Assembly: GCF_017051705.1 (NCBI RefSeq)
Contig: NZ_JAFIDJ010000001.1
Coordinates: 558,001 to 622,000, forward strand
Direction of reading: 5' to 3'
Length of the DNA stretch: 64,000 nucleotides
Source: Algoriphagus lutimaris
GTDB lineage: Bacteria > Bacteroidota > Bacteroidia > Cytophagales > Cyclobacteriaceae
In this document: piece after piece, positions 1 to 64,000 of the stretch
Position numbering within the stretch: position 1 is the first letter of the stretch
How the letters are laid out: each line of letters starts with the position of its first letter
Position numbers and translations under genes: made by a program
Notes under the pieces: generated by a model
What the model was told of the DNA's origin: nothing
What the model saw: only the letters and a program-made list of their open reading frames with translations
Database searches by the model: none

Positions 1-35
1 TTTTACCTTAATTTAACTGACACAACCTTAATTCT

Positions 36-2765
36 ATGATCAAACAATCTACAAAAAAATTAAAGAGTGTTTTGGCAATGGGACTGTTGATTTCAGCGGT
101 TTCTCTTCCAAATGCTCATGCACAGAAAATCCCTGACCAAGTCGTTGAGGCTATTAAATTCAGGGAAATTGGTCCTACCAGACAAGGAGGTCGATATGTT
201 GAATTTGCAGTTGTAGCAAATTCAACGAAAGTAATCTATGCTGCTACTGCTTCCGGAGGACTTTGGAAATCTGTAAACAACGGACAGTCCTGGACTCCTA
301 TTTTTGACAATGAATCGGTCATTTCTATAGGTTCTGTCGCAGTGGACCAAAAAAATCCCGATGTGGTTTGGGTTGGTTCTGGGGAAGCGAATAACTCCAG
401 AAGCTCCTATTGGGGAGATGGTATCTATAAATCTACGGATGCCGGAAAGACTTGGACAAATATGGGACTTCCAGAGTCTCATCATATTGGTAGAATCGTC
501 ATTGATCCTACAGACTCAGATATAGTTTACGTGGCTGCTTTAGGTCATTTGTATTCCGAGAATGAAGAACGAGGACTATACAAAACTACCAATGGAGGTA
601 AAACTTGGAAAAAGGTGTTGGACATTCAGAGAGAAGACGGGAAATATATTGGAGTCGTGGATGTAATCATGAGTCCTGAAGATCCTAATACCCTGATTGC
701 TGCAGCCTATGATAAAATCAGAAGACCTTGGACGTTCAATGAAGGAGGAGAAGGAAGTGCAGTGTACAAATCCACGGATGGAGGGAAGTCCTGGAATAAA
801 CTAAGTAACGGGTTTCCTGGTGGGTTTTTAGGTAGAATAGGTCTTGCCTATGCGCCTAACAATGCGGAGGTAGTCTATGCCAATGTTGAAAATGTCAATG
901 TGGAAGGGATTTCTGAGGAAGAAAGAAAAAGAATGCTCGAGATTGGACTTCCTCTGGGCAACGACCAAAAAACAGCTGGAACTGAAATGTATCGATCTGA
1001 TGATGGAGGCGAAAGTTGGAGAAAAATAAGTCCAGAAGGGGAGGATATAGGAGGTTACCCGTCTTATTACTATCAACAGGTAATAGTAGATCCAAACGAC
1101 GAAGACCATGTGTATGTCTTGGGGATTCGGGTTTGGGAAACTAAAGACGGTGGTAAAACCTGGGGAATGCCTTTCAGATTCGGTGGGGACAACCATGCGA
1201 TGTGGATTGATCCAGCAGATTCTGAGCATATGTTGCTTGGTTATGATCATGGAATGGGCATTACGTATGATGCAGGTGCGACCTGGTATCACCCGGATGA
1301 ATTGCCCTTGGCTCAGTTCTATGCGGTAGATGTGGACATGGCTTATCCTTATAATGTATATGGTGGATTACAGGACAATGGTTCTGTAAGAGGCCCAAGT
1401 TCCATGAAAGACGGAAGCTCTATTCCTTTTGAAGCTTGGCAAAGAGTAGGTGGAGGAGATGGAATGTATAACGTGATTGATCGATCTAATAATCGATACC
1501 TGTACAACGAGTCTCAATTCGGACCTATTCAACGCTTGGATCTAGAAACTGGTGAATCGAAGAGCATCCGTTATTCTGGAGCAAGAGAGATGCGTTGGAA
1601 TTGGAATTCACCTATCGTAGTTTCACAACATGATACAGATGTGATTTATCATGCAGGCAATAAGGTCCTAAGATCAAGTTTCAGAGGTGAGAATTGGACC
1701 GAAATCAGTCCTGACTTATCCAAAAACGATTCCATCAAGGCATTAGGAACCGGAAATATTCAGTATGGAACGATTACCACTTTGGAGGAATCTCCTTTGG
1801 ATCCTAATGAACTTTGGGCCGGAACAGATGATGGAAATGTTCAAGTCACCAGAGATGGTGGTAAAACATGGACTTTATTAAATGAAAACATTCCAAACAA
1901 TCCGGAATATTGGGTAACTAGAATTGAGGCTTCTGCTCATTATCCAGGTACAGCTTACCTTTCGTTCAATGGAATGAGAAGAGATGACTTTACTTCATTT
2001 TTATACAAAACAACTGATTGGGGTGAAACCTGGACTTCTATCGCTGCAGGTATCCCAGAAGCTGGAGTAAATGTGATCAGAGAGGATCTGAAAAACCCTA
2101 ATTTGTTATTTGTAGGAACAGAATTGGGAACTTATGCAAGTATCGATGGGGGAGCAAATTGGACCAAGTTCATGACCAATATGCCAAGTAATCCTGCCTA
2201 TGATATGGTGATTCATCCAAGAGAAAATGAATTGGTGGTGGCTACTCATGGTAGAGGTATTTTTATAGCGGATATCAGTTCACTTCAGGGCTTAAATCAA
2301 AGCGTGTTGGATGCTGAGTTGACCCTATTTGATATCCAACCTGCCGTGCAATATATCGAAGGCTTGAGTAATGTGACTGCCTATACCAACTTTGATGGAG
2401 AGAGCAGGAGCCCAGGTAATCATATTCAATTCTATGCCAAGAATGCGGGTCAAGCAACTATAAAAATCTATAAAGGAGCGAAAGAGATTTTCACCAAATC
2501 CATAGACGCTAAAGCTGGCTTAAATAAATTCGTTTGGGAATTTGAAGAGGTTACGGGGGAGAGAACCCAAAAGCAACTGGATCAAACAGCAGAAAGATTC
2601 CGCGGTTTTGGAATGGAAGAAGAAGATATCCAAAGGAGAATTGAATCGATGAGATTCATTACTCGTACCGTGAACCCTGGCAATTACACAGTAGAGGTTG
2701 AAGTGAATGGCCAATCTTCATCCAAAGAAGCTGTAGTAATGAAGGATTATTGGACTTTGAATTAA
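36..2765 (+). CDS. Secreted Asp-box (BNR/VPS10-like) beta-propeller protein
   Basis: This is a 909-residue exported protein. Residues 1-29 form a signal peptide ending in A-H-A-Q. The body carries at least nine Asp-box motifs of the type S/T-x-D-x-G-x-T/S-W, such as STDAGKTW, TTNGGKTW, STDGGKSW, TKDGGKTW, TRDGGKTW and TTDWGETW. These mark turns of one or two beta-propellers as in sortilin/VPS10 and sialidase-like proteins. The last 130 residues look like a separate beta-sandwich domain and contain a charged helical insert. Members of this family are common in Bacteroidota and lie in the periplasm or at the cell surface. The substrate is unknown; no sialidase catalytic Arg/Tyr set could be assigned, so enzymatic activity should not be assumed. 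It is monocistronic and convergent with the TonB receptor gene. Confidence 0.85.
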   Translation: MIKQSTKKLKSVLAMGLLISAVSLPNAHAQKIPDQVVEAIKFREIGPTRQGGRYVEFAVVANSTKVIYAATASGGLWKSVNNGQSWTPIFDNESVISIGSVAVDQKNPDVVWVGSGEANNSRSSYWGDGIYKSTDAGKTWTNMGLPESHHIGRIVIDPTDSDIVYVAALGHLYSENEERGLYKTTNGGKTWKKVLDIQREDGKYIGVVDVIMSPEDPNTLIAAAYDKIRRPWTFNEGGEGSAVYKSTDGGKSWNKLSNGFPGGFLGRIGLAYAPNNAEVVYANVENVNVEGISEEERKRMLEIGLPLGNDQKTAGTEMYRSDDGGESWRKISPEGEDIGGYPSYYYQQVIVDPNDEDHVYVLGIRVWETKDGGKTWGMPFRFGGDNHAMWIDPADSEHMLLGYDHGMGITYDAGATWYHPDELPLAQFYAVDVDMAYPYNVYGGLQDNGSVRGPSSMKDGSSIPFEAWQRVGGGDGMYNVIDRSNNRYLYNESQFGPIQRLDLETGESKSIRYSGAREMRWNWNSPIVVSQHDTDVIYHAGNKVLRSSFRGENWTEISPDLSKNDSIKALGTGNIQYGTITTLEESPLDPNELWAGTDDGNVQVTRDGGKTWTLLNENIPNNPEYWVTRIEASAHYPGTAYLSFNGMRRDDFTSFLYKTTDWGETWTSIAAGIPEAGVNVIREDLKNPNLLFVGTELGTYASIDGGANWTKFMTNMPSNPAYDMVIHPRENELVVATHGRGIFIADISSLQGLNQSVLDAELTLFDIQPAVQYIEGLSNVTAYTNFDGESRSPGNHIQFYAKNAGQATIKIYKGAKEIFTKSIDAKAGLNKFVWEFEEVTGERTQKQLDQTAERFRGFGMEEEDIQRRIESMRFITRTVNPGNYTVEVEVNGQSSSKEAVVMKDYWTLN

Positions 2766-2780
2766 AATTGCCTTATGAAT

Positions 2781-2811
2781 AAAAAAGCCGATTTTTAGAA
2801 TCGGCTTTTTT
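2781..2811. terminator. Bidirectional intrinsic terminator
   Basis: A perfect 13-bp inverted repeat (AAAAAAGCCGATT / AATCGGCTTTTTT) encloses a 5-nt loop. It has an A-run on the left and a T-run on the right, so it can terminate both the propeller gene (+) and the TonB receptor operon (-), whose stop codons lie 15 bp before and 45 bp after it. Confidence 0.9.
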
Positions 2812-2856
2812 TATGTTTTTACTAAGAAAGAGTAATCGGGAATTCTTTGTGATTGC

Positions 2857-5283
2857 TTATAATTGAAATTGTACAGTCAAATAAATTCCCCTTCCATCTG
2901 AGGGTAAAATACCAGGGCCAGGGTACCCTGTCGCTCTTCTGGTAAAGTAAATCGCATTGGTCAAGTTATTGACTGATCCTTCAAACTTGAATTTTTTGTA
3001 TTCATAGGATAAACTAAAATCCATAATTGAATAAGCTGGGATTAAACCAACCACTGCTGAAACACCACCATCGATGGCATTGGTGGCATCACTGAATTGG
3101 TCACTGAGATGACTGAATTGAAGTGAAGATTTAAAGTTATTATAGGCAACAGAAAGTCCAGTTTTGAAATTAACATTTGGAACAAATTCTACCTCATTAC
3201 CCTCAATTCCATTAATATCGCTGGCTCTATAGGTGGAGTTAATGATTGCGAGGTTACTAAATACAGTACCTTTCCATGAAGCATTCTCTGGGAATAAAGA
3301 ATGCATGAAATCCCATTCTACATAACTTTCAAAACCACTGATAATCGCTTGACCAATATTGGTTCTCTGTCTTAATACCCTATTGCTTTCATCATAATAT
3401 TGGACTTCCCCAATTCTGTTGTTATAGTTCAGGTAGAAAAGACTCAGGTCATAATTGATCAATCTGTTTTGATCAGATCGGATTCCAAGATCAATGGAGT
3501 ACCCTTTTTCATCTTCCAGGTCTGGATCAATAGTAGCAGAAGGGTTTGAAATCCGCATATCACTAAATGTGATGGAACGGTAGTTCTGTGATATATTGGA
3601 ATAGACTTCTAATTTCTCGTTTGGCTTAAAACTTAGGCCTAAACCTCCTAAAATGAAACTACGGTTATTTTTTCTAGATTCTTCCACCACGGTTCTTTCA
3701 ATAATGTTCCCTGCTAGATCCTTGTAAAGGATCGCATAATATCCTTCTGCAGAAGTTCTAATGTTTTCAAATCTGACACCTGGTGTGATAGAAAATTTAT
3801 CATTCAAGAAGAAAATATTTTCCCAAAACAGGGAGATGTTTTTGTTCGGAAACTCATAGTCATTGAGCAGGTTATTTTCTCCTGGTAAATAATTAAAGTT
3901 TGCATCCGATCCGGTACTACCAAACCCTTGCGTACTATGGTTGTATCCATGGTAATATCGGATTCCAGTGATTCCTATAGATTGGATGTTTCCTAGTGAA
4001 TACCTTTTTAGGTATCTAAATTCTGTTCCCCAATTTTCAAAATCACCTTTAATTAGATCTCTTTCGGAATTATCATCTATAGTGGCTACTCTATTGGGTC
4101 TAAAACCAATGGAATATCGATTGGCATTCAATCCAAAAAATCTAAGATTGATGGAGTTACTCTGGTTGAATTTATGGTCCAAATGGAAAGCATATAAATT
4201 CCAGTCCACATTGAACCAGTTTCTTGATCTATTACTTTGTCTCGGGTCTTGTTCAAACATCTCATCGGTTAGACCACCTGGTTGTTGGGAGAGGTAGGTC
4301 ATTTTTGTGATGTCAATACCGACTTTGGTGTTTTCTGTGACTTGGTAATTAAGATTAGTATAGAAATTATAGCTGTTAAATTCAGAGTTGGGTCTCCAGC
4401 CATTCCCTTTTTTATATTGGAAAAAGGTATAGTAACTAAATTTTTTATTCGTCCCGCTAAGACTGGTGAAGGCATTGTAGAAGCCGAATGAACCAAGGGT
4501 TTGTCGAGCTGTTAATTCAATTTTTTTATGTTCCACCGGACGCTTCATCTGAAAATTCACCAATCCTCCAAATTGGGTTCCATACTGCAAGGAAGCAGCT
4601 CCTCTTACAATCTGGATTTTACCAATTCCTTCCAAAGGTGGAGTGTAGTAGCTTTCCGGATATCCCAATGCATCTGCACTGATATCGTAACCATTTTGCC
4701 GTGTATTGAAATTAGAGGAACGGTTAGGGTCCAATCCTCTTCCTCCGATACTTAATTGAAGACCTGCTCCATCATTTTCCCAAATATTCAATCCTACTAC
4801 CTTGGAATAGACCTGTCTTGCGTTATTGGTAGATAGGTTAGCCGTCATGTTTTCAGGCAGGATCACTTCTGATTTTTTGGCTTCATAAAGGCCCATGTTA
4901 TCCACCGCGTTCATACGGGAAAGACCAAAATCTGAAGCGGATTCAGTGACTACCGCTTCCTCCAGATTCATGCTTTTAGGGTCAAGAAATACTGCCAAGT
5001 TTTGGTCACTATTAGAAATGGAAACTTGAATTTTCTTATACTCGAAAAATTCACTGGTGAAATGAACGGTATAGGAGCCATTGGCCAAATCTCCAAAATA
5101 AAACTCACCTTTTGAAGAGGCTTCTACCAATCTGGACCCATCATTTAAATAGATAATGCAGGAAGAAATAGTCTGGTTATTTTCAGATGATTTGATAGTA
5201 CCACTCAATTTGGATTGAGCAGCTAAAAGCATTGGAAATAACCCTACTAGGATAGTATTAAAAACCTTTAATTTCATCTTCAA
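2857..5283 (-). CDS. TonB-dependent outer-membrane receptor (FecA-like)
   Basis: This 808-residue protein starts with a signal peptide (M-K-M-K-L-K, hydrophobic core, then L-L-A-A-Q). Residues about 24-105 form a carboxypeptidase-regulatory-like beta-sandwich typical of Bacteroidota receptors. A plug domain follows at about 110-250 (I-Q-I-V-R-G-A-A-S-L-Q-Y-G-T-Q-F-G-G), then a 22-strand barrel ending in the hydrophobic strand Y-L-T-V-Q-F-Q-L. The family imports metal chelates or other ligands using TonB-ExbBD energy. It is the last gene of a four-gene operon with imelysin and DUF4856 lipoproteins, and overlaps the HTTM gene upstream by 26 bp. The neighbours and the metal-type operator of the operon point to iron (ferric citrate or siderophore-like) uptake. 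The ligand itself cannot be read from the sequence. Confidence 0.88.
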   Translation of the reverse strand: MKMKLKVFNTILVGLFPMLLAAQSKLSGTIKSSENNQTISSCIIYLNDGSRLVEASSKGEFYFGDLANGSYTVHFTSEFFEYKKIQVSISNSDQNLAVFLDPKSMNLEEAVVTESASDFGLSRMNAVDNMGLYEAKKSEVILPENMTANLSTNNARQVYSKVVGLNIWENDGAGLQLSIGGRGLDPNRSSNFNTRQNGYDISADALGYPESYYTPPLEGIGKIQIVRGAASLQYGTQFGGLVNFQMKRPVEHKKIELTARQTLGSFGFYNAFTSLSGTNKKFSYYTFFQYKKGNGWRPNSEFNSYNFYTNLNYQVTENTKVGIDITKMTYLSQQPGGLTDEMFEQDPRQSNRSRNWFNVDWNLYAFHLDHKFNQSNSINLRFFGLNANRYSIGFRPNRVATIDDNSERDLIKGDFENWGTEFRYLKRYSLGNIQSIGITGIRYYHGYNHSTQGFGSTGSDANFNYLPGENNLLNDYEFPNKNISLFWENIFFLNDKFSITPGVRFENIRTSAEGYYAILYKDLAGNIIERTVVEESRKNNRSFILGGLGLSFKPNEKLEVYSNISQNYRSITFSDMRISNPSATIDPDLEDEKGYSIDLGIRSDQNRLINYDLSLFYLNYNNRIGEVQYYDESNRVLRQRTNIGQAIISGFESYVEWDFMHSLFPENASWKGTVFSNLAIINSTYRASDINGIEGNEVEFVPNVNFKTGLSVAYNNFKSSLQFSHLSDQFSDATNAIDGGVSAVVGLIPAYSIMDFSLSYEYKKFKFEGSVNNLTNAIYFTRRATGYPGPGILPSDGRGIYLTVQFQL

Positions 5284-6631
5284 ATTTTAAAATCCAGTTT
5301 TTTGGAGCGAACGATTCTTTTTCTTCGGAAAGGTCAATTTTTGGGTCAATCAATGCTTTTCCTATTCTGCCATTTAAGGAAACATAACTATCCACATAGA
5401 TTTGTGGATTTTCTATACCTGTTTTTTCAAAATGATTTTGAAGGATATGTGCAAATTCCAGTATCATATCCGGTTGTGTTGCCATCATCTTTTCTTGCTG
5501 GGGAGTAAGAAATTCTTTGTTATCTACTTCCTTGATTTCTCCATTTTCTCCTTTGGCCAAGAAGGTGGCTGATCCCATTTTTTCCATGAGCATCACCCTC
5601 CAACTGAATCGATATCCTTCTTCGGTCCAGAATAATTCTCCAGGGTATAAGAGGTATCTGAAGGGGAGGAGAATTTGAATGGTAAAGAATAGGATTAAAA
5701 GGCCGATAAATAGGCTATTTAAATTGTTGGAATAGCTAAATGATCTTTGAGGATTTAAAAAGGAGGAAGAGGCATGCATTATTCCTCCAATTTTATGAAT
5801 GATACGAAGGTGAAAGTCCTGAGAGAAAAAAATAAGTGCGGTACCTATCATGATATAAGGGAACATTCCTATTGGAAAAAGTATAGATGTGAGCAGGTGG
5901 AATACGATGACAGAAGTATATGCCAATTTCCTAGTTGGAGTGTAGAGTAAAAGAAAACCTATGCTTAAATCATAAATACATCCGATCCAACTAAACAGGT
6001 ATGCAACCCAAGTTTCATTCAATAGATTTCCAATCAATGGAAGGTCATTTTTGGCCGGAAGCCAAATTTTCATAGGTAAAGCTAGAAACAGCCAATCACT
6101 GTTGAGTTTTGCCAGACCTGCAAAAAAATAGAGAATGATGACCATTAACTTGATGGAATCAGTACACCAAGAGGGAATTTTAGAAGAATTGAGACTTGGT
6201 TTCCTCCAAGCATCTATAGAAAAGTAGGCATTTGCAGGAAGAAAAATCAATAGGAAACTTAAAAGGGAAATAAAGTAATAATGGTTTAGATAAGTAGTCT
6301 TATCCATTAATTCAATGTAGGTGAAGCTTAAAAAAAAGAGGAGGGCAGCCCATCGGTAGTAAAGGCCTATGCCGATAAACAAAGCAGCAATCATCCCTAC
6401 TAAAAATAGGAGGTAAGTATATTGTCCCAAAGGTTGGACCCATTCGAATCCGTAGTAGCTAAAATGGTGTTTTGGTGCAATATATAATTGGTGTATCCAG
6501 CCTTTGAGCCAAAATCGAAGGAGGCTTAGAAACATCAATAAACCAAACATCATTCTGAATACAACTAACGCTGCTGGAGAAGATGTTTGGTTTAAATAAG
6601 ATGAAAACCTTGTTTTCAAATTAGTCACCAT
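5258..6631 (-). CDS. HTTM / vitamin K-dependent gamma-carboxylase-like membrane protein
   Basis: This 457-residue polytopic membrane protein has about eight hydrophobic segments up to residue 330. A soluble C-terminal region follows. The sequence D110-K-T-T-Y-L-N-H117-Y-Y and the segment A-G-L-A-K175-L-N-S-D-W match the signature regions of the HTTM domain shared with vertebrate gamma-glutamyl carboxylase. In the human enzyme the corresponding G-V-K-K-L-D-A-D-W segment holds the proposed catalytic lysine, so the base may be conserved here. Bacterial HTTM proteins are mostly uncharacterised. The gene overlaps the imelysin gene by 11 bp and the TonB receptor gene by 26 bp, which argues for translational coupling and a shared role at the cell envelope, probably in metal acquisition. 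The family call is firm; an actual carboxylase activity is not established. Confidence 0.82.
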   Translation of the reverse strand: MVTNLKTRFSSYLNQTSSPAALVVFRMMFGLLMFLSLLRFWLKGWIHQLYIAPKHHFSYYGFEWVQPLGQYTYLLFLVGMIAALFIGIGLYYRWAALLFFLSFTYIELMDKTTYLNHYYFISLLSFLLIFLPANAYFSIDAWRKPSLNSSKIPSWCTDSIKLMVIILYFFAGLAKLNSDWLFLALPMKIWLPAKNDLPLIGNLLNETWVAYLFSWIGCIYDLSIGFLLLYTPTRKLAYTSVIVFHLLTSILFPIGMFPYIMIGTALIFFSQDFHLRIIHKIGGIMHASSSFLNPQRSFSYSNNLNSLFIGLLILFFTIQILLPFRYLLYPGELFWTEEGYRFSWRVMLMEKMGSATFLAKGENGEIKEVDNKEFLTPQQEKMMATQPDMILEFAHILQNHFEKTGIENPQIYVDSYVSLNGRIGKALIDPKIDLSEEKESFAPKNWILKFEDEIKGF

Positions 6632-7754
6632 CGTTATCCGTGTAGGTGATTGTAATACTCATCGCTGAAGTCATATCTACTTTTAGAATTCTTACAGCTT
6701 TTTGCATTTCTTGGTATACTTGGATCATGGAATCATTATCCGTGATGATTTGCTGATAAAGGTTTTCTGATAATCCATTGAGGAGATTGCTGATGACTGC
6801 CAACTGCTCAGTGATGTATTCAGACAATAGTATCCCTGTACTTGGGTCTTTTGCTCCGATAGCTACCAAATAGGTTTTCAAGGAAGGGCCTTGTTTGCCA
6901 TTTGCATTCCCATTAAAGAAATCGGTAAATGCTTGATGAGCTGTTTTTGCCAATAAAAGCGAGATATCCTGCTTATAGTATGCCTCAATTTTTTCCGGGT
7001 TTGGGGTACCGGAACTTGCTAAAGTTGCTCCGGAAGGAATACCAAATTTGCCACTTCGGACATGTCTTTCATAATAAAGCACATAGGCATTGACCATGGA
7101 TGCTGTGGAAGAACCTATATCCAATCCAGTTTTTGAAATGAACTCTTCTTTAGCAGGACCATTCCAGTCTGAGGTTACTTGATTAAGTAACAATTCCATT
7201 CTGGTAACCAGCGTATTCAGATAAGCACGTCTATTTTCGCCTTTTTCTGAGTCCGTATAAAATTCCAGGATTTTGATGTCCTCTTCTGCCACACCATTGA
7301 TTAGGTAATCCAAGGCTGGGAATCCTTGCTGGTCATAAGTGGAGGGCAAATTCAGATTCAAGGTGGAGGAACTGATATTGGTTTCAATTCCTGAAACATT
7401 GGTGGGATAAATGTTGTAAAAATTCCTTAACGTATATTTTTCAGCAGGACCTACTTCAAATAATTCTACATGTTGCCAAGAAACATAGGCCTGAACCCAG
7501 GTGTTTCTTAAAGCTTGTAGGTTGGACTCAGTGGGGTTATTCACAAATTGATCGGCACTGATTACCATGTTTTGCAGATCTTGTTCAAATTCCGAATAGG
7601 AAGGTATGATCATTTCCTCTACCCAAAACTTAAGCATTTCTTTTCGATCGCTGTTTTCCTCGGGAATGTCTTGATCTTCGGTTGAGTCAACACAACCAAA
7701 AAGCAAGGTCAACAAAAAGAGAATAATAGGGTACTTTCCGTAATTCATCTCCAA
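6621..7754 (-). CDS. Imelysin-family (peptidase M75-like) lipoprotein
   Basis: This 377-residue lipoprotein has a hydrophobic signal and the lipobox L-F-G-C21. The rest is helical, as expected for the two-bundle imelysin fold. The family motif written GxHxxE in classical members appears here as G144-F-P-A-L-D149-Y-L-I-N-G. That is the variant of the imelysin-like (IrpA-related) group, in which His and Glu are replaced. Imelysin proteins are iron-regulated envelope proteins and the protease activity once proposed is doubtful. The gene lies second in the operon, 55 bp after the DUF4856 gene and overlapping the HTTM gene by 11 bp. A second in-frame ATG two codons downstream (7748) is an equally possible start. 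Role by context: iron binding or hand-over near the TonB receptor. Confidence 0.88.
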   Translation of the reverse strand: MEMNYGKYPIILFLLTLLFGCVDSTEDQDIPEENSDRKEMLKFWVEEMIIPSYSEFEQDLQNMVISADQFVNNPTESNLQALRNTWVQAYVSWQHVELFEVGPAEKYTLRNFYNIYPTNVSGIETNISSSTLNLNLPSTYDQQGFPALDYLINGVAEEDIKILEFYTDSEKGENRRAYLNTLVTRMELLLNQVTSDWNGPAKEEFISKTGLDIGSSTASMVNAYVLYYERHVRSGKFGIPSGATLASSGTPNPEKIEAYYKQDISLLLAKTAHQAFTDFFNGNANGKQGPSLKTYLVAIGAKDPSTGILLSEYITEQLAVISNLLNGLSENLYQQIITDNDSMIQVYQEMQKAVRILKVDMTSAMSITITYTDNDGD

Positions 7755-7775
7755 TGTATTTAAGGTGGAATAAAA

Positions 7776-7797
7776 GGCCGGAACTCATCCGGCCCGA
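7776..7797 (-). terminator. GC-rich intercistronic hairpin with T-rich tail
   Basis: In the 55-bp gap between the DUF4856 and imelysin genes the sequence GGCCGG-aactcat-CCGGCC forms a perfect all-GC 6-bp stem. On the minus (coding) strand it is followed by TTTTATT, the layout of a weak intrinsic terminator. It would allow partial read-through and give more mRNA for DUF4856 than for the three genes behind it. It could also act as an mRNA-stabilising 3' end. Confidence 0.6.
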
Positions 7798-7809
7798 TGA
7801 TATGAATTC

Positions 7810-8982
7810 TTACAAGTTGAATTTTGATTTGATTGCAGCTTCTGCAGTATTGATTTTAGCTGCATCTATATCCCAAAATCCATTTTCACTATTGATTAAG
7901 GCAGCTATAATGGTGTCAGAGAAATTTGCATCTGCTTGATAAGTACTGGCAAATCTTAGTGAATAAATGAATCCTAAGGCTTCTCCGATAGCATGTGCTC
8001 TTTTGTCTTCTGTAGTACTGGTTCTCCATTTACCCAAATAGCCAAGGGCTGCATTTGCTATCGATTTTTCGAATTCTTGTCTGATTACAAGCGCCTGGTT
8101 TTCCATTTCCACCAAATCGTTGTTGACGATAGCAGCTCTTCCTTTAAGAAATGCAGGATAAATTTTCGCATAGCCACTTTTATTATACTCCCAGATATAA
8201 GCTCCTGCTCCGAATTCAGAAACAGATCCTTTTTCAGTATCAGAAAATCCTTCTAAATAGATTGGATTCAAAGTAAGTGTGGCATAGGCCAAGTCCCAAT
8301 TGTGTTCTAGCTGGGTATAGTTTCTATCCGAAACAAGAGTTGAGTTATCTGCATTCAGCCCTGAGTTTAAAAGGACGTTACCGATATAGTCCAACTGAAA
8401 TGCCCCTAAAAGGGATTTTTGGATTACCTGGGCTACTTCAATCCCCTTATTATTCAATAAGTAATTACCCAGTTTACCAGCCTGGTTGATAGATGCTTCT
8501 TCATTGATGGATAAACTGTTCGCATCTATTTCCTCAAATAGGGATTCAAAATAGGCCTGGGTGGCTAGAATTTCTGCTTGTGACCTTGATGGAGCCACTC
8601 TCGCACTAATGCTTTCTTCAGAATTATTAAGATCGGAAGCATTAAATAAACCTCCTTTTATTTCAATTTGGGAATAAGAAGATTCAGTATTATTGAAAAG
8701 ATTCGATAGAAGGCCTTGATCAATTCTTGAATTAGTGCTTACGCTGGATTTAATGTAATTATCCATCGATTGAAACATGCTTAATGAAATATTTCCTTCG
8801 GTTAAATCCACTGTTGAAGTACCCGATTGATCCAAAAATTGAGTAGAGTAGGACTCGTTTGTGTTCAAATCATTATAGCTTAGTTCAGATCTAAGGTTAG
8901 GTACTGCTGTTTCATTTTCACAAGATGTCGCAGCTAATAAGACTAATCCTAGAAGGAATTGATAGCATTTTAAAAACTTCAT
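7810..8982 (-). CDS. DUF4856 domain lipoprotein
   Basis: This 390-residue protein has a short signal peptide and lipobox A-A-T-S-C21, so it is predicted to be lipid-anchored in the envelope. The mature part has repeated helical stretches and fits the Bacteroidota family DUF4856, which regularly accompanies imelysin, HTTM and TonB receptor genes. Residues about 270-390 contain the conserved-looking stretch E-N-Q-A-L-V-I-R-Q-E-F-E-K and the helical C-terminus. It is the first gene of the operon, directly behind a consensus promoter with two inverted-repeat operators, so it should be the most strongly controlled product. Biochemical function is unknown; a metal- or haem-related binding role is inferred from context only. 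Confidence 0.85.
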   Translation of the reverse strand: MKFLKCYQFLLGLVLLAATSCENETAVPNLRSELSYNDLNTNESYSTQFLDQSGTSTVDLTEGNISLSMFQSMDNYIKSSVSTNSRIDQGLLSNLFNNTESSYSQIEIKGGLFNASDLNNSEESISARVAPSRSQAEILATQAYFESLFEEIDANSLSINEEASINQAGKLGNYLLNNKGIEVAQVIQKSLLGAFQLDYIGNVLLNSGLNADNSTLVSDRNYTQLEHNWDLAYATLTLNPIYLEGFSDTEKGSVSEFGAGAYIWEYNKSGYAKIYPAFLKGRAAIVNNDLVEMENQALVIRQEFEKSIANAALGYLGKWRTSTTEDKRAHAIGEALGFIYSLRFASTYQADANFSDTIIAALINSENGFWDIDAAKINTAEAAIKSKFNL

Positions 8983-9020
8983 TATTTTTTTTAATTCGAT
9001 TGAGTATTCGTTTTCGGCTG

Positions 9021-9028
9021 CAAAGTTA
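9021..9028 (-). promoter_or_regulatory. Bacteroidota-type -7 promoter element of the iron operon
   Basis: Read on the minus strand the bases are TAACTTTG, a perfect fit to the Bacteroidota -7 consensus TAnnTTTG. It lies 38 bp upstream of the DUF4856 ATG. The region about 21 bp further upstream is T-rich, with no clean TTG at -33. The first operator copy (9033-9049) falls in the spacer between the -33 and -7 positions, so a bound repressor would block sigma factor access. Confidence 0.7.
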
Positions 9029-9032
9029 TTTA

Positions 9033-9049
9033 TTTAGATTAATTCTAAA
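9033..9049. promoter_or_regulatory. Operator copy 1, TTTAGA-N5-TCTAAA
   Basis: A perfect 6-5-6 inverted repeat, TTTAGA then TTAAT then TCTAAA, sits just upstream of the -7 element. The arm sequence resembles metal-dependent DtxR/MntR-family boxes more than a classical Fur box. Which regulator binds is inference. Repression under metal sufficiency would match the operon content. Confidence 0.65.
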
Positions 9050-9056
9050 AAAATTG

Positions 9057-9073
9057 TTTAGAAAAAATCTAAA
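9057..9073. promoter_or_regulatory. Operator copy 2, TTTAGA-N5-TCTAAA
   Basis: A second copy has identical arms (TTTAGA, spacer AAAAA, TCTAAA). It is centred 24 bp upstream of copy 1 relative to the operon. Identical arms around a different spacer make chance unlikely and suggest a pair of dimer sites bound side by side. Confidence 0.65.
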
Positions 9074-9172
9074 TAAAAACAGGGCGAGATTTTTAGAATT
9101 ACTTTTTCAAAGAGAATTTCCTTTTGGGAGGCAGAAAGTTGATGAGGTGTATTAGAAAGAAGGAAGGTGAAC

Positions 9173-9210
9173 AAAAAAAAACGTGTTAAAGCTGTTTTGC
9201 CTTAACACGT
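9173..9210 (-). terminator. Intrinsic terminator of the sulfatase gene
   Basis: A 9-bp perfect stem, ACGTGTTAA (9181-9189) with TTAACACGT (9202-9210), is followed on the minus strand by eight Ts (9173-9180). It lies 35 bp behind the sulfatase stop codon. Confidence 0.88.
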
Positions 9211-9244
9211 CATTTATATTTTTTACTTAGAATCTCTTCGTTCC

Positions 9245-10651
9245 TTAGTTCTTTTCAATTCTCTTTTCCAATTGAGTAGGTCCAAATGACATTTGCGATT
9301 GATGTGTCTGTATCAAGGCTTGAATTTCTTCAATGATTTGATTGTTTTCAGAAGCGATATTAAACCTCTCGGAAGGATCATGTGCCAGATTAAAGAGTTG
9401 AAGGGTATCCAGTTTTTCGACTTTTGCCGGATAGCCCATGGGGTTGTTTTTGTAAAAATAGAGTTTGTAATCCCCTTTTCTTACAGCAAATAATCTATCT
9501 CCATGGTAATAAAATAGTTCATTTCTTGGAGTTTCATCCTTTCCTGCCAATACAGGGCTTAAGTCAAACCCATCATATACTCGATCGTTTGGTTTGACTG
9601 TATTGGATAAACTGCAAAAGGTAGGTAATAAATCCAGGGTACTTCCTATTTTTGAAACAACCCCTGGTTGCACATTTCCGGGGCCCCAAATGATGGTGGG
9701 CACACGAACTCCACCTTCATAACTAGTACCCTTTCCCCCGAAAAGGCCTCCATTGCTTCCTCCCTGTTCATTGTAGACAAGCCAAGGACCATTGTCTGAA
9801 GTAAAGACCACGTAAGTGTTGGTATCTAAGCCTTCTTTTTTAAGTGTCGTTAGGATCTGACCCACGCTCCAATCAATTTCCTCAATAACATCTCCATATA
9901 ATCCTCTCTCACTGCTTCCTAAGAATCCTTGGCTTGCAAATAATGGCACATGGGGGAGAGAGTGAGCCAGATATATAAAGAAGGGTTGGTCTTTATTCTC
10001 TTGGATGTATTGTATGGCTTCTTCTGTATAGCGTTTGGTGATCGTATTTTGGTTGGCAGGCCTTTCCACAATCTCCGTATCCCTCATCAGAGGAACGTTG
10101 AAATAATTGTATTTTGGATTTGCGAAGGCCTCTTTAGCGGAAACATCGTTGATTCGGTCCATGTCATTGCTATATGGGATACCAAAGTAAGAGTCGAATC
10201 CATGGTTCGTGGGGAGGTAGGGGGGAAGATGACCCAAGTGCCATTTCCCGATAGCTTTGGTGGCATAGCCAGAAGTTTTTAGCAAGGTTGCGATGGTGTT
10301 TTCAGAACTTGGAAGTCCTCCATCCGAGTCTGGAAATAGAACCCTTCTGGTATTGCTATACATACCTGTCCTTACCGGAAGTCTTCCCGTCATAATTGCG
10401 GAACGGCTGGGGGTACAGACATTTGCTGCCACATAGAAATTGGTCCACTTTTGTCCCTCCATGGCCATTTGATCCAGGTTTGGGGTTTTGATGGTCGGAT
10501 GTCCAAAAACTCCCACATCTCCATACCCTTGGTCATCGGTGAAAATGATGATGAAATTAGGTTTTTTGTTTTGGGCGTAAATGAAATCTGAAGTATAAAG
10601 GACAGTAAAAAGTGAAAGGATTAACAGCTTAATTTTAAAAGAAGATTTCAT
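9245..10651 (-). CDS. Secreted type I sulfatase
   Basis: Sulfatases of this family hydrolyse sulfate esters using a formylglycine made from a Cys in C-x-P-x-R. Here the motif is C79-T-P-S-R-S-A-I-M-T-G-R, the full signature for FGE-type maturation. The metal ligands D39-D40 are in the usual F-T-D-D-Q-G-Y-G-D context, and G-K-W-H-L-G and S-D-N-G-P follow in the expected order. The chosen ATG at 10651 gives 468 residues with a clean signal peptide ending ...F-I-Y-A-Q. An in-frame ATG 29 codons upstream would add a polar leader that spoils the signal. It probably acts in the periplasm or outside the cell on sulfated glycans. The gene is monocistronic with its own terminator. Substrate specificity cannot be read from the sequence, and no glycoside hydrolase is adjacent. 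Confidence 0.92.
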   Translation of the reverse strand: MKSSFKIKLLILSLFTVLYTSDFIYAQNKKPNFIIIFTDDQGYGDVGVFGHPTIKTPNLDQMAMEGQKWTNFYVAANVCTPSRSAIMTGRLPVRTGMYSNTRRVLFPDSDGGLPSSENTIATLLKTSGYATKAIGKWHLGHLPPYLPTNHGFDSYFGIPYSNDMDRINDVSAKEAFANPKYNYFNVPLMRDTEIVERPANQNTITKRYTEEAIQYIQENKDQPFFIYLAHSLPHVPLFASQGFLGSSERGLYGDVIEEIDWSVGQILTTLKKEGLDTNTYVVFTSDNGPWLVYNEQGGSNGGLFGGKGTSYEGGVRVPTIIWGPGNVQPGVVSKIGSTLDLLPTFCSLSNTVKPNDRVYDGFDLSPVLAGKDETPRNELFYYHGDRLFAVRKGDYKLYFYKNNPMGYPAKVEKLDTLQLFNLAHDPSERFNIASENNQIIEEIQALIQTHQSQMSFGPTQLEKRIEKN

Positions 10652-10990
10652 AGTTGAAAATTTGGCTATGTGTTGGGTTGAATCTTGGAAAGATAAGGAA
10701 TAAGGACTGAAATAACCCTTAAGTAAGCTTTCTATCACAAAATATTGGTTTTAGTAATTTTTTTTTCCGATTAAGAACTGAGTCATTTTTAAGTTGAAAT
10801 GCATTTTTATAAAGGTGAAATTTAGATATTATGGGGGTGAAAATTAGAGCGGGAAATTTTCAATGTTTTTCCTTTAATATTAAAAGGTTTTGGGGTTTTT
10901 AATTTAAAATTAACCCGATAATTTACCTGTTATTAAAGAAGAAAACATTCAAACTCTTTTTTTGATTAACTTTATTGTAATCCCTCAAAA
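10652..10990. other. Divergent intergenic region, sulfatase / hybrid kinase
   Basis: These 339 bp separate divergent genes and must hold both promoters. The sequence is AT-rich with no coding potential. A near-consensus -7 element for the kinase, TAACTTTA, lies at about 10967-10974 (7 of 8 matches). I see no convincing operator, terminator or RNA element. Confidence 0.5.
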
Positions 10991-13900
10991 ATGATGAATA
11001 TCCCATCTCTACTCGGAGATAGTTCCAGAATAAACTCATTGAAGAGTTACCAGATTTTATCTTCTGAAAAAGAGAAAGAATTTGATGGAATTGCAAAGCT
11101 TGCCAGTAGGTTATGTAATGTGCCGGTTGGTTTGATATATTTTTTTGAAGAGAAAAAGACGTTTATTAAATCAGTGTTTGGAAGTATTAATGCGATAGAA
11201 TCACTGGATTTGACCCCTTGGTTTGATGTTCACCAAGAAGCTTCGTTTATCTCTTTTAGTTCCAGCGACAAAAATTTTCCTTCCACATTAAGAGAAAGAG
11301 GTTTTGAATATTATGCTGCATGTCCAATAAAGGATGAGGATGGGTATGTTTTAGGGGCATTGGCAATTTTGAATCACCAGATGGTTGAGATCAATGAAGA
11401 TCAAAAATCCAATTTGATGACACTGTTTGGAGGGTTACTGAGTTTATTGAAGGATAGAAAAAAGAATATTGAACTGGATCATTTTGAAAAGTTATTCCAG
11501 TTATCCTCAGATTTGGTATGTCTGGCGGGAGTGGATGGTTTTTTTAAAAAAGTCAGTCCTTCATTTAAGAAGATACTAGGTTGGGATAAGAAGACCTTGT
11601 TGACCAAATCATTTTTTGAATTAATCTATCCCGAGGATTTAGAGAAGACTCAACAAGAAATAGGAAAACTATCGGAAGGACTTCCTACCATTAATTTTAC
11701 CCATCGGTTTAACACCAATGATGGCTCATTCAAATATTTACAATGGACTGCTTCTCCAGAGCCCGAAACAGGAAGCATATTCGCTATTGGGAGAGATATC
11801 ACCAATGAGCGAATTCGGGAATTAAAGCTGGCTGAAAGTGAAGAGAAACTGAGAGTTTTCTTCGAAAATTCTCAAGGTTTGATGTGCACCCATGATTTAA
11901 AGGGGGATTTTCTTTCTGTAAATTCTTCAGGCGCAGGCATTTTAGGATATACTGTTGAGGAGGTGCTTTCTTTAAGTTTATTTGACATCGTTCCGGAGGA
12001 AAGGCATCCTGAAATTTATGGGTATTTGAAGGCAATTACCACCCATGGTAAAGCCAGTGGTCAAATGATTACCAGGCATAAAAATGGAACTCTCCGGACC
12101 TGGTTATTCAATAATGTTCTTGAGAAAAGTGGGGTTGACCATTCATTATATGTTATCGGTAATGCAATAGATATCACCACAAGGGCAAAGCTGGAAGAAG
12201 ACCTCAAAGAGACTAAACAATTGCTTGAGGAGACAGGAAAAGTAGCCAAAGTAGGAGGCTGGGATTTTGATATTGTTAATCAAAAAATATCCTGGACACC
12301 TGTTACAAAAATGATTCATGAAGTTCCTGATGACTTCGTACCAGATTTGAATAAAGGAATAGGATTTTATAAAGAGGGAGAGAGTCGATACAAGATCACC
12401 AAAGCCTTGGAAGAAGCTATTCAACATGGTACCCCATGGAGTTTGGATTTGCAATTGATTACCCATAAAGGAAAAGAAATTTGGGTGAGAGCAATTGGAA
12501 AACCAGAATTTCAAAATGGGGAATGTGTCAGGTTGTTTGGGACTTTTCAAGATATTGATGAAACCAAAAGAGCAGAATTGGAGGCATCTAGGGCGAGAAA
12601 AGTATTGGATGATGTGTTTAATGCCTCTTCGGAAGTGAGTGTGATCGCTACAGATTTAGAAGGGGTGATTACAGTGTTCAATAAGGGAGCAGAAAAAATG
12701 TTGGGCTATACTTCTGACGAAATGGTTGGAAAGCATACTCTAAGAATCATTCATTCTCAAGAGGAGGTGGAGAAAGCGGCTTTAGAACTTTCAGAGGAAT
12801 TTGGAAGGCCTATTTCCGGATTCGAAACCTTTATAGCTAGACCGGAAAGAGATGGTTCAGAACAAAGAGATTGGACCTATATTCGAAAAGATGGAGAAGA
12901 GCGTTTGGTTTCTTTGGTCGTCACTCCCATCAAAGACCCCGACCAGATTAGTATCGGTTATTTGGGAATTGCGATTGATTTCACAGAAAAAAGGAATATT
13001 GAAATTGATCTGATTAATGAAAAAAGTCGGCTAGCAGCATTTGTAAAGCATACACCGGCAGCGGTATCCATGTTAGATAATAACATGAGATATATTGCTG
13101 TGAGTAATAGATGGGAGGAGGAGTACCACTATAAAGAGGAAGAGGTTTTAGGCAATTCCCATTATGCGCTCTTTAGTGAGCTGATGAATGAAGATAGAAT
13201 CGCTAATTATAATCGGGTTTTAAGTGGTGAAGTTTTAACCAATAAAGAAGAGAAAATCCTATTTCCTGGAGAAACTGAACCTAGATATATATCCTGGGAG
13301 ATGAGGCCTTGGTACCTTCACAATGGAGAAATTGGAGGGATGATGGTCTTTACGCAAAATATCACTTCGTTGATTGCTCAGCGGGAAGAACTCAAACAGG
13401 CCAAGTTACAGGCAGAGGAAGGAAGTAAAGCCAAATCTGAATTTTTGGCCAATATGAGCCATGAAATTAGGACTCCTCTCAATGGGGTAATAGGATTTAC
13501 GGACTTGGTATTGAAAACCAATTTAAATGAAACTCAACATCAATATTTATCGATCGTCAACCAGTCTGCTAATGCACTATTAAGTATCATCAATGATATT
13601 CTGGACTTTTCAAAAATTGAGGCAGGGAAGCTGGAAATAGATATTGATAAGTGTGATCTGTATGAAATGAGTTCTCAGGCGACAGATATCATCACCTACC
13701 AAATCCAAAACAAAGGCTTAGAAATGCTTTTGAATATCGGAACCGATTTACCAAGATTTATTTATGCCGATTCTGTAAGGTTAAAACAAGTGCTGGTGAA
13801 TCTACTGGGCAATGCTTCCAAGTTTACAGAAAAAGGAGAAATAGAGTTGAAAATTGAAAACCTTCATTCAGACGGTGATTTTAATCGAATTCGGTTTTCT

Positions 13901-15340
13901 GTTCGAGATACTGGGATTGGCATTAATGCCACAAAACAGAAAAAGATATTTGAAGCATTTTCTCAGGAAGATAGTTCCACTACAAAAAAATACGGGGGAA
14001 CAGGCCTTGGCTTGACCATATCCAATAGCCTTTTAGGGTTGATGGGATCAAAATTGCAATTGGTATCTGAAGTTGGAAAAGGAAGTACATTTTTCTTTGA
14101 CGTTACCTTCAAAACAGAACCAGGAGAGGCAGAAGAATGGTTTGATGTGGATAAAATTAAAAATGTATTGGTTGTGGATGATAATGACAATAATAGATTG
14201 ATTGTCAGTCAGATGTTATTGTTAAAGAATATTCATGCAACAGAAGCGACGAATGGCTTTGAAGCCCTTCAAATATTATCAAAAGGAGATAAGTTTGACG
14301 TAGTGTTGATGGATTACCATATGCCATTCATGGATGGCTTGGAAACCATTCGAAAGATCAAGGAAAGTTTTGTGGAAAATCTGGAAGAGATGCCAATCAT
14401 TTTGTTGCATAGCTCTTCTGATGACCAGAAAATCATACAAGCCTGCCAAGAACTAGGTGTAAAACATCGTTTAATTAAACCCCTTAAATTACAAGATTTC
14501 TATCATGCGCTTTCAAGGCTCCATACCAAGGATTTTGACATAGTAAAGGAGGTAGAAAATGATGATACTATACCGCAAGATGTGCATTATAAGGTGTTGG
14601 TAGCCGAAGATAATATGGTCAACATGATGTTGGCAGAAACTATCATCAAACGATCCTTTCCAAATGCAATTCTAATCAAGACAAAGAATGGCAAGGAGGC
14701 CTTGGATTATTGTAAGGAAGAATTTCCAGATATCATATTGATGGACGTTCAAATGCCTGAAATGAATGGGTATGAAGCAACCAGACGAATCAGGAACTTA
14801 AAAAATGGGGATCGGATACCAATTGTGGCATTGACAGCTGGTAATGTGAAGGGAGAACGTGAGAAATGTTTAGAAGCTGGAATGAATGATTTTGTGGTGA
14901 AGCCTGTAGTAGAAGAGACTCTTAATAACATTTTCCAAAAATGGCTGCCTCTACAAAAGCTTGATTCTTTAAATTCTGATGAACCGGAAAAATTCACAAA
15001 AAGTCATTATGATCAGGAGGTTCTAAATGCTTACACCGATAATAATGTGGAGATATTAAAGGGGATTTTGAAGATTGTCAAGTCAGAACTGACCACTTCT
15101 TTTGCTGATCTTAAGGAAAAATTAGTTAAAGAGGATTTGGTGGGATTGAAGGAGGCAGGACATAAGCTTTATGGAACAGCAGTCTCTTCAGGGATGTTTT
15201 ATTTATCGGAAATGGCGGCTGAAATGGAAAAACTTCAATTACTTGACCAATCAGCTATACAGCATAAATTAGCTCAAATTGAAAAAGAGATAAAACTGAT
15301 CCTAAATCAAATACATTCTCAGGAAGATGCTATTGGGTAA
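10991..15340 (+). CDS. Hybrid sensor histidine kinase: GAF, five PAS, HisKA, HATPase, two receivers, Hpt
   Basis: This 1449-residue soluble phosphorelay protein has no membrane segment. Domain order by sequence: GAF-like (about 20-150), five PAS/PAC units (about 165-275, 285-400, 410-530, 540-670, 680-800), dimerisation/phosphoacceptor helix with H824 in F-L-A-N-M-S-H-E-I-R-T-P-L-N-G, and HATPase with N-box (N-L-L-G-N-A) and G-boxes (D-T-G-I-G-I, G-T-G-L-G-L). Two receivers follow, with phosphoacceptor D1108 (L-M-D-Y-H-M-P) and D1252 (L-M-D-V-Q-M-P), then a C-terminal Hpt with H1391 (A-G-H-K-L-Y-G). All catalytic residues are present, giving a complete His-Asp-His path. The signal is presumably cytoplasmic (redox, light or small ligand). 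The gene converges with a signalling operon 17 bp away, whose LytTR regulator is a plausible output. Confidence 0.93.
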   Translation: MMNIPSLLGDSSRINSLKSYQILSSEKEKEFDGIAKLASRLCNVPVGLIYFFEEKKTFIKSVFGSINAIESLDLTPWFDVHQEASFISFSSSDKNFPSTLRERGFEYYAACPIKDEDGYVLGALAILNHQMVEINEDQKSNLMTLFGGLLSLLKDRKKNIELDHFEKLFQLSSDLVCLAGVDGFFKKVSPSFKKILGWDKKTLLTKSFFELIYPEDLEKTQQEIGKLSEGLPTINFTHRFNTNDGSFKYLQWTASPEPETGSIFAIGRDITNERIRELKLAESEEKLRVFFENSQGLMCTHDLKGDFLSVNSSGAGILGYTVEEVLSLSLFDIVPEERHPEIYGYLKAITTHGKASGQMITRHKNGTLRTWLFNNVLEKSGVDHSLYVIGNAIDITTRAKLEEDLKETKQLLEETGKVAKVGGWDFDIVNQKISWTPVTKMIHEVPDDFVPDLNKGIGFYKEGESRYKITKALEEAIQHGTPWSLDLQLITHKGKEIWVRAIGKPEFQNGECVRLFGTFQDIDETKRAELEASRARKVLDDVFNASSEVSVIATDLEGVITVFNKGAEKMLGYTSDEMVGKHTLRIIHSQEEVEKAALELSEEFGRPISGFETFIARPERDGSEQRDWTYIRKDGEERLVSLVVTPIKDPDQISIGYLGIAIDFTEKRNIEIDLINEKSRLAAFVKHTPAAVSMLDNNMRYIAVSNRWEEEYHYKEEEVLGNSHYALFSELMNEDRIANYNRVLSGEVLTNKEEKILFPGETEPRYISWEMRPWYLHNGEIGGMMVFTQNITSLIAQREELKQAKLQAEEGSKAKSEFLANMSHEIRTPLNGVIGFTDLVLKTNLNETQHQYLSIVNQSANALLSIINDILDFSKIEAGKLEIDIDKCDLYEMSSQATDIITYQIQNKGLEMLLNIGTDLPRFIYADSVRLKQVLVNLLGNASKFTEKGEIELKIENLHSDGDFNRIRFSVRDTGIGINATKQKKIFEAFSQEDSSTTKKYGGTGLGLTISNSLLGLMGSKLQLVSEVGKGSTFFFDVTFKTEPGEAEEWFDVDKIKNVLVVDDNDNNRLIVSQMLLLKNIHATEATNGFEALQILSKGDKFDVVLMDYHMPFMDGLETIRKIKESFVENLEEMPIILLHSSSDDQKIIQACQELGVKHRLIKPLKLQDFYHALSRLHTKDFDIVKEVENDDTIPQDVHYKVLVAEDNMVNMMLAETIIKRSFPNAILIKTKNGKEALDYCKEEFPDIILMDVQMPEMNGYEATRRIRNLKNGDRIPIVALTAGNVKGEREKCLEAGMNDFVVKPVVEETLNNIFQKWLPLQKLDSLNSDEPEKFTKSHYDQEVLNAYTDNNVEILKGILKIVKSELTTSFADLKEKLVKEDLVGLKEAGHKLYGTAVSSGMFYLSEMAAEMEKLQLLDQSAIQHKLAQIEKEIKLILNQIHSQEDAIG

Positions 15341-15357
15341 ACCTATAATCTCAATCC

Positions 15358-16068
15358 TTAAATCAAGTTTAGTTTTCCCATAAGTTCTCCTCGCTTGGAT
15401 CTACTGATTGGGATTACTGATTTATGAATCAGTACCGTATTATCCTGTATATCTATGATTTTTTTTAGGTTGATAATATAAGATCGGTGAACCTGAAAAA
15501 AAGTATCTGATGGAAGTTTTTCTTTTAATTTTGTCAATGAAGTATGTACTTTATAATCAGTGTTTTCCAGTTTGATCCGTACATAATCTCCACTAGCTTC
15601 AACGAGATCAATTTCGTCGGTATTGATTTTTATGAGGCGCTTGTCAATATTGATGAATAATTGATTTTTACTGGCCTTTGACTTTTTAGGATTACTAGTA
15701 TTTGAACTTCCTGATTCAAGTAATTTAGAAACCTTTTTGACAGATTTTTTAAATCGATCAGCATCTATGGGCTTCGTTAAAAAATCAATGATACTTTCAT
15801 ATTCAAATGCTTTAAGCGCAGAATTCTGATCAGAAGTGGTCAATATGACATAGGGAGAGCTTTTTAAGGTTTGGATAAAATCAAACCCTGTAAAACCAGG
15901 CATGTGGACGTCCAAAAAAATCAGGTCTACATCTTCCTTATTGAGGAACCGAAAAGCATCCATCGCATTCGAAAAATTACCTACTACTTCTACACCAGGC
16001 TCTTTTTCACATAAAAAGTTTAATATTTCTCTTGACACATTTTCATCGTCAACAATAATGCAAGTCAT
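15358..16068 (-). CDS. LytTR-family response regulator
   Basis: This 236-residue DNA-binding regulator has an N-terminal receiver with acidic pocket V-D-D-E, phosphoacceptor D53 in F-L-D-V-H-M-P-G, and the conserved Lys in F-L-T-K-P-I-D. A C-terminal LytTR domain (about 135-235) has the typical V-E-A-S-G-D-Y-V, F-F-Q-V-H-R-S-Y-I-I-N and S-R segments. It is the last gene of the four-gene operon and starts 2 bp after the Hpt gene stop, indicating tight coupling. It is the only DNA-binding protein of the group and so the likely transcriptional output of the phosphorelay formed with the Hpt, the CheY-like receiver and perhaps the hybrid kinase opposite. Target promoters are unknown. Confidence 0.92.
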   Translation of the reverse strand: MTCIIVDDENVSREILNFLCEKEPGVEVVGNFSNAMDAFRFLNKEDVDLIFLDVHMPGFTGFDFIQTLKSSPYVILTTSDQNSALKAFEYESIIDFLTKPIDADRFKKSVKKVSKLLESGSSNTSNPKKSKASKNQLFINIDKRLIKINTDEIDLVEASGDYVRIKLENTDYKVHTSLTKLKEKLPSDTFFQVHRSYIINLKKIIDIQDNTVLIHKSVIPISRSKRGELMGKLNLI

Positions 16069-16070
16069 GT

Positions 16071-16394
16071 CTACTCTGGTCGTTCAGGTAGAAATTTAAG
16101 TATTTTAGCTACTATATCCTGAAATTCTTCTTGAAAATTTAGTTTTCCCGATCGTAATGCAAATTCATGCTTTTCAGTGACATTTAGAGCGTTTTGCATT
16201 TGGAAAAAGGCAATTTTATGTTTGATTCGATGTACCGTTTCAGATGCCCAGAAATAATTATTGGAGTTGATTGCCTGCTGATAAGTATTATACTCCATTG
16301 GCAACTCCTCTATTAAAAGCTTCAGGATCTTTTTTTCAAATAATTTATTTCCACAGGATAACTCTTTGAGATAGTGTAAAGATGGCCTTTCCAT
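16071..16394 (-). CDS. Stand-alone Hpt (histidine phosphotransfer) protein
   Basis: This 107-residue all-helical protein contains S-E-T-V-H55-R-I-K-H-K-I, which fits the Hpt core (A-H-x-L-K-G) with H55 as phosphoacceptor and K58 as the conserved basic neighbour. The usual small residue after Lys is replaced by His, so the match is somewhat diverged. A stand-alone Hpt normally shuttles phosphate between two receivers; here the obvious partners are the CheY-like protein and the LytTR regulator of the same operon. It lies 11 bp after the preceding gene and 2 bp before the LytTR gene. Confidence 0.75.
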   Translation of the reverse strand: MERPSLHYLKELSCGNKLFEKKILKLLIEELPMEYNTYQQAINSNNYFWASETVHRIKHKIAFFQMQNALNVTEKHEFALRSGKLNFQEEFQDIVAKILKFLPERPE

Positions 16395-16405
16395 AATTAT
16401 GCTAT

Positions 16406-16831
16406 TTAAAGATAGGGTATTACCGAAGGCACCTCACTTAAATTTTGTAATGCCTTTTTGGAAATGGCCAGATTAAACTCCTGAATGGGATCTGTTCGTT
16501 CAGGAACTGTTTTTTTTTCTGATGGCATTGATTTCTGATCAATGGAGAATGCAAAAATCCAAGATTTTGGGTCTTTGATATGAACGACCTTGACGATACC
16601 TAAGTGTTGTTTAAATTCTACTATGGTTTTAAGAATAAAATCTTTGAAAACTCCAGAAATAAAATTGGGATCCCCTTTGATCATGGGAAGTGTTGGGTCC
16701 AATAGAAATCGGAAGGAAGCCTGCCCCCCTAATTCAGTTATCAAGGAATGAATCAAATCATAGCTATCTATGATTTGATCATTATTAGCAAATCCAGAGA
16801 AGGTTATATACAAGTCGTTTGGATTTGTCAT
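16406..16831 (-). CDS. Degenerate stand-alone HATPase-like protein
   Basis: This 141-residue protein has no strong annotation by eye, but its middle aligns with a histidine-kinase ATPase domain. L-P-M-I-K-G-D54-P-N-F-I-S-G-V-F-K-D-F-I-L-K68-T-I covers the N-box region, W-I-F-A-F-S-I-D covers the segment before the G1 box, and L121-A-I-S-K-K-A-L-Q-N resembles the end of the G2 box (usually G-L-A-I-x-K-K-I-V). The N-box Asn is Lys68, the G1 D-x-G-x-G motif is absent, the glycines before L-A-I-S are missing, and the ATP lid is replaced by a short polar stretch. No HisKA helix precedes it. It therefore should not bind ATP normally and is probably an adaptor or inhibitor in the phosphorelay. The fold assignment is inference from motif spacing. 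Confidence 0.6.
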   Translation of the reverse strand: MTNPNDLYITFSGFANNDQIIDSYDLIHSLITELGGQASFRFLLDPTLPMIKGDPNFISGVFKDFILKTIVEFKQHLGIVKVVHIKDPKSWIFAFSIDQKSMPSEKKTVPERTDPIQEFNLAISKKALQNLSEVPSVIPYL

Positions 16832-16898
16832 ACTTGATAATGTTTTTTGATGAGGGGCAAGGCTTGGGTGACAAACAACTTACTCTCCTTTTTTGTTT

Positions 16899-17291
16899 TT
16901 ATTGGATATTTAACTTCCAATAGGTGATTAGCAACTTTACTGTTTCTTTATAAAGGTTGGGGTTCATAGGTTTGAGAATAAAACTCGAGATTCCATTTTC
17001 ATAGCTCATGTTAATGTCTTGGGGATCATTGGAAGTGGTAAAAGCAACGGTTCTTATATTTTTCAGATTAGAAATGGATTTAAGTTCTTTCAGAAAATCA
17101 ATTCCGTTCTGACCAGGCATTTTGATGTCGATTAAAATCAGATCGGGTACTATGTTTTCATTTTTCAAAAGGAGGATTCCTTCCTTGCCATGATTAGCTA
17201 TAGTCAAGTCAATCTTGAGACCCAGTATTTCGATGGTCCTTTGAAATCTGAGTTGCTCCAATAAAACATCTTCTAATAACAAGACTTTCAC
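16899..17291 (-). CDS. CheY-like single-domain response regulator
   Basis: This 130-residue protein is a receiver with no output domain. The acidic pocket E7-D8 follows the first strand (V-L-L-L-E-D), D55 is the phosphoacceptor in I-L-I-D-I-K-M-P-G, the Thr/Ser switch lies in V-A-F-T-T-S, and Lys is in F-I-L-K-P-M. It is the first gene of the operon, 67 bp before the pseudo-HATPase gene. Such proteins pass phosphate to an Hpt or act by binding a partner. The Hpt and LytTR genes downstream make a relay CheY-like to Hpt to LytTR plausible. Confidence 0.9.
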   Translation of the reverse strand: MKVLLLEDVLLEQLRFQRTIEILGLKIDLTIANHGKEGILLLKNENIVPDLILIDIKMPGQNGIDFLKELKSISNLKNIRTVAFTTSNDPQDINMSYENGISSFILKPMNPNLYKETVKLLITYWKLNIQ

Positions 17292-17484
17292 ATCCTTTTT
17301 TCTTCAAATTTCATTATTTCCTATCCATGAAATTGAAAGAATCGTTCACACCGAATTACCTATCGATGAAATGCAGCTATCTATAGACGGATGGATTTGA
17401 AAAAAATGAAAATCTTTGTTTAATGGGGCATGAAGGGGTTTCTAAAAAAAATAGAACGAAGGAATGCCTCAAAATATAAGTGGT

Positions 17485-17517
17485 GCAAACCTAAAAAAAT
17501 AGCATAGATAGGTTTGC
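17485..17517 (-). terminator. Hairpin behind the glycerophosphodiesterase gene
   Basis: A perfect 9-bp inverted repeat, GCAAACCTA / TAGGTTTGC, has a 15-nt loop and lies 18 bp beyond the stop codon at 17536. On the minus strand the T-run sits in the loop rather than after the stem, so it is a weak terminator or an mRNA 3'-end structure. Confidence 0.5.
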
Positions 17518-17535
17518 AAACTTTGAATAATGATA

Positions 17536-18318
17536 TCACTTGGATTGGATGAGTTCCAGCAGTAATTCCGGTTCGTCGGTGGTAATAAAGTCTGCCCCTT
17601 GTTCCAATAGCCATTTCATATCTTCCTCTTTATTGACCGTCCAGGAATTTACGGTGAGCCCTAGGTCTTGCGCTTCTTTAATCCAATGAGGGTTTTTCTT
17701 TAACACCCCAATATTGTAATCAAAACCAAAAAAACCGGCCTCTTTGAGTTCTTTTGGAGTTTTATCTCCACTTAAATAGGCAACATTCGCCTTAGGATCT
17801 GTTTCAATGGCTTTCAGTCCTCCTTCGTAGCTAAAAGTGATGTAATCCACCCATTTACTAGCTTTCATTTTTTTAACGGCTTTCACTGATTTGATCGCTA
17901 CTTCCTCCGATCTTTCCACACTTATTTTGGATGGTTTGATTTCAAAAATCAGTTTGGTGCCTTTTTGCTTTTTGCCTTCGGCAAGGTATTCTTCGACCGT
18001 CGCGAGTTTTTCACCATTTTCATGCGAGTTTTTCAACAGTTGATCATAAGTACTGGTTTCAATCGGCATTCCCATGAAGTCTGCATCATGGTTGACCACT
18101 AGGATTCCATCTGCTGTCATCCAAACATCAAATTCCGAACCCTCACAACCCAAGGACACGGCTTCATTCAAGGATGCAAGACTATTTTGTGGGTGTCCTT
18201 TTGCCTTCCAAGCGCCTCGGTGAGCAATTACTTTGTTTTGATGGAAAGATTTTTGAGCATAACTAAAAGGAGTTTGAACGAGCATTGCTAACAGGAAAAG
18301 TGCGAGGTACAACTTCAT
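17536..18318 (-). CDS. Periplasmic glycerophosphodiester phosphodiesterase
   Basis: This 260-residue enzyme hydrolyses glycerophosphodiesters to sn-glycerol-3-phosphate and an alcohol. It has a signal peptide of about 21 residues (...F-S-Y-A-Q). The GDPD signature is complete: H33-R-G at the first strand, E62-F-D64 as metal ligands, H77 in V-V-N-H-D, and E in I-F-E-I-K. The W-x-V-N motif near the C-terminus (S-W-T-V-N) and the final F-I-T-T-D-E-P complete the TIM barrel. Length is normal for the family. It is monocistronic, divergent from the deacetylase gene. Likely role: scavenging of phospholipid head groups or of glycerophosphate from outside. Confidence 0.9.
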   Translation of the reverse strand: MKLYLALFLLAMLVQTPFSYAQKSFHQNKVIAHRGAWKAKGHPQNSLASLNEAVSLGCEGSEFDVWMTADGILVVNHDADFMGMPIETSTYDQLLKNSHENGEKLATVEEYLAEGKKQKGTKLIFEIKPSKISVERSEEVAIKSVKAVKKMKASKWVDYITFSYEGGLKAIETDPKANVAYLSGDKTPKELKEAGFFGFDYNIGVLKKNPHWIKEAQDLGLTVNSWTVNKEEDMKWLLEQGADFITTDEPELLLELIQSK

Positions 18319-18446
18319 GGATGGTGATCAGTTTTTATTTCCCTAAAAATAGGTCTTCAATTAGAAAAAGGTTTCCTGTTTTTGGTTTCTTTACAAAAAC
18401 TTCATTTTAAATGTCAATTTTGAGTAGTGTATTTGTTGTGCATAGT

Positions 18447-19382
18447 ATGTCCTTTAAATGGAAAACCAGTTTTACTTTTTTGCTTTGTATGTTCCTCATT
18501 TTTTCGGTTTCTGCTCAAAAGAAAGTAGCCATCAGTATGGATGATATTCCAAATACCAAAAAGTATGAAAAGGATGACTTCCAATTGGGACTTCTTTCAA
18601 AATTGGATTCGATCCAAATTCCAATTTCGATCTTTGTTATTGAAGGATTAATCTATAAAACCGACTCCATTTCAAAAAACTTTTCCCTCCTAATGGAATG
18701 GACAGAAAGGCCTTATACCACCTTAGGAAATCATTCTTTTAACCATAACCGGTCTTCTGAATTCACAGTGGAGCAATTGGAACAGGAGGTGTTAAAAGGG
18801 GAGGGCATTTCCAGGGAGCTTGCCAGGTATTATGGAAAGGACTTGAAATACTTTCGGTTTCCATTCAATGACTTAGGGAAGGATTCCCTGCAGCAAAATG
18901 CCTTTAAAGCCCAATTGAAATCCTTGGGGTATGAAATCATGCCTTTTACAGTGGAAAGTGCGGACTGGATGTATAATGCTGTGTATGAGCATTACCTTGA
19001 ACAAGAAGATCGCTCGAGGACGGTTGCAATTGGAGAAGCATATGTGTCTCAAACCTTGGCTTTATTTGAATTCTTTGAAGCACTATCGTTGGAAGAATAT
19101 GGCAGGTTGATTCCGCAGATCTATCTTTGCCATGATAATTCCATCAATGAAGCTTACCTCCCGACGATAATTGAGGAGTTAAGTGATAGAGGCTATGAAT
19201 TTGTGGGTGTGGAGGAAGCATTGGCTGATCCTATATACCATCAAACCAATTATTACGATAAAAAATGGGGAGTGTCCTGGTTTTATAGATGGATGGAAGA
19301 CCAGGACGAGGCAATGGTTTGGATGAGAAAGGAACCTAGTTTGGAAAGTATTCAAAAACAATTTGATGCCATTCAGAATTAA
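18447..19382 (+). CDS. Polysaccharide deacetylase-family protein
   Basis: This exported NodB-fold (CE4-like) hydrolase has 311 residues from the chosen ATG. That start gives a compact signal peptide ending V-S-A-Q; an ATG 12 codons upstream (18411) only lengthens the leader. Motif 1 is S-M-D32-D33 (usual T-F-D-D-G, the Gly being Ile here), motif 2 is H96-S-F-N-H100 for metal binding, motif 3 is F-R-F-P-F-N-D, and the C-terminal L-C-H-D could supply the last His. All metal ligands are therefore present, although the motif 1 variant suggests a divergent substrate. Chitin, peptidoglycan or a polysaccharide N-acetyl group are possible. It lies 63 bp before msrB on the same strand. Confidence 0.82.
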   Translation: MSFKWKTSFTFLLCMFLIFSVSAQKKVAISMDDIPNTKKYEKDDFQLGLLSKLDSIQIPISIFVIEGLIYKTDSISKNFSLLMEWTERPYTTLGNHSFNHNRSSEFTVEQLEQEVLKGEGISRELARYYGKDLKYFRFPFNDLGKDSLQQNAFKAQLKSLGYEIMPFTVESADWMYNAVYEHYLEQEDRSRTVAIGEAYVSQTLALFEFFEALSLEEYGRLIPQIYLCHDNSINEAYLPTIIEELSDRGYEFVGVEEALADPIYHQTNYYDKKWGVSWFYRWMEDQDEAMVWMRKEPSLESIQKQFDAIQN

Positions 19383-19445
19383 TTAAATGAAACTGCTGTT
19401 ACTTAGACCTGTTTCCGTTTCAACAAAAAAATAAGAAGAATACGA

Positions 19446-19889
19446 ATGATGATTAATTGGAATGATGTAATCAAGTTTACGAATCAGGGCAATCCCAAAC
19501 CTCCGAGGAGAGTGGAGAAAACGGATGCTGAATGGAGGGAAATGTTAAGCCCTGAAGAGTTCAGAGTTGCAAGACAAAAAGGAACTGAAAGGGCGCATAG
19601 CTCCGAGCTTTGTAGTTTATTTGAACCTGGTAAATATGCTTGTGTTTGTTGCGGTACAGAGCTTTTTGATGCAAACGTCAAGTTTGAAAGTGGCACAGGA
19701 TGGCCTTCTTTTACCCAACCCATCGATTTATCTCATGTGGCCTATACCAAGGATGTAAGTTTTGGAATGATCCGGGTAGAAGTGACATGCAATGTTTGTG
19801 ATGCACATTTGGGACATGTTTTTCCAGATGGGCCGAAGCCCAGTGGACTTCGATATTGCATCAATGCGGTTTCACTCAGAAAATTATAA
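19446..19889 (+). CDS. msrB: Peptide-methionine (R)-S-oxide reductase
   Basis: MsrB reduces the R epimer of methionine sulfoxide in proteins. This 147-residue form has the two zinc-binding C-x-x-C motifs (C66-V-C-C69 and C115-N-V-C118), the G-T-G-W-P-S-F substrate loop, G-H-V-F with the catalytic His, and the nucleophile C138 in R-Y-C-I-N. No signal peptide, so it is cytoplasmic. The length is typical for single-domain MsrB; no MsrA domain is fused. Two consecutive ATGs make the start ambiguous by one codon. A terminator follows directly. Confidence 0.96.
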   Translation: MMINWNDVIKFTNQGNPKPPRRVEKTDAEWREMLSPEEFRVARQKGTERAHSSELCSLFEPGKYACVCCGTELFDANVKFESGTGWPSFTQPIDLSHVAYTKDVSFGMIRVEVTCNVCDAHLGHVFPDGPKPSGLRYCINAVSLRKL

Positions 19890-19897
19890 ATCAATCT

Positions 19898-19935
19898 AAG
19901 TCCCCTAAGAGCTCTTCCTAGGGGATTTATATTTT
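19898..19935 (+). terminator. Intrinsic terminator of msrB
   Basis: The stem AAGTCCCCTA with TAGGGGATTT (7 perfect pairs in TCCCCTA/TAGGGGA, extended by weak pairs) encloses an 11-nt loop and is followed by a T-rich stretch. It begins 9 bp after the stop codon. Confidence 0.8.
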
Positions 19936-20267
19936 TTATAGGGTAGAAGATTAATTCAACCCAAATGAACCGTTTTATTCTATTGGTTGCCTTGTTGTGG
20001 GTAGGTGTTCCCCATGTTTTCCTTACTGTTGAGAGTTTGTAATCCCATACATCTGGCCCATTTTCCAATTTTTGATTTAAAAAGAAGAGGCGCTGGGCCT
20101 ATACTACACGAATGGGTTCGTGGTGTTTAGGGTAATTGAAAAAAATATCAAAACCATAGAGAATAACCTTAAATTTTTTAAACCAAAAAAATCACTCAAT
20201 TATTGTGTGGAGGAAGGGAATTCATTGCGAGTGAAAATGGTTTAATTGCAAATTGATTTTGTTAAAA
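19929..20267. other. Intergenic region between msrB and the LLM oxidoreductase
   Basis: Apart from the msrB terminator I see no gene in these roughly 340 bp. A small perfect hairpin CACGAA-tggg-TTCGTG lies at 20107-20122 without a T-tail. The open frames here are short and interrupted. The final 100 bp are AT-rich and should contain the promoter of the oxidoreductase gene, but no TAnnTTTG match was found. Confidence 0.4.
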
Positions 20268-21296
20268 ATGGAAATAGGAATAGATAGTTTTGCAGCCACA
20301 GAAGCGGGGGATGTGAAAATAGACGGACAAAAGAGCGTTTTGTCATTGGAACAACTGTTAGCAAGAATCGAATATGCAGACCAAATGGGTTTGGATGTTT
20401 TTGGGATAGGGGAGCATCACCGAAAAGAGTTTTTGGATGCTGCTACTGCAATTATTTTGGCCGCTGCAGCATCAAGAACCCAACGTATCAAATTGACTTC
20501 AGCCGTTTCAGTGATCAGTGCGGCTGATCCTGTGCGCGTGTTTCAGGAATTCGCTACTCTGGATTTGATATCCAAAGGAAGAGCTGAAATTGTGGCTGGA
20601 AGAGGATCTTTTACGGAAGCGTTTCCCTTGTTTGGTTTAAGACTGAATGATTACGATAAACTGTTTTCCGAAAAGCTAGGCCTATTGCTTCAAATCAGAG
20701 ATCAGGAGACGGTCACTTGGCAAGGGCAATTCAGACCCGCATTAAACAATCAAAGCATTTACCCTAGACCGCTCCAAAAAAAGCTTCCTATTTGGTTAGG
20801 AGTTGGAGGGACCCCAGGTTCTTTCATCCGAGCTGGTCAATTGGGGATGCCATTGATGGTGGCGGTGATTGGTGGAGAAACCCATCGCTTTAGACCATTG
20901 ATCGATTTATATAGAGAAGCTTTTGTAAAAGCAGGTCATGTGGAGGAGGATTTGAAAGTGGGTTTACATTCCTTGGGATATGTTGCTAAAACCAATGAAG
21001 TAGCACTAGAAAATTATTATCCTGGATATGCCGAGACATTTACCAGAATAGGGAAAGAACGAGGTTGGCCACCGGTCACCTGGAATCATTTTTATGCACA
21101 AACAGGAAAGACGGGAGCTTTGGTGATAGGGAGTCCAGAGGAAGTGGCTGAAAAGATTCTTAGACACAGTGAAGCCCTAGGAGGGATTTCAAGATTTACT
21201 TTCCAGATGGATAATGCTGGATTGACCCATGAGCAGCTCATGGAGGCTATTAAGCTGATTGGGAATGAAGTCATTCCTTTGGTGAAAAGAGGGTAA
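20268..21296 (+). CDS. Luciferase-like (LLM class) flavin-dependent oxidoreductase
   Basis: This 342-residue cytoplasmic protein has the bacterial luciferase TIM-barrel fold. The first strand is M-E-I-G-I-D-S-F, followed by the flavin-site segment G-E-H-H-R-K-E-F, the S-A-V-S-V-I-S-A-A-D-P-V-R stretch, and G-R-A-E-I-V-A-G-R-G-S-F typical of the FMN phosphate region. The C-terminal P-E-E-V-A-E-K-I-L is conserved in the family. It is an FMN- or F420-dependent monooxygenase/dehydrogenase of unknown substrate. The ATG at 20268 is preferred over a TTG five codons upstream. It stands alone, upstream of the capsule locus and probably not part of it. Confidence 0.9.
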   Translation: MEIGIDSFAATEAGDVKIDGQKSVLSLEQLLARIEYADQMGLDVFGIGEHHRKEFLDAATAIILAAAASRTQRIKLTSAVSVISAADPVRVFQEFATLDLISKGRAEIVAGRGSFTEAFPLFGLRLNDYDKLFSEKLGLLLQIRDQETVTWQGQFRPALNNQSIYPRPLQKKLPIWLGVGGTPGSFIRAGQLGMPLMVAVIGGETHRFRPLIDLYREAFVKAGHVEEDLKVGLHSLGYVAKTNEVALENYYPGYAETFTRIGKERGWPPVTWNHFYAQTGKTGALVIGSPEEVAEKILRHSEALGGISRFTFQMDNAGLTHEQLMEAIKLIGNEVIPLVKRG

Positions 21297-21574
21297 TGGT
21301 GAATTTTCTTGATAGAGATTTGAATACGAAAGGCTAAAATCTGTTTGCTTCATTCCCCATACTCTTTCTAATTCATACTTAAAGATGGATAGATTTTGTT
21401 TGAGAGTCATTTTCATTCTTTTAAATCACCTCTTACACCCTAATACTTGAAATACATCCTGATAAAACTGTAATTTAACTTTCTCTTATTGTGAATTCGT
21501 AAAATTCACCCTTCTTTTCTGTTAAAATGTTTAAGTTTGCCCAGTTTTTGACGAAGATTATTAAAAATTCATTT

Positions 21575-22387
21575 ATGCGGAGATTCCCAATTGGGTTGAT
21601 ATATTTTATTGCCCTGATAACTGTGACATCATGTATTTCCAATGAGAAAATTATTTATCTCCAAAACCAAGAAGGTGAGACGCCTATTGAGGATGGAGAG
21701 TTGGTGACTTACGAGATTCCGGAATACAAGCTGCAGTACAACGATATCATTGATGTGAACATTCAAACGGTGGATGATATGATCCAAAATGGATTCAATA
21801 ACAAAGCAATGGGGGGAGTATCTGCACAAATGGGAAATGTTGCCTCGCAATCAGGAGGCGATATTTATTATATGACAGGGTATACGGTGGATAATGAAGG
21901 TAAAATAAGGCTTCCAATAGTAGGTGAAGTGGTGGTGAAAGATAAAACTTTAGAAGAAGCACGAATTGCCATTGAAGAGAAATTAAGAGTATACGTGACC
22001 ACAGAATTGTATGTCAAAGTAAAATTGGGAGGAATCAGATATTCAGCTATAGGGGAATTTAGAAGGCCTGGAAAATTTGTGGTGCTACAGGACAGAATGA
22101 CGATTTTTGAGGCAATTGCCAATGCGGGAGATCTGACCACAGTGGCCAAAAGAAGTGATGTATTATTGATCAGACAATACCCTGAAGGAACCAAGTTACA
22201 TAGAATTGATTTATTGGACAGAAAAATTGTGGAGTCACCTTTTTATTTCATCCAGCCCAATGATCAGATTTATGTGGAACCCATGAAAGTACGTGAAACA
22301 GGTACTGGTGAAAATACAGCTCAGTCTCTTGCATTGATTTTTTCAGGGATTTCTGCCATGGCCCTCATTCTTAATTTAATCAAATAA
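21575..22387 (+). CDS. wza: Polysaccharide export lipoprotein (Wza family)
   Basis: This is an outer-membrane auxiliary protein for Wzx/Wzy-type capsule export. From the ATG at 21575 the protein is 270 residues with the signal M-R-R-F, a hydrophobic core and lipobox T-S-C20; an ATG 16 codons upstream (21527) would give an unusually long leader. The Poly_export domain (Y-K-L-Q-Y-N-D-I-I-D-V) is followed by SLBB-type repeats (G-Y-T-V-D-N-E-G-K-I-R-L-P-I-V-G, I-G-E-F-R-R-P-G). A C-terminal hydrophobic segment (A-L-I-F-S-G-I-S-A-M-A-L-I-L-N) may span the outer membrane, as the Wza helix does. It lies 5 bp before wzc, so the two are translated together. Confidence 0.92.
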   Translation: MRRFPIGLIYFIALITVTSCISNEKIIYLQNQEGETPIEDGELVTYEIPEYKLQYNDIIDVNIQTVDDMIQNGFNNKAMGGVSAQMGNVASQSGGDIYYMTGYTVDNEGKIRLPIVGEVVVKDKTLEEARIAIEEKLRVYVTTELYVKVKLGGIRYSAIGEFRRPGKFVVLQDRMTIFEAIANAGDLTTVAKRSDVLLIRQYPEGTKLHRIDLLDRKIVESPFYFIQPNDQIYVEPMKVRETGTGENTAQSLALIFSGISAMALILNLIK

Positions 22388-22392
22388 GTTAT

Positions 22393-24837
22393 ATGTACCC
22401 CAATACTCCAAACCCAGCAAATTCGGGTCAGAATCCATTTATGGTACAAAAGGAAGATGAAATTGATTTAAAGGTCTTATTGTTTAATTACCTGCAATAT
22501 TGGCCTTTGATTCTTGCATTTATGTTTGCAGGATTAATTTCAGCATTTTTATTCAATAGATATGCAACCAATATTTATAGCGTTCAATCGAGTGTACTCA
22601 TTGAAGATGAAGAGCCTTCTTTGGGTATGGATTTATTCGAATCGGCAGGATTTGGCTTGCAGGGCAAGAATAATATTGAAAATGAAATTGGAATCTTAAA
22701 GTCCTTTTCTCTAGCCGAGGAGACCATCTCTGAGTTGAATTTGAATGTTCAGTATTTCGGAGAAGGTTTTATCACAACGAATCAACTATATGACAAGCTT
22801 CCAATCATCGTTTCAGTAGATTGGAAACAACCTCAATGGGTGGGAGGAATGTTCCGAATTGAAGTGTTGGATGAAAATTCTTTTGAATTACAAATCGAAA
22901 ATGATGAATTCAGTATTTATGATCCTGCAGACCCTTATTATAAATCCAAATTGGAAGATGCTTCTTTGAAGAAATCAGTTTATTCTTTTGGGGAGCAAAT
23001 TGAAGAAGAGAATCTTTCTATTAAAATCAATAGTATTTATGCGAATCCAGGGGAGAATTATCAGTTCAGAATAACTGATACACCTACTCTAGCATTGAAA
23101 TACAAAGAGGAATTATCAGTTTCTCCAATCAACAAACAAGCATCTATTCTATCATTAAATTTAGAAACTCCTGTTAGGAGACTGGGTGAAGACTACATCA
23201 ATAAATTGATGGAGATGTACCTAAAGCGGGAATTGGATGAGAAAAATAGGGCCTCTGAAAGCACCATCCGCTTTATTGAAAACCAATTGTTGGGGATTTC
23301 TGATTCTTTGGAAATATCTGAAAATAGATTGCAACAATACCGTTCCGAAAATAATGTCTTTAACCTTTCCGAAGAGGGTTCTGTAATTTTTGAACGGTTA
23401 CAGGATTTGGAAAAACAAAAAGGGGAAACAGAAGTAAGTCTCAAATACTACCAAACGCTAAATTCCTATCTTGAAAATAGTCAAGGGGGAGAGTTGGTAG
23501 CTCCATCTATCATTGGAGTAACAGACCCTTTATTAAACTCTTTGGTCAACGCCTTAGCGGAGCTCCAAGCGGATCAAATTCGTTTGAAATCCAATTTTTC
23601 GGATCAAGCACCTGCCGTACGGGAAAATTCCACTAGGATCGCCAACACCAAAAAGCAATTGCAGGAGAATGTGAATCTGGCATTAAGCAATACTCAAAAT
23701 GTCTTGGCAGACTTGAATAATCGAATTCGATTAATACAATCGGATATTAACTCTCTTCCCAAGACGGAAAGAGACTTGATTGGAATTCAGCGTAAGTTCA
23801 CGATCAACGAGAATATTTATGTGTATTTGCTTCAAAAGAAAGCGGAAGCTGAAATCACCAAAGCTTCTAATATGCCCAAGAACACCATATTGGACTTTGC
23901 GAAAGCCGGTCAAATTCCTGTTGCTCCCAAGCGTACCTTAAACTTATTGATAGGATTGATTTTAGGTTTGATTGTTCCCATTGGATTTATTACCATCAAA
24001 GATTTTCTAAATACTAAAATTGAGGATCCTAAGGAATTGGAAAATCAGATCAAGGTTCCTTTAATTGGAATGGTAGGAAGAAATAATTCAGATGATGCGC
24101 TGCCTGTGTTAAACAATCCTCGATCCACCGTGACAGAATCCTTCCGCTCCCTTCGAGCAGACATGACCTATTTAAGTCAGCAAAAGGAAAATTTAACCAT
24201 CTTATTCACCTCCTCTGTTTCTGGAGAAGGGAAAACTTTTGTCTCTATTAATATGGCTTCTGTTTATGCCTTGATGGGTAAGAATACCATATTGATTGGG
24301 TTAGACTTACGAAAACCTAAAATCGCGGAAGATTTTGGATTGCCCAATGACAAGGGAATGAGTACTTGTCTGAGTTCGGATACCCCTTGGCAATCCGTAG
24401 TGAAATCGTCGGGGTATCAGGATTTTGACGTGATCTTGTCGGGTCCTATTCCACCGAATCCGGCAGAATTATTACTTCAAGATAAATTCATTCAAATTAT
24501 CAACGAAATTAAGCAAGTATACGATGTGGTGGTTTTTGACTGTCCACCTGTCGGTTTGGTCTCTGAAACCAAGGAATTATTCGCTTTGGCAGATATTTCA
24601 TTCTATGTATTCCGTCAAGGCTATTCCATGAAGGGGAACACTCAGATTTTGAATAATTTGGTTGAAAAAGGGGGGGTAACCAAGATTTATGGCATTTTGA
24701 ATGACATGCATATCGACAAAGGCTATGGCTATGGTTACGGCTATGGTTACGGTTATGGATACGGAGGGAATTCTTATGGCTACCATGAAGAAGCTTCTCC
24801 ACTTCCCTGGTGGAAAAGAGCCTTGAGAAGAAAATAA
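22393..24837 (+). CDS. wzc: Wzc-type chain-length regulator and tyrosine autokinase
   Basis: This 814-residue inner-membrane protein controls polymer length and export. A first membrane segment at about 28-48 begins the Wzz domain, a long periplasmic coiled-coil region follows, and a second segment lies at about 516-540. The cytoplasmic BY-kinase has Walker A S-G-E-G-K-T (about 610), Walker A' I-G-L-D-L-R-K-P, and Walker B V-V-F-D-C-P-P. The C-terminus carries the tyrosine cluster, here seven Gly-Tyr pairs in a row then N-S-Y-G-Y. This cluster is the autophosphorylation site and cycles with a phosphatase not seen in the window. Coupling with wza is tight (5 bp). Downstream lies the non-coding repeat array. 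Confidence 0.95.
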   Translation: MYPNTPNPANSGQNPFMVQKEDEIDLKVLLFNYLQYWPLILAFMFAGLISAFLFNRYATNIYSVQSSVLIEDEEPSLGMDLFESAGFGLQGKNNIENEIGILKSFSLAEETISELNLNVQYFGEGFITTNQLYDKLPIIVSVDWKQPQWVGGMFRIEVLDENSFELQIENDEFSIYDPADPYYKSKLEDASLKKSVYSFGEQIEEENLSIKINSIYANPGENYQFRITDTPTLALKYKEELSVSPINKQASILSLNLETPVRRLGEDYINKLMEMYLKRELDEKNRASESTIRFIENQLLGISDSLEISENRLQQYRSENNVFNLSEEGSVIFERLQDLEKQKGETEVSLKYYQTLNSYLENSQGGELVAPSIIGVTDPLLNSLVNALAELQADQIRLKSNFSDQAPAVRENSTRIANTKKQLQENVNLALSNTQNVLADLNNRIRLIQSDINSLPKTERDLIGIQRKFTINENIYVYLLQKKAEAEITKASNMPKNTILDFAKAGQIPVAPKRTLNLLIGLILGLIVPIGFITIKDFLNTKIEDPKELENQIKVPLIGMVGRNNSDDALPVLNNPRSTVTESFRSLRADMTYLSQQKENLTILFTSSVSGEGKTFVSINMASVYALMGKNTILIGLDLRKPKIAEDFGLPNDKGMSTCLSSDTPWQSVVKSSGYQDFDVILSGPIPPNPAELLLQDKFIQIINEIKQVYDVVVFDCPPVGLVSETKELFALADISFYVFRQGYSMKGNTQILNNLVEKGGVTKIYGILNDMHIDKGYGYGYGYGYGYGYGGNSYGYHEEASPLPWWKRALRRK
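24721..24762 (+). repeat. Hexamer tandem repeat coding for the Wzc Gly-Tyr tail
   Basis: Seven consecutive 6-bp units of the form GGN-TAY encode seven Gly-Tyr pairs. Such a tract can gain or lose units by slippage without a frameshift and so change the number of phosphorylatable tyrosines. Confidence 0.8.
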
Positions 24838-24839
24838 GA

Positions 24840-26190
24840 TCTGAAGTACGAAGTAAGAAACACGAAGTGTGAAGGGTAAGTACGAAGTTTGAACTACGAA
24901 TTGCCAGAGTATACTCAAACGTTCTTTGGTCATTTCGAAGGATAAAAGACTGAGAAATCTCGATTCAAAGGTAGAAGTACGACATTCAATTATACCCTCA
25001 AACGATCTTTGGTCATTTCGAAGGATAAAAGGCCGAGAAATCTCCATTCAAAGGGTGAAGCACGAAGTTTGAAATACGAATTACAATAGAATCCTTAAAC
25101 GATCTTTAGTCATTTCGAAGGATGTAAGACTGAGAAATCTATATTTAAACGGAGAAGTACGAAGTTGGAAGTACGACATTCAATTATACCCTCAAATGAT
25201 GTTTGGTCATTTCGAAAGGTGAATGCCTGAGAAATCTCCATTCAAAGGGTGAAGCACGAAGTTTGAAATACGAATTACAATAGAATCCTTAAACGATCTT
25301 TAGTCATTTCGAAGGATGTAAGACTGAGAAATCTCTATTAAAAGGTAGAAGTACGAAATTCAATTATACCCTCAAATGATCTTTGGTCATTTCGAAAGGT
25401 GAATGCCTGAGAAATCTCCATTCAAAGGGTGAAGCACGAAGTTTGAAATACGAATTACAATAGAATCCTTAAACGATCTTTGGTCATTTCGAAGGATAAA
25501 AGACTGAGAAATCTCCATTCAAAGGGCGAAGCACGAAGTTTGAACTACGAATTACAATAGGATCCTTAAGCGATCTTTAGTCATTTCGAAAGGTGAATGC
25601 CGGAGAAATCTCCATTCAAAGGGTGAAGCACGAAGTTTGAAATACGAATTACAATAGAATCCTTAAACGATCTTTAGTCATTTCGAAGGATAAAAGAATG
25701 AGAAATCTATATTTAAACGGAGAAGTACGAAGGTGGAAGTACGAGATTCAATTATACCCTCAAATGATCTTTGGTCATTTCGAAGGGTGAATGTCTGAGA
25801 AATCTCCATTCAAAGGGCGAAGCACGAAGTTTGAAATACGAATTACCAGAGTATCCTTAAACGATCTTTAGTTATTTCGAAGGATAAAAGACTGAGAAAT
25901 CTCTATTCAAAGGTAGAAGTGCGACATTCAATGATACCCTCAAACGATCTTTGGTCATTTCGAAGGGTGAATGTCTGAGAAATCTCTATTCAAAGCTAGA
26001 AGTACGAGATTCAATTATACTCTCAAACGATCTTTAGTCATTTCGAAGGATGTAAGACTGAGAAATCTATATTTAAAGGGAGAAGTACGAAGTACGAAGG
26101 TGGAAGTACGAGATTCAATTATACCCTCAAACGATCTTTGGTCATTTCGAAGGGTGAATACCCGAGAAATCTTAAGCCAAGTGTAGAAGT
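24840..26190. repeat. Fourteen-copy interspersed tandem array, non-coding
   Basis: A core holding GTCATTTCGAA, a fixed-length loop and GAGAAATCT occurs 14 times in the same orientation. Core starts are 24929, 25012, 25109, 25206, 25303, 25386, 25483, 25580, 25677, 25774, 25871, 25954, 26037 and 26141. Spacings are 83, 97, 97, 97, 83, 97, 97, 97, 97, 97, 83, 83 and 104 bp. Each core can fold: ATTTC pairs with GAAAT and an outer CTTTG with CAAAG. Linkers are of a short type (TTCAATTATACCCTC) and a long type (GAATTACAATAGAATCC). Unit lengths are not multiples of 3 and stops occur in all frames, so it is not coding. It sits between wzc and the next gene of the capsule locus. Confidence 0.93.
24843..24900. 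repeat. Heptamer microsatellite, GAAGTAC type
   Basis: At the left edge of the array the sequence reads as imperfect 7-bp units: GAAGTAC, GAAGTAA, GAAACAC, GAAGTGT, GAAGGGT, then AAGTAC, GAAGTTT, GAACTAC. The same heptamers recur in the linkers, for example four in a row at about 26080-26108. Confidence 0.75.
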
Positions 26191-26494
26191 GTACTCAAGT
26201 TAAAGGAAGAGAGAGGAATTTTGGATTCAAAAACATGATTTACTAAATCTAACATCATTTATCTTACATCTTTTCCTGCCCTCATTTCCCCCAATTTGTT
26301 CCATCCTTCTGTAGAAAAGATAGGTGTTGATTTTCCTCAATAATCAGGTTTACACATGTTTAGGAATTGGTGTCTTTTTTGAGAAATAGAGGATGATGTG
26401 AAGATTATTTTAATAATGAAATGCATTTCTTGGTATATGAAATTTCCATTTAAAAATAGGATAAAAAATGAGTAAAAAAACTACTCACTTTCCT

Positions 26495-26502
26495 TATCTT
26501 TG
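26495..26502 (+). promoter_or_regulatory. Bacteroidota -7 promoter element, capsule biosynthesis operon
   Basis: TATCTTTG is a perfect TAnnTTTG match. No clear TTG at the -33 position was found. Transcription would start near 26510, about 385 bp before the first gene, just ahead of a terminator-like hairpin. Confidence 0.5.
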
Positions 26503-26517
26503 GCTTCTGTAAGAGAT

Positions 26518-26553
26518 AAAAAAGCCCTAAATTTTAGCCTGGGGGCGCTTTTT
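26518..26553 (+). terminator. Leader hairpin / possible attenuator
   Basis: AAAAAGC (26519-26525) pairs with GCTTTTT (26547-26553), and CC next to the stem can pair with GG after one bulged C. The hairpin ends in five Ts. It lies only some 10-45 nt downstream of the predicted transcription start and 340 bp before the first gene, so it may act as an attenuator for the capsule operon or end a transcript from upstream. Confidence 0.5.
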
Positions 26554-26892
26554 GACATTATTTCCAAACTACCTAATGTATTCTTAATCAGGCTACAACT
26601 AGTTTTTTAAAAGCTAAGTTTACTTTCGGATTTTAAGATTTGAATTCTCCAAAATTGAGATGTGAAATTCAAAAAACAATTCGAATGGGACTGAAAGGGC
26701 GAAGCTGTGCAGTGAGTTGAAAATTGAGAATAAATAGTTTAAAGATTTGCCAAATAATTAGCTGTTTAATGACTGCTGCAATTGATTATTAAGTTTATAG
26801 GAAGGTATTATCCAGTTTTACTATTGAATCTGAAGTTTTAAACTTTTAATAAAAATGGAATAACCAAATATTATTTGCTATTGAATTTAAGC

Positions 26893-28203
26893 ATGTTACA
26901 AGATATTCAAGAAAGTAAAATTGCCATCATTGGCCTAGGCTATGTAGGACTTCCATTAGCGGTAGCCTTTGCCGAAAAATATAAAACAGTTGGATACGAT
27001 ATTAATCCAAGCAGAGTGGATCAATTGCAAAAAGGCCATGATAGAACTTTAGAAGTAGCGGATCAGGATTTACAAAATGTATTGGTGAAAACGAGTGTAG
27101 AACTTGATAAAAAAGGAAGTGGTCTACTAATTACAGATGCCATTCTACCTGTCACCTCTTCCAATATTTATATAGTTACCGTTCCAACTCCGACTGATAA
27201 ACACAATCGACCAGTACTTACTCCTATGATTAAGGCATCAGAAATGATAGCAAAGATATTGAAAAAAGGAGATGTGGTGATCTATGAATCCACGGTTTAC
27301 CCGGGTGTGACAGAAGAAGAGTGCGTGCCTGTTTTGGAAAAAATTTCTGGTTTGAAATACAATGAGGACTTTTTTGCGGGTTATTCACCTGAGCGGATTA
27401 ATCCAGGGGATAAGGAGCATACAGTAACCAAAATTCTAAAGGTTACCTCTGGTAGTACTCCTGAGGTAGCAGATTATGTGGATCAACTGTATAAATCAGT
27501 GATTACTGCTGGTACGCATAAAGCATCTTCCATCAAGGTTGCAGAAGCAGCCAAAGTCATAGAAAACTCACAACGGGATATCAATATTGCTTTTGTAAAT
27601 GAATTAAGTAAGATTTTTAATCTTCTGGATATAGATACCCAAGAAGTTCTCGAAGCGGCTGGAACCAAATGGAATTTTCTTCCTTTCCGTCCAGGACTAG
27701 TCGGAGGGCATTGTATAGGAGTAGATCCATTCTATTTAGCTCAAAAGGCTCAAGAAGTAGGCTATCATCCAGAGATTATTTTGGCAGGTCGCCGACTCAA
27801 TGATTCCATGGGGAAACATGTGGCTACTGAGACGATTAAGCATATGATGCGCAAGGATCTCAAAGTAATCGACTCCAAAGTGTTAATTCTAGGCTTTACC
27901 TTTAAGGAGGACTGTCCGGATGTAAGAAACACACGAGTGATTGATATTTACAATGAATTGAAATCTTTTGATATAGATGTTTGTGTCTATGACCCCTGGG
28001 CAGATGTGGCAGAGGTAAAACATGAATATGGGATTGAAATCATCAATGAAGGCTCAAAGCCTGTATTGGAAGATTATTCAGCCATCATACTTGCAGTAGG
28101 GCATCAGGAGTTTAATACCTGGAATATTCAGAAATCTGATAATCAGGTGGTCTATGATGTAAAGGGAATGCTGAGTAAGAAATTGGTGGACTCTAGGCTT
28201 TAA
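26893..28203 (+). CDS. tviB: UDP-N-acetylglucosamine 6-dehydrogenase-type nucleotide-sugar dehydrogenase (TviB/WbpO-like)
   Basis: This 436-residue UDP-sugar dehydrogenase family enzyme oxidises C6 of a UDP-hexosamine to the uronic acid using two NAD+. The N-terminal Rossmann motif is [10 protein letters not shown] and the catalytic Cys lies in [12 protein letters not shown]. The overall sequence resembles Vi-antigen TviB/WbpO rather than UDP-glucose dehydrogenase. The ATG at 26893 is preferred over an upstream in-frame TTG (26875). The gene is followed after 2 bp by a TviC/WbpP-like epimerase; the pair would supply UDP-GalNAcA. It opens the biosynthetic part of the capsule operon behind a long leader. 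Confidence 0.9.
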
Positions 28204-28205
28204 TT

Positions 28206-29204
28206 ATGTTTGAGAATTTTAAAGAGCAATTAAAAGGTAAGAAAGTATTGGTGACAGGAGGAGCTGGTTTTATCGGCTCTAATCTTTGTGAGGCTTTATT
28301 AGAACTTGGAGTAAAGGTCACTTGCCTAGACAATTTTGCTACAGGGCATAAACATAATATTGAGCCGTTTTTAAAGAATCCTAATTTCACATTGATAGAA
28401 GGAGATATTCGTGATTTAGCTACCTGTCATACTGCCTGCAATTCGCAAAATTTTGTATTACATGAAGCAGCTTTAGGTTCTGTTCCGAGATCCATCAATG
28501 ATCCCATCACTACCAATGAGGTAAATGTGGGTGGTTTTTTGAATATGCTGGTTGCTGCGAGAGATGCGGGAGTGAAGCGATTTATCTATGCGGCAAGTAG
28601 TTCCACTTATGGGGATTCAGAGGCCTTACCAAAAGTTGAAGAGGTAATAGGAAAGCCACTCTCGCCGTATGCTATTACCAAATATGTAAATGAATTGTAT
28701 GCAGAGAATTTCTTTAAGACCTACGGTTTAAACACGATTGGATTAAGATACTTCAATGTATTTGGTAGAAGACAGGATCCAAATGGAGCATATGCGGCGG
28801 TGATTCCTCTTTTTGTAAATAAACTGATGAATCATGAGAGTCCTGTACTCAATGGAGATGGGACTTTCTCCCGGGATTTTACTTATATAGACAATGTGAT
28901 TCAGATGAATTTATTGTGTTTGACCACAGATAATCAAGACGCCTTGAATCAAGTGTATAATACTGCTGTGGGAGATCGCACTAACTTACTTCAATTGACC
29001 GAGTTGATTAAAAAGTACTTAAGTGTTTATAGTCCTGCTATCAAAGAAGTAGAAGTGATGAATGGACCTAAAAGGAGTGGTGATATTCCACATTCTTTGG
29101 CCTCAGTAGAAAAAGCAAGGAAAATACTGGGTTACAAGGCATCTCATTCAATTGATGCTGGTATTAAAGAGGCTGTGAAATGGTATTGGGAAAGTTTCAA
29201 ATAA
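28206..29204 (+). CDS. tviC: UDP-hexosamine(uronate) 4-epimerase (TviC/WbpP-like SDR)
   Basis: This is a 332-residue extended SDR. The NAD motif is G-G-A-G-F-I-G-S-N, the catalytic Ser lies in A-A-S-S-S-T-Y-G-D, and Y-A-I-T-K is the Y-x-x-x-K pair. The R-Y-F-N-V-F-G-R-R-Q-D-P segment matches WbpP/TviC, which interconvert UDP-GlcNAc(A) and UDP-GalNAc(A). It is preceded at 2 bp by the matching dehydrogenase, so UDP-GalNAcA is the expected product. The following gene starts after 11 bp, at the beginning of an AT-rich region. Confidence 0.9.
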   Translation: MFENFKEQLKGKKVLVTGGAGFIGSNLCEALLELGVKVTCLDNFATGHKHNIEPFLKNPNFTLIEGDIRDLATCHTACNSQNFVLHEAALGSVPRSINDPITTNEVNVGGFLNMLVAARDAGVKRFIYAASSSTYGDSEALPKVEEVIGKPLSPYAITKYVNELYAENFFKTYGLNTIGLRYFNVFGRRQDPNGAYAAVIPLFVNKLMNHESPVLNGDGTFSRDFTYIDNVIQMNLLCLTTDNQDALNQVYNTAVGDRTNLLQLTELIKKYLSVYSPAIKEVEVMNGPKRSGDIPHSLASVEKARKILGYKASHSIDAGIKEAVKWYWESFK

Positions 29205-29215
29205 TCATAAATTAG

Positions 29216-30685
29216 TTGCAAAAGATCAAAACCTACTTTTATCCACTTTTAACGAGATTGTCTCTTTCAGAAAGAGAATTATTTAAAGGAACAGTTTGGA
29301 ATATTTGTGGAAATGGATTTGGAAAATTTTCACTCCTAATTTCGGCAATATTTGTTGCGAGAATATTAGGTCCCGAATCATTTGGTAAATGGAGTATAAT
29401 TAGAAGTACATCTTCAATTTTTACAATTCTTTTAGGTTTTGGAGTGGGAGTTACAGCTATTAAATATGTAGCAGAATATAAAGATTCTTTTAAAAATAAA
29501 GCAGGTGAAATATTAGGTATAACTATTACTTTTGCTGCCATATTAGGTCTAACTCTTTCAATTGTTTTCTTTTTACTTTCAAGGTTTATAGCTGTAGATA
29601 TCTTAAAAGATGCATCGTTAATAAATCCCCTCCAGATATCTTCAATATTTTTGTTTTTAATAGCATGCAATGGAGTTTTGTCAGGGTCGTTAGCAGGCTT
29701 TAACAGCTTTTCTTCTATAGCTGTAGCTAATTTTATAGGTGGAGTTCTAGGAACCATTGTAATTATTTCCTTTAGCGAAAAATATGGGTTAATTGGATTA
29801 GTTTCTGGTTATGTATTATATTATTTATTTATATTTTTTTTATTGATTTTTTTCTTTCTAAAAAAAGTGAAACAATATAATATAAGAATAAGACTTCAAA
29901 ATTATCAAGATAATTTATCAGTTATTTTTAACCACAATTTACCTGCAATTCTAAGTGGTGGAATTGGAGGTTTTGTAATTTGGTGTGTTTTTACTTATGT
30001 GTCGAGGTTGAATAATGGTTTTTCTATTATTGGAATCAATAATGCGGCAAAAATAGCCCAGAATGCTATAATGGAACTTGCTGCTCAGGTTGATATTCCA
30101 ATTATATCGTATTTATCTGCATCCAAAGAAAATAACCAGCAGAATTTGATAAATTTCCTTTCGCCAGTCCTAATAGGAGTTATACTAATTTTACCTTTTA
30201 TTTATTTTCCTAATATTATCAGCTTTTTCTTTAAGTCAAGTGAATATGATACAAATGATTTTTTGCTTGTAATTTCACTTGCGATGCTGACTACATTTAT
30301 TATGATTTTTAAAAGAGGGATGGGACGAAGTATAATTACAAAGAACCTGTTGTGGTGGGGAGTATATGAAAATATATTGTGGTCACTACTTTTAATTTTC
30401 TTTACAGTTCTGTTTGTATTTGATTATGGGAGTGTTGGTCTAGCAGCAGCTTTTGCTTTTGCTTACTATATTGACCTATTAGTAATTGCCCCTTTTTACT
30501 ACCGTAAAAAATTAATCCCAAAAACCTTGTATTTCTCAATCGAATATCTTCTTTTATGGATAGTAGTTTTTGGTGGATGTTTCATGGTGTTTCTCGAAAC
30601 TTCAGTTCTTATTAGAGTTATAGTATATATTATATCTGTTCCAATACAATTTTTCGTTTTATATCGTTTTTATAAAAATATATAG
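29216..30685 (+). CDS. wzx: Wzx-type polysaccharide flippase
   Basis: This 489-residue MATE/PST-family membrane protein has about twelve hydrophobic segments. The amphipathic start (S-E-R-E-L-F-K-G-T-V-W-N-I) and the A-R-I-L-G-P-E-S-F-G segment are typical of flippases that move undecaprenyl-linked repeat units across the inner membrane. The only available start is TTG at 29216; no ATG lies before the first membrane segment. The DNA is clearly richer in A+T than the two sugar-nucleotide genes before it, as usual for the serotype-specific core of a capsule locus. Confidence 0.88.
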   Translation: MQKIKTYFYPLLTRLSLSERELFKGTVWNICGNGFGKFSLLISAIFVARILGPESFGKWSIIRSTSSIFTILLGFGVGVTAIKYVAEYKDSFKNKAGEILGITITFAAILGLTLSIVFFLLSRFIAVDILKDASLINPLQISSIFLFLIACNGVLSGSLAGFNSFSSIAVANFIGGVLGTIVIISFSEKYGLIGLVSGYVLYYLFIFFLLIFFFLKKVKQYNIRIRLQNYQDNLSVIFNHNLPAILSGGIGGFVIWCVFTYVSRLNNGFSIIGINNAAKIAQNAIMELAAQVDIPIISYLSASKENNQQNLINFLSPVLIGVILILPFIYFPNIISFFFKSSEYDTNDFLLVISLAMLTTFIMIFKRGMGRSIITKNLLWWGVYENILWSLLLIFFTVLFVFDYGSVGLAAAFAFAYYIDLLVIAPFYYRKKLIPKTLYFSIEYLLLWIVVFGGCFMVFLETSVLIRVIVYIISVPIQFFVLYRFYKNI

Positions 30686-30689
30686 AGAA

Positions 30690-31853
30690 GTGAAAATTTT
30701 AGTTATATCCTATAATTTTGGTAAAACCTCCTCTGGTAAAGCCACTGAAAGAATAGTGGATGGTCTTATTAATAGGGGGCATGTTATCGAGGTTATCTGT
30801 GGACAAAATTATGTTTTAGATAAACCATATACAATTCATAGAATTAACCCACATCCATTAAGTCCTAGTCGTTTTTTTAAGTTTGTCGGTAATTTTATTG
30901 GTAAAGAAATTAATTATTTGTTTTGGCAAATAAGAGCAAAGAAGAAAGGAGTTGAAATTATAGAAAAATTAATTCCTGATGTGATTTATTCTCGAGGTAG
31001 TCCAATATCAAGTATGATTGTTGGAGAATTTCTTCGAAGAAAATATAACTTGCCTCATTCTATTCATTTTGCAGATCCAATACCTCCCACATTAGATTGG
31101 ATGAATAATAGTTTGGAAAGAAAGAAGCTTATGAATACCATAAATCCGATTATTAAAAATGCGGGTTCAATTTCATTTGTTACTGAAGAAATGAGTAAAT
31201 ATCAATTTCAATCCTCAAATATTCTAAATTCCTCTAAATACTATTTCGTTTCGCCAAATCCTCTTCCCGATTTTGTGAAATTTGGAAAGCCAACTGGAGA
31301 TAAATTTATTTTTTTATTTTTGGGAACGTTTGCTGCTCAGCGAAATCCTTCTGTAATAATAAATGCATTTCTAGAATTTTCTTCTGTTTTAAAAAATGTG
31401 GAGTTCCATATTTATGGAAATTCTTTAAATCAAAAGATATTTAGGGAGTTAAATTTATCTCATAAAAGTATTAAATTTTTTGATTCATCGAATAATGTTC
31501 TTGAGATTATGAGAAACTCGAATGTTCTTGTTGATGTTGATGCGGATGTTTTAAATCAAGTTTTTATTTCAGGGAAACTTATGGAATACATTGCGGTAAA
31601 TAGATTTATATTATCTATTTCTCCAATAAATAGTCCCACCTCAAATCTTTTAAAGGGAATGGAAAAGTCTATAGTTTCTAGTACTCATAATTTTGCAGAT
31701 ATTGTAAAAAGCATGAGTATTTTATATAATAGGAAATGGGACAACAATTTGTTTTCTGAAAGAGAGCTATTAAAAGAATTTGTTGGTTTTAATAGTGTGA
31801 TTGATAGGATAGAGAGATCTTTTTCATATATAATCGATATTAATAATGGATAA
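30690..31853 (+). CDS. Glycosyltransferase (GT-B fold, GT4-like)
   Basis: This 387-residue cytoplasmic protein begins with a glycosyltransferase-type strand (K-I-L-V-I-S-Y-N-F) and a nucleotide-sugar-side domain with F-L-F-L-G-T-F-A-A-Q-R-N-P. The usual E-x7-E motif is weak; near it one reads S-G-K-L-M-E-Y-I-A-V-N-R, as in GT4 relatives. It starts with GTG, 4 bp after the flippase gene, and overlaps the next gene by 8 bp. Donor and acceptor unknown. Confidence 0.75.
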   Translation: MKILVISYNFGKTSSGKATERIVDGLINRGHVIEVICGQNYVLDKPYTIHRINPHPLSPSRFFKFVGNFIGKEINYLFWQIRAKKKGVEIIEKLIPDVIYSRGSPISSMIVGEFLRRKYNLPHSIHFADPIPPTLDWMNNSLERKKLMNTINPIIKNAGSISFVTEEMSKYQFQSSNILNSSKYYFVSPNPLPDFVKFGKPTGDKFIFLFLGTFAAQRNPSVIINAFLEFSSVLKNVEFHIYGNSLNQKIFRELNLSHKSIKFFDSSNNVLEIMRNSNVLVDVDADVLNQVFISGKLMEYIAVNRFILSISPINSPTSNLLKGMEKSIVSSTHNFADIVKSMSILYNRKWDNNLFSERELLKEFVGFNSVIDRIERSFSYIIDINNG

Positions 31854-33171
31854 TTCTTTGATGTTATCTAGTAAATTAATTTATTTCCCTAGGAATATTT
31901 TACTATCATACTTGGTATTGACTATTTTTATGTTTATTGTATCTCCTTGGGAATGGGAAGTTCAAAGTGTAATTGTTTTTTACTTTTATAATATTCTTTA
32001 CTTAATTTCTTTTTTTCTAGGTTATAAGTATGGAGTGTCGAAATATAAAATATTCGATGTTAATAAAATATTTTATCTGAAAAAAGTAATTTCAATTTCA
32101 TTGATTGTAAGTATTTTTTTTATATATCCTAAGTTTCTGTTTAATTTAAAAGTGTCAAATGCTAGTATAGGTGAGATTTTTGATTCAATTTTATTAGGGA
32201 TTTTTTCTCCCTCTATTGCCTATGCGGCTAAACATCAATCTGAGTATGAAGGTTTTCTTACTCTTTCCAACCCTCTTGTTTTGTTTTATTTTGTCACCTT
32301 ACCCCTTCAGTATATTGTTATTCCATTAGCGATATACCACTGGAAAGCTTTAAAACTTTGGCAAAAAATCTCTTATTTAGTTATAGCAGTAACAAATGTA
32401 TTGTCTTTTATAGCGATAGGTACAAATAAGGGGGTTTTTGATTATGTTATTCTTTTACCCGTTATGGCTTTAATTTTGGATCCGCGTCTTATAAGTTTTA
32501 AATATTTTCTATTAAAAAGAATTAAATTGCTTTTTGTTTTATCTCTTGTTTTATCCTTGGGTATCTTCTATTTTTCTGTTGGAAACCAAGGTAGAAAAAA
32601 AAATGATTTTGGATATGACTATAGTGTTGGAAAGATAGTAAATAGAGATGCAACCATAATGGTATTTATTCCGGAAATATTTGAGAATACTTATATTGCT
32701 CTTGATAGCTACTTAACACAAGGCTATTATGCAATGGGATTAGCAATTGATTTGGATTTTGTTTGGACGTATGGGCTTGGTCATAACAATTTTTTTATTT
32801 CTCTAGGAGAAAAAGTTTTTGGAAAAAACTCTATTTGGAGCAATACATATCAAGTTAGGGTAGAAAATATTTATGAATATAGTAGTACAGGTAAATGGCA
32901 TACTGCATATGTATGGCTAGCCAATGACTTTACATTTTTTGGTGTATCTTTTATTATTTTTTTGATCGGCTATTTTTTTAGTCATGTTTGGTTAGATTCT
33001 TTATTGTGCCAAAATGTTTTTGCCATTGTTTTATTACCATTATTTTTTACTATGATTTTATATTTTCCAGCTAACAATCAAGTTTTAGGATTTCAAGGAA
33101 GTTCTATTACTTTTTGGGTTTTATTTATTTTTTGGTATAGCAGTAGGAAGAAAATGTTTGTTTTGGTATAG
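31846..33171 (+). CDS. wzy: Wzy-type repeat-unit polymerase (putative)
   Basis: This 441-residue, very hydrophobic protein has ten or more predicted membrane segments and a large loop in the second half (R-K-K-N-D-F-G-Y-D-Y-S and the following 90 residues). That is the topology of O-antigen/capsule polymerases. Wzy proteins share little sequence, so the call rests on topology and position between flippase and glycosyltransferases. It is encoded in the most AT-rich part of the window and overlaps the previous gene by 8 bp. Confidence 0.72.
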   Translation: MDNSLMLSSKLIYFPRNILLSYLVLTIFMFIVSPWEWEVQSVIVFYFYNILYLISFFLGYKYGVSKYKIFDVNKIFYLKKVISISLIVSIFFIYPKFLFNLKVSNASIGEIFDSILLGIFSPSIAYAAKHQSEYEGFLTLSNPLVLFYFVTLPLQYIVIPLAIYHWKALKLWQKISYLVIAVTNVLSFIAIGTNKGVFDYVILLPVMALILDPRLISFKYFLLKRIKLLFVLSLVLSLGIFYFSVGNQGRKKNDFGYDYSVGKIVNRDATIMVFIPEIFENTYIALDSYLTQGYYAMGLAIDLDFVWTYGLGHNNFFISLGEKVFGKNSIWSNTYQVRVENIYEYSSTGKWHTAYVWLANDFTFFGVSFIIFLIGYFFSHVWLDSLLCQNVFAIVLLPLFFTMILYFPANNQVLGFQGSSITFWVLFIFWYSSRKKMFVLV

Positions 33172-33270
33172 GTTATAACCTTTTCAATGTATTTAATTTG
33201 GTTAGGTGTTTTTATTCATATATAATAAATCTTTGAAAGTTTCTTTTTATCTCTTTTTTGAAATCTTATT

Positions 33271-34353
33271 ATGAAAATTCTTATTGTTGGAAACGGTTCA
33301 ACTGGAATTAATAGTGCTACTAATGAGCATTTTATAACTAAAAATACGGGTGTGTTTTTGAAGTCTTTGGCCAATCGATTTCATTTAAGTTTTATTCAAT
33401 TTAGATCTCCCTATAAAAGAGATAATGATATAGTTGACTATTGTATAACTGGCTCTGTAAGATCATTAATTTTTGCTAGTAAATATCAAATTATTGAATA
33501 TATTAAATTATTTTTATTGTTGATTAAAATGGATTATGTGTATATATTTTATCCTGGTTCTTTAGGGAAACTTGTATGTATTTTTTCTATATTTCTTAAT
33601 AAACCTTTTGGTTTGTACATAAGGGGTCAATATTATAATAAAAATATATTAGATCGTTTTATTTTAAATAGATCTAAATTTATTTTGACAGTTTCCCCGT
33701 CATTATCTGATGATCTTTCAAAGTTTTGTTCTAATGTAGATGTTATTAAACCGATGATTGATATTGATCGAAGTGATTTTAAATTAGATCGAGATTACTC
33801 TATTCCAATTGTGTGGAATTTTCTTTTTGTAGGAAGAGTTGAAGAAAGAAAGGGGATATTTGATTTATTAGAAATCGCTCAAAATCTTAAAAAAAGTAAT
33901 ATTTATTTTGTTCTAAACATAGTAGGAGGTGGGAAATTGTTTGATGATTTTAAATCACTTTTAAATAAAAACAATCTTCAAGATTATGTAATTTTGCATG
34001 GTTTAGTTTCTGATAAAAATATATTAAAATCTATTTACGATGATGCTGATGTATTTATTTTTACTTCTCATGACGAAGGTTTTCCAAGAGTTCTTTATGA
34101 AGCCATGGCTAGTGCATTACCTATATTTACTACTTTTGTTGGGGGGATTTCAGGAAGAATGAAACACTTATATAATTGTATTGAAATTCCTACTAATAAT
34201 TCGGGTATTGCAAGTGATATTATTATTCAAAATTTAAAAAGGATCAAGATTTTAAAAAAAATAGGTAAGAATGGACAAAAAACCTTAAGTAATGTGATCT
34301 CTGGTACACTATTAACTCATGAGGAATTGGTTTTTAAAAATATCTGTTCATAA
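33271..34353 (+). CDS. Glycosyltransferase family 4 protein
   Basis: This 360-residue protein carries a clear GT4 C-terminal domain: N-F-L-F-V-G-R-V-E-E-R-K-G-I at the hinge and the donor-site motif H-D-E-G-F-P-R-V-L-Y-E-A-M-A-S-A-L-P, with the two glutamates spaced as in E-x7-E. It retains anomeric configuration by family knowledge. A 99-bp AT-rich gap precedes it, the largest within the island. Its stop codon overlaps the start of the next gene by one base. Confidence 0.88.
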   Translation: MKILIVGNGSTGINSATNEHFITKNTGVFLKSLANRFHLSFIQFRSPYKRDNDIVDYCITGSVRSLIFASKYQIIEYIKLFLLLIKMDYVYIFYPGSLGKLVCIFSIFLNKPFGLYIRGQYYNKNILDRFILNRSKFILTVSPSLSDDLSKFCSNVDVIKPMIDIDRSDFKLDRDYSIPIVWNFLFVGRVEERKGIFDLLEIAQNLKKSNIYFVLNIVGGGKLFDDFKSLLNKNNLQDYVILHGLVSDKNILKSIYDDADVFIFTSHDEGFPRVLYEAMASALPIFTTFVGGISGRMKHLYNCIEIPTNNSGIASDIIIQNLKRIKILKKIGKNGQKTLSNVISGTLLTHEELVFKNICS

Positions 34354-35681
34354 TGATGTTTAAAAAAATAATTTTCCATTTAAAAATTAAATTTCTTTTT
34401 AAAAGAATGGAAATCTTTACCAATTTGCTTAAAAATGAAGATTTATCCGTAGAAGATTTAAATCAATTGAACTTTGCAAAAAGAATATCTATTGTGAAGT
34501 ATGCTTATAACAATATTCCATTTTATAAAAAATTCTATGACTCTAATTCATTTAATCCTGAATCTCTAACTAATGAAAATGATTGGAATAGAATTCCTTG
34601 TCTTACCAAGAATATTTTAAGAGAAAGTTCCAACGATATTATCAATCCTAATGTTCCAAAATCTCGTTTAAAGTCCACTACAACCGGCGGTAGTACAGGT
34701 GAACCACTACAAGTATATTTTGATAGAACTGTTCCATTGGAGGCATTTGGATGGCGTACTATGAGTTGGTGGGGTATAGCTCCATGGGAAAATCAGGCCT
34801 TTGTTTATAGGAATGTTAGAAAAGGTTTTAGACAATTAATTAATTTTTTAATGTGGTGGCCAACTAAAAGAGTATTACTTGATTGTTCGTCTATGAGTCC
34901 TTCGGATATTAATGTTTTCTTGAATAAAGTGAATGATTTACAACCTTCATTTATTCAGGGATATGTCGGAGGTATTTATGATTTTTCAAAGTATATCAAA
35001 GATAATGGAAGGAAGCTTCATATACCTAAAGCAATATGGGTAACTGCTGCCCCTTTGTCTGAATCAACACGCAAGTTTATAGAAGATACACTTAAAGCCC
35101 CTGTTTATGATCAATATGGTTGTAGTGAAATGTTTTGGCTTGCAGCTGAGTGTAAAAATAAAAAGGGGCTGCATGTTCTTTCAGATATTCGCCACATCGA
35201 ATTTTTAGATTCTTCTGATGAAGTAGTGAAAGATGGTGAATATGGAGATGTGACTATTACTGACCTCGAAAACAAGGCTTTTCCTTTAATTAGATATAAA
35301 AATGGTGATTCAGGACGATATTTAGTCGATAATGTTTGTACGTGTGGTTTACCCTTTCCATTAATTGATAAAATAAAGGGTAGAGTTTCAGATACCATTA
35401 GAACACCGTCCGGAATTTCTATAAGTGGAGCTTATTTAACAACTATTTTTGATGATTATGTCCATTTGGTCGATGGATTTCAAATAATTCAACATAAGGA
35501 TTATTCAGTTTCAATTAATTGTATTCTATCACAAGGACAAAGCGCAAATAACATTGGATTTGCAAAAATTAAGAACGAGCTTTTAAAAAAATCGAATAAT
35601 GAATTGGAAATTAATTTAAAGTTTTATAATTCTTTAATTCAGGACGGAGGTAAACTTAAGTTTGTGATATCTGAACTATAA
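34353..35681 (+). CDS. CapK-like adenylate-forming enzyme (PaaK family)
   Basis: This 442-residue protein belongs to the phenylacetate-CoA ligase-like AMP-binding group. The phosphate-binding loop is S-T-T-T-G-G-S-T-G-E-P (about 108-118), Y-D-Q-Y-G-C-S-E is the adenine/metal motif, and a D-x-x-x-x-K-G-R hinge (D-K-I-K-G-R) is present. Related capsule-locus proteins are named CapK and are thought to activate an acid, perhaps for acylating or aminoacylating a sugar. Substrate unknown. No acyl-carrier or acyltransferase gene is adjacent, so the acceptor step is unclear. Confidence 0.85.
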   Translation: MMFKKIIFHLKIKFLFKRMEIFTNLLKNEDLSVEDLNQLNFAKRISIVKYAYNNIPFYKKFYDSNSFNPESLTNENDWNRIPCLTKNILRESSNDIINPNVPKSRLKSTTTGGSTGEPLQVYFDRTVPLEAFGWRTMSWWGIAPWENQAFVYRNVRKGFRQLINFLMWWPTKRVLLDCSSMSPSDINVFLNKVNDLQPSFIQGYVGGIYDFSKYIKDNGRKLHIPKAIWVTAAPLSESTRKFIEDTLKAPVYDQYGCSEMFWLAAECKNKKGLHVLSDIRHIEFLDSSDEVVKDGEYGDVTITDLENKAFPLIRYKNGDSGRYLVDNVCTCGLPFPLIDKIKGRVSDTIRTPSGISISGAYLTTIFDDYVHLVDGFQIIQHKDYSVSINCILSQGQSANNIGFAKIKNELLKKSNNELEINLKFYNSLIQDGGKLKFVISEL

Positions 35682-35682
35682 T

Positions 35683-36834
35683 ATGAATATTGGTATTGAT
35701 GCCACGAATGTTGGAGGAGGAGGTGGAATTACACATCTGGTTGAGATTTTGCATCATCTGAATCCACATGATTTTAACATTTCAAAGGTATATGTCTTTT
35801 CTTCTCAAAGAGTTTTAGAAAAGCTGCCAACAAAAGATTTTATCATAAAATATAATGATAATTATCTTAATGGTAGTTTAGTTATGAGGCTTTTTTTTCA
35901 ACTATTTAAGTTTGACAGCATTCTCAAATCTAATTGTGATGTGCTATTTTCAGTAACTGGAGATTATATAGGATCGTTTCGTCCTGTTGTTGGAATGTCT
36001 AGAAATATGTTGCTTTATGATAGAAAAGTTGTTTCTGAAATTAATTCCATAAATCAAAAAATTAAATTTAGACTTAGTTTTTATAGACAGAAATTTTCGT
36101 TTGAGAAATCTAAAGGTGTTATTTTCATTTCTCAAATTGCTAAAACCTTAGCCAGTAAATATATAGATTTAGAGAATGTTAATACTACTCTCATACATCA
36201 TGGAATTTCTGCTAAATTCTCTAATTCACCTAAAAGGCAACTAGGGATTAAAGAATATTCATTTAATAATCCATTTAAATTTTTGTATGTCTCAACTATT
36301 CATATGTACAAACATCAATGGAATGTGGTCAAAGCTATTGGTAATTTGCGTTATCAAGGCTACCCAGTTTCTTTGGTTTTAGTAGGTGGATCTATTTTTG
36401 CACCGGCTGGAAATTTACTTGATGAAACTATAAATGAAGTCGATCCAAAAGGTGAGTTTGTAGATTGGAAGGGACATATTGAGTATTCAGAAATTCAAAA
36501 TATTTATAAAGAAATTAATGGCATTGTGTTCGCCTCCACTTGTGAAAATATGCCCAATATTCTTTTAGAATCCATGTATTCAGGATCAGCAATTGCATGT
36601 AGTAATACACAGCCTATGCCTGAATTTCTTAAAGAGTTTGGATTTTATTTTGACCCGCACTCAGTCAGATCCATACAAGAAGCTTTAATTATGATGTTAG
36701 AAGATCCAGAAAAGAGAGAAAATTTTATACTTCACAATCAACAAGAAATTAAAAAATACTCATGGGATAAAACCTCCCATGACACTTTTGATTTTATTTT
36801 ATCCTGCTTTCATAATTTTAATAACAATGTTTAA
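35683..36834 (+). CDS. Glycosyltransferase (GT4-like)
   Basis: This is a 383-residue GT-B protein. The N-terminus M-N-I-G-I-D-A-T-N-V-G-G-G-G-G binds the acceptor side. The C-terminal domain has F-A-S-T-C-E-N-M-P-N-I-L-L-E-S-M-Y-S-G, the E-x7-E-type donor motif with Asn in place of the usual acidic/Gly pattern before it. It starts 1 bp after the CapK-like gene and overlaps the next by 8 bp. It is the last gene of the AT-rich island. Specificity unknown. Confidence 0.85.
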   Translation: MNIGIDATNVGGGGGITHLVEILHHLNPHDFNISKVYVFSSQRVLEKLPTKDFIIKYNDNYLNGSLVMRLFFQLFKFDSILKSNCDVLFSVTGDYIGSFRPVVGMSRNMLLYDRKVVSEINSINQKIKFRLSFYRQKFSFEKSKGVIFISQIAKTLASKYIDLENVNTTLIHHGISAKFSNSPKRQLGIKEYSFNNPFKFLYVSTIHMYKHQWNVVKAIGNLRYQGYPVSLVLVGGSIFAPAGNLLDETINEVDPKGEFVDWKGHIEYSEIQNIYKEINGIVFASTCENMPNILLESMYSGSAIACSNTQPMPEFLKEFGFYFDPHSVRSIQEALIMMLEDPEKRENFILHNQQEIKKYSWDKTSHDTFDFILSCFHNFNNNV

Positions 36835-37849
36835 GAATAAAACACTTTTAATTACCGGGGGAACAGGGTCCTTTGGAAATGCGGTATTAAAAAAATTCAT
36901 CTATTCTGATTTTATCGATGAGATCAGAATTTTTTCAAGAGATGAAAAAAAGCAACATGATATGCGGGTCGCTTTAAATGACCCTAAGGTGAAATTCTAT
37001 ATCGGTGACGTAAGGGATTATCATAGCCTAGATTTGGCTATGAAAGGAGTGGATTACGTTTTTCAAGCTGCTGCTTTAAAACAGGTCCCTTCCTGTGAAT
37101 TTTTTCCTATGGAAGCTACTAAGACCAATGTATATGGGACAGAAAATGTAATTAGGGCATCTGTAGCTAATGGAGTCAAGAATGTTATTTGTTTGAGTAC
37201 GGATAAAGCTGCGTATCCCATCAATGCAATGGGTATGACAAAGGCCTTGATGGAGAAAGTGGCTGTAGCAGAATCTAGAAATATACCTGGTGATAGGACT
37301 ACGGTATGCCTAACAAGATATGGGAATGTCATGGCTTCTCGTGGTTCTGTAATTCCTCTTTTCGTAGATCAATTAAAATCAGGAAAACCTTTAAGTATTA
37401 CTGACCCCGCTATGACTCGTTATCTAATGTCCTTGGATGAAGCTGTTGATTTAGTAATGTTTGCTTTTGAGAATGGGAAGCAAGGTGATTTGTTTGTGCA
37501 GAAGGCTCCAGCCTCTACAATTGGTGATTTAGCCACAGCCTTATTGGAATTATTTGAAGTCAGCAATCCGATTAATATTATTGGAACTCGACATGGAGAA
37601 AAGTTATATGAAACCCTTTGTACCAGGGAAGAAATGGCAAAGGCTAAGGATATGGGGGGGTTTTATCGAATTCCTGCAGATAATAGGGATTTAAACTATG
37701 GGAGTTACTTCACTGAAGGAGACACAAAAGCTTCTAATCTAGAGGACTACAATTCACATAATACCAGAAGGTTGACCATTCCTGAGATCAAAGAAAAATT
37801 AATAAGCTTGGAATATATCCAGGATGAACTAAAAAATTGGAAGAAATAA
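36827..37849 (+). CDS. fnlA: UDP-GlcNAc 4,6-dehydratase/epimerase (CapE/FnlA-like)
   Basis: This 340-residue SDR catalyses the first step to UDP-L-FucNAc: inverting 4,6-dehydration of UDP-GlcNAc, with epimerisation in this subfamily. The NADP motif is T-G-G-T-G-S-F-G-N (10-18). The S-T-D-K-A segment is followed by M135-G-M-T-K139, so the catalytic Tyr of ordinary SDRs is replaced by Met as in CapE-type enzymes. The ATG at 36827 overlaps the preceding gene by 8 bp; longer in-frame starts would add a hydrophobic leader with no purpose. FnlC and reductase genes follow, completing the pathway. Base composition returns to that of the flanks here. Confidence 0.92.
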   Translation: MFKNKTLLITGGTGSFGNAVLKKFIYSDFIDEIRIFSRDEKKQHDMRVALNDPKVKFYIGDVRDYHSLDLAMKGVDYVFQAAALKQVPSCEFFPMEATKTNVYGTENVIRASVANGVKNVICLSTDKAAYPINAMGMTKALMEKVAVAESRNIPGDRTTVCLTRYGNVMASRGSVIPLFVDQLKSGKPLSITDPAMTRYLMSLDEAVDLVMFAFENGKQGDLFVQKAPASTIGDLATALLELFEVSNPINIIGTRHGEKLYETLCTREEMAKAKDMGGFYRIPADNRDLNYGSYFTEGDTKASNLEDYNSHNTRRLTIPEIKEKLISLEYIQDELKNWKK

Positions 37850-38973
37850 TGGATGCCAAATTGAAAGTTGTTACGGTAGTAGGTACGCGTCCAGAGATTA
37901 TACGATTGGCAGAGTGTATAAAAAAATGCGATGAGTTTTTCGATCATACATTAGTTCATACTGGACAGAATTACGATTACACACTAAATCAGATTTTCTT
38001 TGATGATCTTCAGCTTAGAGAACCTGATCACTATTTAAATGTGGCTGGCAAACATTTAGGGGAGACTATAGGGAATGTAATTGCTAAATCTTATGAGTTA
38101 TTATCCGAGATTAAGCCAGATGCAATATTAGTCTTGGGTGATACCAACAGCGTTTTATGTACGATTGCAGCAAAAAGACTTAAAATCCCTATTTTCCATA
38201 TGGAAGCAGGAAATCGCTGTTTTGATCAAAATGTGCCGGAAGAAATAAACCGGAAAATCTCTGATCATATCTCAGATATTAATTTGACCTACACAGAAAA
38301 TAGCAGAAGATATTTGCTGAGTGAAGGCTTTCGAAAAGATCACGTATTTGTAACAGGGTCTCCGCTCAAAGAAGTTTTGAATAAATATGAAGTTGAAATT
38401 CTTGAATCTAATGTGGTGAACAGGCTCGGGCTAGAACCGAAGGAGTTTATAGTAGTAAGTTCACATCGAGAAGAAAATATTGATCTTAAAGATCATTTCA
38501 ATATTTTGTCTGAGGCCTTAAATGCAGTGGCTGAAAAATACCAGATGCCAATCATCTTCAGTACACATCCGAGGACGAGGAATAAAATCAAAGCCAGTGG
38601 AATCCAATTTCATAAATTGATCAGAAATATTGAACCTCTGGGATTCTTCGATTATGTGAAGTTGCAAAAGGAGGCTTTTGTAGTACTTTCTGATTCAGGA
38701 ACAATTTCGGAAGAATCAGCAATGATGGATTTTCCAGCTGTAAGCATCCGAACTAGCACTGAAAGACCTGAGGCTATTGATGCCGGAACAATTGTGCTAG
38801 GTGGAATCACTACAGAAAGTATGCTTCAGTCTATTCCCATTGCACAAGAACTACAAGAAAGCGGGCAAGCACATCTTCCTTTGGAATATCAGGTGACTAA
38901 CTGCTCTACTCGGGTGATTAGAGCGATTCAGAGTTATACTTCAATTGTTAACAAGGTTACTTGGAATAAATAA
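37849..38973 (+). CDS. fnlC: UDP-N-acetylhexosamine 2-epimerase (FnlC/CapG-like)
   Basis: This 374-residue non-hydrolysing 2-epimerase of the WecB family has the N-terminal T-V-V-G-T-R-P-E-I-I-R, then H-T-G-Q-N-Y-D, H-M-E-A-G-N-R-C, and S-D-S-G-T-I-S-E-E. That is the full signature including the catalytic acidic residues. In the FucNAc pathway this enzyme makes the last step, C2 epimerisation. The ATG at 37849 overlaps the preceding stop as TAATG; a TTG four codons upstream is less likely. The next gene starts at the last base of this one. Confidence 0.92.
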   Translation: MDAKLKVVTVVGTRPEIIRLAECIKKCDEFFDHTLVHTGQNYDYTLNQIFFDDLQLREPDHYLNVAGKHLGETIGNVIAKSYELLSEIKPDAILVLGDTNSVLCTIAAKRLKIPIFHMEAGNRCFDQNVPEEINRKISDHISDINLTYTENSRRYLLSEGFRKDHVFVTGSPLKEVLNKYEVEILESNVVNRLGLEPKEFIVVSSHREENIDLKDHFNILSEALNAVAEKYQMPIIFSTHPRTRNKIKASGIQFHKLIRNIEPLGFFDYVKLQKEAFVVLSDSGTISEESAMMDFPAVSIRTSTERPEAIDAGTIVLGGITTESMLQSIPIAQELQESGQAHLPLEYQVTNCSTRVIRAIQSYTSIVNKVTWNK

Positions 38974-39839
38974 TGCAAAAGGTACTAATATTAGGATCAA
39001 CTGGAATGCTTGGTCATCAAGTATTTTTCAATTTGGAGTCATCTGAAGAGTTTGAAATTTTTGATTTATCCTTTAGGAATAAGCTAAGAGAGGAAACGAT
39101 AATTTGTGATATTACGGATTTCAACAAGCTCGAAGGTATTATCAAAGAAATTGTACCAGATGTAATAATTAACTGCATTGGAATTTTAATAAAAGGGTCT
39201 AATCAAAACCCCAAAAATTCGATATTAATCAATGCTTATTTCCCCCACTGGCTAATGAGCATTGCTGATGAAATTGATTCAAAAGTGATTCATATTTCTA
39301 CAGACTGTGTTTTTTCCGGAAAAAAGGGAGCTTATGTAGAGTCTGATTTTCGAGATGCTGATGACGTTTATGGAAGAGGAAAAGCTTTAGGGGAATTATT
39401 TTCTGAGAAGCATCTCACCTTACGAACTTCCATAATAGGCCCCGAGATAAAGCAGAATGGTGAAGGCCTGTTCCATTGGTTCATGAATCAAAAAGCAGAA
39501 ACAAATGGATTCACCAAAGCATTATGGGGCGGGGTAACCACTACCGAGCTTAGTAAGTCCATAAGAAAGGCTATAGATGAAGACTTAAATGGTCTGTATC
39601 ATATAACAAATGGTGTAGCCATTTCAAAATTTGACCTTCTAAATCTGTTTAATAAAACCTTTGAAAGAGGGCTTAAGATTAATGCGATTGAAGGTAAAAG
39701 AGTTGATAAAAGCTTAAAGAGTGAAAAAATTGATGTGGATTTTGCTATACCATCTTATGAGTTCATGATTAAAGAAATGAAAGATCATATGGAGAAAAAC
39801 AACTCCATTTATTCATCCATCTACCCAGATGCAGGATAA
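38973..39839 (+). CDS. Sugar-nucleotide 4-reductase (RmlD/FnlB-like SDR)
   Basis: This 288-residue protein is an RmlD-like SDR: G-S-T-G-M-L-G-H at the cofactor site, I-N-C-I-G, S-T-D-C-V-F-S-G, and Y-G-R-G-K as the Y-x-x-x-K pair. By position between the 2-epimerase and a WbuB-like transferase it should be the C4 reductase of the UDP-L-FucNAc pathway. The equivalent Staphylococcus CapF is about 370 residues with a C-terminal cupin; that cupin is missing here, but a separate RmlC-like cupin is encoded 1.2 kb downstream. Confidence 0.85.
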   Translation: MQKVLILGSTGMLGHQVFFNLESSEEFEIFDLSFRNKLREETIICDITDFNKLEGIIKEIVPDVIINCIGILIKGSNQNPKNSILINAYFPHWLMSIADEIDSKVIHISTDCVFSGKKGAYVESDFRDADDVYGRGKALGELFSEKHLTLRTSIIGPEIKQNGEGLFHWFMNQKAETNGFTKALWGGVTTTELSKSIRKAIDEDLNGLYHITNGVAISKFDLLNLFNKTFERGLKINAIEGKRVDKSLKSEKIDVDFAIPSYEFMIKEMKDHMEKNNSIYSSIYPDAG

Positions 39840-41025
39840 GCGTATTTTGATTATAGGGGAGGCTTTTTTCCCTGAAGAATTTGTAATCAATGATTTAGCT
39901 AGTCATTGGAAAAATGAAGGCTATAAGGTGGAAGTTCTAACAAGAACTCCCTCTTATCCATTCGGGAAAACAATTTCAGGTTACAAAAACAAACTATATC
40001 AAAAGACCTATTTTCAAGATATACCCATTCATAGGGTGCCAGTGATTGAAGGATATCAAAAAAGCAAGGTGATTAAAATTCTTAATTACGTTTCTTTCGT
40101 ATTTTTCACTTCAATTGTAAGTCTATTTATCGGCAAAAAGTTTGATAGAATTTTTATTTATCAAACAGGACCCTTAACCGTTGCTTTGCCAGGAGTTTTA
40201 ATAAAAAAAATATATTCTAAAAATTTGACCATCTGGACACAAGATTTATGGCCCGACACAGTATATGCTTATGGATTTAGGTCAAATAAAATTTTAGATT
40301 TAAGTTTAAATACTCTTGTGAAGTTGGTTTATAATTCTTCAGATAATATTGCAGTCTCCTGTAAGGGTTTTGCCCCCAAGTTAAGGGCCTATTTAAATTT
40401 TCACAAGGATATCTCATGGATACCTAATTGGTCAATTATTAGTCAGCCTAGTACAAAAAAAATACAACTTCCTGGTCGAATTAATTTTACTTTCGCAGGA
40501 AATGTAGGGAAAGTACAAAATCTTGATCAAGTAGTCCTCGGTTTCAAAAGGGCAGTGATTGATTTTCCGGAGGCTTATTTAAACATTGTAGGAGACGGTT
40601 CTTTTCTTGAGGATTTAAAAAAACTTGTGAAAGAAGAGAAAATCACAAATGTAAATTTTGTGGGAAGGAAGCCATTAAGCGAAATGCCTAATTATTTTGA
40701 GGCTAGTGATATATTATTGATATCCCTAGTTGATGCCCCAATTTATGAAATAATGATCCCAAGTAAGTTTCAGACTTACCTCCAATATAAAAAACCAATC
40801 TTCGCAGTAATGAAAGGAGAAGTTCCTGATTTAATTCGGGAGTATAAATTGGGGTATAGTGCTGATTCAAATGATGTTGAAATGATAGGCAAAGGCTTTA
40901 GGGAACTAATGTCGCTCTCAGCGCAAGAATTGAATGAAATGAGTTTGTCAGCTCAAATATTATTGGATCAATCGTTTGATAGAGCAAAAAATCTTAATGA
41001 ATTAACCAGAATTTCTTTTGAATAA
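39829..41025 (+). CDS. WbuB-like glycosyltransferase (GT4)
   Basis: This 398-residue protein has the WbuB-type N-terminus (I-L-I-I-G-E-A-F-F-P-E-E-F, T-R-T-P-S-Y-P-F-G-K), the W-T-Q-D-L-W-P-D-T-V motif, and a GT4 C-terminal domain with F-A-G-N-V-G-K-V-Q-N and I-M-I-P-S-K-F-Q-T-Y. In Escherichia coli and Pseudomonas loci, WbuB relatives follow the fnl/wbj genes and transfer L-FucNAc. The same order here supports that donor. It overlaps both neighbours by 8-11 bp. Confidence 0.87.
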   Translation: MQDKRILIIGEAFFPEEFVINDLASHWKNEGYKVEVLTRTPSYPFGKTISGYKNKLYQKTYFQDIPIHRVPVIEGYQKSKVIKILNYVSFVFFTSIVSLFIGKKFDRIFIYQTGPLTVALPGVLIKKIYSKNLTIWTQDLWPDTVYAYGFRSNKILDLSLNTLVKLVYNSSDNIAVSCKGFAPKLRAYLNFHKDISWIPNWSIISQPSTKKIQLPGRINFTFAGNVGKVQNLDQVVLGFKRAVIDFPEAYLNIVGDGSFLEDLKKLVKEEKITNVNFVGRKPLSEMPNYFEASDILLISLVDAPIYEIMIPSKFQTYLQYKKPIFAVMKGEVPDLIREYKLGYSADSNDVEMIGKGFRELMSLSAQELNEMSLSAQILLDQSFDRAKNLNELTRISFE

Positions 41026-41443
41026 ACCAACTCTTATTCCAGTCTCAATCTACAAAGATGAGCGTGGAGAATTACGCTATTGCAATGAATTTGATCTATC
41101 AAATTCAAAGCGTTTTTATTCAATATCATTTGGTGTTAAAGATCAAATTAGAGCTTGGCAGGGACATAAGATTGAAACCAAATCAATTATTCCCATTCGA
41201 GGAATTACAAAGATCGTGTTGGTGAAAGTTGAGGATTTTGAAAATGCTCATCCTGGGGACATCTATGAGTTTATTTTAGATTCAGATGCTCCAAATATTC
41301 TTATTGTACCAGGAGGCTATGCTAATGGCTTTCAATCAAAATCTAAGGATTCATCTATAATGATTTTCTCAGATTCTTCACTTGAAGACTCAAAAAATGA
41401 TGATTATAGGTTTGACAAAGACGAGTTCTTTAAATGGAATTAG
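41018..41443 (+). CDS. RmlC-like cupin (sugar epimerase-like)
   Basis: This 141-residue single cupin resembles the RmlC/WxcM group: D-E-R-G-E-L near the N-terminus, R-A-W-Q-G-H with the conserved His, I-R-G at the turn, and V-P-G-G-Y-A-N-G-F in the second cupin motif. It begins with TTG, overlapping the transferase gene by 8 bp. Possible roles are C3 epimerisation in the FucNAc pathway (replacing the CapF cupin) or a 3,4-ketoisomerase. In E. coli O26 an unrelated-looking cupin, WbuC, occupies the same place. Function is inferred from context. Confidence 0.75.
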   Translation: MNKPTLIPVSIYKDERGELRYCNEFDLSNSKRFYSISFGVKDQIRAWQGHKIETKSIIPIRGITKIVLVKVEDFENAHPGDIYEFILDSDAPNILIVPGGYANGFQSKSKDSSIMIFSDSSLEDSKNDDYRFDKDEFFKWN

Positions 41444-41444
41444 G

Positions 41445-43124
41445 TTGAGATATCTGCTTACTATATTGCTCATTATTACCTCTTATATAGGATTTACCTC
41501 AGCCCAATCCTTGCCCGCAAATTTCCCGGTTCTCGAAGAAGTTGTTCGAAGAAGCCAATTGGATTCTACAGGTTTCTATTCTTCTTTTTTATTGAGACCC
41601 ACTCTTCCATTTGATTCTACATATACAAGTTTAGATCCCTATGGCTGGTTTGCCGATCTACCAAATGAGGTTAATTTGGGGCTTTTGCCGGTAGTGAATA
41701 CTACTCGAATTTTAACTGGTAGACCTTATGGTTGGGGAGATTATGGGTTAATTCCAAATCCAGGCATTCAAACCTATTTTTCGGGAGGAATTCAGGCCAA
41801 ATATAAATTCATAAACTTCACATTTCGTCCTGAAATTGTAATTGCTCAAAATTCTGGTTTTATTACTGGATTGGAAGAGATGTCCAATTCCCATATAAAG
41901 GATAGATTCTTTTTTTGGAATTGGGGAGATTTTCCTGAAAGATTCGGAAAAGGTTGGTATTATAGCCCATGGTGGGGGCAGTCAAAATTAACTTTTCAAT
42001 ATGGCGCATTTGAAATTGGGGCAGCTACAGAAAACATCTGGTGGGGTCCTGGGCAATTTAATTCCTTAACTTTTTCAAATAATGCCCAAGGTTTTCCTCA
42101 TTTGACATTCAATACAACAAAGCCTGCAAAAACTTTTTTAGGAAATTTTGAAGGACAGTTAATAATGGGGAGGTTGGAAAACTCAGGGATTTCTCCCTCT
42201 CAAAACCAAGAGTTGAATTCCCTTTATTTCACTCAATTTTCAGGAGATTGGAGGTATTTAAATGCCATTTCTATTTCTTATAACCCTAAATGGGTGCCGG
42301 GATTATTTCTTGGGTTTGCACGAACTTTTCAACAGTATAATGCAAACAGGGGAAATGCATTCTTAGACTGGTTTCCAGTTTTTGAAGGTTTTCAGAAAAA
42401 AAATGTTTTTGATAATGGGAATACGGTAGGGTATGATGGGAATGGTAGAGATCAAACGTTTACTTTATTTGGTAGATTTATTGTTCCTAAGGCTCAGGCA
42501 GAAATTTACTTTGAATATGGTAGAAGGGATCATGCTTACAATTGGAGGGAATTTATACTGAACCCAGAACATGCTAGAGCCTATATTTTTGGCTTTAACA
42601 AATTAATAGAGATTCGAAATTCGAGTAAAAAACTTTTAATTCGAAGTGAAATTACGCATCAACAAGAATCTCTAAATAGAATTATAAGGCATAGTATAAA
42701 AGGCGGACTGTCTTGGCATACCCATAATCCAGCAAGAGGTTTTGTTAATTATGGTCAACCGTTAGGGGTTGGAGTAGGCGTAGGATCCAATGTTCAAACT
42801 TTTGAATTATCTTTAGTTGAAAAAGTAGATAAAATTGGATTGATTATGGAGAGGCTAGCCAATAATCAAGATTTTTACTATAAAGCTCAACTACAGGAAA
42901 CAGAACGCAAACCCTGGGTGGACCTATCATTGGGATTCCTGTATGACAAACAATTCAATAATCTCTTACTGAGCTCTAAGTTGCAAATTATTCATGCTCG
43001 AAATTATCAGTGGCAGTTGGATCCTACTAGTACGCCCGATTTTCCAAAAGGGAAAAATTTAACTTCATTTTTAGCTCAAACTAGTTTGATCTATTTTTGG
43101 AATAAGAATTTGAACAACAAGTAA
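41445..43124 (+). CDS. wzi: Capsule assembly outer-membrane protein, Wzi family
   Basis: This beta-barrel protein anchors capsule at the surface. From TTG at 41445 it is 559 residues, with a compact signal peptide (M-R-Y-L-L-T-I-L-L-I ... T-S-A-Q). An ATG at 41382 would give a 62-bp overlap with the cupin gene and a long polar leader, so TTG is preferred. The body is rich in aromatic residues and alternating strands, with family segments W-W-G-Q-S-K, N-I-W-W-G-P-G-Q-F-N and R-F-G-K-G-W-Y. It immediately follows the cupin stop and precedes the sulfur genes by 11 bp, tying those genes into the capsule operon. Confidence 0.88.
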   Translation: MRYLLTILLIITSYIGFTSAQSLPANFPVLEEVVRRSQLDSTGFYSSFLLRPTLPFDSTYTSLDPYGWFADLPNEVNLGLLPVVNTTRILTGRPYGWGDYGLIPNPGIQTYFSGGIQAKYKFINFTFRPEIVIAQNSGFITGLEEMSNSHIKDRFFFWNWGDFPERFGKGWYYSPWWGQSKLTFQYGAFEIGAATENIWWGPGQFNSLTFSNNAQGFPHLTFNTTKPAKTFLGNFEGQLIMGRLENSGISPSQNQELNSLYFTQFSGDWRYLNAISISYNPKWVPGLFLGFARTFQQYNANRGNAFLDWFPVFEGFQKKNVFDNGNTVGYDGNGRDQTFTLFGRFIVPKAQAEIYFEYGRRDHAYNWREFILNPEHARAYIFGFNKLIEIRNSSKKLLIRSEITHQQESLNRIIRHSIKGGLSWHTHNPARGFVNYGQPLGVGVGVGSNVQTFELSLVEKVDKIGLIMERLANNQDFYYKAQLQETERKPWVDLSLGFLYDKQFNNLLLSSKLQIIHARNYQWQLDPTSTPDFPKGKNLTSFLAQTSLIYFWNKNLNNK

Positions 43125-43135
43125 TTTAGTTTGAT

Positions 43136-44893
43136 TTGACTTTTAATATAATAATTACCACTGTTTTGGTAATAGGCTTAGTTCTCACTCTTTACAAAAA
43201 TTTGCTAAAGCCATCCTTAGCATTTGTATTGGTGGTTTTTGCTTTTGTTATATTAAAGGTGATTTCTATAGAGGATTTTTTACAGGGATTCGCAAACAAG
43301 CAAATTATCCTCATATTTCTTTTGATCATTTTGACCTCTGGAATACAGAAAAACCTAGGAAAGGGTTTTTTTTATGCTTTATTTAAAAAGAGCCTTTCTC
43401 CTTTTCAGTTTCGGTTTAGAATGATGCTGACAGTTTCAGGTCTGTCCAGTATGCTCAATAATACTCCCGTGGTGGCTTTTATGATTCCTTACGTAAAGAA
43501 TTGGTCAGAAAGCAACGGGCATTCCGCCTCTAAATTCTTGATTCCACTTTCTTTCGCTACTATCCTCGGAGGAATGATCACCATAGTTGGTACTTCAACC
43601 AATTTGGTTTTAAATGGGCTGATTGTCCAATCTGGACTTCCTTCTCTAAACTATTCAGATTTCTTATTCTTAGGAGGAATTGTCACCTGTTTGGGCTTAC
43701 TTTACTTGGCTTTTTTTTCTGAAAAAATGTTGCCGAAAACGACCACCCGAAAGGAAAGTTTGTTGGAGCATCTAAATGAATACTTGGTAGAGACAAAGGT
43801 GAATCCAAGTTCAGTTTTGATAGGGAAAACCATAGAAGAGGCGGGTTTGAGGCATTTAAAGAATTTGTTTTTGGTTGAGATCAAAAGAGGAGAAAGAAGT
43901 ATCACCGCTGTGTCTTCGGATAGAATCATTCATTCTGAAGATGTACTTTTTTTTGCTGGGAATACCCAATCAATTCTTAATTTGATCAATGATAATAATG
44001 GGTTGGAGCTTCCAGACACCTCCCATTTAGTTAGAAATGGCTTTTCAGCAATGACCGAAGCCGTCATTCCATCTGGAAGTGGATTGGTAGGGATTTCTCT
44101 TAAAGAATTGGGATTTAGGGATAGATATAAGGCCTCAGTGATATCGGTCTATAGAAAAGGGGAAAAGGTAAAGGAGAACTTAGGTGAGATTCAATTGAAG
44201 GAGGGGGATTTATTATTGCTTCTATGTTCCAAGGATTTTTCCAAGGTAATATCTAACCGGGACTTGATTGTGCTTTCCAAATCTGTAGAAGTTCAAACGG
44301 AACTTTCATTAAAAAAAACCCTTCCGAGCATTCTTTCATTAGGAATTATTTTGATTGGTATATTTGGATTAATAGATTTATTTCTTGCTGCTTTTGTGGG
44401 TATTTTAGTTATGACTCTATTCAATGTCATTAATCTGAATGAGATTAAATCGGCCATTGATGTGGATCTGTTAATTATTTTAGTCTCTGCCTTAGCTGTG
44501 GGGGTAGCAATTCAAAAATCTGGATTGGCTACATTTTTGGTTCAGCAGATCTACCATATCTTTACGAACTTGAATCCTTTAGGAGCGATTAGCATTCTAT
44601 TTCTTTTGACTTTAGGATTGACCGTCTTAATCACTAATGCGGCTGCTGTTTCCATCATGTTTCCGGTAGCCTATGAAATGGGTTTGGGTTTTGGTGAAAG
44701 CCTAACCCCTTACTTTATAGCCATTGCCTTTGCTGCTTCTGCAGATTTTATGACCCCAATAGGTTATCAAACTAATCTGATGGTACTTGGTCCTGGGAAT
44801 TATAAATTTTCAGATTATACTCGAATAGGCTTGCCTTTGACATTAATCTACTCAAGCGTAGTGATCACCTTTATTTATTTATACTATTTCTAA
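43136..44893 (+). CDS. SLC13-family anion permease with RCK_C domains (putative sulfate importer)
   Basis: This 585-residue membrane protein has paired SLC13/DASS half-transporters. The first half contains [12 protein letters not shown] and [10 protein letters not shown]; the second contains [11 protein letters not shown] and P-I-G-Y-Q-T-N. Between them lie two TrkA-C-like (RCK_C) domains at about 210-370. Such permeases in bacteria often carry sulfate; being 1 bp ahead of cysC and near cysDN and cysQ supports sulfate here. The start is TTG 11 bp after the Wzi stop. No signal peptide. Confidence 0.87.
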
Positions 44894-44894
44894 A

Positions 44895-45488
44895 ATGGAA
44901 AATAATATACATCCCACTTTATTTAAGATAACTGGTCAACAGAGAAAGGAACGCTTAAAGCAACAACCCAAGTTGATATGGTTTACAGGGCTTTCAGGTT
45001 CTGGAAAGTCTACCTTGGCTAATGCAGTAGAAACTCAGTTGTTTGAGGATGGTTTTATGACCTATTTATTGGATGGTGATAATATCCGTACTGGATTAAA
45101 TAAGGATTTGGGCTTTTCTGATGAAGATCGTGTCGAAAATATCCGCAGAATAGCTGAAGTAGCTAAATTGATGATGGATGCAGGGCTTTTGGTGGTTTCT
45201 GCATTTATTTCTCCTTTCAGAGTTGAACGTGAAATGATCTCTAACTTGGTGGGGGAAGAAAATTTTTTGGAAGTTTTTGTAGACTGTCCAATAGAGGTTT
45301 GTGAGCAGCGAGATGTAAAAGGCCTTTATGCAAAAGCCAGAAAGGGAATCATCAAAAATTTTACTGGAATAGATTCTCCCTATGAAAAACCTTTGAAACC
45401 ATCAGTACATATTCATTCAGATCAAGAAGAATTAAGAGATTCTGTATTAAAAGTAATTAAAACAATTTCGGCAAATATTTGCCATTAA
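44895..45488 (+). CDS. cysC: Adenylylsulfate (APS) kinase
   Basis: This 197-residue enzyme phosphorylates APS to PAPS. The P-loop is G-L-S-G-S-G-K-S-T (32-40), followed by [10 protein letters not shown], the phosphoacceptor-type S-A-F-I-S-P-F-R, and the lid [10 protein letters not shown]. All are canonical. It is free-standing, not fused to CysN. It starts 1 bp after the SLC13 gene and ends 22 bp before cysD. Confidence 0.96.
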
Positions 45489-45510
45489 ATTCAACCCAGA
45501 AAAACAAATA

Positions 45511-46416
45511 ATGGGACAATATTATTTATCACATTTAAAAGAATTAGAAGCAGAAGCAATATTCATAATCAGGGAGGTGGTGTCTCAATTTGAAAAGCCT
45601 GCTTTATTGTTTTCAGGAGGCAAAGATAGTATTTTACTCGCTCACTTGGCAAAGAAAGCATTTTTCCCAGCAAAGATTCCTTTTCCTTTAATTCATATTG
45701 ATACAGGACATAATTTTCCTGAAACTCTTAAGTTCCGAGATAATTTGGTCAGAGAATTAGGGGTTCAATTGGTTGTAGGCTCTGTTCAAGAAAGTATTGA
45801 TAAGGGAAGAGTTCGGGAGGAGACCGGGGTTAATGCAAGTAGAAATGCTTTACAAACCGTAACGCTGTTGGATACGTTGGAGAAGTTGAAAATCGATGCA
45901 GCTATGGGAGGAGCAAGAAGAGATGAGGAAAAAGCCCGTGCGAAAGAACGCTTCTTTTCACATCGAGATGAGTTTGGTCAATGGGATCCAAAAAATCAAC
46001 GGCCTGAATTATGGAATCTATTTAATGGTAGAAAACACCATGGTGAGCATTTTAGAGTATTCCCTATATCCAATTGGACTGAAATGGATGTTTGGCAATA
46101 TATTAAAGAAGAAAATATAGCATTACCATCCCTATATTTTTCTCATGAAAGAGAATGTGTAGTAAGAGACGAAGTGATTTTGGCTAAATCAGAATATTTG
46201 CCTTTGAAAGAAGGTGAGGAAATTAAAAAATTAAATGTTCGCTATAGAACTTGCGGGGATATGCCTATTACAGGAGCTGTTCTTTCTAATGCGAATACAC
46301 TCGAATTGATCATTGAAGAGGTGGCAACAACAAGAACTACTGAAAGGGGAACGCGGGCTGATGATAAACGAGGAGAAACAGCTATGGAGGATAGAAAGAA
46401 GGCAGGCTATTTCTAA
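45511..46416 (+). CDS. cysD: Sulfate adenylyltransferase small subunit
   Basis: This 301-residue ATP sulfurylase catalytic subunit of the PAPS-reductase fold has PP-loop S35-G-G-K-D-S, H-I-D-T-G-H-N-F, G-G-A-R-R-D-E-E-K-A-R-A-K-E-R and a C-terminal R-G-E-T-A-M-E-D-R-K-K-A-G-Y-F ending, all diagnostic of CysD. With CysN it makes APS from sulfate and ATP. A 92-bp gap to cysN holds a small heptamer microsatellite. Confidence 0.97.
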   Translation: MGQYYLSHLKELEAEAIFIIREVVSQFEKPALLFSGGKDSILLAHLAKKAFFPAKIPFPLIHIDTGHNFPETLKFRDNLVRELGVQLVVGSVQESIDKGRVREETGVNASRNALQTVTLLDTLEKLKIDAAMGGARRDEEKARAKERFFSHRDEFGQWDPKNQRPELWNLFNGRKHHGEHFRVFPISNWTEMDVWQYIKEENIALPSLYFSHERECVVRDEVILAKSEYLPLKEGEEIKKLNVRYRTCGDMPITGAVLSNANTLELIIEEVATTRTTERGTRADDKRGETAMEDRKKAGYF

Positions 46417-46419
46417 AAA

Positions 46420-46454
46420 TAGTTTCTAGTACGTAGAATCAAGTATCTAGATTT
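46420..46454. repeat. Heptamer microsatellite between cysD and cysN
   Basis: Five consecutive 7-bp units: TAGTTTC, TAGTACG, TAGAATC, AAGTATC, TAGATTT. The type resembles the heptamers in the array at 24840-26190 and the units at 26243-26270. Confidence 0.6.
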
Positions 46455-46508
46455 CCTTCCTTAATAATCAACGTTTAACTTTTTAATCTTTAACATTTAA
46501 TTAATTCA

Positions 46509-47768
46509 ATGAGTATACAAGAAAATAATCAATTACTTCGCTTTACCACTGCAGGTTCTGTTGATGATGGAAAAAGTACATTAATCGGTAGACTGTTGTA
46601 TGATTCCAAATCTATATTTGAGGATCAGATCGAGGCAGTTAAAACTTCCTCCGAAAAAAAAGGATTTGACTATGTAGATTTATCCCTTTTAACTGATGGC
46701 TTAAAGTCAGAAAGAGAACAAGGAATTACTATTGATGTAGCTTACCGTTATTTTGCAACACCAAAGCGTAAATTTATCATTGCTGATACTCCAGGACATA
46801 CCCAATATACAAGAAATATGGTGACAGGGGCGTCAACTGCTAATCTTGCCATTATTTTGGTGGATGCTCGAAAAGGACTATTGGAACAAACATATAGACA
46901 TTCATTTATTGCCTCCTTATTGAAAATTCCTCATGTAGTAGTATGCGTAAATAAAATGGATTTAGTGGATTATTCAGAGGAGGTGTACAATAAAATTGTA
47001 GCAGATTATGAAGCATTTTCTAGTAAACTAGATATCAAGGATGTTCAGTTTGTTCCAATTTCTGCATTGAAAGGAGATAACGTGGTGGATCGTTCCAAGA
47101 ATATGTCTTGGTATGAAGGGTCTACGCTTTTATACCATTTGGAACACGTTCATATTGCTTCTGACTTTAACCATATTGATTGCAGATTCCCTGTTCAAAT
47201 GGTAATCCGCCCTCATACATTGGAGTTTCAAGACTTTAGGGGTTATGCAGGAAGAATTGATGGAGGCATATTTAAAGCAGGTGATGAAGTAAAGGTTTTA
47301 CCCTCTGGGTTTACTTCTAAAATTAAATCAATTGAATTGAATGGAGAGCCTATAAAAGAGGCATATGCGCCTATGTCAGTCACCATGACTTTGGATGATG
47401 AAATTGATATCAGTAGGGGTGATATGATTGTAAGGCCAAATAACCAACCTCATACCGAACAAGATTTAGAGGTAATGGTATGTTGGATGAATCAAAAATC
47501 ATTACAAAATAGAACCAAGCTTATTGTAAAGCATACTACGAAGGAGTGCCAAGCTTTGTTAAAGGATATCCAATACAAAGTAGATGTAAATACCTTGCAT
47601 AGAATAGAAGATATTCAGGAAATAGGGATGAATGATATTGCAAGAGTTTCTATCCGCACGGCATCTCCAATCTTTTTTGATTCTTATAGCAAAAATAGAC
47701 AAACTGGTTCTATCATTTTGATAGATCCGAATACTAATGAAACTGTTGGCGCTGGAATGATTATTTGA
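46509..47768 (+). CDS. cysN: Sulfate adenylyltransferase large subunit (GTPase)
   Basis: This 419-residue EF-Tu-like GTPase drives ATP sulfurylase. G1 is G-S-V-D-D-G-K-S-T (16-24), G3 is D-T-P-G-H, G4 is N-K-M-D and G5 is I-S-A-L-K. The length matches CysN without a CysC extension, consistent with the separate cysC gene. The cys operon is interrupted after this gene by the GxxExxY cassette. Confidence 0.97.
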   Translation: MSIQENNQLLRFTTAGSVDDGKSTLIGRLLYDSKSIFEDQIEAVKTSSEKKGFDYVDLSLLTDGLKSEREQGITIDVAYRYFATPKRKFIIADTPGHTQYTRNMVTGASTANLAIILVDARKGLLEQTYRHSFIASLLKIPHVVVCVNKMDLVDYSEEVYNKIVADYEAFSSKLDIKDVQFVPISALKGDNVVDRSKNMSWYEGSTLLYHLEHVHIASDFNHIDCRFPVQMVIRPHTLEFQDFRGYAGRIDGGIFKAGDEVKVLPSGFTSKIKSIELNGEPIKEAYAPMSVTMTLDDEIDISRGDMIVRPNNQPHTEQDLEVMVCWMNQKSLQNRTKLIVKHTTKECQALLKDIQYKVDVNTLHRIEDIQEIGMNDIARVSIRTASPIFFDSYSKNRQTGSIILIDPNTNETVGAGMII

Positions 47769-47775
47769 GGATGAT

Positions 47776-47802
47776 ACCACCAAGGGCACCAAGATCACAA
47801 AG
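47776..47802 (+). repeat. Left nonamer repeat arm of the GxxExxY cassette
   Basis: Three 9-bp units ACCACCAAG, GGCACCAAG, ATCACAAAG (pattern NNCACNAAG) lie 8 bp after the cysN stop and 16 bp before the small ORF. The related direct copy at 48240-48266 and inverted copies at 48206-48224 and 48312-48338 bound the ORF on the other side. Confidence 0.8.
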
Positions 47803-47817
47803 ATTTTTTTATAAAGT

Positions 47818-48198
47818 TTGATAGAGGATAAAACTGAGGAAATATTTAAAAGTGTTTTAGATGCTTGCTTTAAAGTCCATAAAACTTTAGGTCCTGGTTT
47901 ATTAGAAAGTGCTTATGAGGTTTGCCTTATTTATGAACTTCAAAAAATGGGGTTAAAAGCAAGATCACAAGTTGCTCTACCTGTAATGTATGAAAATATC
48001 AAGCTGGATGCTGGGTATAGAATTGATTTGTTAGTCGAGGGATTGGTTATAGTGGAGTTAAAAGCAGTTGATGAATTAAATCCAATTCATATGGCTCAAG
48101 TCCTTACCTATCTAAAATTATCTAAGATGAAATTAGGCTTGTTAGTCAATTTCAATGTCAAACTTTTAAGAAACGGGATTAAAAGAATAATCCTTTAA
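47818..48198 (+). CDS. GxxExxY family protein (PD-(D/E)XK nuclease-like)
   Basis: This 126-residue protein carries the family motif G-P-G-L-L-E-S-A-Y (G-x-x-E-x-x-Y) and, after it, R-I-D-L-L-V-E-G-L-V-I-V-E-L-K, which fits the D-(x)n-E-x-K core of PD-(D/E)XK nucleases. The start is TTG at 47818; an in-frame stop lies two codons upstream and no earlier ATG exists. Function is unknown. The family is multicopy in several Bacteroidota and planctomycete genomes. The gene sits inside an otherwise continuous cys gene set and is enclosed by inverted nonamer repeats, so it looks like an inserted cassette rather than a sulfate enzyme. Confidence 0.85.
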   Translation: MIEDKTEEIFKSVLDACFKVHKTLGPGLLESAYEVCLIYELQKMGLKARSQVALPVMYENIKLDAGYRIDLLVEGLVIVELKAVDELNPIHMAQVLTYLKLSKMKLGLLVNFNVKLLRNGIKRIIL

Positions 48199-48205
48199 AA
48201 ATAAA

Positions 48206-48338
48206 CTTTGTGCGCTTTGTGGTTAAATAAAAATGATGAACCACCAAGAACACTAAGATCACAAAGTTATTTTTCAAACAAAAAATTAAAGGGTATTCTC
48301 AAACCAATTTACTTAGTGTCCTTTGTGCGCTTTGCGGT
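48206..48338. repeat. Right repeat cluster of the GxxExxY cassette
   Basis: Three copies of the nonamer element follow the ORF: inverted at 48206-48224 (CTTTGTGCGCTTTGTGGTT), direct at 48240-48266 (units ACCACCAAG, AACACTAAG, ATCACAAAG) and inverted at 48312-48338 (reverse complement units ACCGCAAAG, CGCACAAAG, GACACTAAG). The last two form an imperfect hairpin around a 45-nt loop. The end lies 8 bp before the cysQ ATG. Confidence 0.8.
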
Positions 48339-48346
48339 AAAAAATT

Positions 48347-49105
48347 ATGATTGATATAAAACAACTCACCTCCCTAGCCAAAGAAGCCTCCTTAGCCGCC
48401 GGCAAGGCCATCCTGGAAATTTATAACTCAGCTGATTTTGGTGTTGAATTGAAAGGGGATAACTCACCGCTAACCAAAGCAGATCAAGCAGCCCATCAGG
48501 TTATCGTAAAGTATTTAGAGGAGACTGGATTACCTGTTCTATCAGAAGAAGGAAAAGATATCCCTTTCGAGGTAAGGGAAAATTGGAAATATTTCTGGAT
48601 GGTAGATCCTCTGGATGGAACGAAAGAATTTATTAAAAAGAATGGGGAGTTTACAGTAAATATCGCCTTAATACATCAAGGTAAACCAGTAATAGGAGTA
48701 GTGTATGCTCCGGTATTAAAATGGATGTATTGGGGTAATGAAGAGGATGGAGCTTGGAAAAAAGAAGCGAAGGAAGCTCCATTTCAATTGGAAAAACAAG
48801 TGAATAAAGAAGTCAAAACCATAGTGGCTAGTCGTTCACATTTAAGTTCAGAAACACAAGAGTTTATAGATCAATACCCAGGAGTGGAAGTAATTTCCAT
48901 GGGCTCGTCTTTAAAATTTATGTTGGTAGCTGAAGGAAAAGCTCAAATTTATCCACGTTTTGCACCTACTATGGAATGGGATACAGCTGCTGCTCATGGA
49001 GTAATTTTATCGGTAGGAGGTGAAATAATTCAAGCAACTAATACATCACCAATGGAGTACAACAAAGAAAAATTATTGAATCCTTGGTTCATTTGTAAAT
49101 GTTGA
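48347..49105 (+). CDS. cysQ: 3'(2'),5'-bisphosphate nucleotidase
   Basis: This 252-residue inositol-monophosphatase-fold enzyme removes 3'-phosphoadenosine 5'-phosphate (PAP), the by-product of PAPS use. Metal-site motifs are P-L-T-K-A-D, L-S-E-E-G, W-M-V-D-P-L-D-G-T-K-E-F and M-E-W-D-T-A-A-A-H-G, all complete. It lies in line with cysC, cysD and cysN but is separated from cysN by the GxxExxY cassette, so it may now depend on read-through or its own promoter. Confidence 0.95.
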   Translation: MIDIKQLTSLAKEASLAAGKAILEIYNSADFGVELKGDNSPLTKADQAAHQVIVKYLEETGLPVLSEEGKDIPFEVRENWKYFWMVDPLDGTKEFIKKNGEFTVNIALIHQGKPVIGVVYAPVLKWMYWGNEEDGAWKKEAKEAPFQLEKQVNKEVKTIVASRSHLSSETQEFIDQYPGVEVISMGSSLKFMLVAEGKAQIYPRFAPTMEWDTAAAHGVILSVGGEIIQATNTSPMEYNKEKLLNPWFICKC

Positions 49106-49141
49106 GGTTTTTAATTTTGAAAATATTCATTATTTGAGGAT

Positions 49142-49165
49142 TGTACATTTTTTTTAAAATGTACA
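49142..49165. promoter_or_regulatory. Perfect AT-rich palindrome behind cysQ
   Basis: TGTACATTTT and AAAATGTACA form a 10-bp perfect inverted repeat with a 4-T spacer, 37 bp behind cysQ and 234 bp before the MraY-like gene. No T-run follows on the plus strand, so it is more likely an operator or weak terminator than a strong terminator. Confidence 0.4.
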
Positions 49166-49398
49166 GATTCTCATCAAATTGGTGAGTTGAGTTTAATGCT
49201 TCAATTTCCAATACTTTAGGTTTGGAATTAATTTTTTTTGCAAAAAAAAATGTTTTTCAAATAAGAATAAGCACTAATAATTATCAAAATAAAGCATTTG
49301 GTAATTATTAAATTTACTGGCTGTATTTTATTTTATTGTTAATGGCAAGCCATTTGCATTAAAGATTCTTAAATTTACGTGAGACTAACCACTATTTT

Positions 49399-50556
49399 AT
49401 GTTTTTTATTTTAGCTACTATTACAGCCTTTTCTGTAGGTTTTTTAGTAACTCCCATTTTAATCCAAGTATTGAGAAAAGCAAAAATCGGGGACGTTCCC
49501 GGGGGAAGGAAAATTCATAAATCATTTGTTCCTTCTATGGGAGGGATTGGTTTCTTTATCGCAGCAGCTATGACTCTGTTAATTTGGGCTTGGCAATTCC
49601 CTTTACCTGATATTAAGTATATTTTGGGAGGTATACTTTTTATGTTTTTTGTTGGATTAAGGGACGATATTGTAGAATTAAAAGCTTCCAGAAAATTGCT
49701 TGGACAATTAATGGCTGTATTACTAGTAGTGGTTCTTGCTGATATCAGAATTAAAACTTTTCATGGATTCTTGGGAATAGAGGAATTGCCTATTGCAGCA
49801 AGTTATATTTTCACAACCGTAGTCTTATTAGCCTTAACAAATGGATTTAATCTAATTGATGGCCTTGATGGATTAGCTGGAACGATTGCTATCATTACGC
49901 TTGCTTGTCTCGGAGGATGGTTTTTAGTTCAAGGAATTGAAAGTTATGCATTGATCAGTTTTGTGTTTATGGGAGGGATTCTTTCTTTTCTAGCCTTTAA
50001 TTGGCACCCAGCCAAAATCTTTATGGGGGATACGGGTTCATTGACGATTGGATTCACGTTGGCTACACTTATTGTGGCCTTTATGGAAATCAATGAAGGT
50101 CTTCCGAGTAATACTTTTTTGAAATTTGATTCTACTTTTTCGATTTCCGTGGCCTTGATGATTTTCCCATTGTATGACATGGCAAGAGTCTTCACTCGTC
50201 GCCTTTTACAAGGGAAAGGGCCTATGACTCCAGACAAATCTCATGTACATCATTTTATGATGCGTATGGGATTACAACATAATCAAGTAGCATTGATTTT
50301 AGGAAGTCTACAATTTTTGATGATTGTCTTAGCATTTACCTTGAGAGATTATTCAGATCATATTGTTTTGCCAATTTTATCTGTTTTGGTAATTTTCTTA
50401 GGTTGGAGATTAGATCAAGTCACTGTTGTTTATTTAAAGAAGAAGGTGGAGCTTGAGCCCAAGGTTTTGGAATTAAGGGAGATGAAAGCCAAAAAGATTA
50501 AAAAAGTTAAAATCAAAACAGAATCCTTAAGTGAAAGTCCAGTTAATTTGAATTAA
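49399..50556 (+). CDS. MraY/WecA-family polyprenyl-phosphate sugar-1-phosphate transferase, copy 1
   Basis: This 385-residue polytopic enzyme transfers an amino-sugar phosphate to undecaprenyl phosphate, starting lipid-linked repeat units. Motifs: L-R-D-D-I-V-E-L (Mg-binding Asp pair), N-G-F-N-L-I-D-G-L-D-G-L-A-G, G-D-T-G-S-L and the cytosolic H-V-H-H-F-M-M-R-M-G. It resembles WecA/TagO rather than peptidoglycan MraY. The Lys-rich C-terminal tail is cytoplasmic. A same-length paralogue lies 1.4 kb downstream. A 293-bp AT-rich region precedes it and a strong terminator follows, so it is probably an independent transcription unit. Confidence 0.92.
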   Translation: MFFILATITAFSVGFLVTPILIQVLRKAKIGDVPGGRKIHKSFVPSMGGIGFFIAAAMTLLIWAWQFPLPDIKYILGGILFMFFVGLRDDIVELKASRKLLGQLMAVLLVVVLADIRIKTFHGFLGIEELPIAASYIFTTVVLLALTNGFNLIDGLDGLAGTIAIITLACLGGWFLVQGIESYALISFVFMGGILSFLAFNWHPAKIFMGDTGSLTIGFTLATLIVAFMEINEGLPSNTFLKFDSTFSISVALMIFPLYDMARVFTRRLLQGKGPMTPDKSHVHHFMMRMGLQHNQVALILGSLQFLMIVLAFTLRDYSDHIVLPILSVLVIFLGWRLDQVTVVYLKKKVELEPKVLELREMKAKKIKKVKIKTESLSESPVNLN

Positions 50557-50599
50557 TATTCGTTTTCGAATACTAAGAATAAAGGTATAAATTAAGGAT

Positions 50600-50635
50600 G
50601 CCCCCAAAAGTTCGCCTACTTTTGGGGGCTTTTTT
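50600..50635 (+). terminator. Strong intrinsic terminator
   Basis: An 11-bp perfect stem, GCCCCCAAAAG with CTTTTGGGGGC, encloses an 8-nt loop and is followed by six Ts. It lies 43 bp after MraY-like copy 1. Confidence 0.95.
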
Positions 50636-50956
50636 GTGCAATAATTCAGATGACATTTTTTAAAATCATAGGTTTCATCCCTATTGGGAAAGTATTCATC
50701 TATCTTCCAATTGAAAGGGGCACGCTTGTTCATATTTTTGGTCTTTAAAAAACTTTTCTAATTGGACATGATCTTTAATCCTTTCGCTGCCTCCCATACT
50801 AGGGAGGAAATCCCTAGCCTTTAAAGGAATAGTCAATTATTGAAGTTTAGGGGACTGGAGATTAACCTGTTTATTGATTAAAAAATATCAGAAATGCTAT
50901 AAAAATTAATGTGTTCTGTGGTTCATTTTGAAAATTTAATGCTCCAAGAGCTTTTT
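50636..50956. other. Intergenic region with two competing hairpins
   Basis: Between the terminator and the minus-strand sugar transferase lie about 320 bp without a convincing gene. At 50790-50807 CCTCCC pairs with GGGAGG, and at 50799-50817 CTAGGGA pairs with TCCCTAG; they share the GGGA block and exclude each other. A 33-codon minus-strand frame (50696-50797) starts inside this structure but has no recognisable product. Confidence 0.4.
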
Positions 50957-51658
50957 TTAGTAAGCCATATCATCTCCTTCAAATAAGGATTTAATAGTAG
51001 TGAGCATGATTTTAATATCAAATAGAGGATGCCAATTTTTAATGTAATAGATATCCAATTTATATCTAAAGTAGATGGAGTGGGAAAGAACTGTTTCCCC
51101 TCGATACCCTTTAATTTGAGCTAAACCGGTAATCCCAGGTTTTACCAAATGTCTATTTTCATACCCCTTTATTTTTTTAGAATACTCTTCATTTTGAGCT
51201 ACGATCAGAGGTCTTGGTCCTACAATAGACATGTTACCATAGATGACGTTAAAGACTTGGGGTAATTCATCAATACTCGTTTTTCTCAAAATCCTTCCAA
51301 TTCGCGTAACTCTTGGATCATTTTTAGTGGCTTGCTTTAGATCATCTTCTTTTTCAATCTTCATAGATCGAAATTTGTAGCAATTAAAAGTTGTATTATT
51401 AATTCCTCCCCTGGTTTGTTTAAAAAATACAGGACCTTTTGAATCCAATTTGATTAGGATCGCAACGATGGGAAACATCCACCACCCGAAGAAGATCATA
51501 AACCCAAAAGCTCCAGCTAAATCAATTATCCTTTTGAAAGTAAGATTGTACCAATTATAATAGGGGGAGTGAATTGAATCACTACTTTCATTTTTGGGCT
51601 TTGTTGGACTAACATATACCTCAAATTTTTCATTTTTTCTGAAAATATTATTAGTCAT
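50957..51658 (-). CDS. Sugar-phosphate transferase, bacterial sugar transferase family (WcaJ C-terminal type)
   Basis: This 233-residue monotopic phosphoglycosyltransferase has one membrane re-entrant helix at about 40-65. Catalytic and binding segments are F-N-C-Y-K-F-R-S-M, D-E-L-P-Q-V-F-N-V-I-Y-G-N-M-S-I-V-G-P-R-P and V-K-P-G-I-T-G-L-A-Q-I. It has no N-terminal multi-spanning CoA-binding-like domain, so it is the short form of the family. It attaches the first sugar phosphate to undecaprenyl phosphate. It is the only minus-strand gene within the capsule locus, lying between the two MraY-like paralogues. Confidence 0.92.
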   Translation of the reverse strand: MTNNIFRKNEKFEVYVSPTKPKNESSDSIHSPYYNWYNLTFKRIIDLAGAFGFMIFFGWWMFPIVAILIKLDSKGPVFFKQTRGGINNTTFNCYKFRSMKIEKEDDLKQATKNDPRVTRIGRILRKTSIDELPQVFNVIYGNMSIVGPRPLIVAQNEEYSKKIKGYENRHLVKPGITGLAQIKGYRGETVLSHSIYFRYKLDIYYIKNWHPLFDIKIMLTTIKSLFEGDDMAY

Positions 51659-51893
51659 TATTAAAAAAGCTTTTTTAGGAAACTTAAATTCTATTAAAGT
51701 TTAAAATTGGGTAATTTTGAAAATTCATCAAAAAAAAAGATTGAATATTTGTGAATACACATAATTGCAGATGATCTTAAAAATTAAGCTGAATTTTGAT
51801 TTTTTTTAAATTATTCAGAAAAGATAGTTCAAAATTGTTGCCATTTTAGGGTTAAATACGTTAAAAGGAGAAAATGTTTTCATTATTGGGCCT

Positions 51894-51901
51894 TATTTTT
51901 G
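51894..51901 (+). promoter_or_regulatory. Consensus -7 promoter element before MraY-like copy 2
   Basis: TATTTTTG matches TAnnTTTG and lies 27 bp upstream of the ATG at 51929, in the 270-bp AT-rich divergent region shared with the minus-strand sugar transferase. The -33 element is not clear. Confidence 0.45.
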
Positions 51902-51928
51902 TTTTTTTGTTAATCCAAACCATTTCAC

Positions 51929-53086
51929 ATGTTTTATATACTCGCTTTTTTATCATCTTTTGCCACAGCCTTTTTATTTTTTCCTGTACTGATTCAACTA
52001 TTCACCAAATATAAGTTGTCAGATTCCCCAGGGGGTAGGAAAATTCATCAACATGTGGTTCCTTCCATGGGAGGGATCGGTTTCTTTATGGCTGCAACCA
52101 TTTCTTTGGGAATATGGATATGGCAATTTTCATTACCAGATATACGGTATGTATATGGGGGTATTTTACTGATGTTTTTTGTAGGGTTGAGAGATGATTT
52201 TGTGGAATTGAGAGCTTCCAAGAAATTACTGGGCCAATTGATCTCTGTTTTATTGGTTGTAGTGGTAGCGGATATTCGTGTTCGTAGTTTTCATGGCTTC
52301 CTCGGCATCCACGATTTAAATCTTTTTGCAAGTTACTCTTTCTCCACCTTGGTTTTATTGGCCTTAACGAATGGGTTTAATCTCATTGATGGACTGGATG
52401 GCTTGGCAGGAACCATCGCTTTGATTTCTCTAAGCTTATTGGGGGCCTGGTTTTATCTGCAGGGAGTGGAAAGTTATGCCTTGATTAGTTTTACTTTTTT
52501 GGGAGGTGTTTTAGCCTTTTTGATTTTCAATTGGCATCCTGCAAAAATCTTTATGGGGGATACCGGTTCATTGACTTTAGGCTTTACACTTGGAACCTTA
52601 ATCATCGCTTTTATGGAAATCAATGAGGGTTTACCCGAAGGTGCTTTTATGAAATTTGAACCTACCTTTGGCATGTCTGTCGCATTGATGATTTATCCTT
52701 TGTATGATATGGCAAGGGTTTTTGTGAGGAGGATTTCTCAAGGGAAAGGCCCCATGAGTCCAGATAAATCCCATGTGCATCATTTCTTAATGCGAATGGG
52801 TTTGAAGCATAATCGCGTGGCTTTGTTACTGGGATTTTTGCAGTTTGCTATAATTTTGTTGGTATTTATATTAAAAGATTTTTCTGATAATTTACTGATC
52901 CCCTTAATTTCAGGCATCGTATTTGTTTTGGGATGGAGATTAGATCAAATCACTGTAAAATATGTGAAGAAAAAAGTTAATCTTTCTCCCAGAGTTTTGG
53001 AAACTAGGAAGAAAGGATCTAAAAAGAAAACAAAGGCAACGGTAGATCGGGAGGGTTTAAAAGATAGTACCATCAATCTAAATTAA
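51929..53086 (+). CDS. MraY/WecA-family polyprenyl-phosphate sugar-1-phosphate transferase, copy 2
   Basis: This 385-residue paralogue of the gene at 49399 is collinear along its whole length and keeps every motif: L-R-D-D-F-V-E-L, N-G-F-N-L-I-D-G-L-D-G-L-A-G, G-D-T-G-S-L, H-V-H-H-F-L-M-R-M-G. Differences concentrate in the first 35 residues and the Lys-rich tail. By eye about two thirds of residues are identical. It would also load an amino-sugar phosphate on undecaprenyl phosphate, perhaps a different one or for another polymer. It is divergent from the short sugar transferase gene and 129 bp upstream of the aminotransferase gene. Confidence 0.92.
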   Translation: MFYILAFLSSFATAFLFFPVLIQLFTKYKLSDSPGGRKIHQHVVPSMGGIGFFMAATISLGIWIWQFSLPDIRYVYGGILLMFFVGLRDDFVELRASKKLLGQLISVLLVVVVADIRVRSFHGFLGIHDLNLFASYSFSTLVLLALTNGFNLIDGLDGLAGTIALISLSLLGAWFYLQGVESYALISFTFLGGVLAFLIFNWHPAKIFMGDTGSLTLGFTLGTLIIAFMEINEGLPEGAFMKFEPTFGMSVALMIYPLYDMARVFVRRISQGKGPMSPDKSHVHHFLMRMGLKHNRVALLLGFLQFAIILLVFILKDFSDNLLIPLISGIVFVLGWRLDQITVKYVKKKVNLSPRVLETRKKGSKKKTKATVDREGLKDSTINLN

Positions 53087-53215
53087 TAGCCACTTCTATT
53101 CTATCTCTGGAATATTCTTAAAACCCACTTTTATATTACCTGCACATTAGTTATTCGGTGTTGGGATTTTGTTCTATAAGTGGTATGTTTAAACTGTTTT
53201 ACACTATATTAATAA

Positions 53216-54355
53216 ATGGCATACAGAATCCCTCTTTCTTTTCCGGTATTTGGCGGTAATGAAAAGTGTTATACTGAACAGGCTATAGCATCGGGAAATT
53301 TGGCTACATATGGGTCCTTTATTAATAAATTTCAAAACAAACTTTCCAAAAAGATTAAGACACATCAGGCGGTAGCCTTGAATTCGGGTACTTCTGCGCT
53401 CCATTTAGCAATGGTATTATTAGGAGTAGGACCTGGAGATGAGGTGATCTGCCAATCTTTTACTTTTTGTGCCTCGGCAAACCCAATCGTCTATTTGGGA
53501 GCTCAACCAATTTTCGTGGATAGTGAAAAAGATACCTGGAATATCTCCCCGGAGATATTGGAAGATGCTATTCTATCTCGTATTGCATTCGGGAAAAAGC
53601 CAAAGGCTATTGTGTTGGTTCACCTGTTTGGAATGCCTGCAAAAATCAATGAATTGATGGAGGTCGCAAACAAATATAATATTCCGGTGATAGAGGATGC
53701 TGCAGAGGCAGTAGGCAGTAAATACGAAGGAAAGTCCTGCGGTACTTTCGCAGATATTGGGATATTTTCCTTTAATGGAAACAAAATCATTACATCAGGT
53801 GGGGGAGGAGCGATTATAGCCAACAATACGGAGTTAATCCAAAAAGCTGCGCATTTATCTACTCAGGCTAGAGAAGATCTGCCCTATTACCAGCATCTAG
53901 AGATTGGCTACAATTACAAGATGAACAACTTGACAGCAGCCGTTGGATTGGCTCAGCTTGAAAAGCTGGAAAGTTTTGTTAAGAAAAGAAGGGAAATTAA
54001 TACCCGGTATAGAAATTTACTAGCTGATTTTCCTGGGATATCCTTTCATCAGGAAAGAACTGAAAGTGAATCCAACTATTGGCTGACCACTATTTTGATC
54101 GATGAGGAGAAAACAGGTTTTTCTAATGATAGATTGAGGGCTGTTTTATTGAATAATGGAATTGAAACCAGATTTTTGTGGAAACCTCTTCATTTGCAGC
54201 CTGTATTTAAAAAAGCTCCATTTTATGGAGGGAGAGTAGCTGAAAAATTATTTAGTAATGGTCTTTGCCTACCCAGTTCATCCAGTTTGAGCATGGATCA
54301 GCAACAGGAAATTGTTGGGATTATCGAGAAGGAAATTCAAAAAAGTTATTTCTAA
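53216..54355 (+). CDS. DegT/DnrJ/EryC1-family sugar aminotransferase (PglE-like)
   Basis: This 379-residue PLP enzyme transfers an amino group to a UDP-4-keto-6-deoxy sugar. L-N-S-G-T-S-A-L-H-L lies at the cofactor phosphate, V-I-E-D-A-A-E-A is the Asp for the pyridine nitrogen, and F-S-F-N-G-N-K190-I-I-T-S-G-G-G-G is the Schiff-base Lys. The sequence type resembles PglE/PseC-group enzymes. It is followed 1 bp after its stop by a PglC-like transferase, and a PglF/WbpM-like dehydratase lies 0.9 kb further, so a UDP-4-amino-4,6-dideoxy-GlcNAc product is expected. Confidence 0.92.
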   Translation: MAYRIPLSFPVFGGNEKCYTEQAIASGNLATYGSFINKFQNKLSKKIKTHQAVALNSGTSALHLAMVLLGVGPGDEVICQSFTFCASANPIVYLGAQPIFVDSEKDTWNISPEILEDAILSRIAFGKKPKAIVLVHLFGMPAKINELMEVANKYNIPVIEDAAEAVGSKYEGKSCGTFADIGIFSFNGNKIITSGGGGAIIANNTELIQKAAHLSTQAREDLPYYQHLEIGYNYKMNNLTAAVGLAQLEKLESFVKKRREINTRYRNLLADFPGISFHQERTESESNYWLTTILIDEEKTGFSNDRLRAVLLNNGIETRFLWKPLHLQPVFKKAPFYGGRVAEKLFSNGLCLPSSSSLSMDQQQEIVGIIEKEIQKSYF

Positions 54356-54356
54356 A

Positions 54357-54992
54357 GTGATTTATAAGAAGTACATAAAAAGGCCAATGGATATTCTCAT
54401 ATCCTTTTTAATGCTCGTTACCCTTTCTCCAATTTTTATCCTACTTTTTTTATTATTAGGGATTTATTATAGATCCTCGCCCATATTTTCGCAAGTCAGA
54501 CCTGGCCTCAATGGCAAACTGTTTCGTATACTCAAGTTTAAAACAATGAATGATGCTTATGATGAATCTGGTTTATTATTACCAGATGATAAAAGAATCA
54601 GTTCTTTGGGTAAATGGGTCAGGGCTAGTTCGTTGGATGAAATCCCCCAATTGATTAATGTGCTGAAGGGAGACATGAGTATGATAGGGCCGAGACCTCT
54701 GCTCAGAGAGTATCTTTATTTATATTCAGAAGAACAAAGCAAGAGGCATGAGGTAAGGCCTGGAGTGACTGGATGGGCTCAAATTAATGGTAGAAATGCT
54801 ATTTCCTGGGAAAAGAAATTTGAGCTTGATGTAGAATATGTTACTAATTGCTCTTTTCGGCTGGATATGAGAATTTTGTTTGTGACCTTTTTTAACGTGC
54901 TAGCTGGAAAAGGGATTACTCAAAAAGGGCATGTTAGTACTGATAAATTTACCGGTTCCACTGCAAATAGCTATATAAACAGATCTGTTTAA
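54357..54992 (+). CDS. PglC-like monotopic phosphoglycosyltransferase
   Basis: This protein has 211 residues from GTG at 54357, one base after the aminotransferase stop. This start gives V/M-I-Y-K-K-Y-I-K-R-P-M-D-I-L, the usual PglC-type beginning; a TTG 15 codons upstream would overlap the previous gene by 44 bp. Motifs are F-R-I-L-K-F-K-T-M-N, D-E-I-P-Q-L-I-N-V-L-K-G-D-M-S-M-I-G-P-R-P and V-R-P-G-V-T-G-W-A-Q-I-N-G-R. The enzyme loads a sugar phosphate, probably a 4-amino-6-deoxy-HexNAc, onto undecaprenyl phosphate. It is the fourth candidate initiating enzyme in this 6-kb stretch. Confidence 0.9.
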   Translation: MIYKKYIKRPMDILISFLMLVTLSPIFILLFLLLGIYYRSSPIFSQVRPGLNGKLFRILKFKTMNDAYDESGLLLPDDKRISSLGKWVRASSLDEIPQLINVLKGDMSMIGPRPLLREYLYLYSEEQSKRHEVRPGVTGWAQINGRNAISWEKKFELDVEYVTNCSFRLDMRILFVTFFNVLAGKGITQKGHVSTDKFTGSTANSYINRSV

Positions 54993-55158
54993 TAAAATCC
55001 TCTTACACCTAAAAAGATATTAATTTCTAAGTTTAACTTGATATTGTGTCCTTTTTAAAAGGATTTTAATTACATGAATAATGCAAAATAATATTGGATT
55101 TAATTGAAAAAAACTGTAGGTCCTTTGGCTGAATGGTAATTTTCTTAAGAAATAATTA

Positions 55159-55166
55159 TATATTTG
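55159..55166 (+). promoter_or_regulatory. Consensus -7 promoter element before the WbpM/PglF-like gene
   Basis: TATATTTG fits TAnnTTTG exactly, 59 bp ahead of the ATG at 55226, in a 233-bp AT-rich gap. No good -33 TTG was found at the expected distance. Confidence 0.5.
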
Positions 55167-55225
55167 CCTACTCTGGTTAAAAAATGTTTGAATTCAAATA
55201 TTAATCATTTGACAAAAATTTTACT

Positions 55226-57136
55226 ATGAATTTTTTAACAAGGCTAAAAATTCTTCCACGATGGATTATAGCCACACTTGATTCTTTTATCTTATTTCAG
55301 TGTGCCCTTTTTGGATATTTAGTCCGATTCAATTTTGAATTAGCACTAATTGAGCAAAACGATGCCTTTGCAGGTTCCTTTACCTTTATGGTTGGTGGTC
55401 TTCTTGCCATGCAAAACACAAGAAGTTATGAAGGAATTGTTAGACATACGGGGTTTAGAGATGGTTCGAACATATTTAAAACGGTCATCATCAATTTCGT
55501 ATTATTCCTTTTCTTGAATTTTTTCCATGGTAATTTCCTAAATGATCGATTTTTACTTCCAACATCTGTATTAATCATCGCCAGTTTATCGGCTATGTTC
55601 ATGCTAATATTCTATCGCCTGGTGGTCAAAGAGCTTTTTGTTTATGTAAAAAATGGAATCACAGCGCGGGAGATGAAAAATGGAATCATTTTCGGTGCAG
55701 GAGAAGCGGGTATTATTGCACAGGAAGCTATTAAAAGAGATAGTAAAAGTTTATTCAATACAGTGGCTTTTTTGGATGATGATCCTAAGAAGGAAGGAAA
55801 AAATATTGATGGAAAAAGGATTTTCAAAGGCATAACTGAATTAGAGAAATTAGTAAAGGATAATCATATCACTGAATTGATTATTGCTGTTAGAGATCTT
55901 ACTGTTCAGCGAAAAAATGAAATCATCGATGAGTGTCTACGATTAAAGGTCTCAGTTTCTATCGTGCCTCCTGTAGACCAATGGATCAATGGAGGATTGA
56001 CTGCTGGAGCTATTCGTGAAATTAAAATTGAGGACCTTCTTAGTAGAGAACAAATTCATTTGGATAATCCAAGAATTCAAGAAGATCTAATCGATAAGGT
56101 CGTTTTAGTGACAGGAGCTGCAGGTTCCATTGGTTCAGAGCTTTGTAGACAGATCTCACATTATGAACCTAAACTTTTGATCTTGTTAGACATCGCTGAA
56201 TCTGCTCTATATGATGTGGAACAAGAGTTCAAAGAGAAATGGCCGAAATGTCCTATCAAAATCATCTTGGGTGATGTAAGGAATAAGAAGAAAATGAAAG
56301 AGGTTTTTAGAAGTTATAAACCTCAAGTGGTTTTCCATGCAGCCGCCTACAAACATGTGCCGATGATGGAAAATTATCCAGAAGAGGCTGTTCATTCCAA
56401 TGTAATTGGAACCAAGATTTTAGCTGATCTTTCAGTACTTTCCCAAGTAGATAAATTTGTATTTGTATCTACTGATAAAGCGGTGAATCCTACGAATGTC
56501 ATGGGGGCTAGTAAGCGAACTGCTGAAATGTATGTTCAAGCTTTGAATGAATACCTGGAAAGAAACCACAAAAAATACCATACCAAGTTTATAACCACCC
56601 GATTCGGAAATGTTCTAGGTTCCAATGGGTCGGTAATACCTTTATTTAAAAAGCAGATTCTTCATGGGGGACCAATTACGGTTACCCACCCTGACATCAC
56701 TCGGTATTTTATGACTATTCCGGAAGCTTGTCAGTTGGTGCTGGAAGCAGGTGTAATGGGTGAAGGTGGAGAAATTTATGTCTTTGACATGGGGCAGCCG
56801 GTGAAAATTCTGGATTTGGCGAAGAAAATGATCCAACTTTCTGGAAAGAAAGTGGATCAGGATATCAAAATTGTATTTTCTGGCTTAAGAGAAGGAGAGA
56901 AGCTTTATGAGGAGTTGTTAAACGATTTCGAAACGGTGAAAATTACACACCATCCAAAAATCAAGATTGCTCAGGTGGCTCCTGCAGCCTACCATAAAAT
57001 CGATGGGCAAATAGAATTATTTATGAGCTTGATCGGTAAAAACTCTGAAAATGAACTCGTAAGCCATTTGAAGGTGATTGTTCCGGAATTTATTTCCAAT
57101 TCTTCTAGATTTGAAGTTTTGGACCGATTGAATTGA
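55226..57136 (+). CDS. UDP-GlcNAc 4,6-dehydratase, membrane-bound (PglF/WbpM/CapD-like)
   Basis: This 636-residue protein has about four N-terminal membrane segments (15-130), a CoA-binding-like Rossmann domain (I-I-F-G-A-G-E-A-G, about 155-163), and a catalytic SDR domain with G287-A-A-G-S-I-G293. The catalytic set is S-T-D-K-A at 405-409, then M416 and K420 in N-V-M-G-A-S-K. The Tyr-to-Met change is normal for WbpM/PglF. The product is UDP-2-acetamido-2,6-dideoxy-4-ketoglucose, the substrate of the PglE-like aminotransferase upstream. It has its own promoter and a terminator behind it, and closes the capsule locus. Confidence 0.94.
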   Translation: MNFLTRLKILPRWIIATLDSFILFQCALFGYLVRFNFELALIEQNDAFAGSFTFMVGGLLAMQNTRSYEGIVRHTGFRDGSNIFKTVIINFVLFLFLNFFHGNFLNDRFLLPTSVLIIASLSAMFMLIFYRLVVKELFVYVKNGITAREMKNGIIFGAGEAGIIAQEAIKRDSKSLFNTVAFLDDDPKKEGKNIDGKRIFKGITELEKLVKDNHITELIIAVRDLTVQRKNEIIDECLRLKVSVSIVPPVDQWINGGLTAGAIREIKIEDLLSREQIHLDNPRIQEDLIDKVVLVTGAAGSIGSELCRQISHYEPKLLILLDIAESALYDVEQEFKEKWPKCPIKIILGDVRNKKKMKEVFRSYKPQVVFHAAAYKHVPMMENYPEEAVHSNVIGTKILADLSVLSQVDKFVFVSTDKAVNPTNVMGASKRTAEMYVQALNEYLERNHKKYHTKFITTRFGNVLGSNGSVIPLFKKQILHGGPITVTHPDITRYFMTIPEACQLVLEAGVMGEGGEIYVFDMGQPVKILDLAKKMIQLSGKKVDQDIKIVFSGLREGEKLYEELLNDFETVKITHHPKIKIAQVAPAAYHKIDGQIELFMSLIGKNSENELVSHLKVIVPEFISNSSRFEVLDRLN

Positions 57137-57160
57137 TTGTTCAATTTAAAGAAATCTTTT

Positions 57161-57195
57161 AAAAGGAAAATGTTCTCTAGCGTTTTCCTTTTTTT
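57161..57195 (+). terminator. Intrinsic terminator at the end of the capsule locus
   Basis: AAAAGGAAAA pairs with TTTTCCTTTT (10 bp) around a 12-nt loop, followed by more Ts. It lies 25 bp after the dehydratase stop codon. Confidence 0.8.
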
Positions 57196-57253
57196 ATGCT
57201 CTTGAATGATTCACTTTCTTATTCCTTTTTTTGAATTCAGTGCATTGAATTAC

Positions 57254-57285
57254 TTGGTATAAGCTTGACTGAATAGCTATCTTTG
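57254..57285 (+). promoter_or_regulatory. Complete Bacteroidota-type promoter
   Basis: TTG at 57254-57256 and TATCTTTG at 57278-57285 are separated by 21 bp, within the normal spacing of the -33/-7 promoter of this phylum. The -7 element ends 28 bp ahead of the FAD oxidoreductase ATG. Confidence 0.75.
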
Positions 57286-57313
57286 TGGGCTATTTAAGGA
57301 TAAATACCTTACC

Positions 57314-58900
57314 ATGAAAAAAGATTTCAATCTTCAATTGAGCCCTGAGCAGGCTTATGATCCTCAGTTATTCCAAGAAACAGTTTTAAAGAAGGCAGGG
57401 ATTCCTATTGACGCCAAGGATGTGGTTGCCAGGCAAGTAAAACGATCCATTGATGCGAGAGGCAGAAAGGTTAAAATTAATGTCCAAGCAGAACTTTTTA
57501 TCCAAGAGAAGGCTCCTTCATTAATTGACCATATTCCTACCTATAGTCATGTGAGTTCCAAAGATCCCATCATCATCGTGGGTGCTGGTCCAGCTGGTTT
57601 GTTTGCTGCCTTAAGAGCCATTGAACTTGGTGTTAGGCCCATCATCTTGGAAAGAGGAAAAGATGTGAGGGCTCGTCGCAGGGATCTAGCTGCGATTACC
57701 AAACATCACCTAGTAAATCCAGATTCAAACTATTGCTTCGGAGAAGGTGGAGCTGGTACCTATTCAGATGGAAAGTTGTACACCCGATCTAAGAAACGAG
57801 GTGATGTACGTCGTATCATGGAGATTCTAGTGGCCCACGGAGCAACGGAAGAGATATTGGTGGATGCACATCCTCATATTGGGACCAATAAATTGCCAAA
57901 GCTGGTTGCGGACCTCAGAACTACTATCTTAGATGCAGGAGGGGAGATTCATTTTGATTGTAGAGTGGATGACTTCATCCTAGAAGGCAATGAAATAAAA
58001 GGAGTAGTCACCCAGCATCAGGAAAAAATCAAAGGTCTGGGAGTGATCTTGGCTACCGGACATTCGGCAAGGGATATCTTTCACTTGCTCCATCAAAAGA
58101 ATATTACAATAGAGGCGAAACCCTTTGCCTTAGGTGTTCGAATAGAACATTCCCAAAATTTGATTGATCGAATTCAATATCATTGTGAAGTTGATCGAGG
58201 GCCCTATTTACCTGCATCTGCTTATTCGTTGGTAACACAAACCTCCTTTAAAGGAAAACAAAGGGGAGTTTTTAGTTTTTGCATGTGTCCAGGAGGATAC
58301 ATTGTCCCTGCTGCGACTGCTCCTGGAGAGCTTGTAGTAAACGGTATGAGTCCAAGTAGGAGAGACAGTAAGTTTGCTAACTCAGGAATCGTAGTATCAG
58401 TTGAATTGGAGGATTTACCAGCCTATCAGCATTTTGGACCTTTGGCAGCAATGGAGTTCCAAGCTGAAGTGGAAAGGAAAGCTTGGGAACTCGGGGGTAA
58501 AACCCAAGTGGCGCCGGCACAGAGAATGATTGATTTTGTAACTAAAAGGAATAGCTCATCGCTTTTGGACACCTCCTACCAGCCTGGTTTGGCTTCGGTA
58601 GAAATGAGGGAAGTATTACCTGATTTTATAGCAGAAAGATTAGCGATGGCTTTTAAGGCTTTTGGCCAAAAAATGAAAGGGTATTATACCAATGAATCCC
58701 AATTGATTGGAGTAGAAAGTCGAACTTCATCTCCCGTAAGGATTCCAAGAGATCGAGAGAGTTTTGAGCATGTTCAGATCAAGCGTTTATACCCTTGTGG
58801 AGAAGGGGCAGGTTATGCAGGGGGAATCGTTTCTGCAGCTATGGACGGTGAACGATGTGCGGAAAAGTTAATTGAAACCTATACTAGGAAAGTAAACTGA
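57314..58900 (+). CDS. FAD-dependent oxidoreductase (COG2509-like)
   Basis: This 528-residue flavoprotein has an N-terminal 80-residue domain of alpha/beta type, then the dinucleotide motif V-G-A-G90-P-A-G-L-F-A-A-L, E-R-G-K at the ribose site and the later F-G-E-G-G-A-G-T-Y-S-D-G-K-L segment. The C-terminal region contains P-C-G-E-G-A-G-Y-A-G-G-I-V-S-A-A-M-D-G, which contacts the flavin again. These are characteristic of a conserved but uncharacterised dehydrogenase family. Substrate unknown. It is a separate transcription unit with its own promoter; the exonuclease gene follows after 58 bp. Confidence 0.88.
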   Translation: MKKDFNLQLSPEQAYDPQLFQETVLKKAGIPIDAKDVVARQVKRSIDARGRKVKINVQAELFIQEKAPSLIDHIPTYSHVSSKDPIIIVGAGPAGLFAALRAIELGVRPIILERGKDVRARRRDLAAITKHHLVNPDSNYCFGEGGAGTYSDGKLYTRSKKRGDVRRIMEILVAHGATEEILVDAHPHIGTNKLPKLVADLRTTILDAGGEIHFDCRVDDFILEGNEIKGVVTQHQEKIKGLGVILATGHSARDIFHLLHQKNITIEAKPFALGVRIEHSQNLIDRIQYHCEVDRGPYLPASAYSLVTQTSFKGKQRGVFSFCMCPGGYIVPAATAPGELVVNGMSPSRRDSKFANSGIVVSVELEDLPAYQHFGPLAAMEFQAEVERKAWELGGKTQVAPAQRMIDFVTKRNSSSLLDTSYQPGLASVEMREVLPDFIAERLAMAFKAFGQKMKGYYTNESQLIGVESRTSSPVRIPRDRESFEHVQIKRLYPCGEGAGYAGGIVSAAMDGERCAEKLIETYTRKVN

Positions 58901-58958
58901 TTGTGTCAATCACTGACATAGATTCTTAACACCTCCTAGCAATTCTTTATCTTGGGCT

Positions 58959-60326
58959 ATGGAATATGCAATCGTGGATATAGAAACTACAGGAGGCACC
59001 GCAAAAAATTGTGGGATCACTGAAATAGCTATTTTGATCCATGATGGCAATGAAATCATAGCCGAATTTGAAACCCTTATTAATCCTGAACAAGATATCC
59101 CTATTTACATCACTGGTCTTACTGGAATAGATAATGGAATGGTTCATGATGCTCCGACTTTTGATGAGCTAGGGGAGAAATTATGGAGTTTACTACATGG
59201 AAGGGTGTTTGTAGCCCATTCGGTCAATTTTGATTACGGCTTTGTAAGAGAGAGCTTCGCTAGATTCGGTAGGGAGTTCAAAGCTGATAAGCTATGTACC
59301 GTGCGTTTAGCCAGAAAAGTTATCCCCGGTCTAAGTTCTTATAGCTTGGGAAGAATTTGCGAGCATAGAAATATCCCTATTTTAGCAAGGCACCGAGCTA
59401 TGGGAGATGCAAGAGCTACTGCCATCTTATTTGATGAAATGATCAAGGAAAGGCCTGAAATCATTTCTGCTTCCTTAAAAAAGAATTCGGGAGAGGCCTT
59501 CTTACCACCGAATATTTCGCTTTCAAAATTTAGGCAAATACCGGAAAAATGCGGTGTTTATTATATGCTGAATGAAAGAGGAAAAGTGATTTATGTGGGT
59601 AAAGCAATCAATATCAAAGAGCGATTTAAGAATCATTTTTCAGGAAACTTATTGCCAGGTCTTAAACAAAAGCTAAAATCGGAGGTGTTTGATTTGAAAT
59701 GGGAATTGACTGGCTCTGAAATGATGGCATTATTGGTAGAGGCATTAGAAATAAAGCGATTATGGCCTAAGTATAATTCTGCACTTAAATTACCAAAAAC
59801 CATGTGGGGGTTGTTTCAATACACAGATGGTTCCGGGTTTATCCGATTTCAAATCGCCAAAGTAACGAAACACTTACGACCTTTGGAATCATTCCTTTCT
59901 TCTGAAGAAGCCCATGCATTTTTGAAGGATGGAATAAAATCCTTTGGCCTTTGTCCAAGGCTATGTGGCTTGAGAAAAGCTCCCTGCAGTGAGGGAGGTT
60001 TTTTAAGCTGTCAGGGTACATGTAACTCACAACTTCCTCCTCAAGAATATAGTCAGAATGCGAAGGACTTTATCAATTTGATAGAGGAGAGTAAACGCGA
60101 GATTCTTGTGAAGTTTAAGGGGAGGTCTGATCAAGAAATCGCCGCATGTGTTTTTGACAGGGGAGTTTTAAAAAGCTATGGATATTTCAGCGAAATGACT
60201 GAGTTGGAATCCATATTGGAGCAACTTGAACCGGTTCCTACTGTTCCGGAAACTTTTTATATTCTGAAACAATTTCTTCCCTCACTTGCTCCGGAACAAA
60301 TTCAGGTTTTAAACCCTGTCTCTTGA
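58959..60326 (+). CDS. DEDDh exonuclease fused to a GIY-YIG / UvrC-like (Cho-type) nuclease
   Basis: This 455-residue DNA-repair protein has an N-terminal exonuclease with D7-I-E9-T, a middle Asp region (H-S-V-N-F-D) and H145-R-A-M-G-D150, which makes the DEDDh set complete. Residues about 195-275 form a GIY-YIG domain (G199-V-Y ... I-Y-V-G-K). A cysteine group C332, C336, C343, C351, C355 (A-P-C-S-E-G-G-F-L-S-C-Q-G-T-C) has the C-x6/7-C-x3-C spacing seen in UvrC, where an iron-sulfur cluster binds. It therefore combines 3'-5' trimming with UvrC/Cho-type incision. No UvrB-binding or C-terminal endonuclease domain is present. Confidence 0.9.
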   Translation: MEYAIVDIETTGGTAKNCGITEIAILIHDGNEIIAEFETLINPEQDIPIYITGLTGIDNGMVHDAPTFDELGEKLWSLLHGRVFVAHSVNFDYGFVRESFARFGREFKADKLCTVRLARKVIPGLSSYSLGRICEHRNIPILARHRAMGDARATAILFDEMIKERPEIISASLKKNSGEAFLPPNISLSKFRQIPEKCGVYYMLNERGKVIYVGKAINIKERFKNHFSGNLLPGLKQKLKSEVFDLKWELTGSEMMALLVEALEIKRLWPKYNSALKLPKTMWGLFQYTDGSGFIRFQIAKVTKHLRPLESFLSSEEAHAFLKDGIKSFGLCPRLCGLRKAPCSEGGFLSCQGTCNSQLPPQEYSQNAKDFINLIEESKREILVKFKGRSDQEIAACVFDRGVLKSYGYFSEMTELESILEQLEPVPTVPETFYILKQFLPSLAPEQIQVLNPVS

Positions 60327-60327
60327 T

Positions 60328-60876
60328 CTAGTTTTTGATTTTTTCCCATTCTTCCGGAAGCACACTATAATAGATCGTATCTCTTCTTCTGCCATGTACC
60401 ATCAAGGTATGACTACGAAGTACCCCTTCTTCCACAGCTCCCAACTTCAACAAGGCATGTCTTGCAGGCAAGTTCAGTACATCAGTTTTGATCTCTACTC
60501 TTTTCAAATTCAATTTTTCAAAGCAGTACTCAAGCATGGCCTTTTTCATAGCCTGATTGATGCCCGTGCCATGAGTGGCTTTGCCTAGCCAGGTCCAACC
60601 AATTTCTATTCGTTGATCTCTTGGAGAGTAGTTTCCAAATCCGGTGGATCCAACTAGCATACCGGTAGTTTTATCCTCCACGGTAAACTGAAGTCGTTCC
60701 CCTTGTAAGGCGGGGGCCACCCAATTATCAAATCCCTCTTCTGTGCTTAAATCAAATGTGAACCAGGTCCACATCTTAGGATCGGTGCATAGAGCCCTAA
60801 GCGTAGGAAAGTCCTGCTTCCGAATTGGTCGAAGCAGGACTTTTTCATTTTCTAAAACTAAATTATGATCTAACAT
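60328..60876 (-). CDS. GNAT-family N-acetyltransferase (RimJ/RimL-like)
   Basis: This 182-residue acetyltransferase has L-R-P-I-R-K-Q-D-F near the start, a central G-S-T-G-F-G-N strand, I-G-W-T-W-L-G-K-A-T-H-G-T-G-I-N-Q-A covering the acetyl-CoA loop, and a C-terminal L-G-A-V-E-E-G-V-L-R-S-H. These are typical of the RimJ/RimL-like group that acetylates protein N-termini or small amines. The ATG directly abuts the stop of the aminotransferase gene upstream (0 bp gap), so the two are co-transcribed. It converges with the exonuclease gene, 1 bp apart. Confidence 0.9.
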   Translation of the reverse strand: MLDHNLVLENEKVLLRPIRKQDFPTLRALCTDPKMWTWFTFDLSTEEGFDNWVAPALQGERLQFTVEDKTTGMLVGSTGFGNYSPRDQRIEIGWTWLGKATHGTGINQAMKKAMLEYCFEKLNLKRVEIKTDVLNLPARHALLKLGAVEEGVLRSHTLMVHGRRRDTIYYSVLPEEWEKIKN

Positions 60877-62001
60877 TTAGCCTAAAACTTCTCGAATGGC
60901 TTGATTATATAAGGCAACTTCTTCGATTGTACCTGTTGAGATTCTACACCAGTCAGTTAATGGGGGAAAAGGCCTACCAATAATAAATCCTTTATCAGCC
61001 ATTTGTTTATTTAATTCTACAATATCTCTTCCTGTATGAAAGAAGACAAAGTTAGTGTGTGACTCCAAATAGGGGAGTTTCAAATCATCCAAGGTTTGGA
61101 TGATCATTGATTTTGCCTCTTTCGCTTTATTGACTGAAAAATTGTAAAATTCTTGATCTTGCAATGCTGCTTTTCCCGCCTCGATTGCCATAATATTCAA
61201 GTTGGCAACTACTCTTTCGGAAAGTTTTTCTGCCAATTCAGGTTTTGCAATTAAATAGCCTAATCTGATCCCTGCCAGTCCATATACTTTAGAAAATGTT
61301 TTTGAAACGATTACATTTTTGCCCTGCTTTACTAATTCTACCATAGAGGGATAATTGGGGGTAGTGATGTAATCGTAATAGGCCTCATCTGAAAACACGA
61401 TTGCCTTATTGCTTACAGAATTGCAAAAATCAAGGACTTTCTGTGCGGGAAGCAATTTTCCAGTGGGATTGTTTGGGTTACAAAGGAATATAAGCTTGGT
61501 CTTGGAAGAGACTCTTTTTTCAATTTCATCTAAATCAAAATCATAGTCCTTATTGAGAGGAACCCAATTAATAGAAGTGCCCCATAGCTTTGCATAATCC
61601 ATCATCGCAAGAAAAGTGGGTTCGCAAGAGATGATTTCTCCTCCTCCTCCAAAAGTCAATCCTGTGATCTTCAGTCCTTCCGTGGAACCGGCCACCATAA
61701 CGATGTGGTCTTCAGGAACCCCTTCTTTCTCTGCAATCATTTTCACCAGGTCTGAGTTATATCTCCAAGGATATCTACAACCCAAATCAAATCCACTGCT
61801 CATGGATTTTCGGACTAATTCTGAAGGTCCATACGGATTTTCATTGGATCCCAACATGATAGGCCCATCCATTGGCCTAGGATTAAATTTCTTGATTTCC
61901 TCTGCAGATAGTGAATTGGTTAGTCCAGCTCCTCCCAAAAGTGCAAAACTGCTACCTAGTGTTGCTCTTTTTAACCATGATCTTCTTGATAATCCTGTCA
62001 T
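60877..62001 (-). CDS. Tat-exported PLP aminotransferase (HisC-like, class I/II)
   Basis: This 374-residue fold-type I aminotransferase begins with S5-R-R-S-W-L-K11, a canonical twin-arginine motif, and a hydrophobic A/G/L-rich stretch up to about 33. Downstream are G-S-N-E-N-P-Y-G-P-S, C-N-P-N-N-P-T-G and S-D-E-A-Y. The Schiff-base Lys is K238 in S-K-T-F-S-K-V-Y-G-L-A-G-I-R, and the final R-I-S-T-G-T binds the substrate carboxylate. The catalytic set is complete. Histidinol-phosphate aminotransferases are cytoplasmic; the Tat leader predicts periplasmic action on another amino acid or amine, with PLP inserted before export. It is the first gene of a two-gene unit with the GNAT gene. Confidence 0.87.
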   Translation of the reverse strand: MTGLSRRSWLKRATLGSSFALLGGAGLTNSLSAEEIKKFNPRPMDGPIMLGSNENPYGPSELVRKSMSSGFDLGCRYPWRYNSDLVKMIAEKEGVPEDHIVMVAGSTEGLKITGLTFGGGGEIISCEPTFLAMMDYAKLWGTSINWVPLNKDYDFDLDEIEKRVSSKTKLIFLCNPNNPTGKLLPAQKVLDFCNSVSNKAIVFSDEAYYDYITTPNYPSMVELVKQGKNVIVSKTFSKVYGLAGIRLGYLIAKPELAEKLSERVVANLNIMAIEAGKAALQDQEFYNFSVNKAKEAKSMIIQTLDDLKLPYLESHTNFVFFHTGRDIVELNKQMADKGFIIGRPFPPLTDWCRISTGTIEEVALYNQAIREVLG

Positions 62002-62201
62002 TTATTTAAGGGTTTGTTTGTTGATATTTTAAGGAGAAGTGCAATACTTTATAAATAATTCATTTTCTCCATTACTTTATTAAAATTAGCTTTTTTACTG
62101 AAAAAATCAATATTATAAAATAATCTCTCTCATATTAATAATTCAACGAAATTATTTTTTAAATTAAAGCAAAGCACAATTTACCCTAAACCCAAAGTAA
62201 T

Positions 62202-62993
62202 ATGAAAAAGATTATAATATTCTTGTTTTTTGGCCTATTCATGGCAAGTGGTATTCGGGCTCAGCAAACTCAGTACATGGTATTCGATTTCATCAAAGTC
62301 GAAAATGATCAGATTTTCGATTACATCGAGTATAAAGATTTAATGGAGAAAGTTTACCGTCAAGCATTAAACGATGATAAAATCAAAGGATGGGATTTTT
62401 GGGCATTACAATCAGGAGCAGACCAAAGTACTTTTCAGTACATTACCATCACCTATTACAATGATCCTGTCAAAATGATGAATGGCCTCGATGAGTCCAC
62501 CATGATTGATTATACAAAAATTGCTTATCCTCATTTAAATGATGCTCAAGTAGCTAAACTGTTTCAGAACGCTCTCGCTATCAAGGATACTCCAATGAGG
62601 CTTTACATGCAGGAAATAGTGTCTACTGATGATGATTTCCAGATGAAACCAGGAGTGCTGGCTTCCTTTGACCTAATGAAAGCGTATGAAGGGAAATTTC
62701 AGCAGTATGAAGAAGCGGAAATGGAAGTGTTTAGACCAATCCATCAGAAAAAAATTGAACAAGGGATGATGGGACATTGGAGCTTTCTTAGAACTGCGTT
62801 ACCGCTTGGATCGGAGGCTAAATCAACTCATTTGACACTGAATATGTATAAGGATTACATGCAGTTTTTTAATGCACAGGCTTATGAAGATTTAGATCAA
62901 ACTGTTGCGCAACAAAGAGCTGTCGATGAAGGTTTAAATTCAAGAGATCAAAAGTGGGTGTATTTGGCCACCTTAGAAAATGTAGTGCGATAG
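62202..62993 (+). CDS. Secreted protein of unknown function
   Basis: This 263-residue protein has a standard signal peptide (M-K-K-I-I-I-F-L-F-F ... R-A-Q) and no lipobox. I do not recognise the family. The mature part is rich in Tyr, Met, Gln and acidic residues. It seems to consist of two related halves, each beginning with a strand-like segment (T-Q-Y-M-V-F-D-F-I-K-V and P-M-R-L-Y-M-Q-E-I-V-S), as in dimeric alpha/beta-barrel (EthD/NIPSNAP-like) proteins, but no catalytic residues stand out. Monocistronic, with a terminator that overlaps the end of the convergent MFS gene. Confidence 0.8.
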   Translation: MKKIIIFLFFGLFMASGIRAQQTQYMVFDFIKVENDQIFDYIEYKDLMEKVYRQALNDDKIKGWDFWALQSGADQSTFQYITITYYNDPVKMMNGLDESTMIDYTKIAYPHLNDAQVAKLFQNALAIKDTPMRLYMQEIVSTDDDFQMKPGVLASFDLMKAYEGKFQQYEEAEMEVFRPIHQKKIEQGMMGHWSFLRTALPLGSEAKSTHLTLNMYKDYMQFFNAQAYEDLDQTVAQQRAVDEGLNSRDQKWVYLATLENVVR

Positions 62994-63010
62994 TCCGGTT
63001 TGACTTTACG

Positions 63011-64000
63011 CTAGGAGGCTTCAGGTAGAGGCCTCTTTTTTTTTGCGAAAAATCTGAAAAGAAGGATTCCAGTCAATGGCCCAACAACCAACAATGCCAA
63101 AGCTTGGTCTATCGGTAACCAGTTTTGTAGAAATTGACCGAATTGAATACTTACGATACTAAGGGCGAACCCCATACTATTTACCAAAGTCAGGGCCGTT
63201 CCCTTGAACTCTGCAGGGACAGATTGGGAAACCAAGGTGGAGAATTGAGGAGAGTCTGCTGTCACGAGAATTCCCCAAATCAATAGAAAGATAATCCAAA
63301 TTGAAACGGGAACACTGGGAGCGACTAACAAAAAAATACAGCATATTCCTGATCCTATAAGTGAAAACAAAGCCACTTTTTTACTTCCGGTTTTTTGGGA
63401 AATGAGCCCACCAACCGCACAGGAAATTCCTCCAACCGCAATGACGAAGAAGGACAGAATAGAAATCTTAGAGGAGGAGAAGCTCCCTTCTGATAGAAAT
63501 GCAATAACCATCGGAATAAAAGCCCAGAAGGTATATAGCTCCCACATATGACCAAAATAACCGGAGGCAGCACTTTTAAGGGCATTTATTTTACTAAGCC
63601 TCGGTAAAAGACTGACGTCGAATTTAGGGTTTGATTTTCGGTAAGGTCCATCTGGTACAAAAAAGCCAACAAGTGCACCTCCTAGTATTGCTAATGCTGA
63701 GGTAATCCAAAAAATAATTTTCCAAGAAAGCTGAAGTCCTAGTCCATTTATAAGATGGGGGAAAGCGGTTCCAAGTACCAAAGCACCTACTAAGAAACCC
63801 AAAGCAGCTCCTAATCCTTTTTCAAAATAGTCGGCAGCTATTTTCATCCCTACGGGATAAATCCCTGCCAAGAAGAAACCTACTAGAAACCTGCAAAACA
63901 AGATGTAATATAACTGAAAAGGGAGTAGTACTACCAGAATATTAAAACAGGCGGCTAATACCGCACTAAAGAAAAAAACATCCCCTGGAGGAAACCGATC
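63011..64000 (-). CDS. MFS transporter, truncated by the window edge
   Basis: The reading frame is open from the stop codon at 63011 to the last base of the window, 329 codons, so the N-terminus lies outside. The visible part covers about nine membrane segments, including R-F-L-V-G-F-F-L-A-G-I-Y-P-V-G-M-K as in MFS helix 4, and the cytoplasmic loop between the two halves (V-P-D-G-P-Y-R-K-S-N-P). It probably exports or imports a small molecule. Apparent start codons inside the frame, such as one near 63901, are internal. Confidence 0.85.
   Translation of the reverse strand, partial: DRFPPGDVFFFSAVLAACFNILVVLLPFQLYYILFCRFLVGFFLAGIYPVGMKIAADYFEKGLGAALGFLVGALVLGTAFPHLINGLGLQLSWKIIFWITSALAILGGALVGFFVPDGPYRKSNPKFDVSLLPRLSKINALKSAASGYFGHMWELYTFWAFIPMVIAFLSEGSFSSSKISILSFFVIAVGGISCAVGGLISQKTGSKKVALFSLIGSGICCIFLLVAPSVPVSIWIIFLLIWGILVTADSPQFSTLVSQSVPAEFKGTALTLVNSMGFALSIVSIQFGQFLQNWLPIDQALALLVVGPLTGILLFRFFAKKKRPLPEAS
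63015..63044 (+). terminator. Terminator of the unknown secreted protein, overlapping the MFS gene end
   Basis: GAGGC pairs with GCCTC around an 11-nt loop, followed by nine Ts. The stem lies within the last codons of the convergent MFS gene, so the same bases serve as terminator and as coding sequence. Confidence 0.7.

Follow-up and report, generated by a model that had tools for sequence, protein, structure and literature searches.

A non-coding array of 14 hairpin cores in a capsule locus of Algoriphagus lutimaris is probably a tandem-amplified cluster of a REP-like hairpin, the cognate repeat of a GIY-YIG nuclease of about 90 amino acids. The array lies in the window (the whole stretch of 64,000 nucleotides that was analysed) between a wzc-like gene and a UDP-sugar dehydrogenase gene (Table 1). 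A small GIY-YIG nuclease appears to be the partner of the core. At the level of gene surroundings, both the association of core and nuclease gene and its clade specificity are demonstrated.

Anatomy of the array and of its hairpin core

A repeat search across the window bore out the earlier note on the geometry of the array: 14 copies of a 32-nt core stand in a single orientation (+), with successive spacings of 83, 97, 97, 97, 83, 97, 97, 97, 97, 97, 83, 83 and 104 bp. A strict core pattern matched 13 of them in the window, all on the + strand and all of 32 nt, and nothing in 100 shuffles; the copy that it missed, core 11, carries GTTATTTCGAA. A degenerate heptamer repeat (with units such as GAAGTAC, GAAGTTG and GAAGCAC) occurs in the linkers, which are 51, 65 or 72 nt long, lengths that differ by whole 7-bp units. 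The exact spacings of 83, 97 and 104 bp thus arise because the linkers differ by two and one heptamers. Cores come in two kinds, A (with GGATAAAAGACT) and B (with GGGTGAATGTCT), which alternate strictly from copy 3 to copy 14. Over the whole array there are 11 alternations out of 13, a number reached by 1,575 of 100,000 shuffles, and this fits the amplification of an A-B pair.

Table 1. The array, its cores and the neighbouring genes, in window coordinates.
Feature	Position	Strand	Evidence
Whole array: 14 cores of 32 nt, linkers of 51/65/72 nt	24843..26190	+	
5' lead-in, GAAGTAC-type heptad repeat without core	24843..24905	+	period-7 autocorrelation 0.49 over 24838-24920
Core 1, type A	24929..24960	+	
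Core 2, type A	25012..25043	+	
Core 3, type A	25109..25140	+	
Core 4, type B	25206..25237	+	
Core 5, type A	25303..25334	+	
Core 6, type B	25386..25417	+	
Core 7, type A	25483..25514	+	
Core 8, type B	25580..25611	+	
Core 9, type A	25677..25708	+	
Core 10, type B	25774..25805	+	
Core 11, type A, GTTATTTCGAA variant	25871..25902	+	
Core 12, type B	25954..25985	+	
Core 13, type A	26037..26068	+	
Core 14, type B, GGGT/ACCC stem fully paired	26141..26172	+	
wza-like polysaccharide export gene	21527..22387	+	Poly_export, PF02563
wzc-like gene, directly upstream of array	22393..24837	+	GNVR + AAA_31
UDP-glucose/GDP-mannose dehydrogenase family gene, first after array	26875..28203	+	

The array is neither coding nor a CRISPR, as had been noted before: its linkers are repeats of one another, not the unique spacers that separate identical repeats in a CRISPR. 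The open reading frame on the minus strand that spans the array start (24598-25047) gave no Pfam family at E≤0.001, and window positions 24000-27000 gave no Rfam match at E≤1. No U-tract follows a core in the array, and no nuclease gene lies within it. The two-step hairpin that the earlier note drew for each core stands in its inner arm, ATTTC/GAAAT, which is present in 14/14 cores, but not in its outer arm throughout. Judged by eye, exact CTTTG/CAAAG is found in only 6/14, TTTG/CAAA in one and TTTA/TAAA in four; three cores (copies 8, 11 and 14) have no good match there.

Beyond the array, the core is a dispersed hairpin repeat of the form GTC-ATTTC-GA-stem-loop-stem-GA-GAAAT-C, with an inner loop that is often of GNA type (GAA, GCA or GTA between the stem halves). 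The search of the genome and its relatives that had been proposed as a check gave 29 strict copies at several sites in the window genome and strict cores in 30 of 73 Algoriphagus genomes, with no control match in any genome. Elsewhere, cores occur in both orientations on the contig, facing each other. A 128-bp unit of the array, searched against the window genome, found its own array, one core-length match (E 0.003) and otherwise only matches at E>0.5; against 58 genomes, two others matched, over the core only. Among the genomes compared, the array is specific to A. lutimaris. No clean empty site for a single core was found.

The inner stems of the TTC cores covary. Across 75 distinct inner strings (length classes with at least three strings), Watson-Crick or GT pairs occupy 172 of 341 symmetric positions, against 127.6 (sd 5.6) and a maximum of 146 when the 3' halves were re-dealt 2,000 times; 83.6% of the positions pair if G.A is allowed. 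In a slid register the Watson-Crick and GT pairing falls to 20-40%, against 50% in register, and this control carries weight too because re-dealing ignores relatedness. The sister TGC core, with only 17 distinct strings, gave no covariation above shuffles (29 versus 28.4). The kept paired stems of the TTC cores show a constraint on the hairpin. GA faces GA within the core, an arrangement that suggests tandem sheared G.A pairs in a strand-specific hairpin.

Folding energy was rejected as support for the type A core, and covariation was used instead. Standard energies show no hairpin preference for type A (DNA z 0.57, RNA z -0.24), and a 36-nt core is likewise not favoured (z 1.18). Type B folds better than its shuffles (DNA z -1.9, RNA -2.0). 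Its complement also folds better (z -1.4 and -1.2), so that the energies lend no support to a strand preference.

A small GIY-YIG nuclease gene beside the hairpins

The window genome carries two small GIY-YIG genes 95-102 kb upstream, in another polysaccharide cluster and beside hairpin repeats. The nuclease of the matching clade (clade 1) is thus encoded in trans, about 95 kb from the array (G000:C1:487551-487814). Both products match PF01541 (P0001 of clade 1 at E 1.4e-17, P0002 of clade 2 at E 5.2e-15), and Y4, Y15, G17, R25, H29, E61 and N80 are invariant in 8/8 GIY-YIG proteins; the partner gene therefore has a GIY-YIG domain with its conserved residues, some of which we take to be catalytic positions. 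The solved relatives that a sequence search returned at E≤0.01 are two UPF0213 proteins only. A further GIY-YIG domain lies in the window at 59547-59729, inside a larger frame (469 aa open); there is no core near it.

Within the genus, 58 genomes gave a match, and we compared 30 loci, the best match in each of 30 of these genomes. Identity to P0001 (≥64%, 53-58% and ≤47%) defined the clades, and a tree was looked at only afterwards. With exact arms and a distance of up to 1.5 kb, all 8 clade-1 genes have a TTC core and none a TGC core; all 12 clade-2 genes have the TGC sister core (GTCATTGCGA..GCAATC) and none a TTC core; and none of the 10 clade-3 genes has either. Gaps between clade-1 gene and core measure 6-111 bp, and in L120 one core overlaps the gene end. 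The association of 8/8 against 0/22 has a chance probability of 1.7e-7 if the loci are independent; four of the eight share neighbouring genes, so these are not eight independent insertions.

The ATTGC core was sought after its start had been noticed beside the clade-2 gene of the window genome. Five further clade-2 genes agree with the pattern, namely that gene itself, which has TGC cores on both sides, and 4/4 extra loci, at which no exact ATTTC core was found. The distinction depends on exact arms: with one mismatch allowed, TTC and TGC cores are indistinguishable and 5/10 clade-3 loci also give a half-site. With a looser pattern, the clade-2 gene of L126 has one TTC-like match at a distance of 792 bp. 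Next to the clade-2 gene of the window genome lies an imperfect TTC-like core.

The same link is visible in whole genomes, in a less orderly form. The eight clade-1 genomes contain 3-29 strict cores each (median 11.5); for the remaining 65 genomes the median is 0. No clade-1-like match was found in five genomes that hold 7-20 strict cores (G014, G032, G043, G048 and G057): clade 1 scores at 7e-32 or better, and the best E values of these five run from 8e-9 to 9.5e-24. The two core systems are not cleanly separate at genome level, since TGC cores are also more numerous in clade-1 genomes (p 0.014) and TTC cores in genomes with clade 2 only (p 0.006). The densest surroundings of a clade-2 gene noted here are those of L130 (G057:C1:2293011-2296274), with 48 ATTGC hairpin matches, some of them nested, on both strands over 3.3 kb; the G057 genome has 63 strict TGC cores.

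A wider scan compared genome contigs with the clade-1 alignment and took the best 80 of at least 534 confirmed loci, which by their record titles are mostly from Bacteroidota, with few others. A hairpin GTCATNNN..N'N'N'ATC lies within 600 bp of 77 of these 80 homologues, against 1/80 in flanks shuffled once per locus by a simple shuffle. Five of the 80 repeat genus genes already counted, which leaves 72/75 as new. From the gene outwards, hairpin density falls over successive 200-bp bins from 7.76 to 3.71, 1.35, 0.51 and 0.22 per kb, and beyond 800 bp it is 0.1-0.5 per kb; the hairpins are therefore concentrated around the gene and do not fill the genome at large. They number 409 in total, some of them nested. 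On the loop side of the 5' arm, 305 of 327 distinct hairpins have GA, and 290 have it on the loop side of the 3' arm; neither GA was demanded by the search pattern. By arm, the first GA is present in 238/244 TTC, 15/15 GTC, 15/15 CTC and 17/27 TCC hairpins. The pattern does require GTC; the base in front of it is T in 182, A in 67, C in 40 and G in 38.

A strict phylogenetic code in the arm triplet was considered and rejected, since the correspondence is only coarse. In a quick tree of 96 columns with poor support, TGC and clade 3 each fall on one side of a branch, and the TTC arm needs 17 changes against a shuffled mean of 33.4; GTC and CTC arms are scattered over this tree and other arms are loosely clustered at most. 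Rows dropped from it were L188 and L199 (short), L127 (in-frame stop) and L114 and L116-L119 (duplicates of named loci). Single odd arms (L218, L232) may be due to chance.

The array in its capsule locus

The link between core and polysaccharide loci that the earlier note had suspected is found as an enrichment. In seven genomes, the distance from a core cluster to a Poly_export gene is at most 25 kb for 8/42 clusters (1.9 expected), at most 50 kb for 14/42 (3.3 expected) and at most 100 kb for 22/42 (5.4 expected). This count covers seven of the 30 core-bearing genomes, with mostly rounded genome sizes, the window array entered once and G048, whose list of cores was incomplete, left out. The other 20 clusters lie on other contigs or farther than 100 kb from Poly_export; G043, an eighth genome and a fragmented one, adds 0/7 within 100 kb, bringing the totals to 14 (within 50 kb) and 22 (within 100 kb) of 49. 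Of the opposite picture, scattered cores with no tie to polysaccharide genes, the dispersal is thus real, but the tie exists as well, as an enrichment and not a rule because of these distant clusters.

The gap after wzc was considered as a hot spot and rejected. In a survey of 47 post-wzc loci (46 with wzc, 41 distinct, one without a definable gap), hairpins occur at 2/41 distinct wzc genes: one gap holds the window array and the other the nuclease gene itself. In G009 (L149, G009:C1:1551000-1570900), a clade-1 gene and hairpins lie 919 bp downstream of a wzc-like gene that is 34% identical to the window wzc, a placement that resembles that of the array. The orthologous site in A. iocasae (L254, wzc 91% identical) has a period-7 repeat of similar flavour and no core.

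Downstream, the array ends about 300 bp before the promoter-like module of the biosynthetic operon and so does not lie in the leader of that operon. The module (window 26469-26708) opens with the palindrome TGAGTA..TACTCA (26469-26487) and a TATCTTTG box (26495-26502), which presumably fits the Bacteroidota -7 consensus; TGGGACTGAAAGGGCGAAGCTGT follows about 190 nt past the box, at 26686-26708. The module first came to light in five post-wzc regions, where 23-27 bp are 96-100% identical. Its 18-mer GGACTGAAAGGGCGAAGC occurs exactly in 47/73 genomes (44 of the 51 good ones) in 1-3 copies each, with a control count of 0. Among 28 contexts of the 18-mer, TG precedes it in 27 and TGT follows in 22; GAGTA..TACTC is found up to 320 bp upstream in 19, and the box then follows in 11. 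In nine genomes, 12 of 15 copies have a Poly_export gene no more than 24 kb away, and the other three are on contigs without one. The string AAAGGGCGAAGC of this leader element (window 26694-26705) also recurs in two array linkers, probably by chance among GAAG-rich sequence.

We take the TGGGACTGAAAGGGCGAAGCTGT/GGACTGAAAGGGCGAAGC element to resemble the ops element GGCGGTAGC, and the GCGAAGC that it holds is presumably a stable DNA mini-hairpin. Each of nine genomes searched has exactly two NusG-domain matches; those of the window genome (G000:C1:2089253-2089528 and G000:C8:1456828-1457160) are both away from Poly_export genes. By analogy, one trans-acting NusG paralogue and 1-3 ops-like elements per genome would be in keeping with an RfaH-like system. 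Such a paralogue would contrast with the operon-borne UpxY in the portion of PMC7593976 consulted.

Origin of the array and known systems

How could a dispersed hairpin become an array? We infer that the nuclease would recognise the folded core in single-stranded DNA, at replication forks or in incoming DNA, and nick it. Repair of the nick with template switching could then carry cores to new sites in trans and raise their number locally. In the window, the GAAGTAC heptad repeat after wzc would have been there first and then received a core; an A-B core pair would have formed and been amplified, and linker lengths would have drifted by slippage in 7-bp steps. A likely, if weakly supported, outcome would be more recombination at the border of conserved export genes and variable capsule genes. 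Recombination between capsule loci, one of the roles first suggested for the array, is possible, and a benefit to capsule exchange is clearly less likely than the pairing of enzyme and repeat.

In wider terms, we lean slightly towards the view that, in Bacteroidota and beyond, GTC-tagged hairpin repeats have small GIY-YIG nucleases as their dedicated enzymes, which would form a second, non-RAYT class of enzyme plus REP. Each clade would read the arm triplet (TTC, TGC, CTC, GTC, TCC and others) of a common tandem-G.A hairpin, and the targets would be amplified into recombination-prone arrays at the borders of capsule loci.

The balance is even on whether the host gains anything. The GIY-YIG gene and its hairpins may be a selfish or neutral minimal mobile unit and the array a by-product without host benefit, the capsule locus merely tolerating insertions. 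This would suit the patchy presence of cores (30/73 genomes), the species-specific array and the enrichment in a variable region. The retention of paired stems, a constraint on the hairpin, weighs against it, though a selfish element would need that too. Such a unit is compatible with the enzyme-repeat part of our explanation and denies the benefit only.

An RNA element is unlikely. In this reading, the 14 hairpins would fold as a structure at the 3' end of the wza-wzc transcript, where they would serve its stabilisation, termination or processing and set it apart from the biosynthetic operon. All 14 cores do stand in operon orientation directly after wzc, the promoter-like module (26469-26502) follows, and core 14 gives a good RNA fold (-8.5 kcal/mol, z -2.0). 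However, the post-wzc gaps of relatives have no cores, cores elsewhere lie in both contig orientations, and type A is a weak RNA fold (z -0.24) with no U-tract after the core. Transcript separation or processing, put forward in the earlier note, is not upheld as the main role: cores elsewhere run in both directions and surround the nuclease gene, and the array is outside the leader of the biosynthetic operon.

We consider it very unlikely that the cores are ordinary REPs moved by a RAYT (IS200-like Y1 transposase) and that their link with GIY-YIG is incidental. Like GTAG REPs, they are hairpins that have a short unpaired tag at the 5' end and occur both scattered and in clusters, and the window genome has three Y1_Tnp genes. 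Yet 0/3 of these have a complete core nearby, and RAYT mobilisation was rejected for the window genome on this count; none was found within about 2 kb in L035-L037, and none at L030-L032, with one half-site only. The best Y1 match of the window genome (G000:C1:926648-926992) has one in-frame TGA and no complete core near it. The association with GIY-YIG, moreover, is tight and clade-specific, and the available part of Di Nocera 2013 (PMC3733652) reports no transposase gene regularly flanked by CGTC repeats. REP/RAYT systems, as the part of Nunvar et al. 2010 (PMC2817692) at hand presents them, share a gene flanked by repeats and copies dispersed in trans; their enzyme is a Y1 tyrosine transposase, whereas here it is a GIY-YIG nuclease. 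A plain tandem satellite made by replication slippage, with no enzyme partner, would account for the whole-heptamer linker variation and the heptad repeat at the orthologous site, but is scarcely tenable as it leaves the cores unexplained, with their isolated hairpins across the genus, their covariation and their setting around GIY-YIG genes.

If the GIY-YIG explanation is true, the seeming want of a dedicated transposase for CGTC repeats would be answered. In a broad range of bacteria such repeats regularly centre on one small nuclease gene, and in one genus two arm sequences are matched by two clades of the nuclease. Which enzyme spreads the repeats, and how it is aimed, can now be put to a direct test, for which oligonucleotides of 32 nt and proteins of about 90 residues are needed. 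Should the arrays raise recombination as well, they would offer a mechanism for the swapping of capsule genes.

The closest enzyme may be Ssn, a small GIY-YIG nuclease of Neisseria said to have appeared in Nature Communications in 2025, which reportedly cuts the NTS repeat in single-stranded DNA and affects natural transformation. The partner gene differs from Ssn in its Bacteroidota clade, in the arm sequence and in the GA/GA architecture. Ssn nucleases are probably the same kind of enzyme.

Among top-ranked literature, in a search whose coverage excluded most subscription papers, we found no published account of a GIY-YIG/hairpin association in Bacteroidota, and the core DNA strings returned no title on such repeats among the top-ranked results. 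In the portions consulted, the RepRanger paper (PMC12306157) does not mention GIY-YIG or RAYT, the GIY-YIG review (PMC1564403) does not mention UPF0213 or palindromes, and PMC9465073 is not about this association.

CGTC-tagged REPs, which include Neisseria dRS3 and Rickettsia RPE-4/RPE-6, are described in the part of Di Nocera, De Gregorio and Rocco 2013 (PMC3733652) consulted as short palindromes with an unpaired end tag CGTC (often TGTC, also CCTC) and complementary AT at the first two stem positions; they are reported there in Bacteroidetes and without a dedicated transposase. By the same partial source, the core shares with them A and T as the first two stem bases, clustering in some genomes and the lack of flanking transposase genes, it may share the unpaired end tag, and it is likewise dispersed in many copies (29 in the window genome, 30/73 genomes). 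It departs from their stem of 8-9 bp and loop of 4-5 nt, having a 5-bp outer arm, GA/GA and a variable inner stem with an often GNA-type loop, and unlike them it has a GIY-YIG gene as its regular neighbour. NIMEs (dRS3 plus RS), in the excerpts of PMC3898611 at hand, form arrays of 200-2700 bp that are linked with genes for surface structures; a role in promoting recombination is proposed for them. Like our intergenic array, they combine short inverted repeats with interspersed repeated linkers; their dRS3 is ATTCCC(N8)GGGAAT, whereas the array has ATTTC/GAAAT arms, a single orientation, fixed 32-nt cores and heptad linkers, and does not contain the dRS3 sequence. We therefore file the core neither as a CGTC REP nor as dRS3/NIME, since it departs from the sequence or stem definition of each; the array is most likely a relative of CGTC REPs and of the Neisseria dRS3 arrays.
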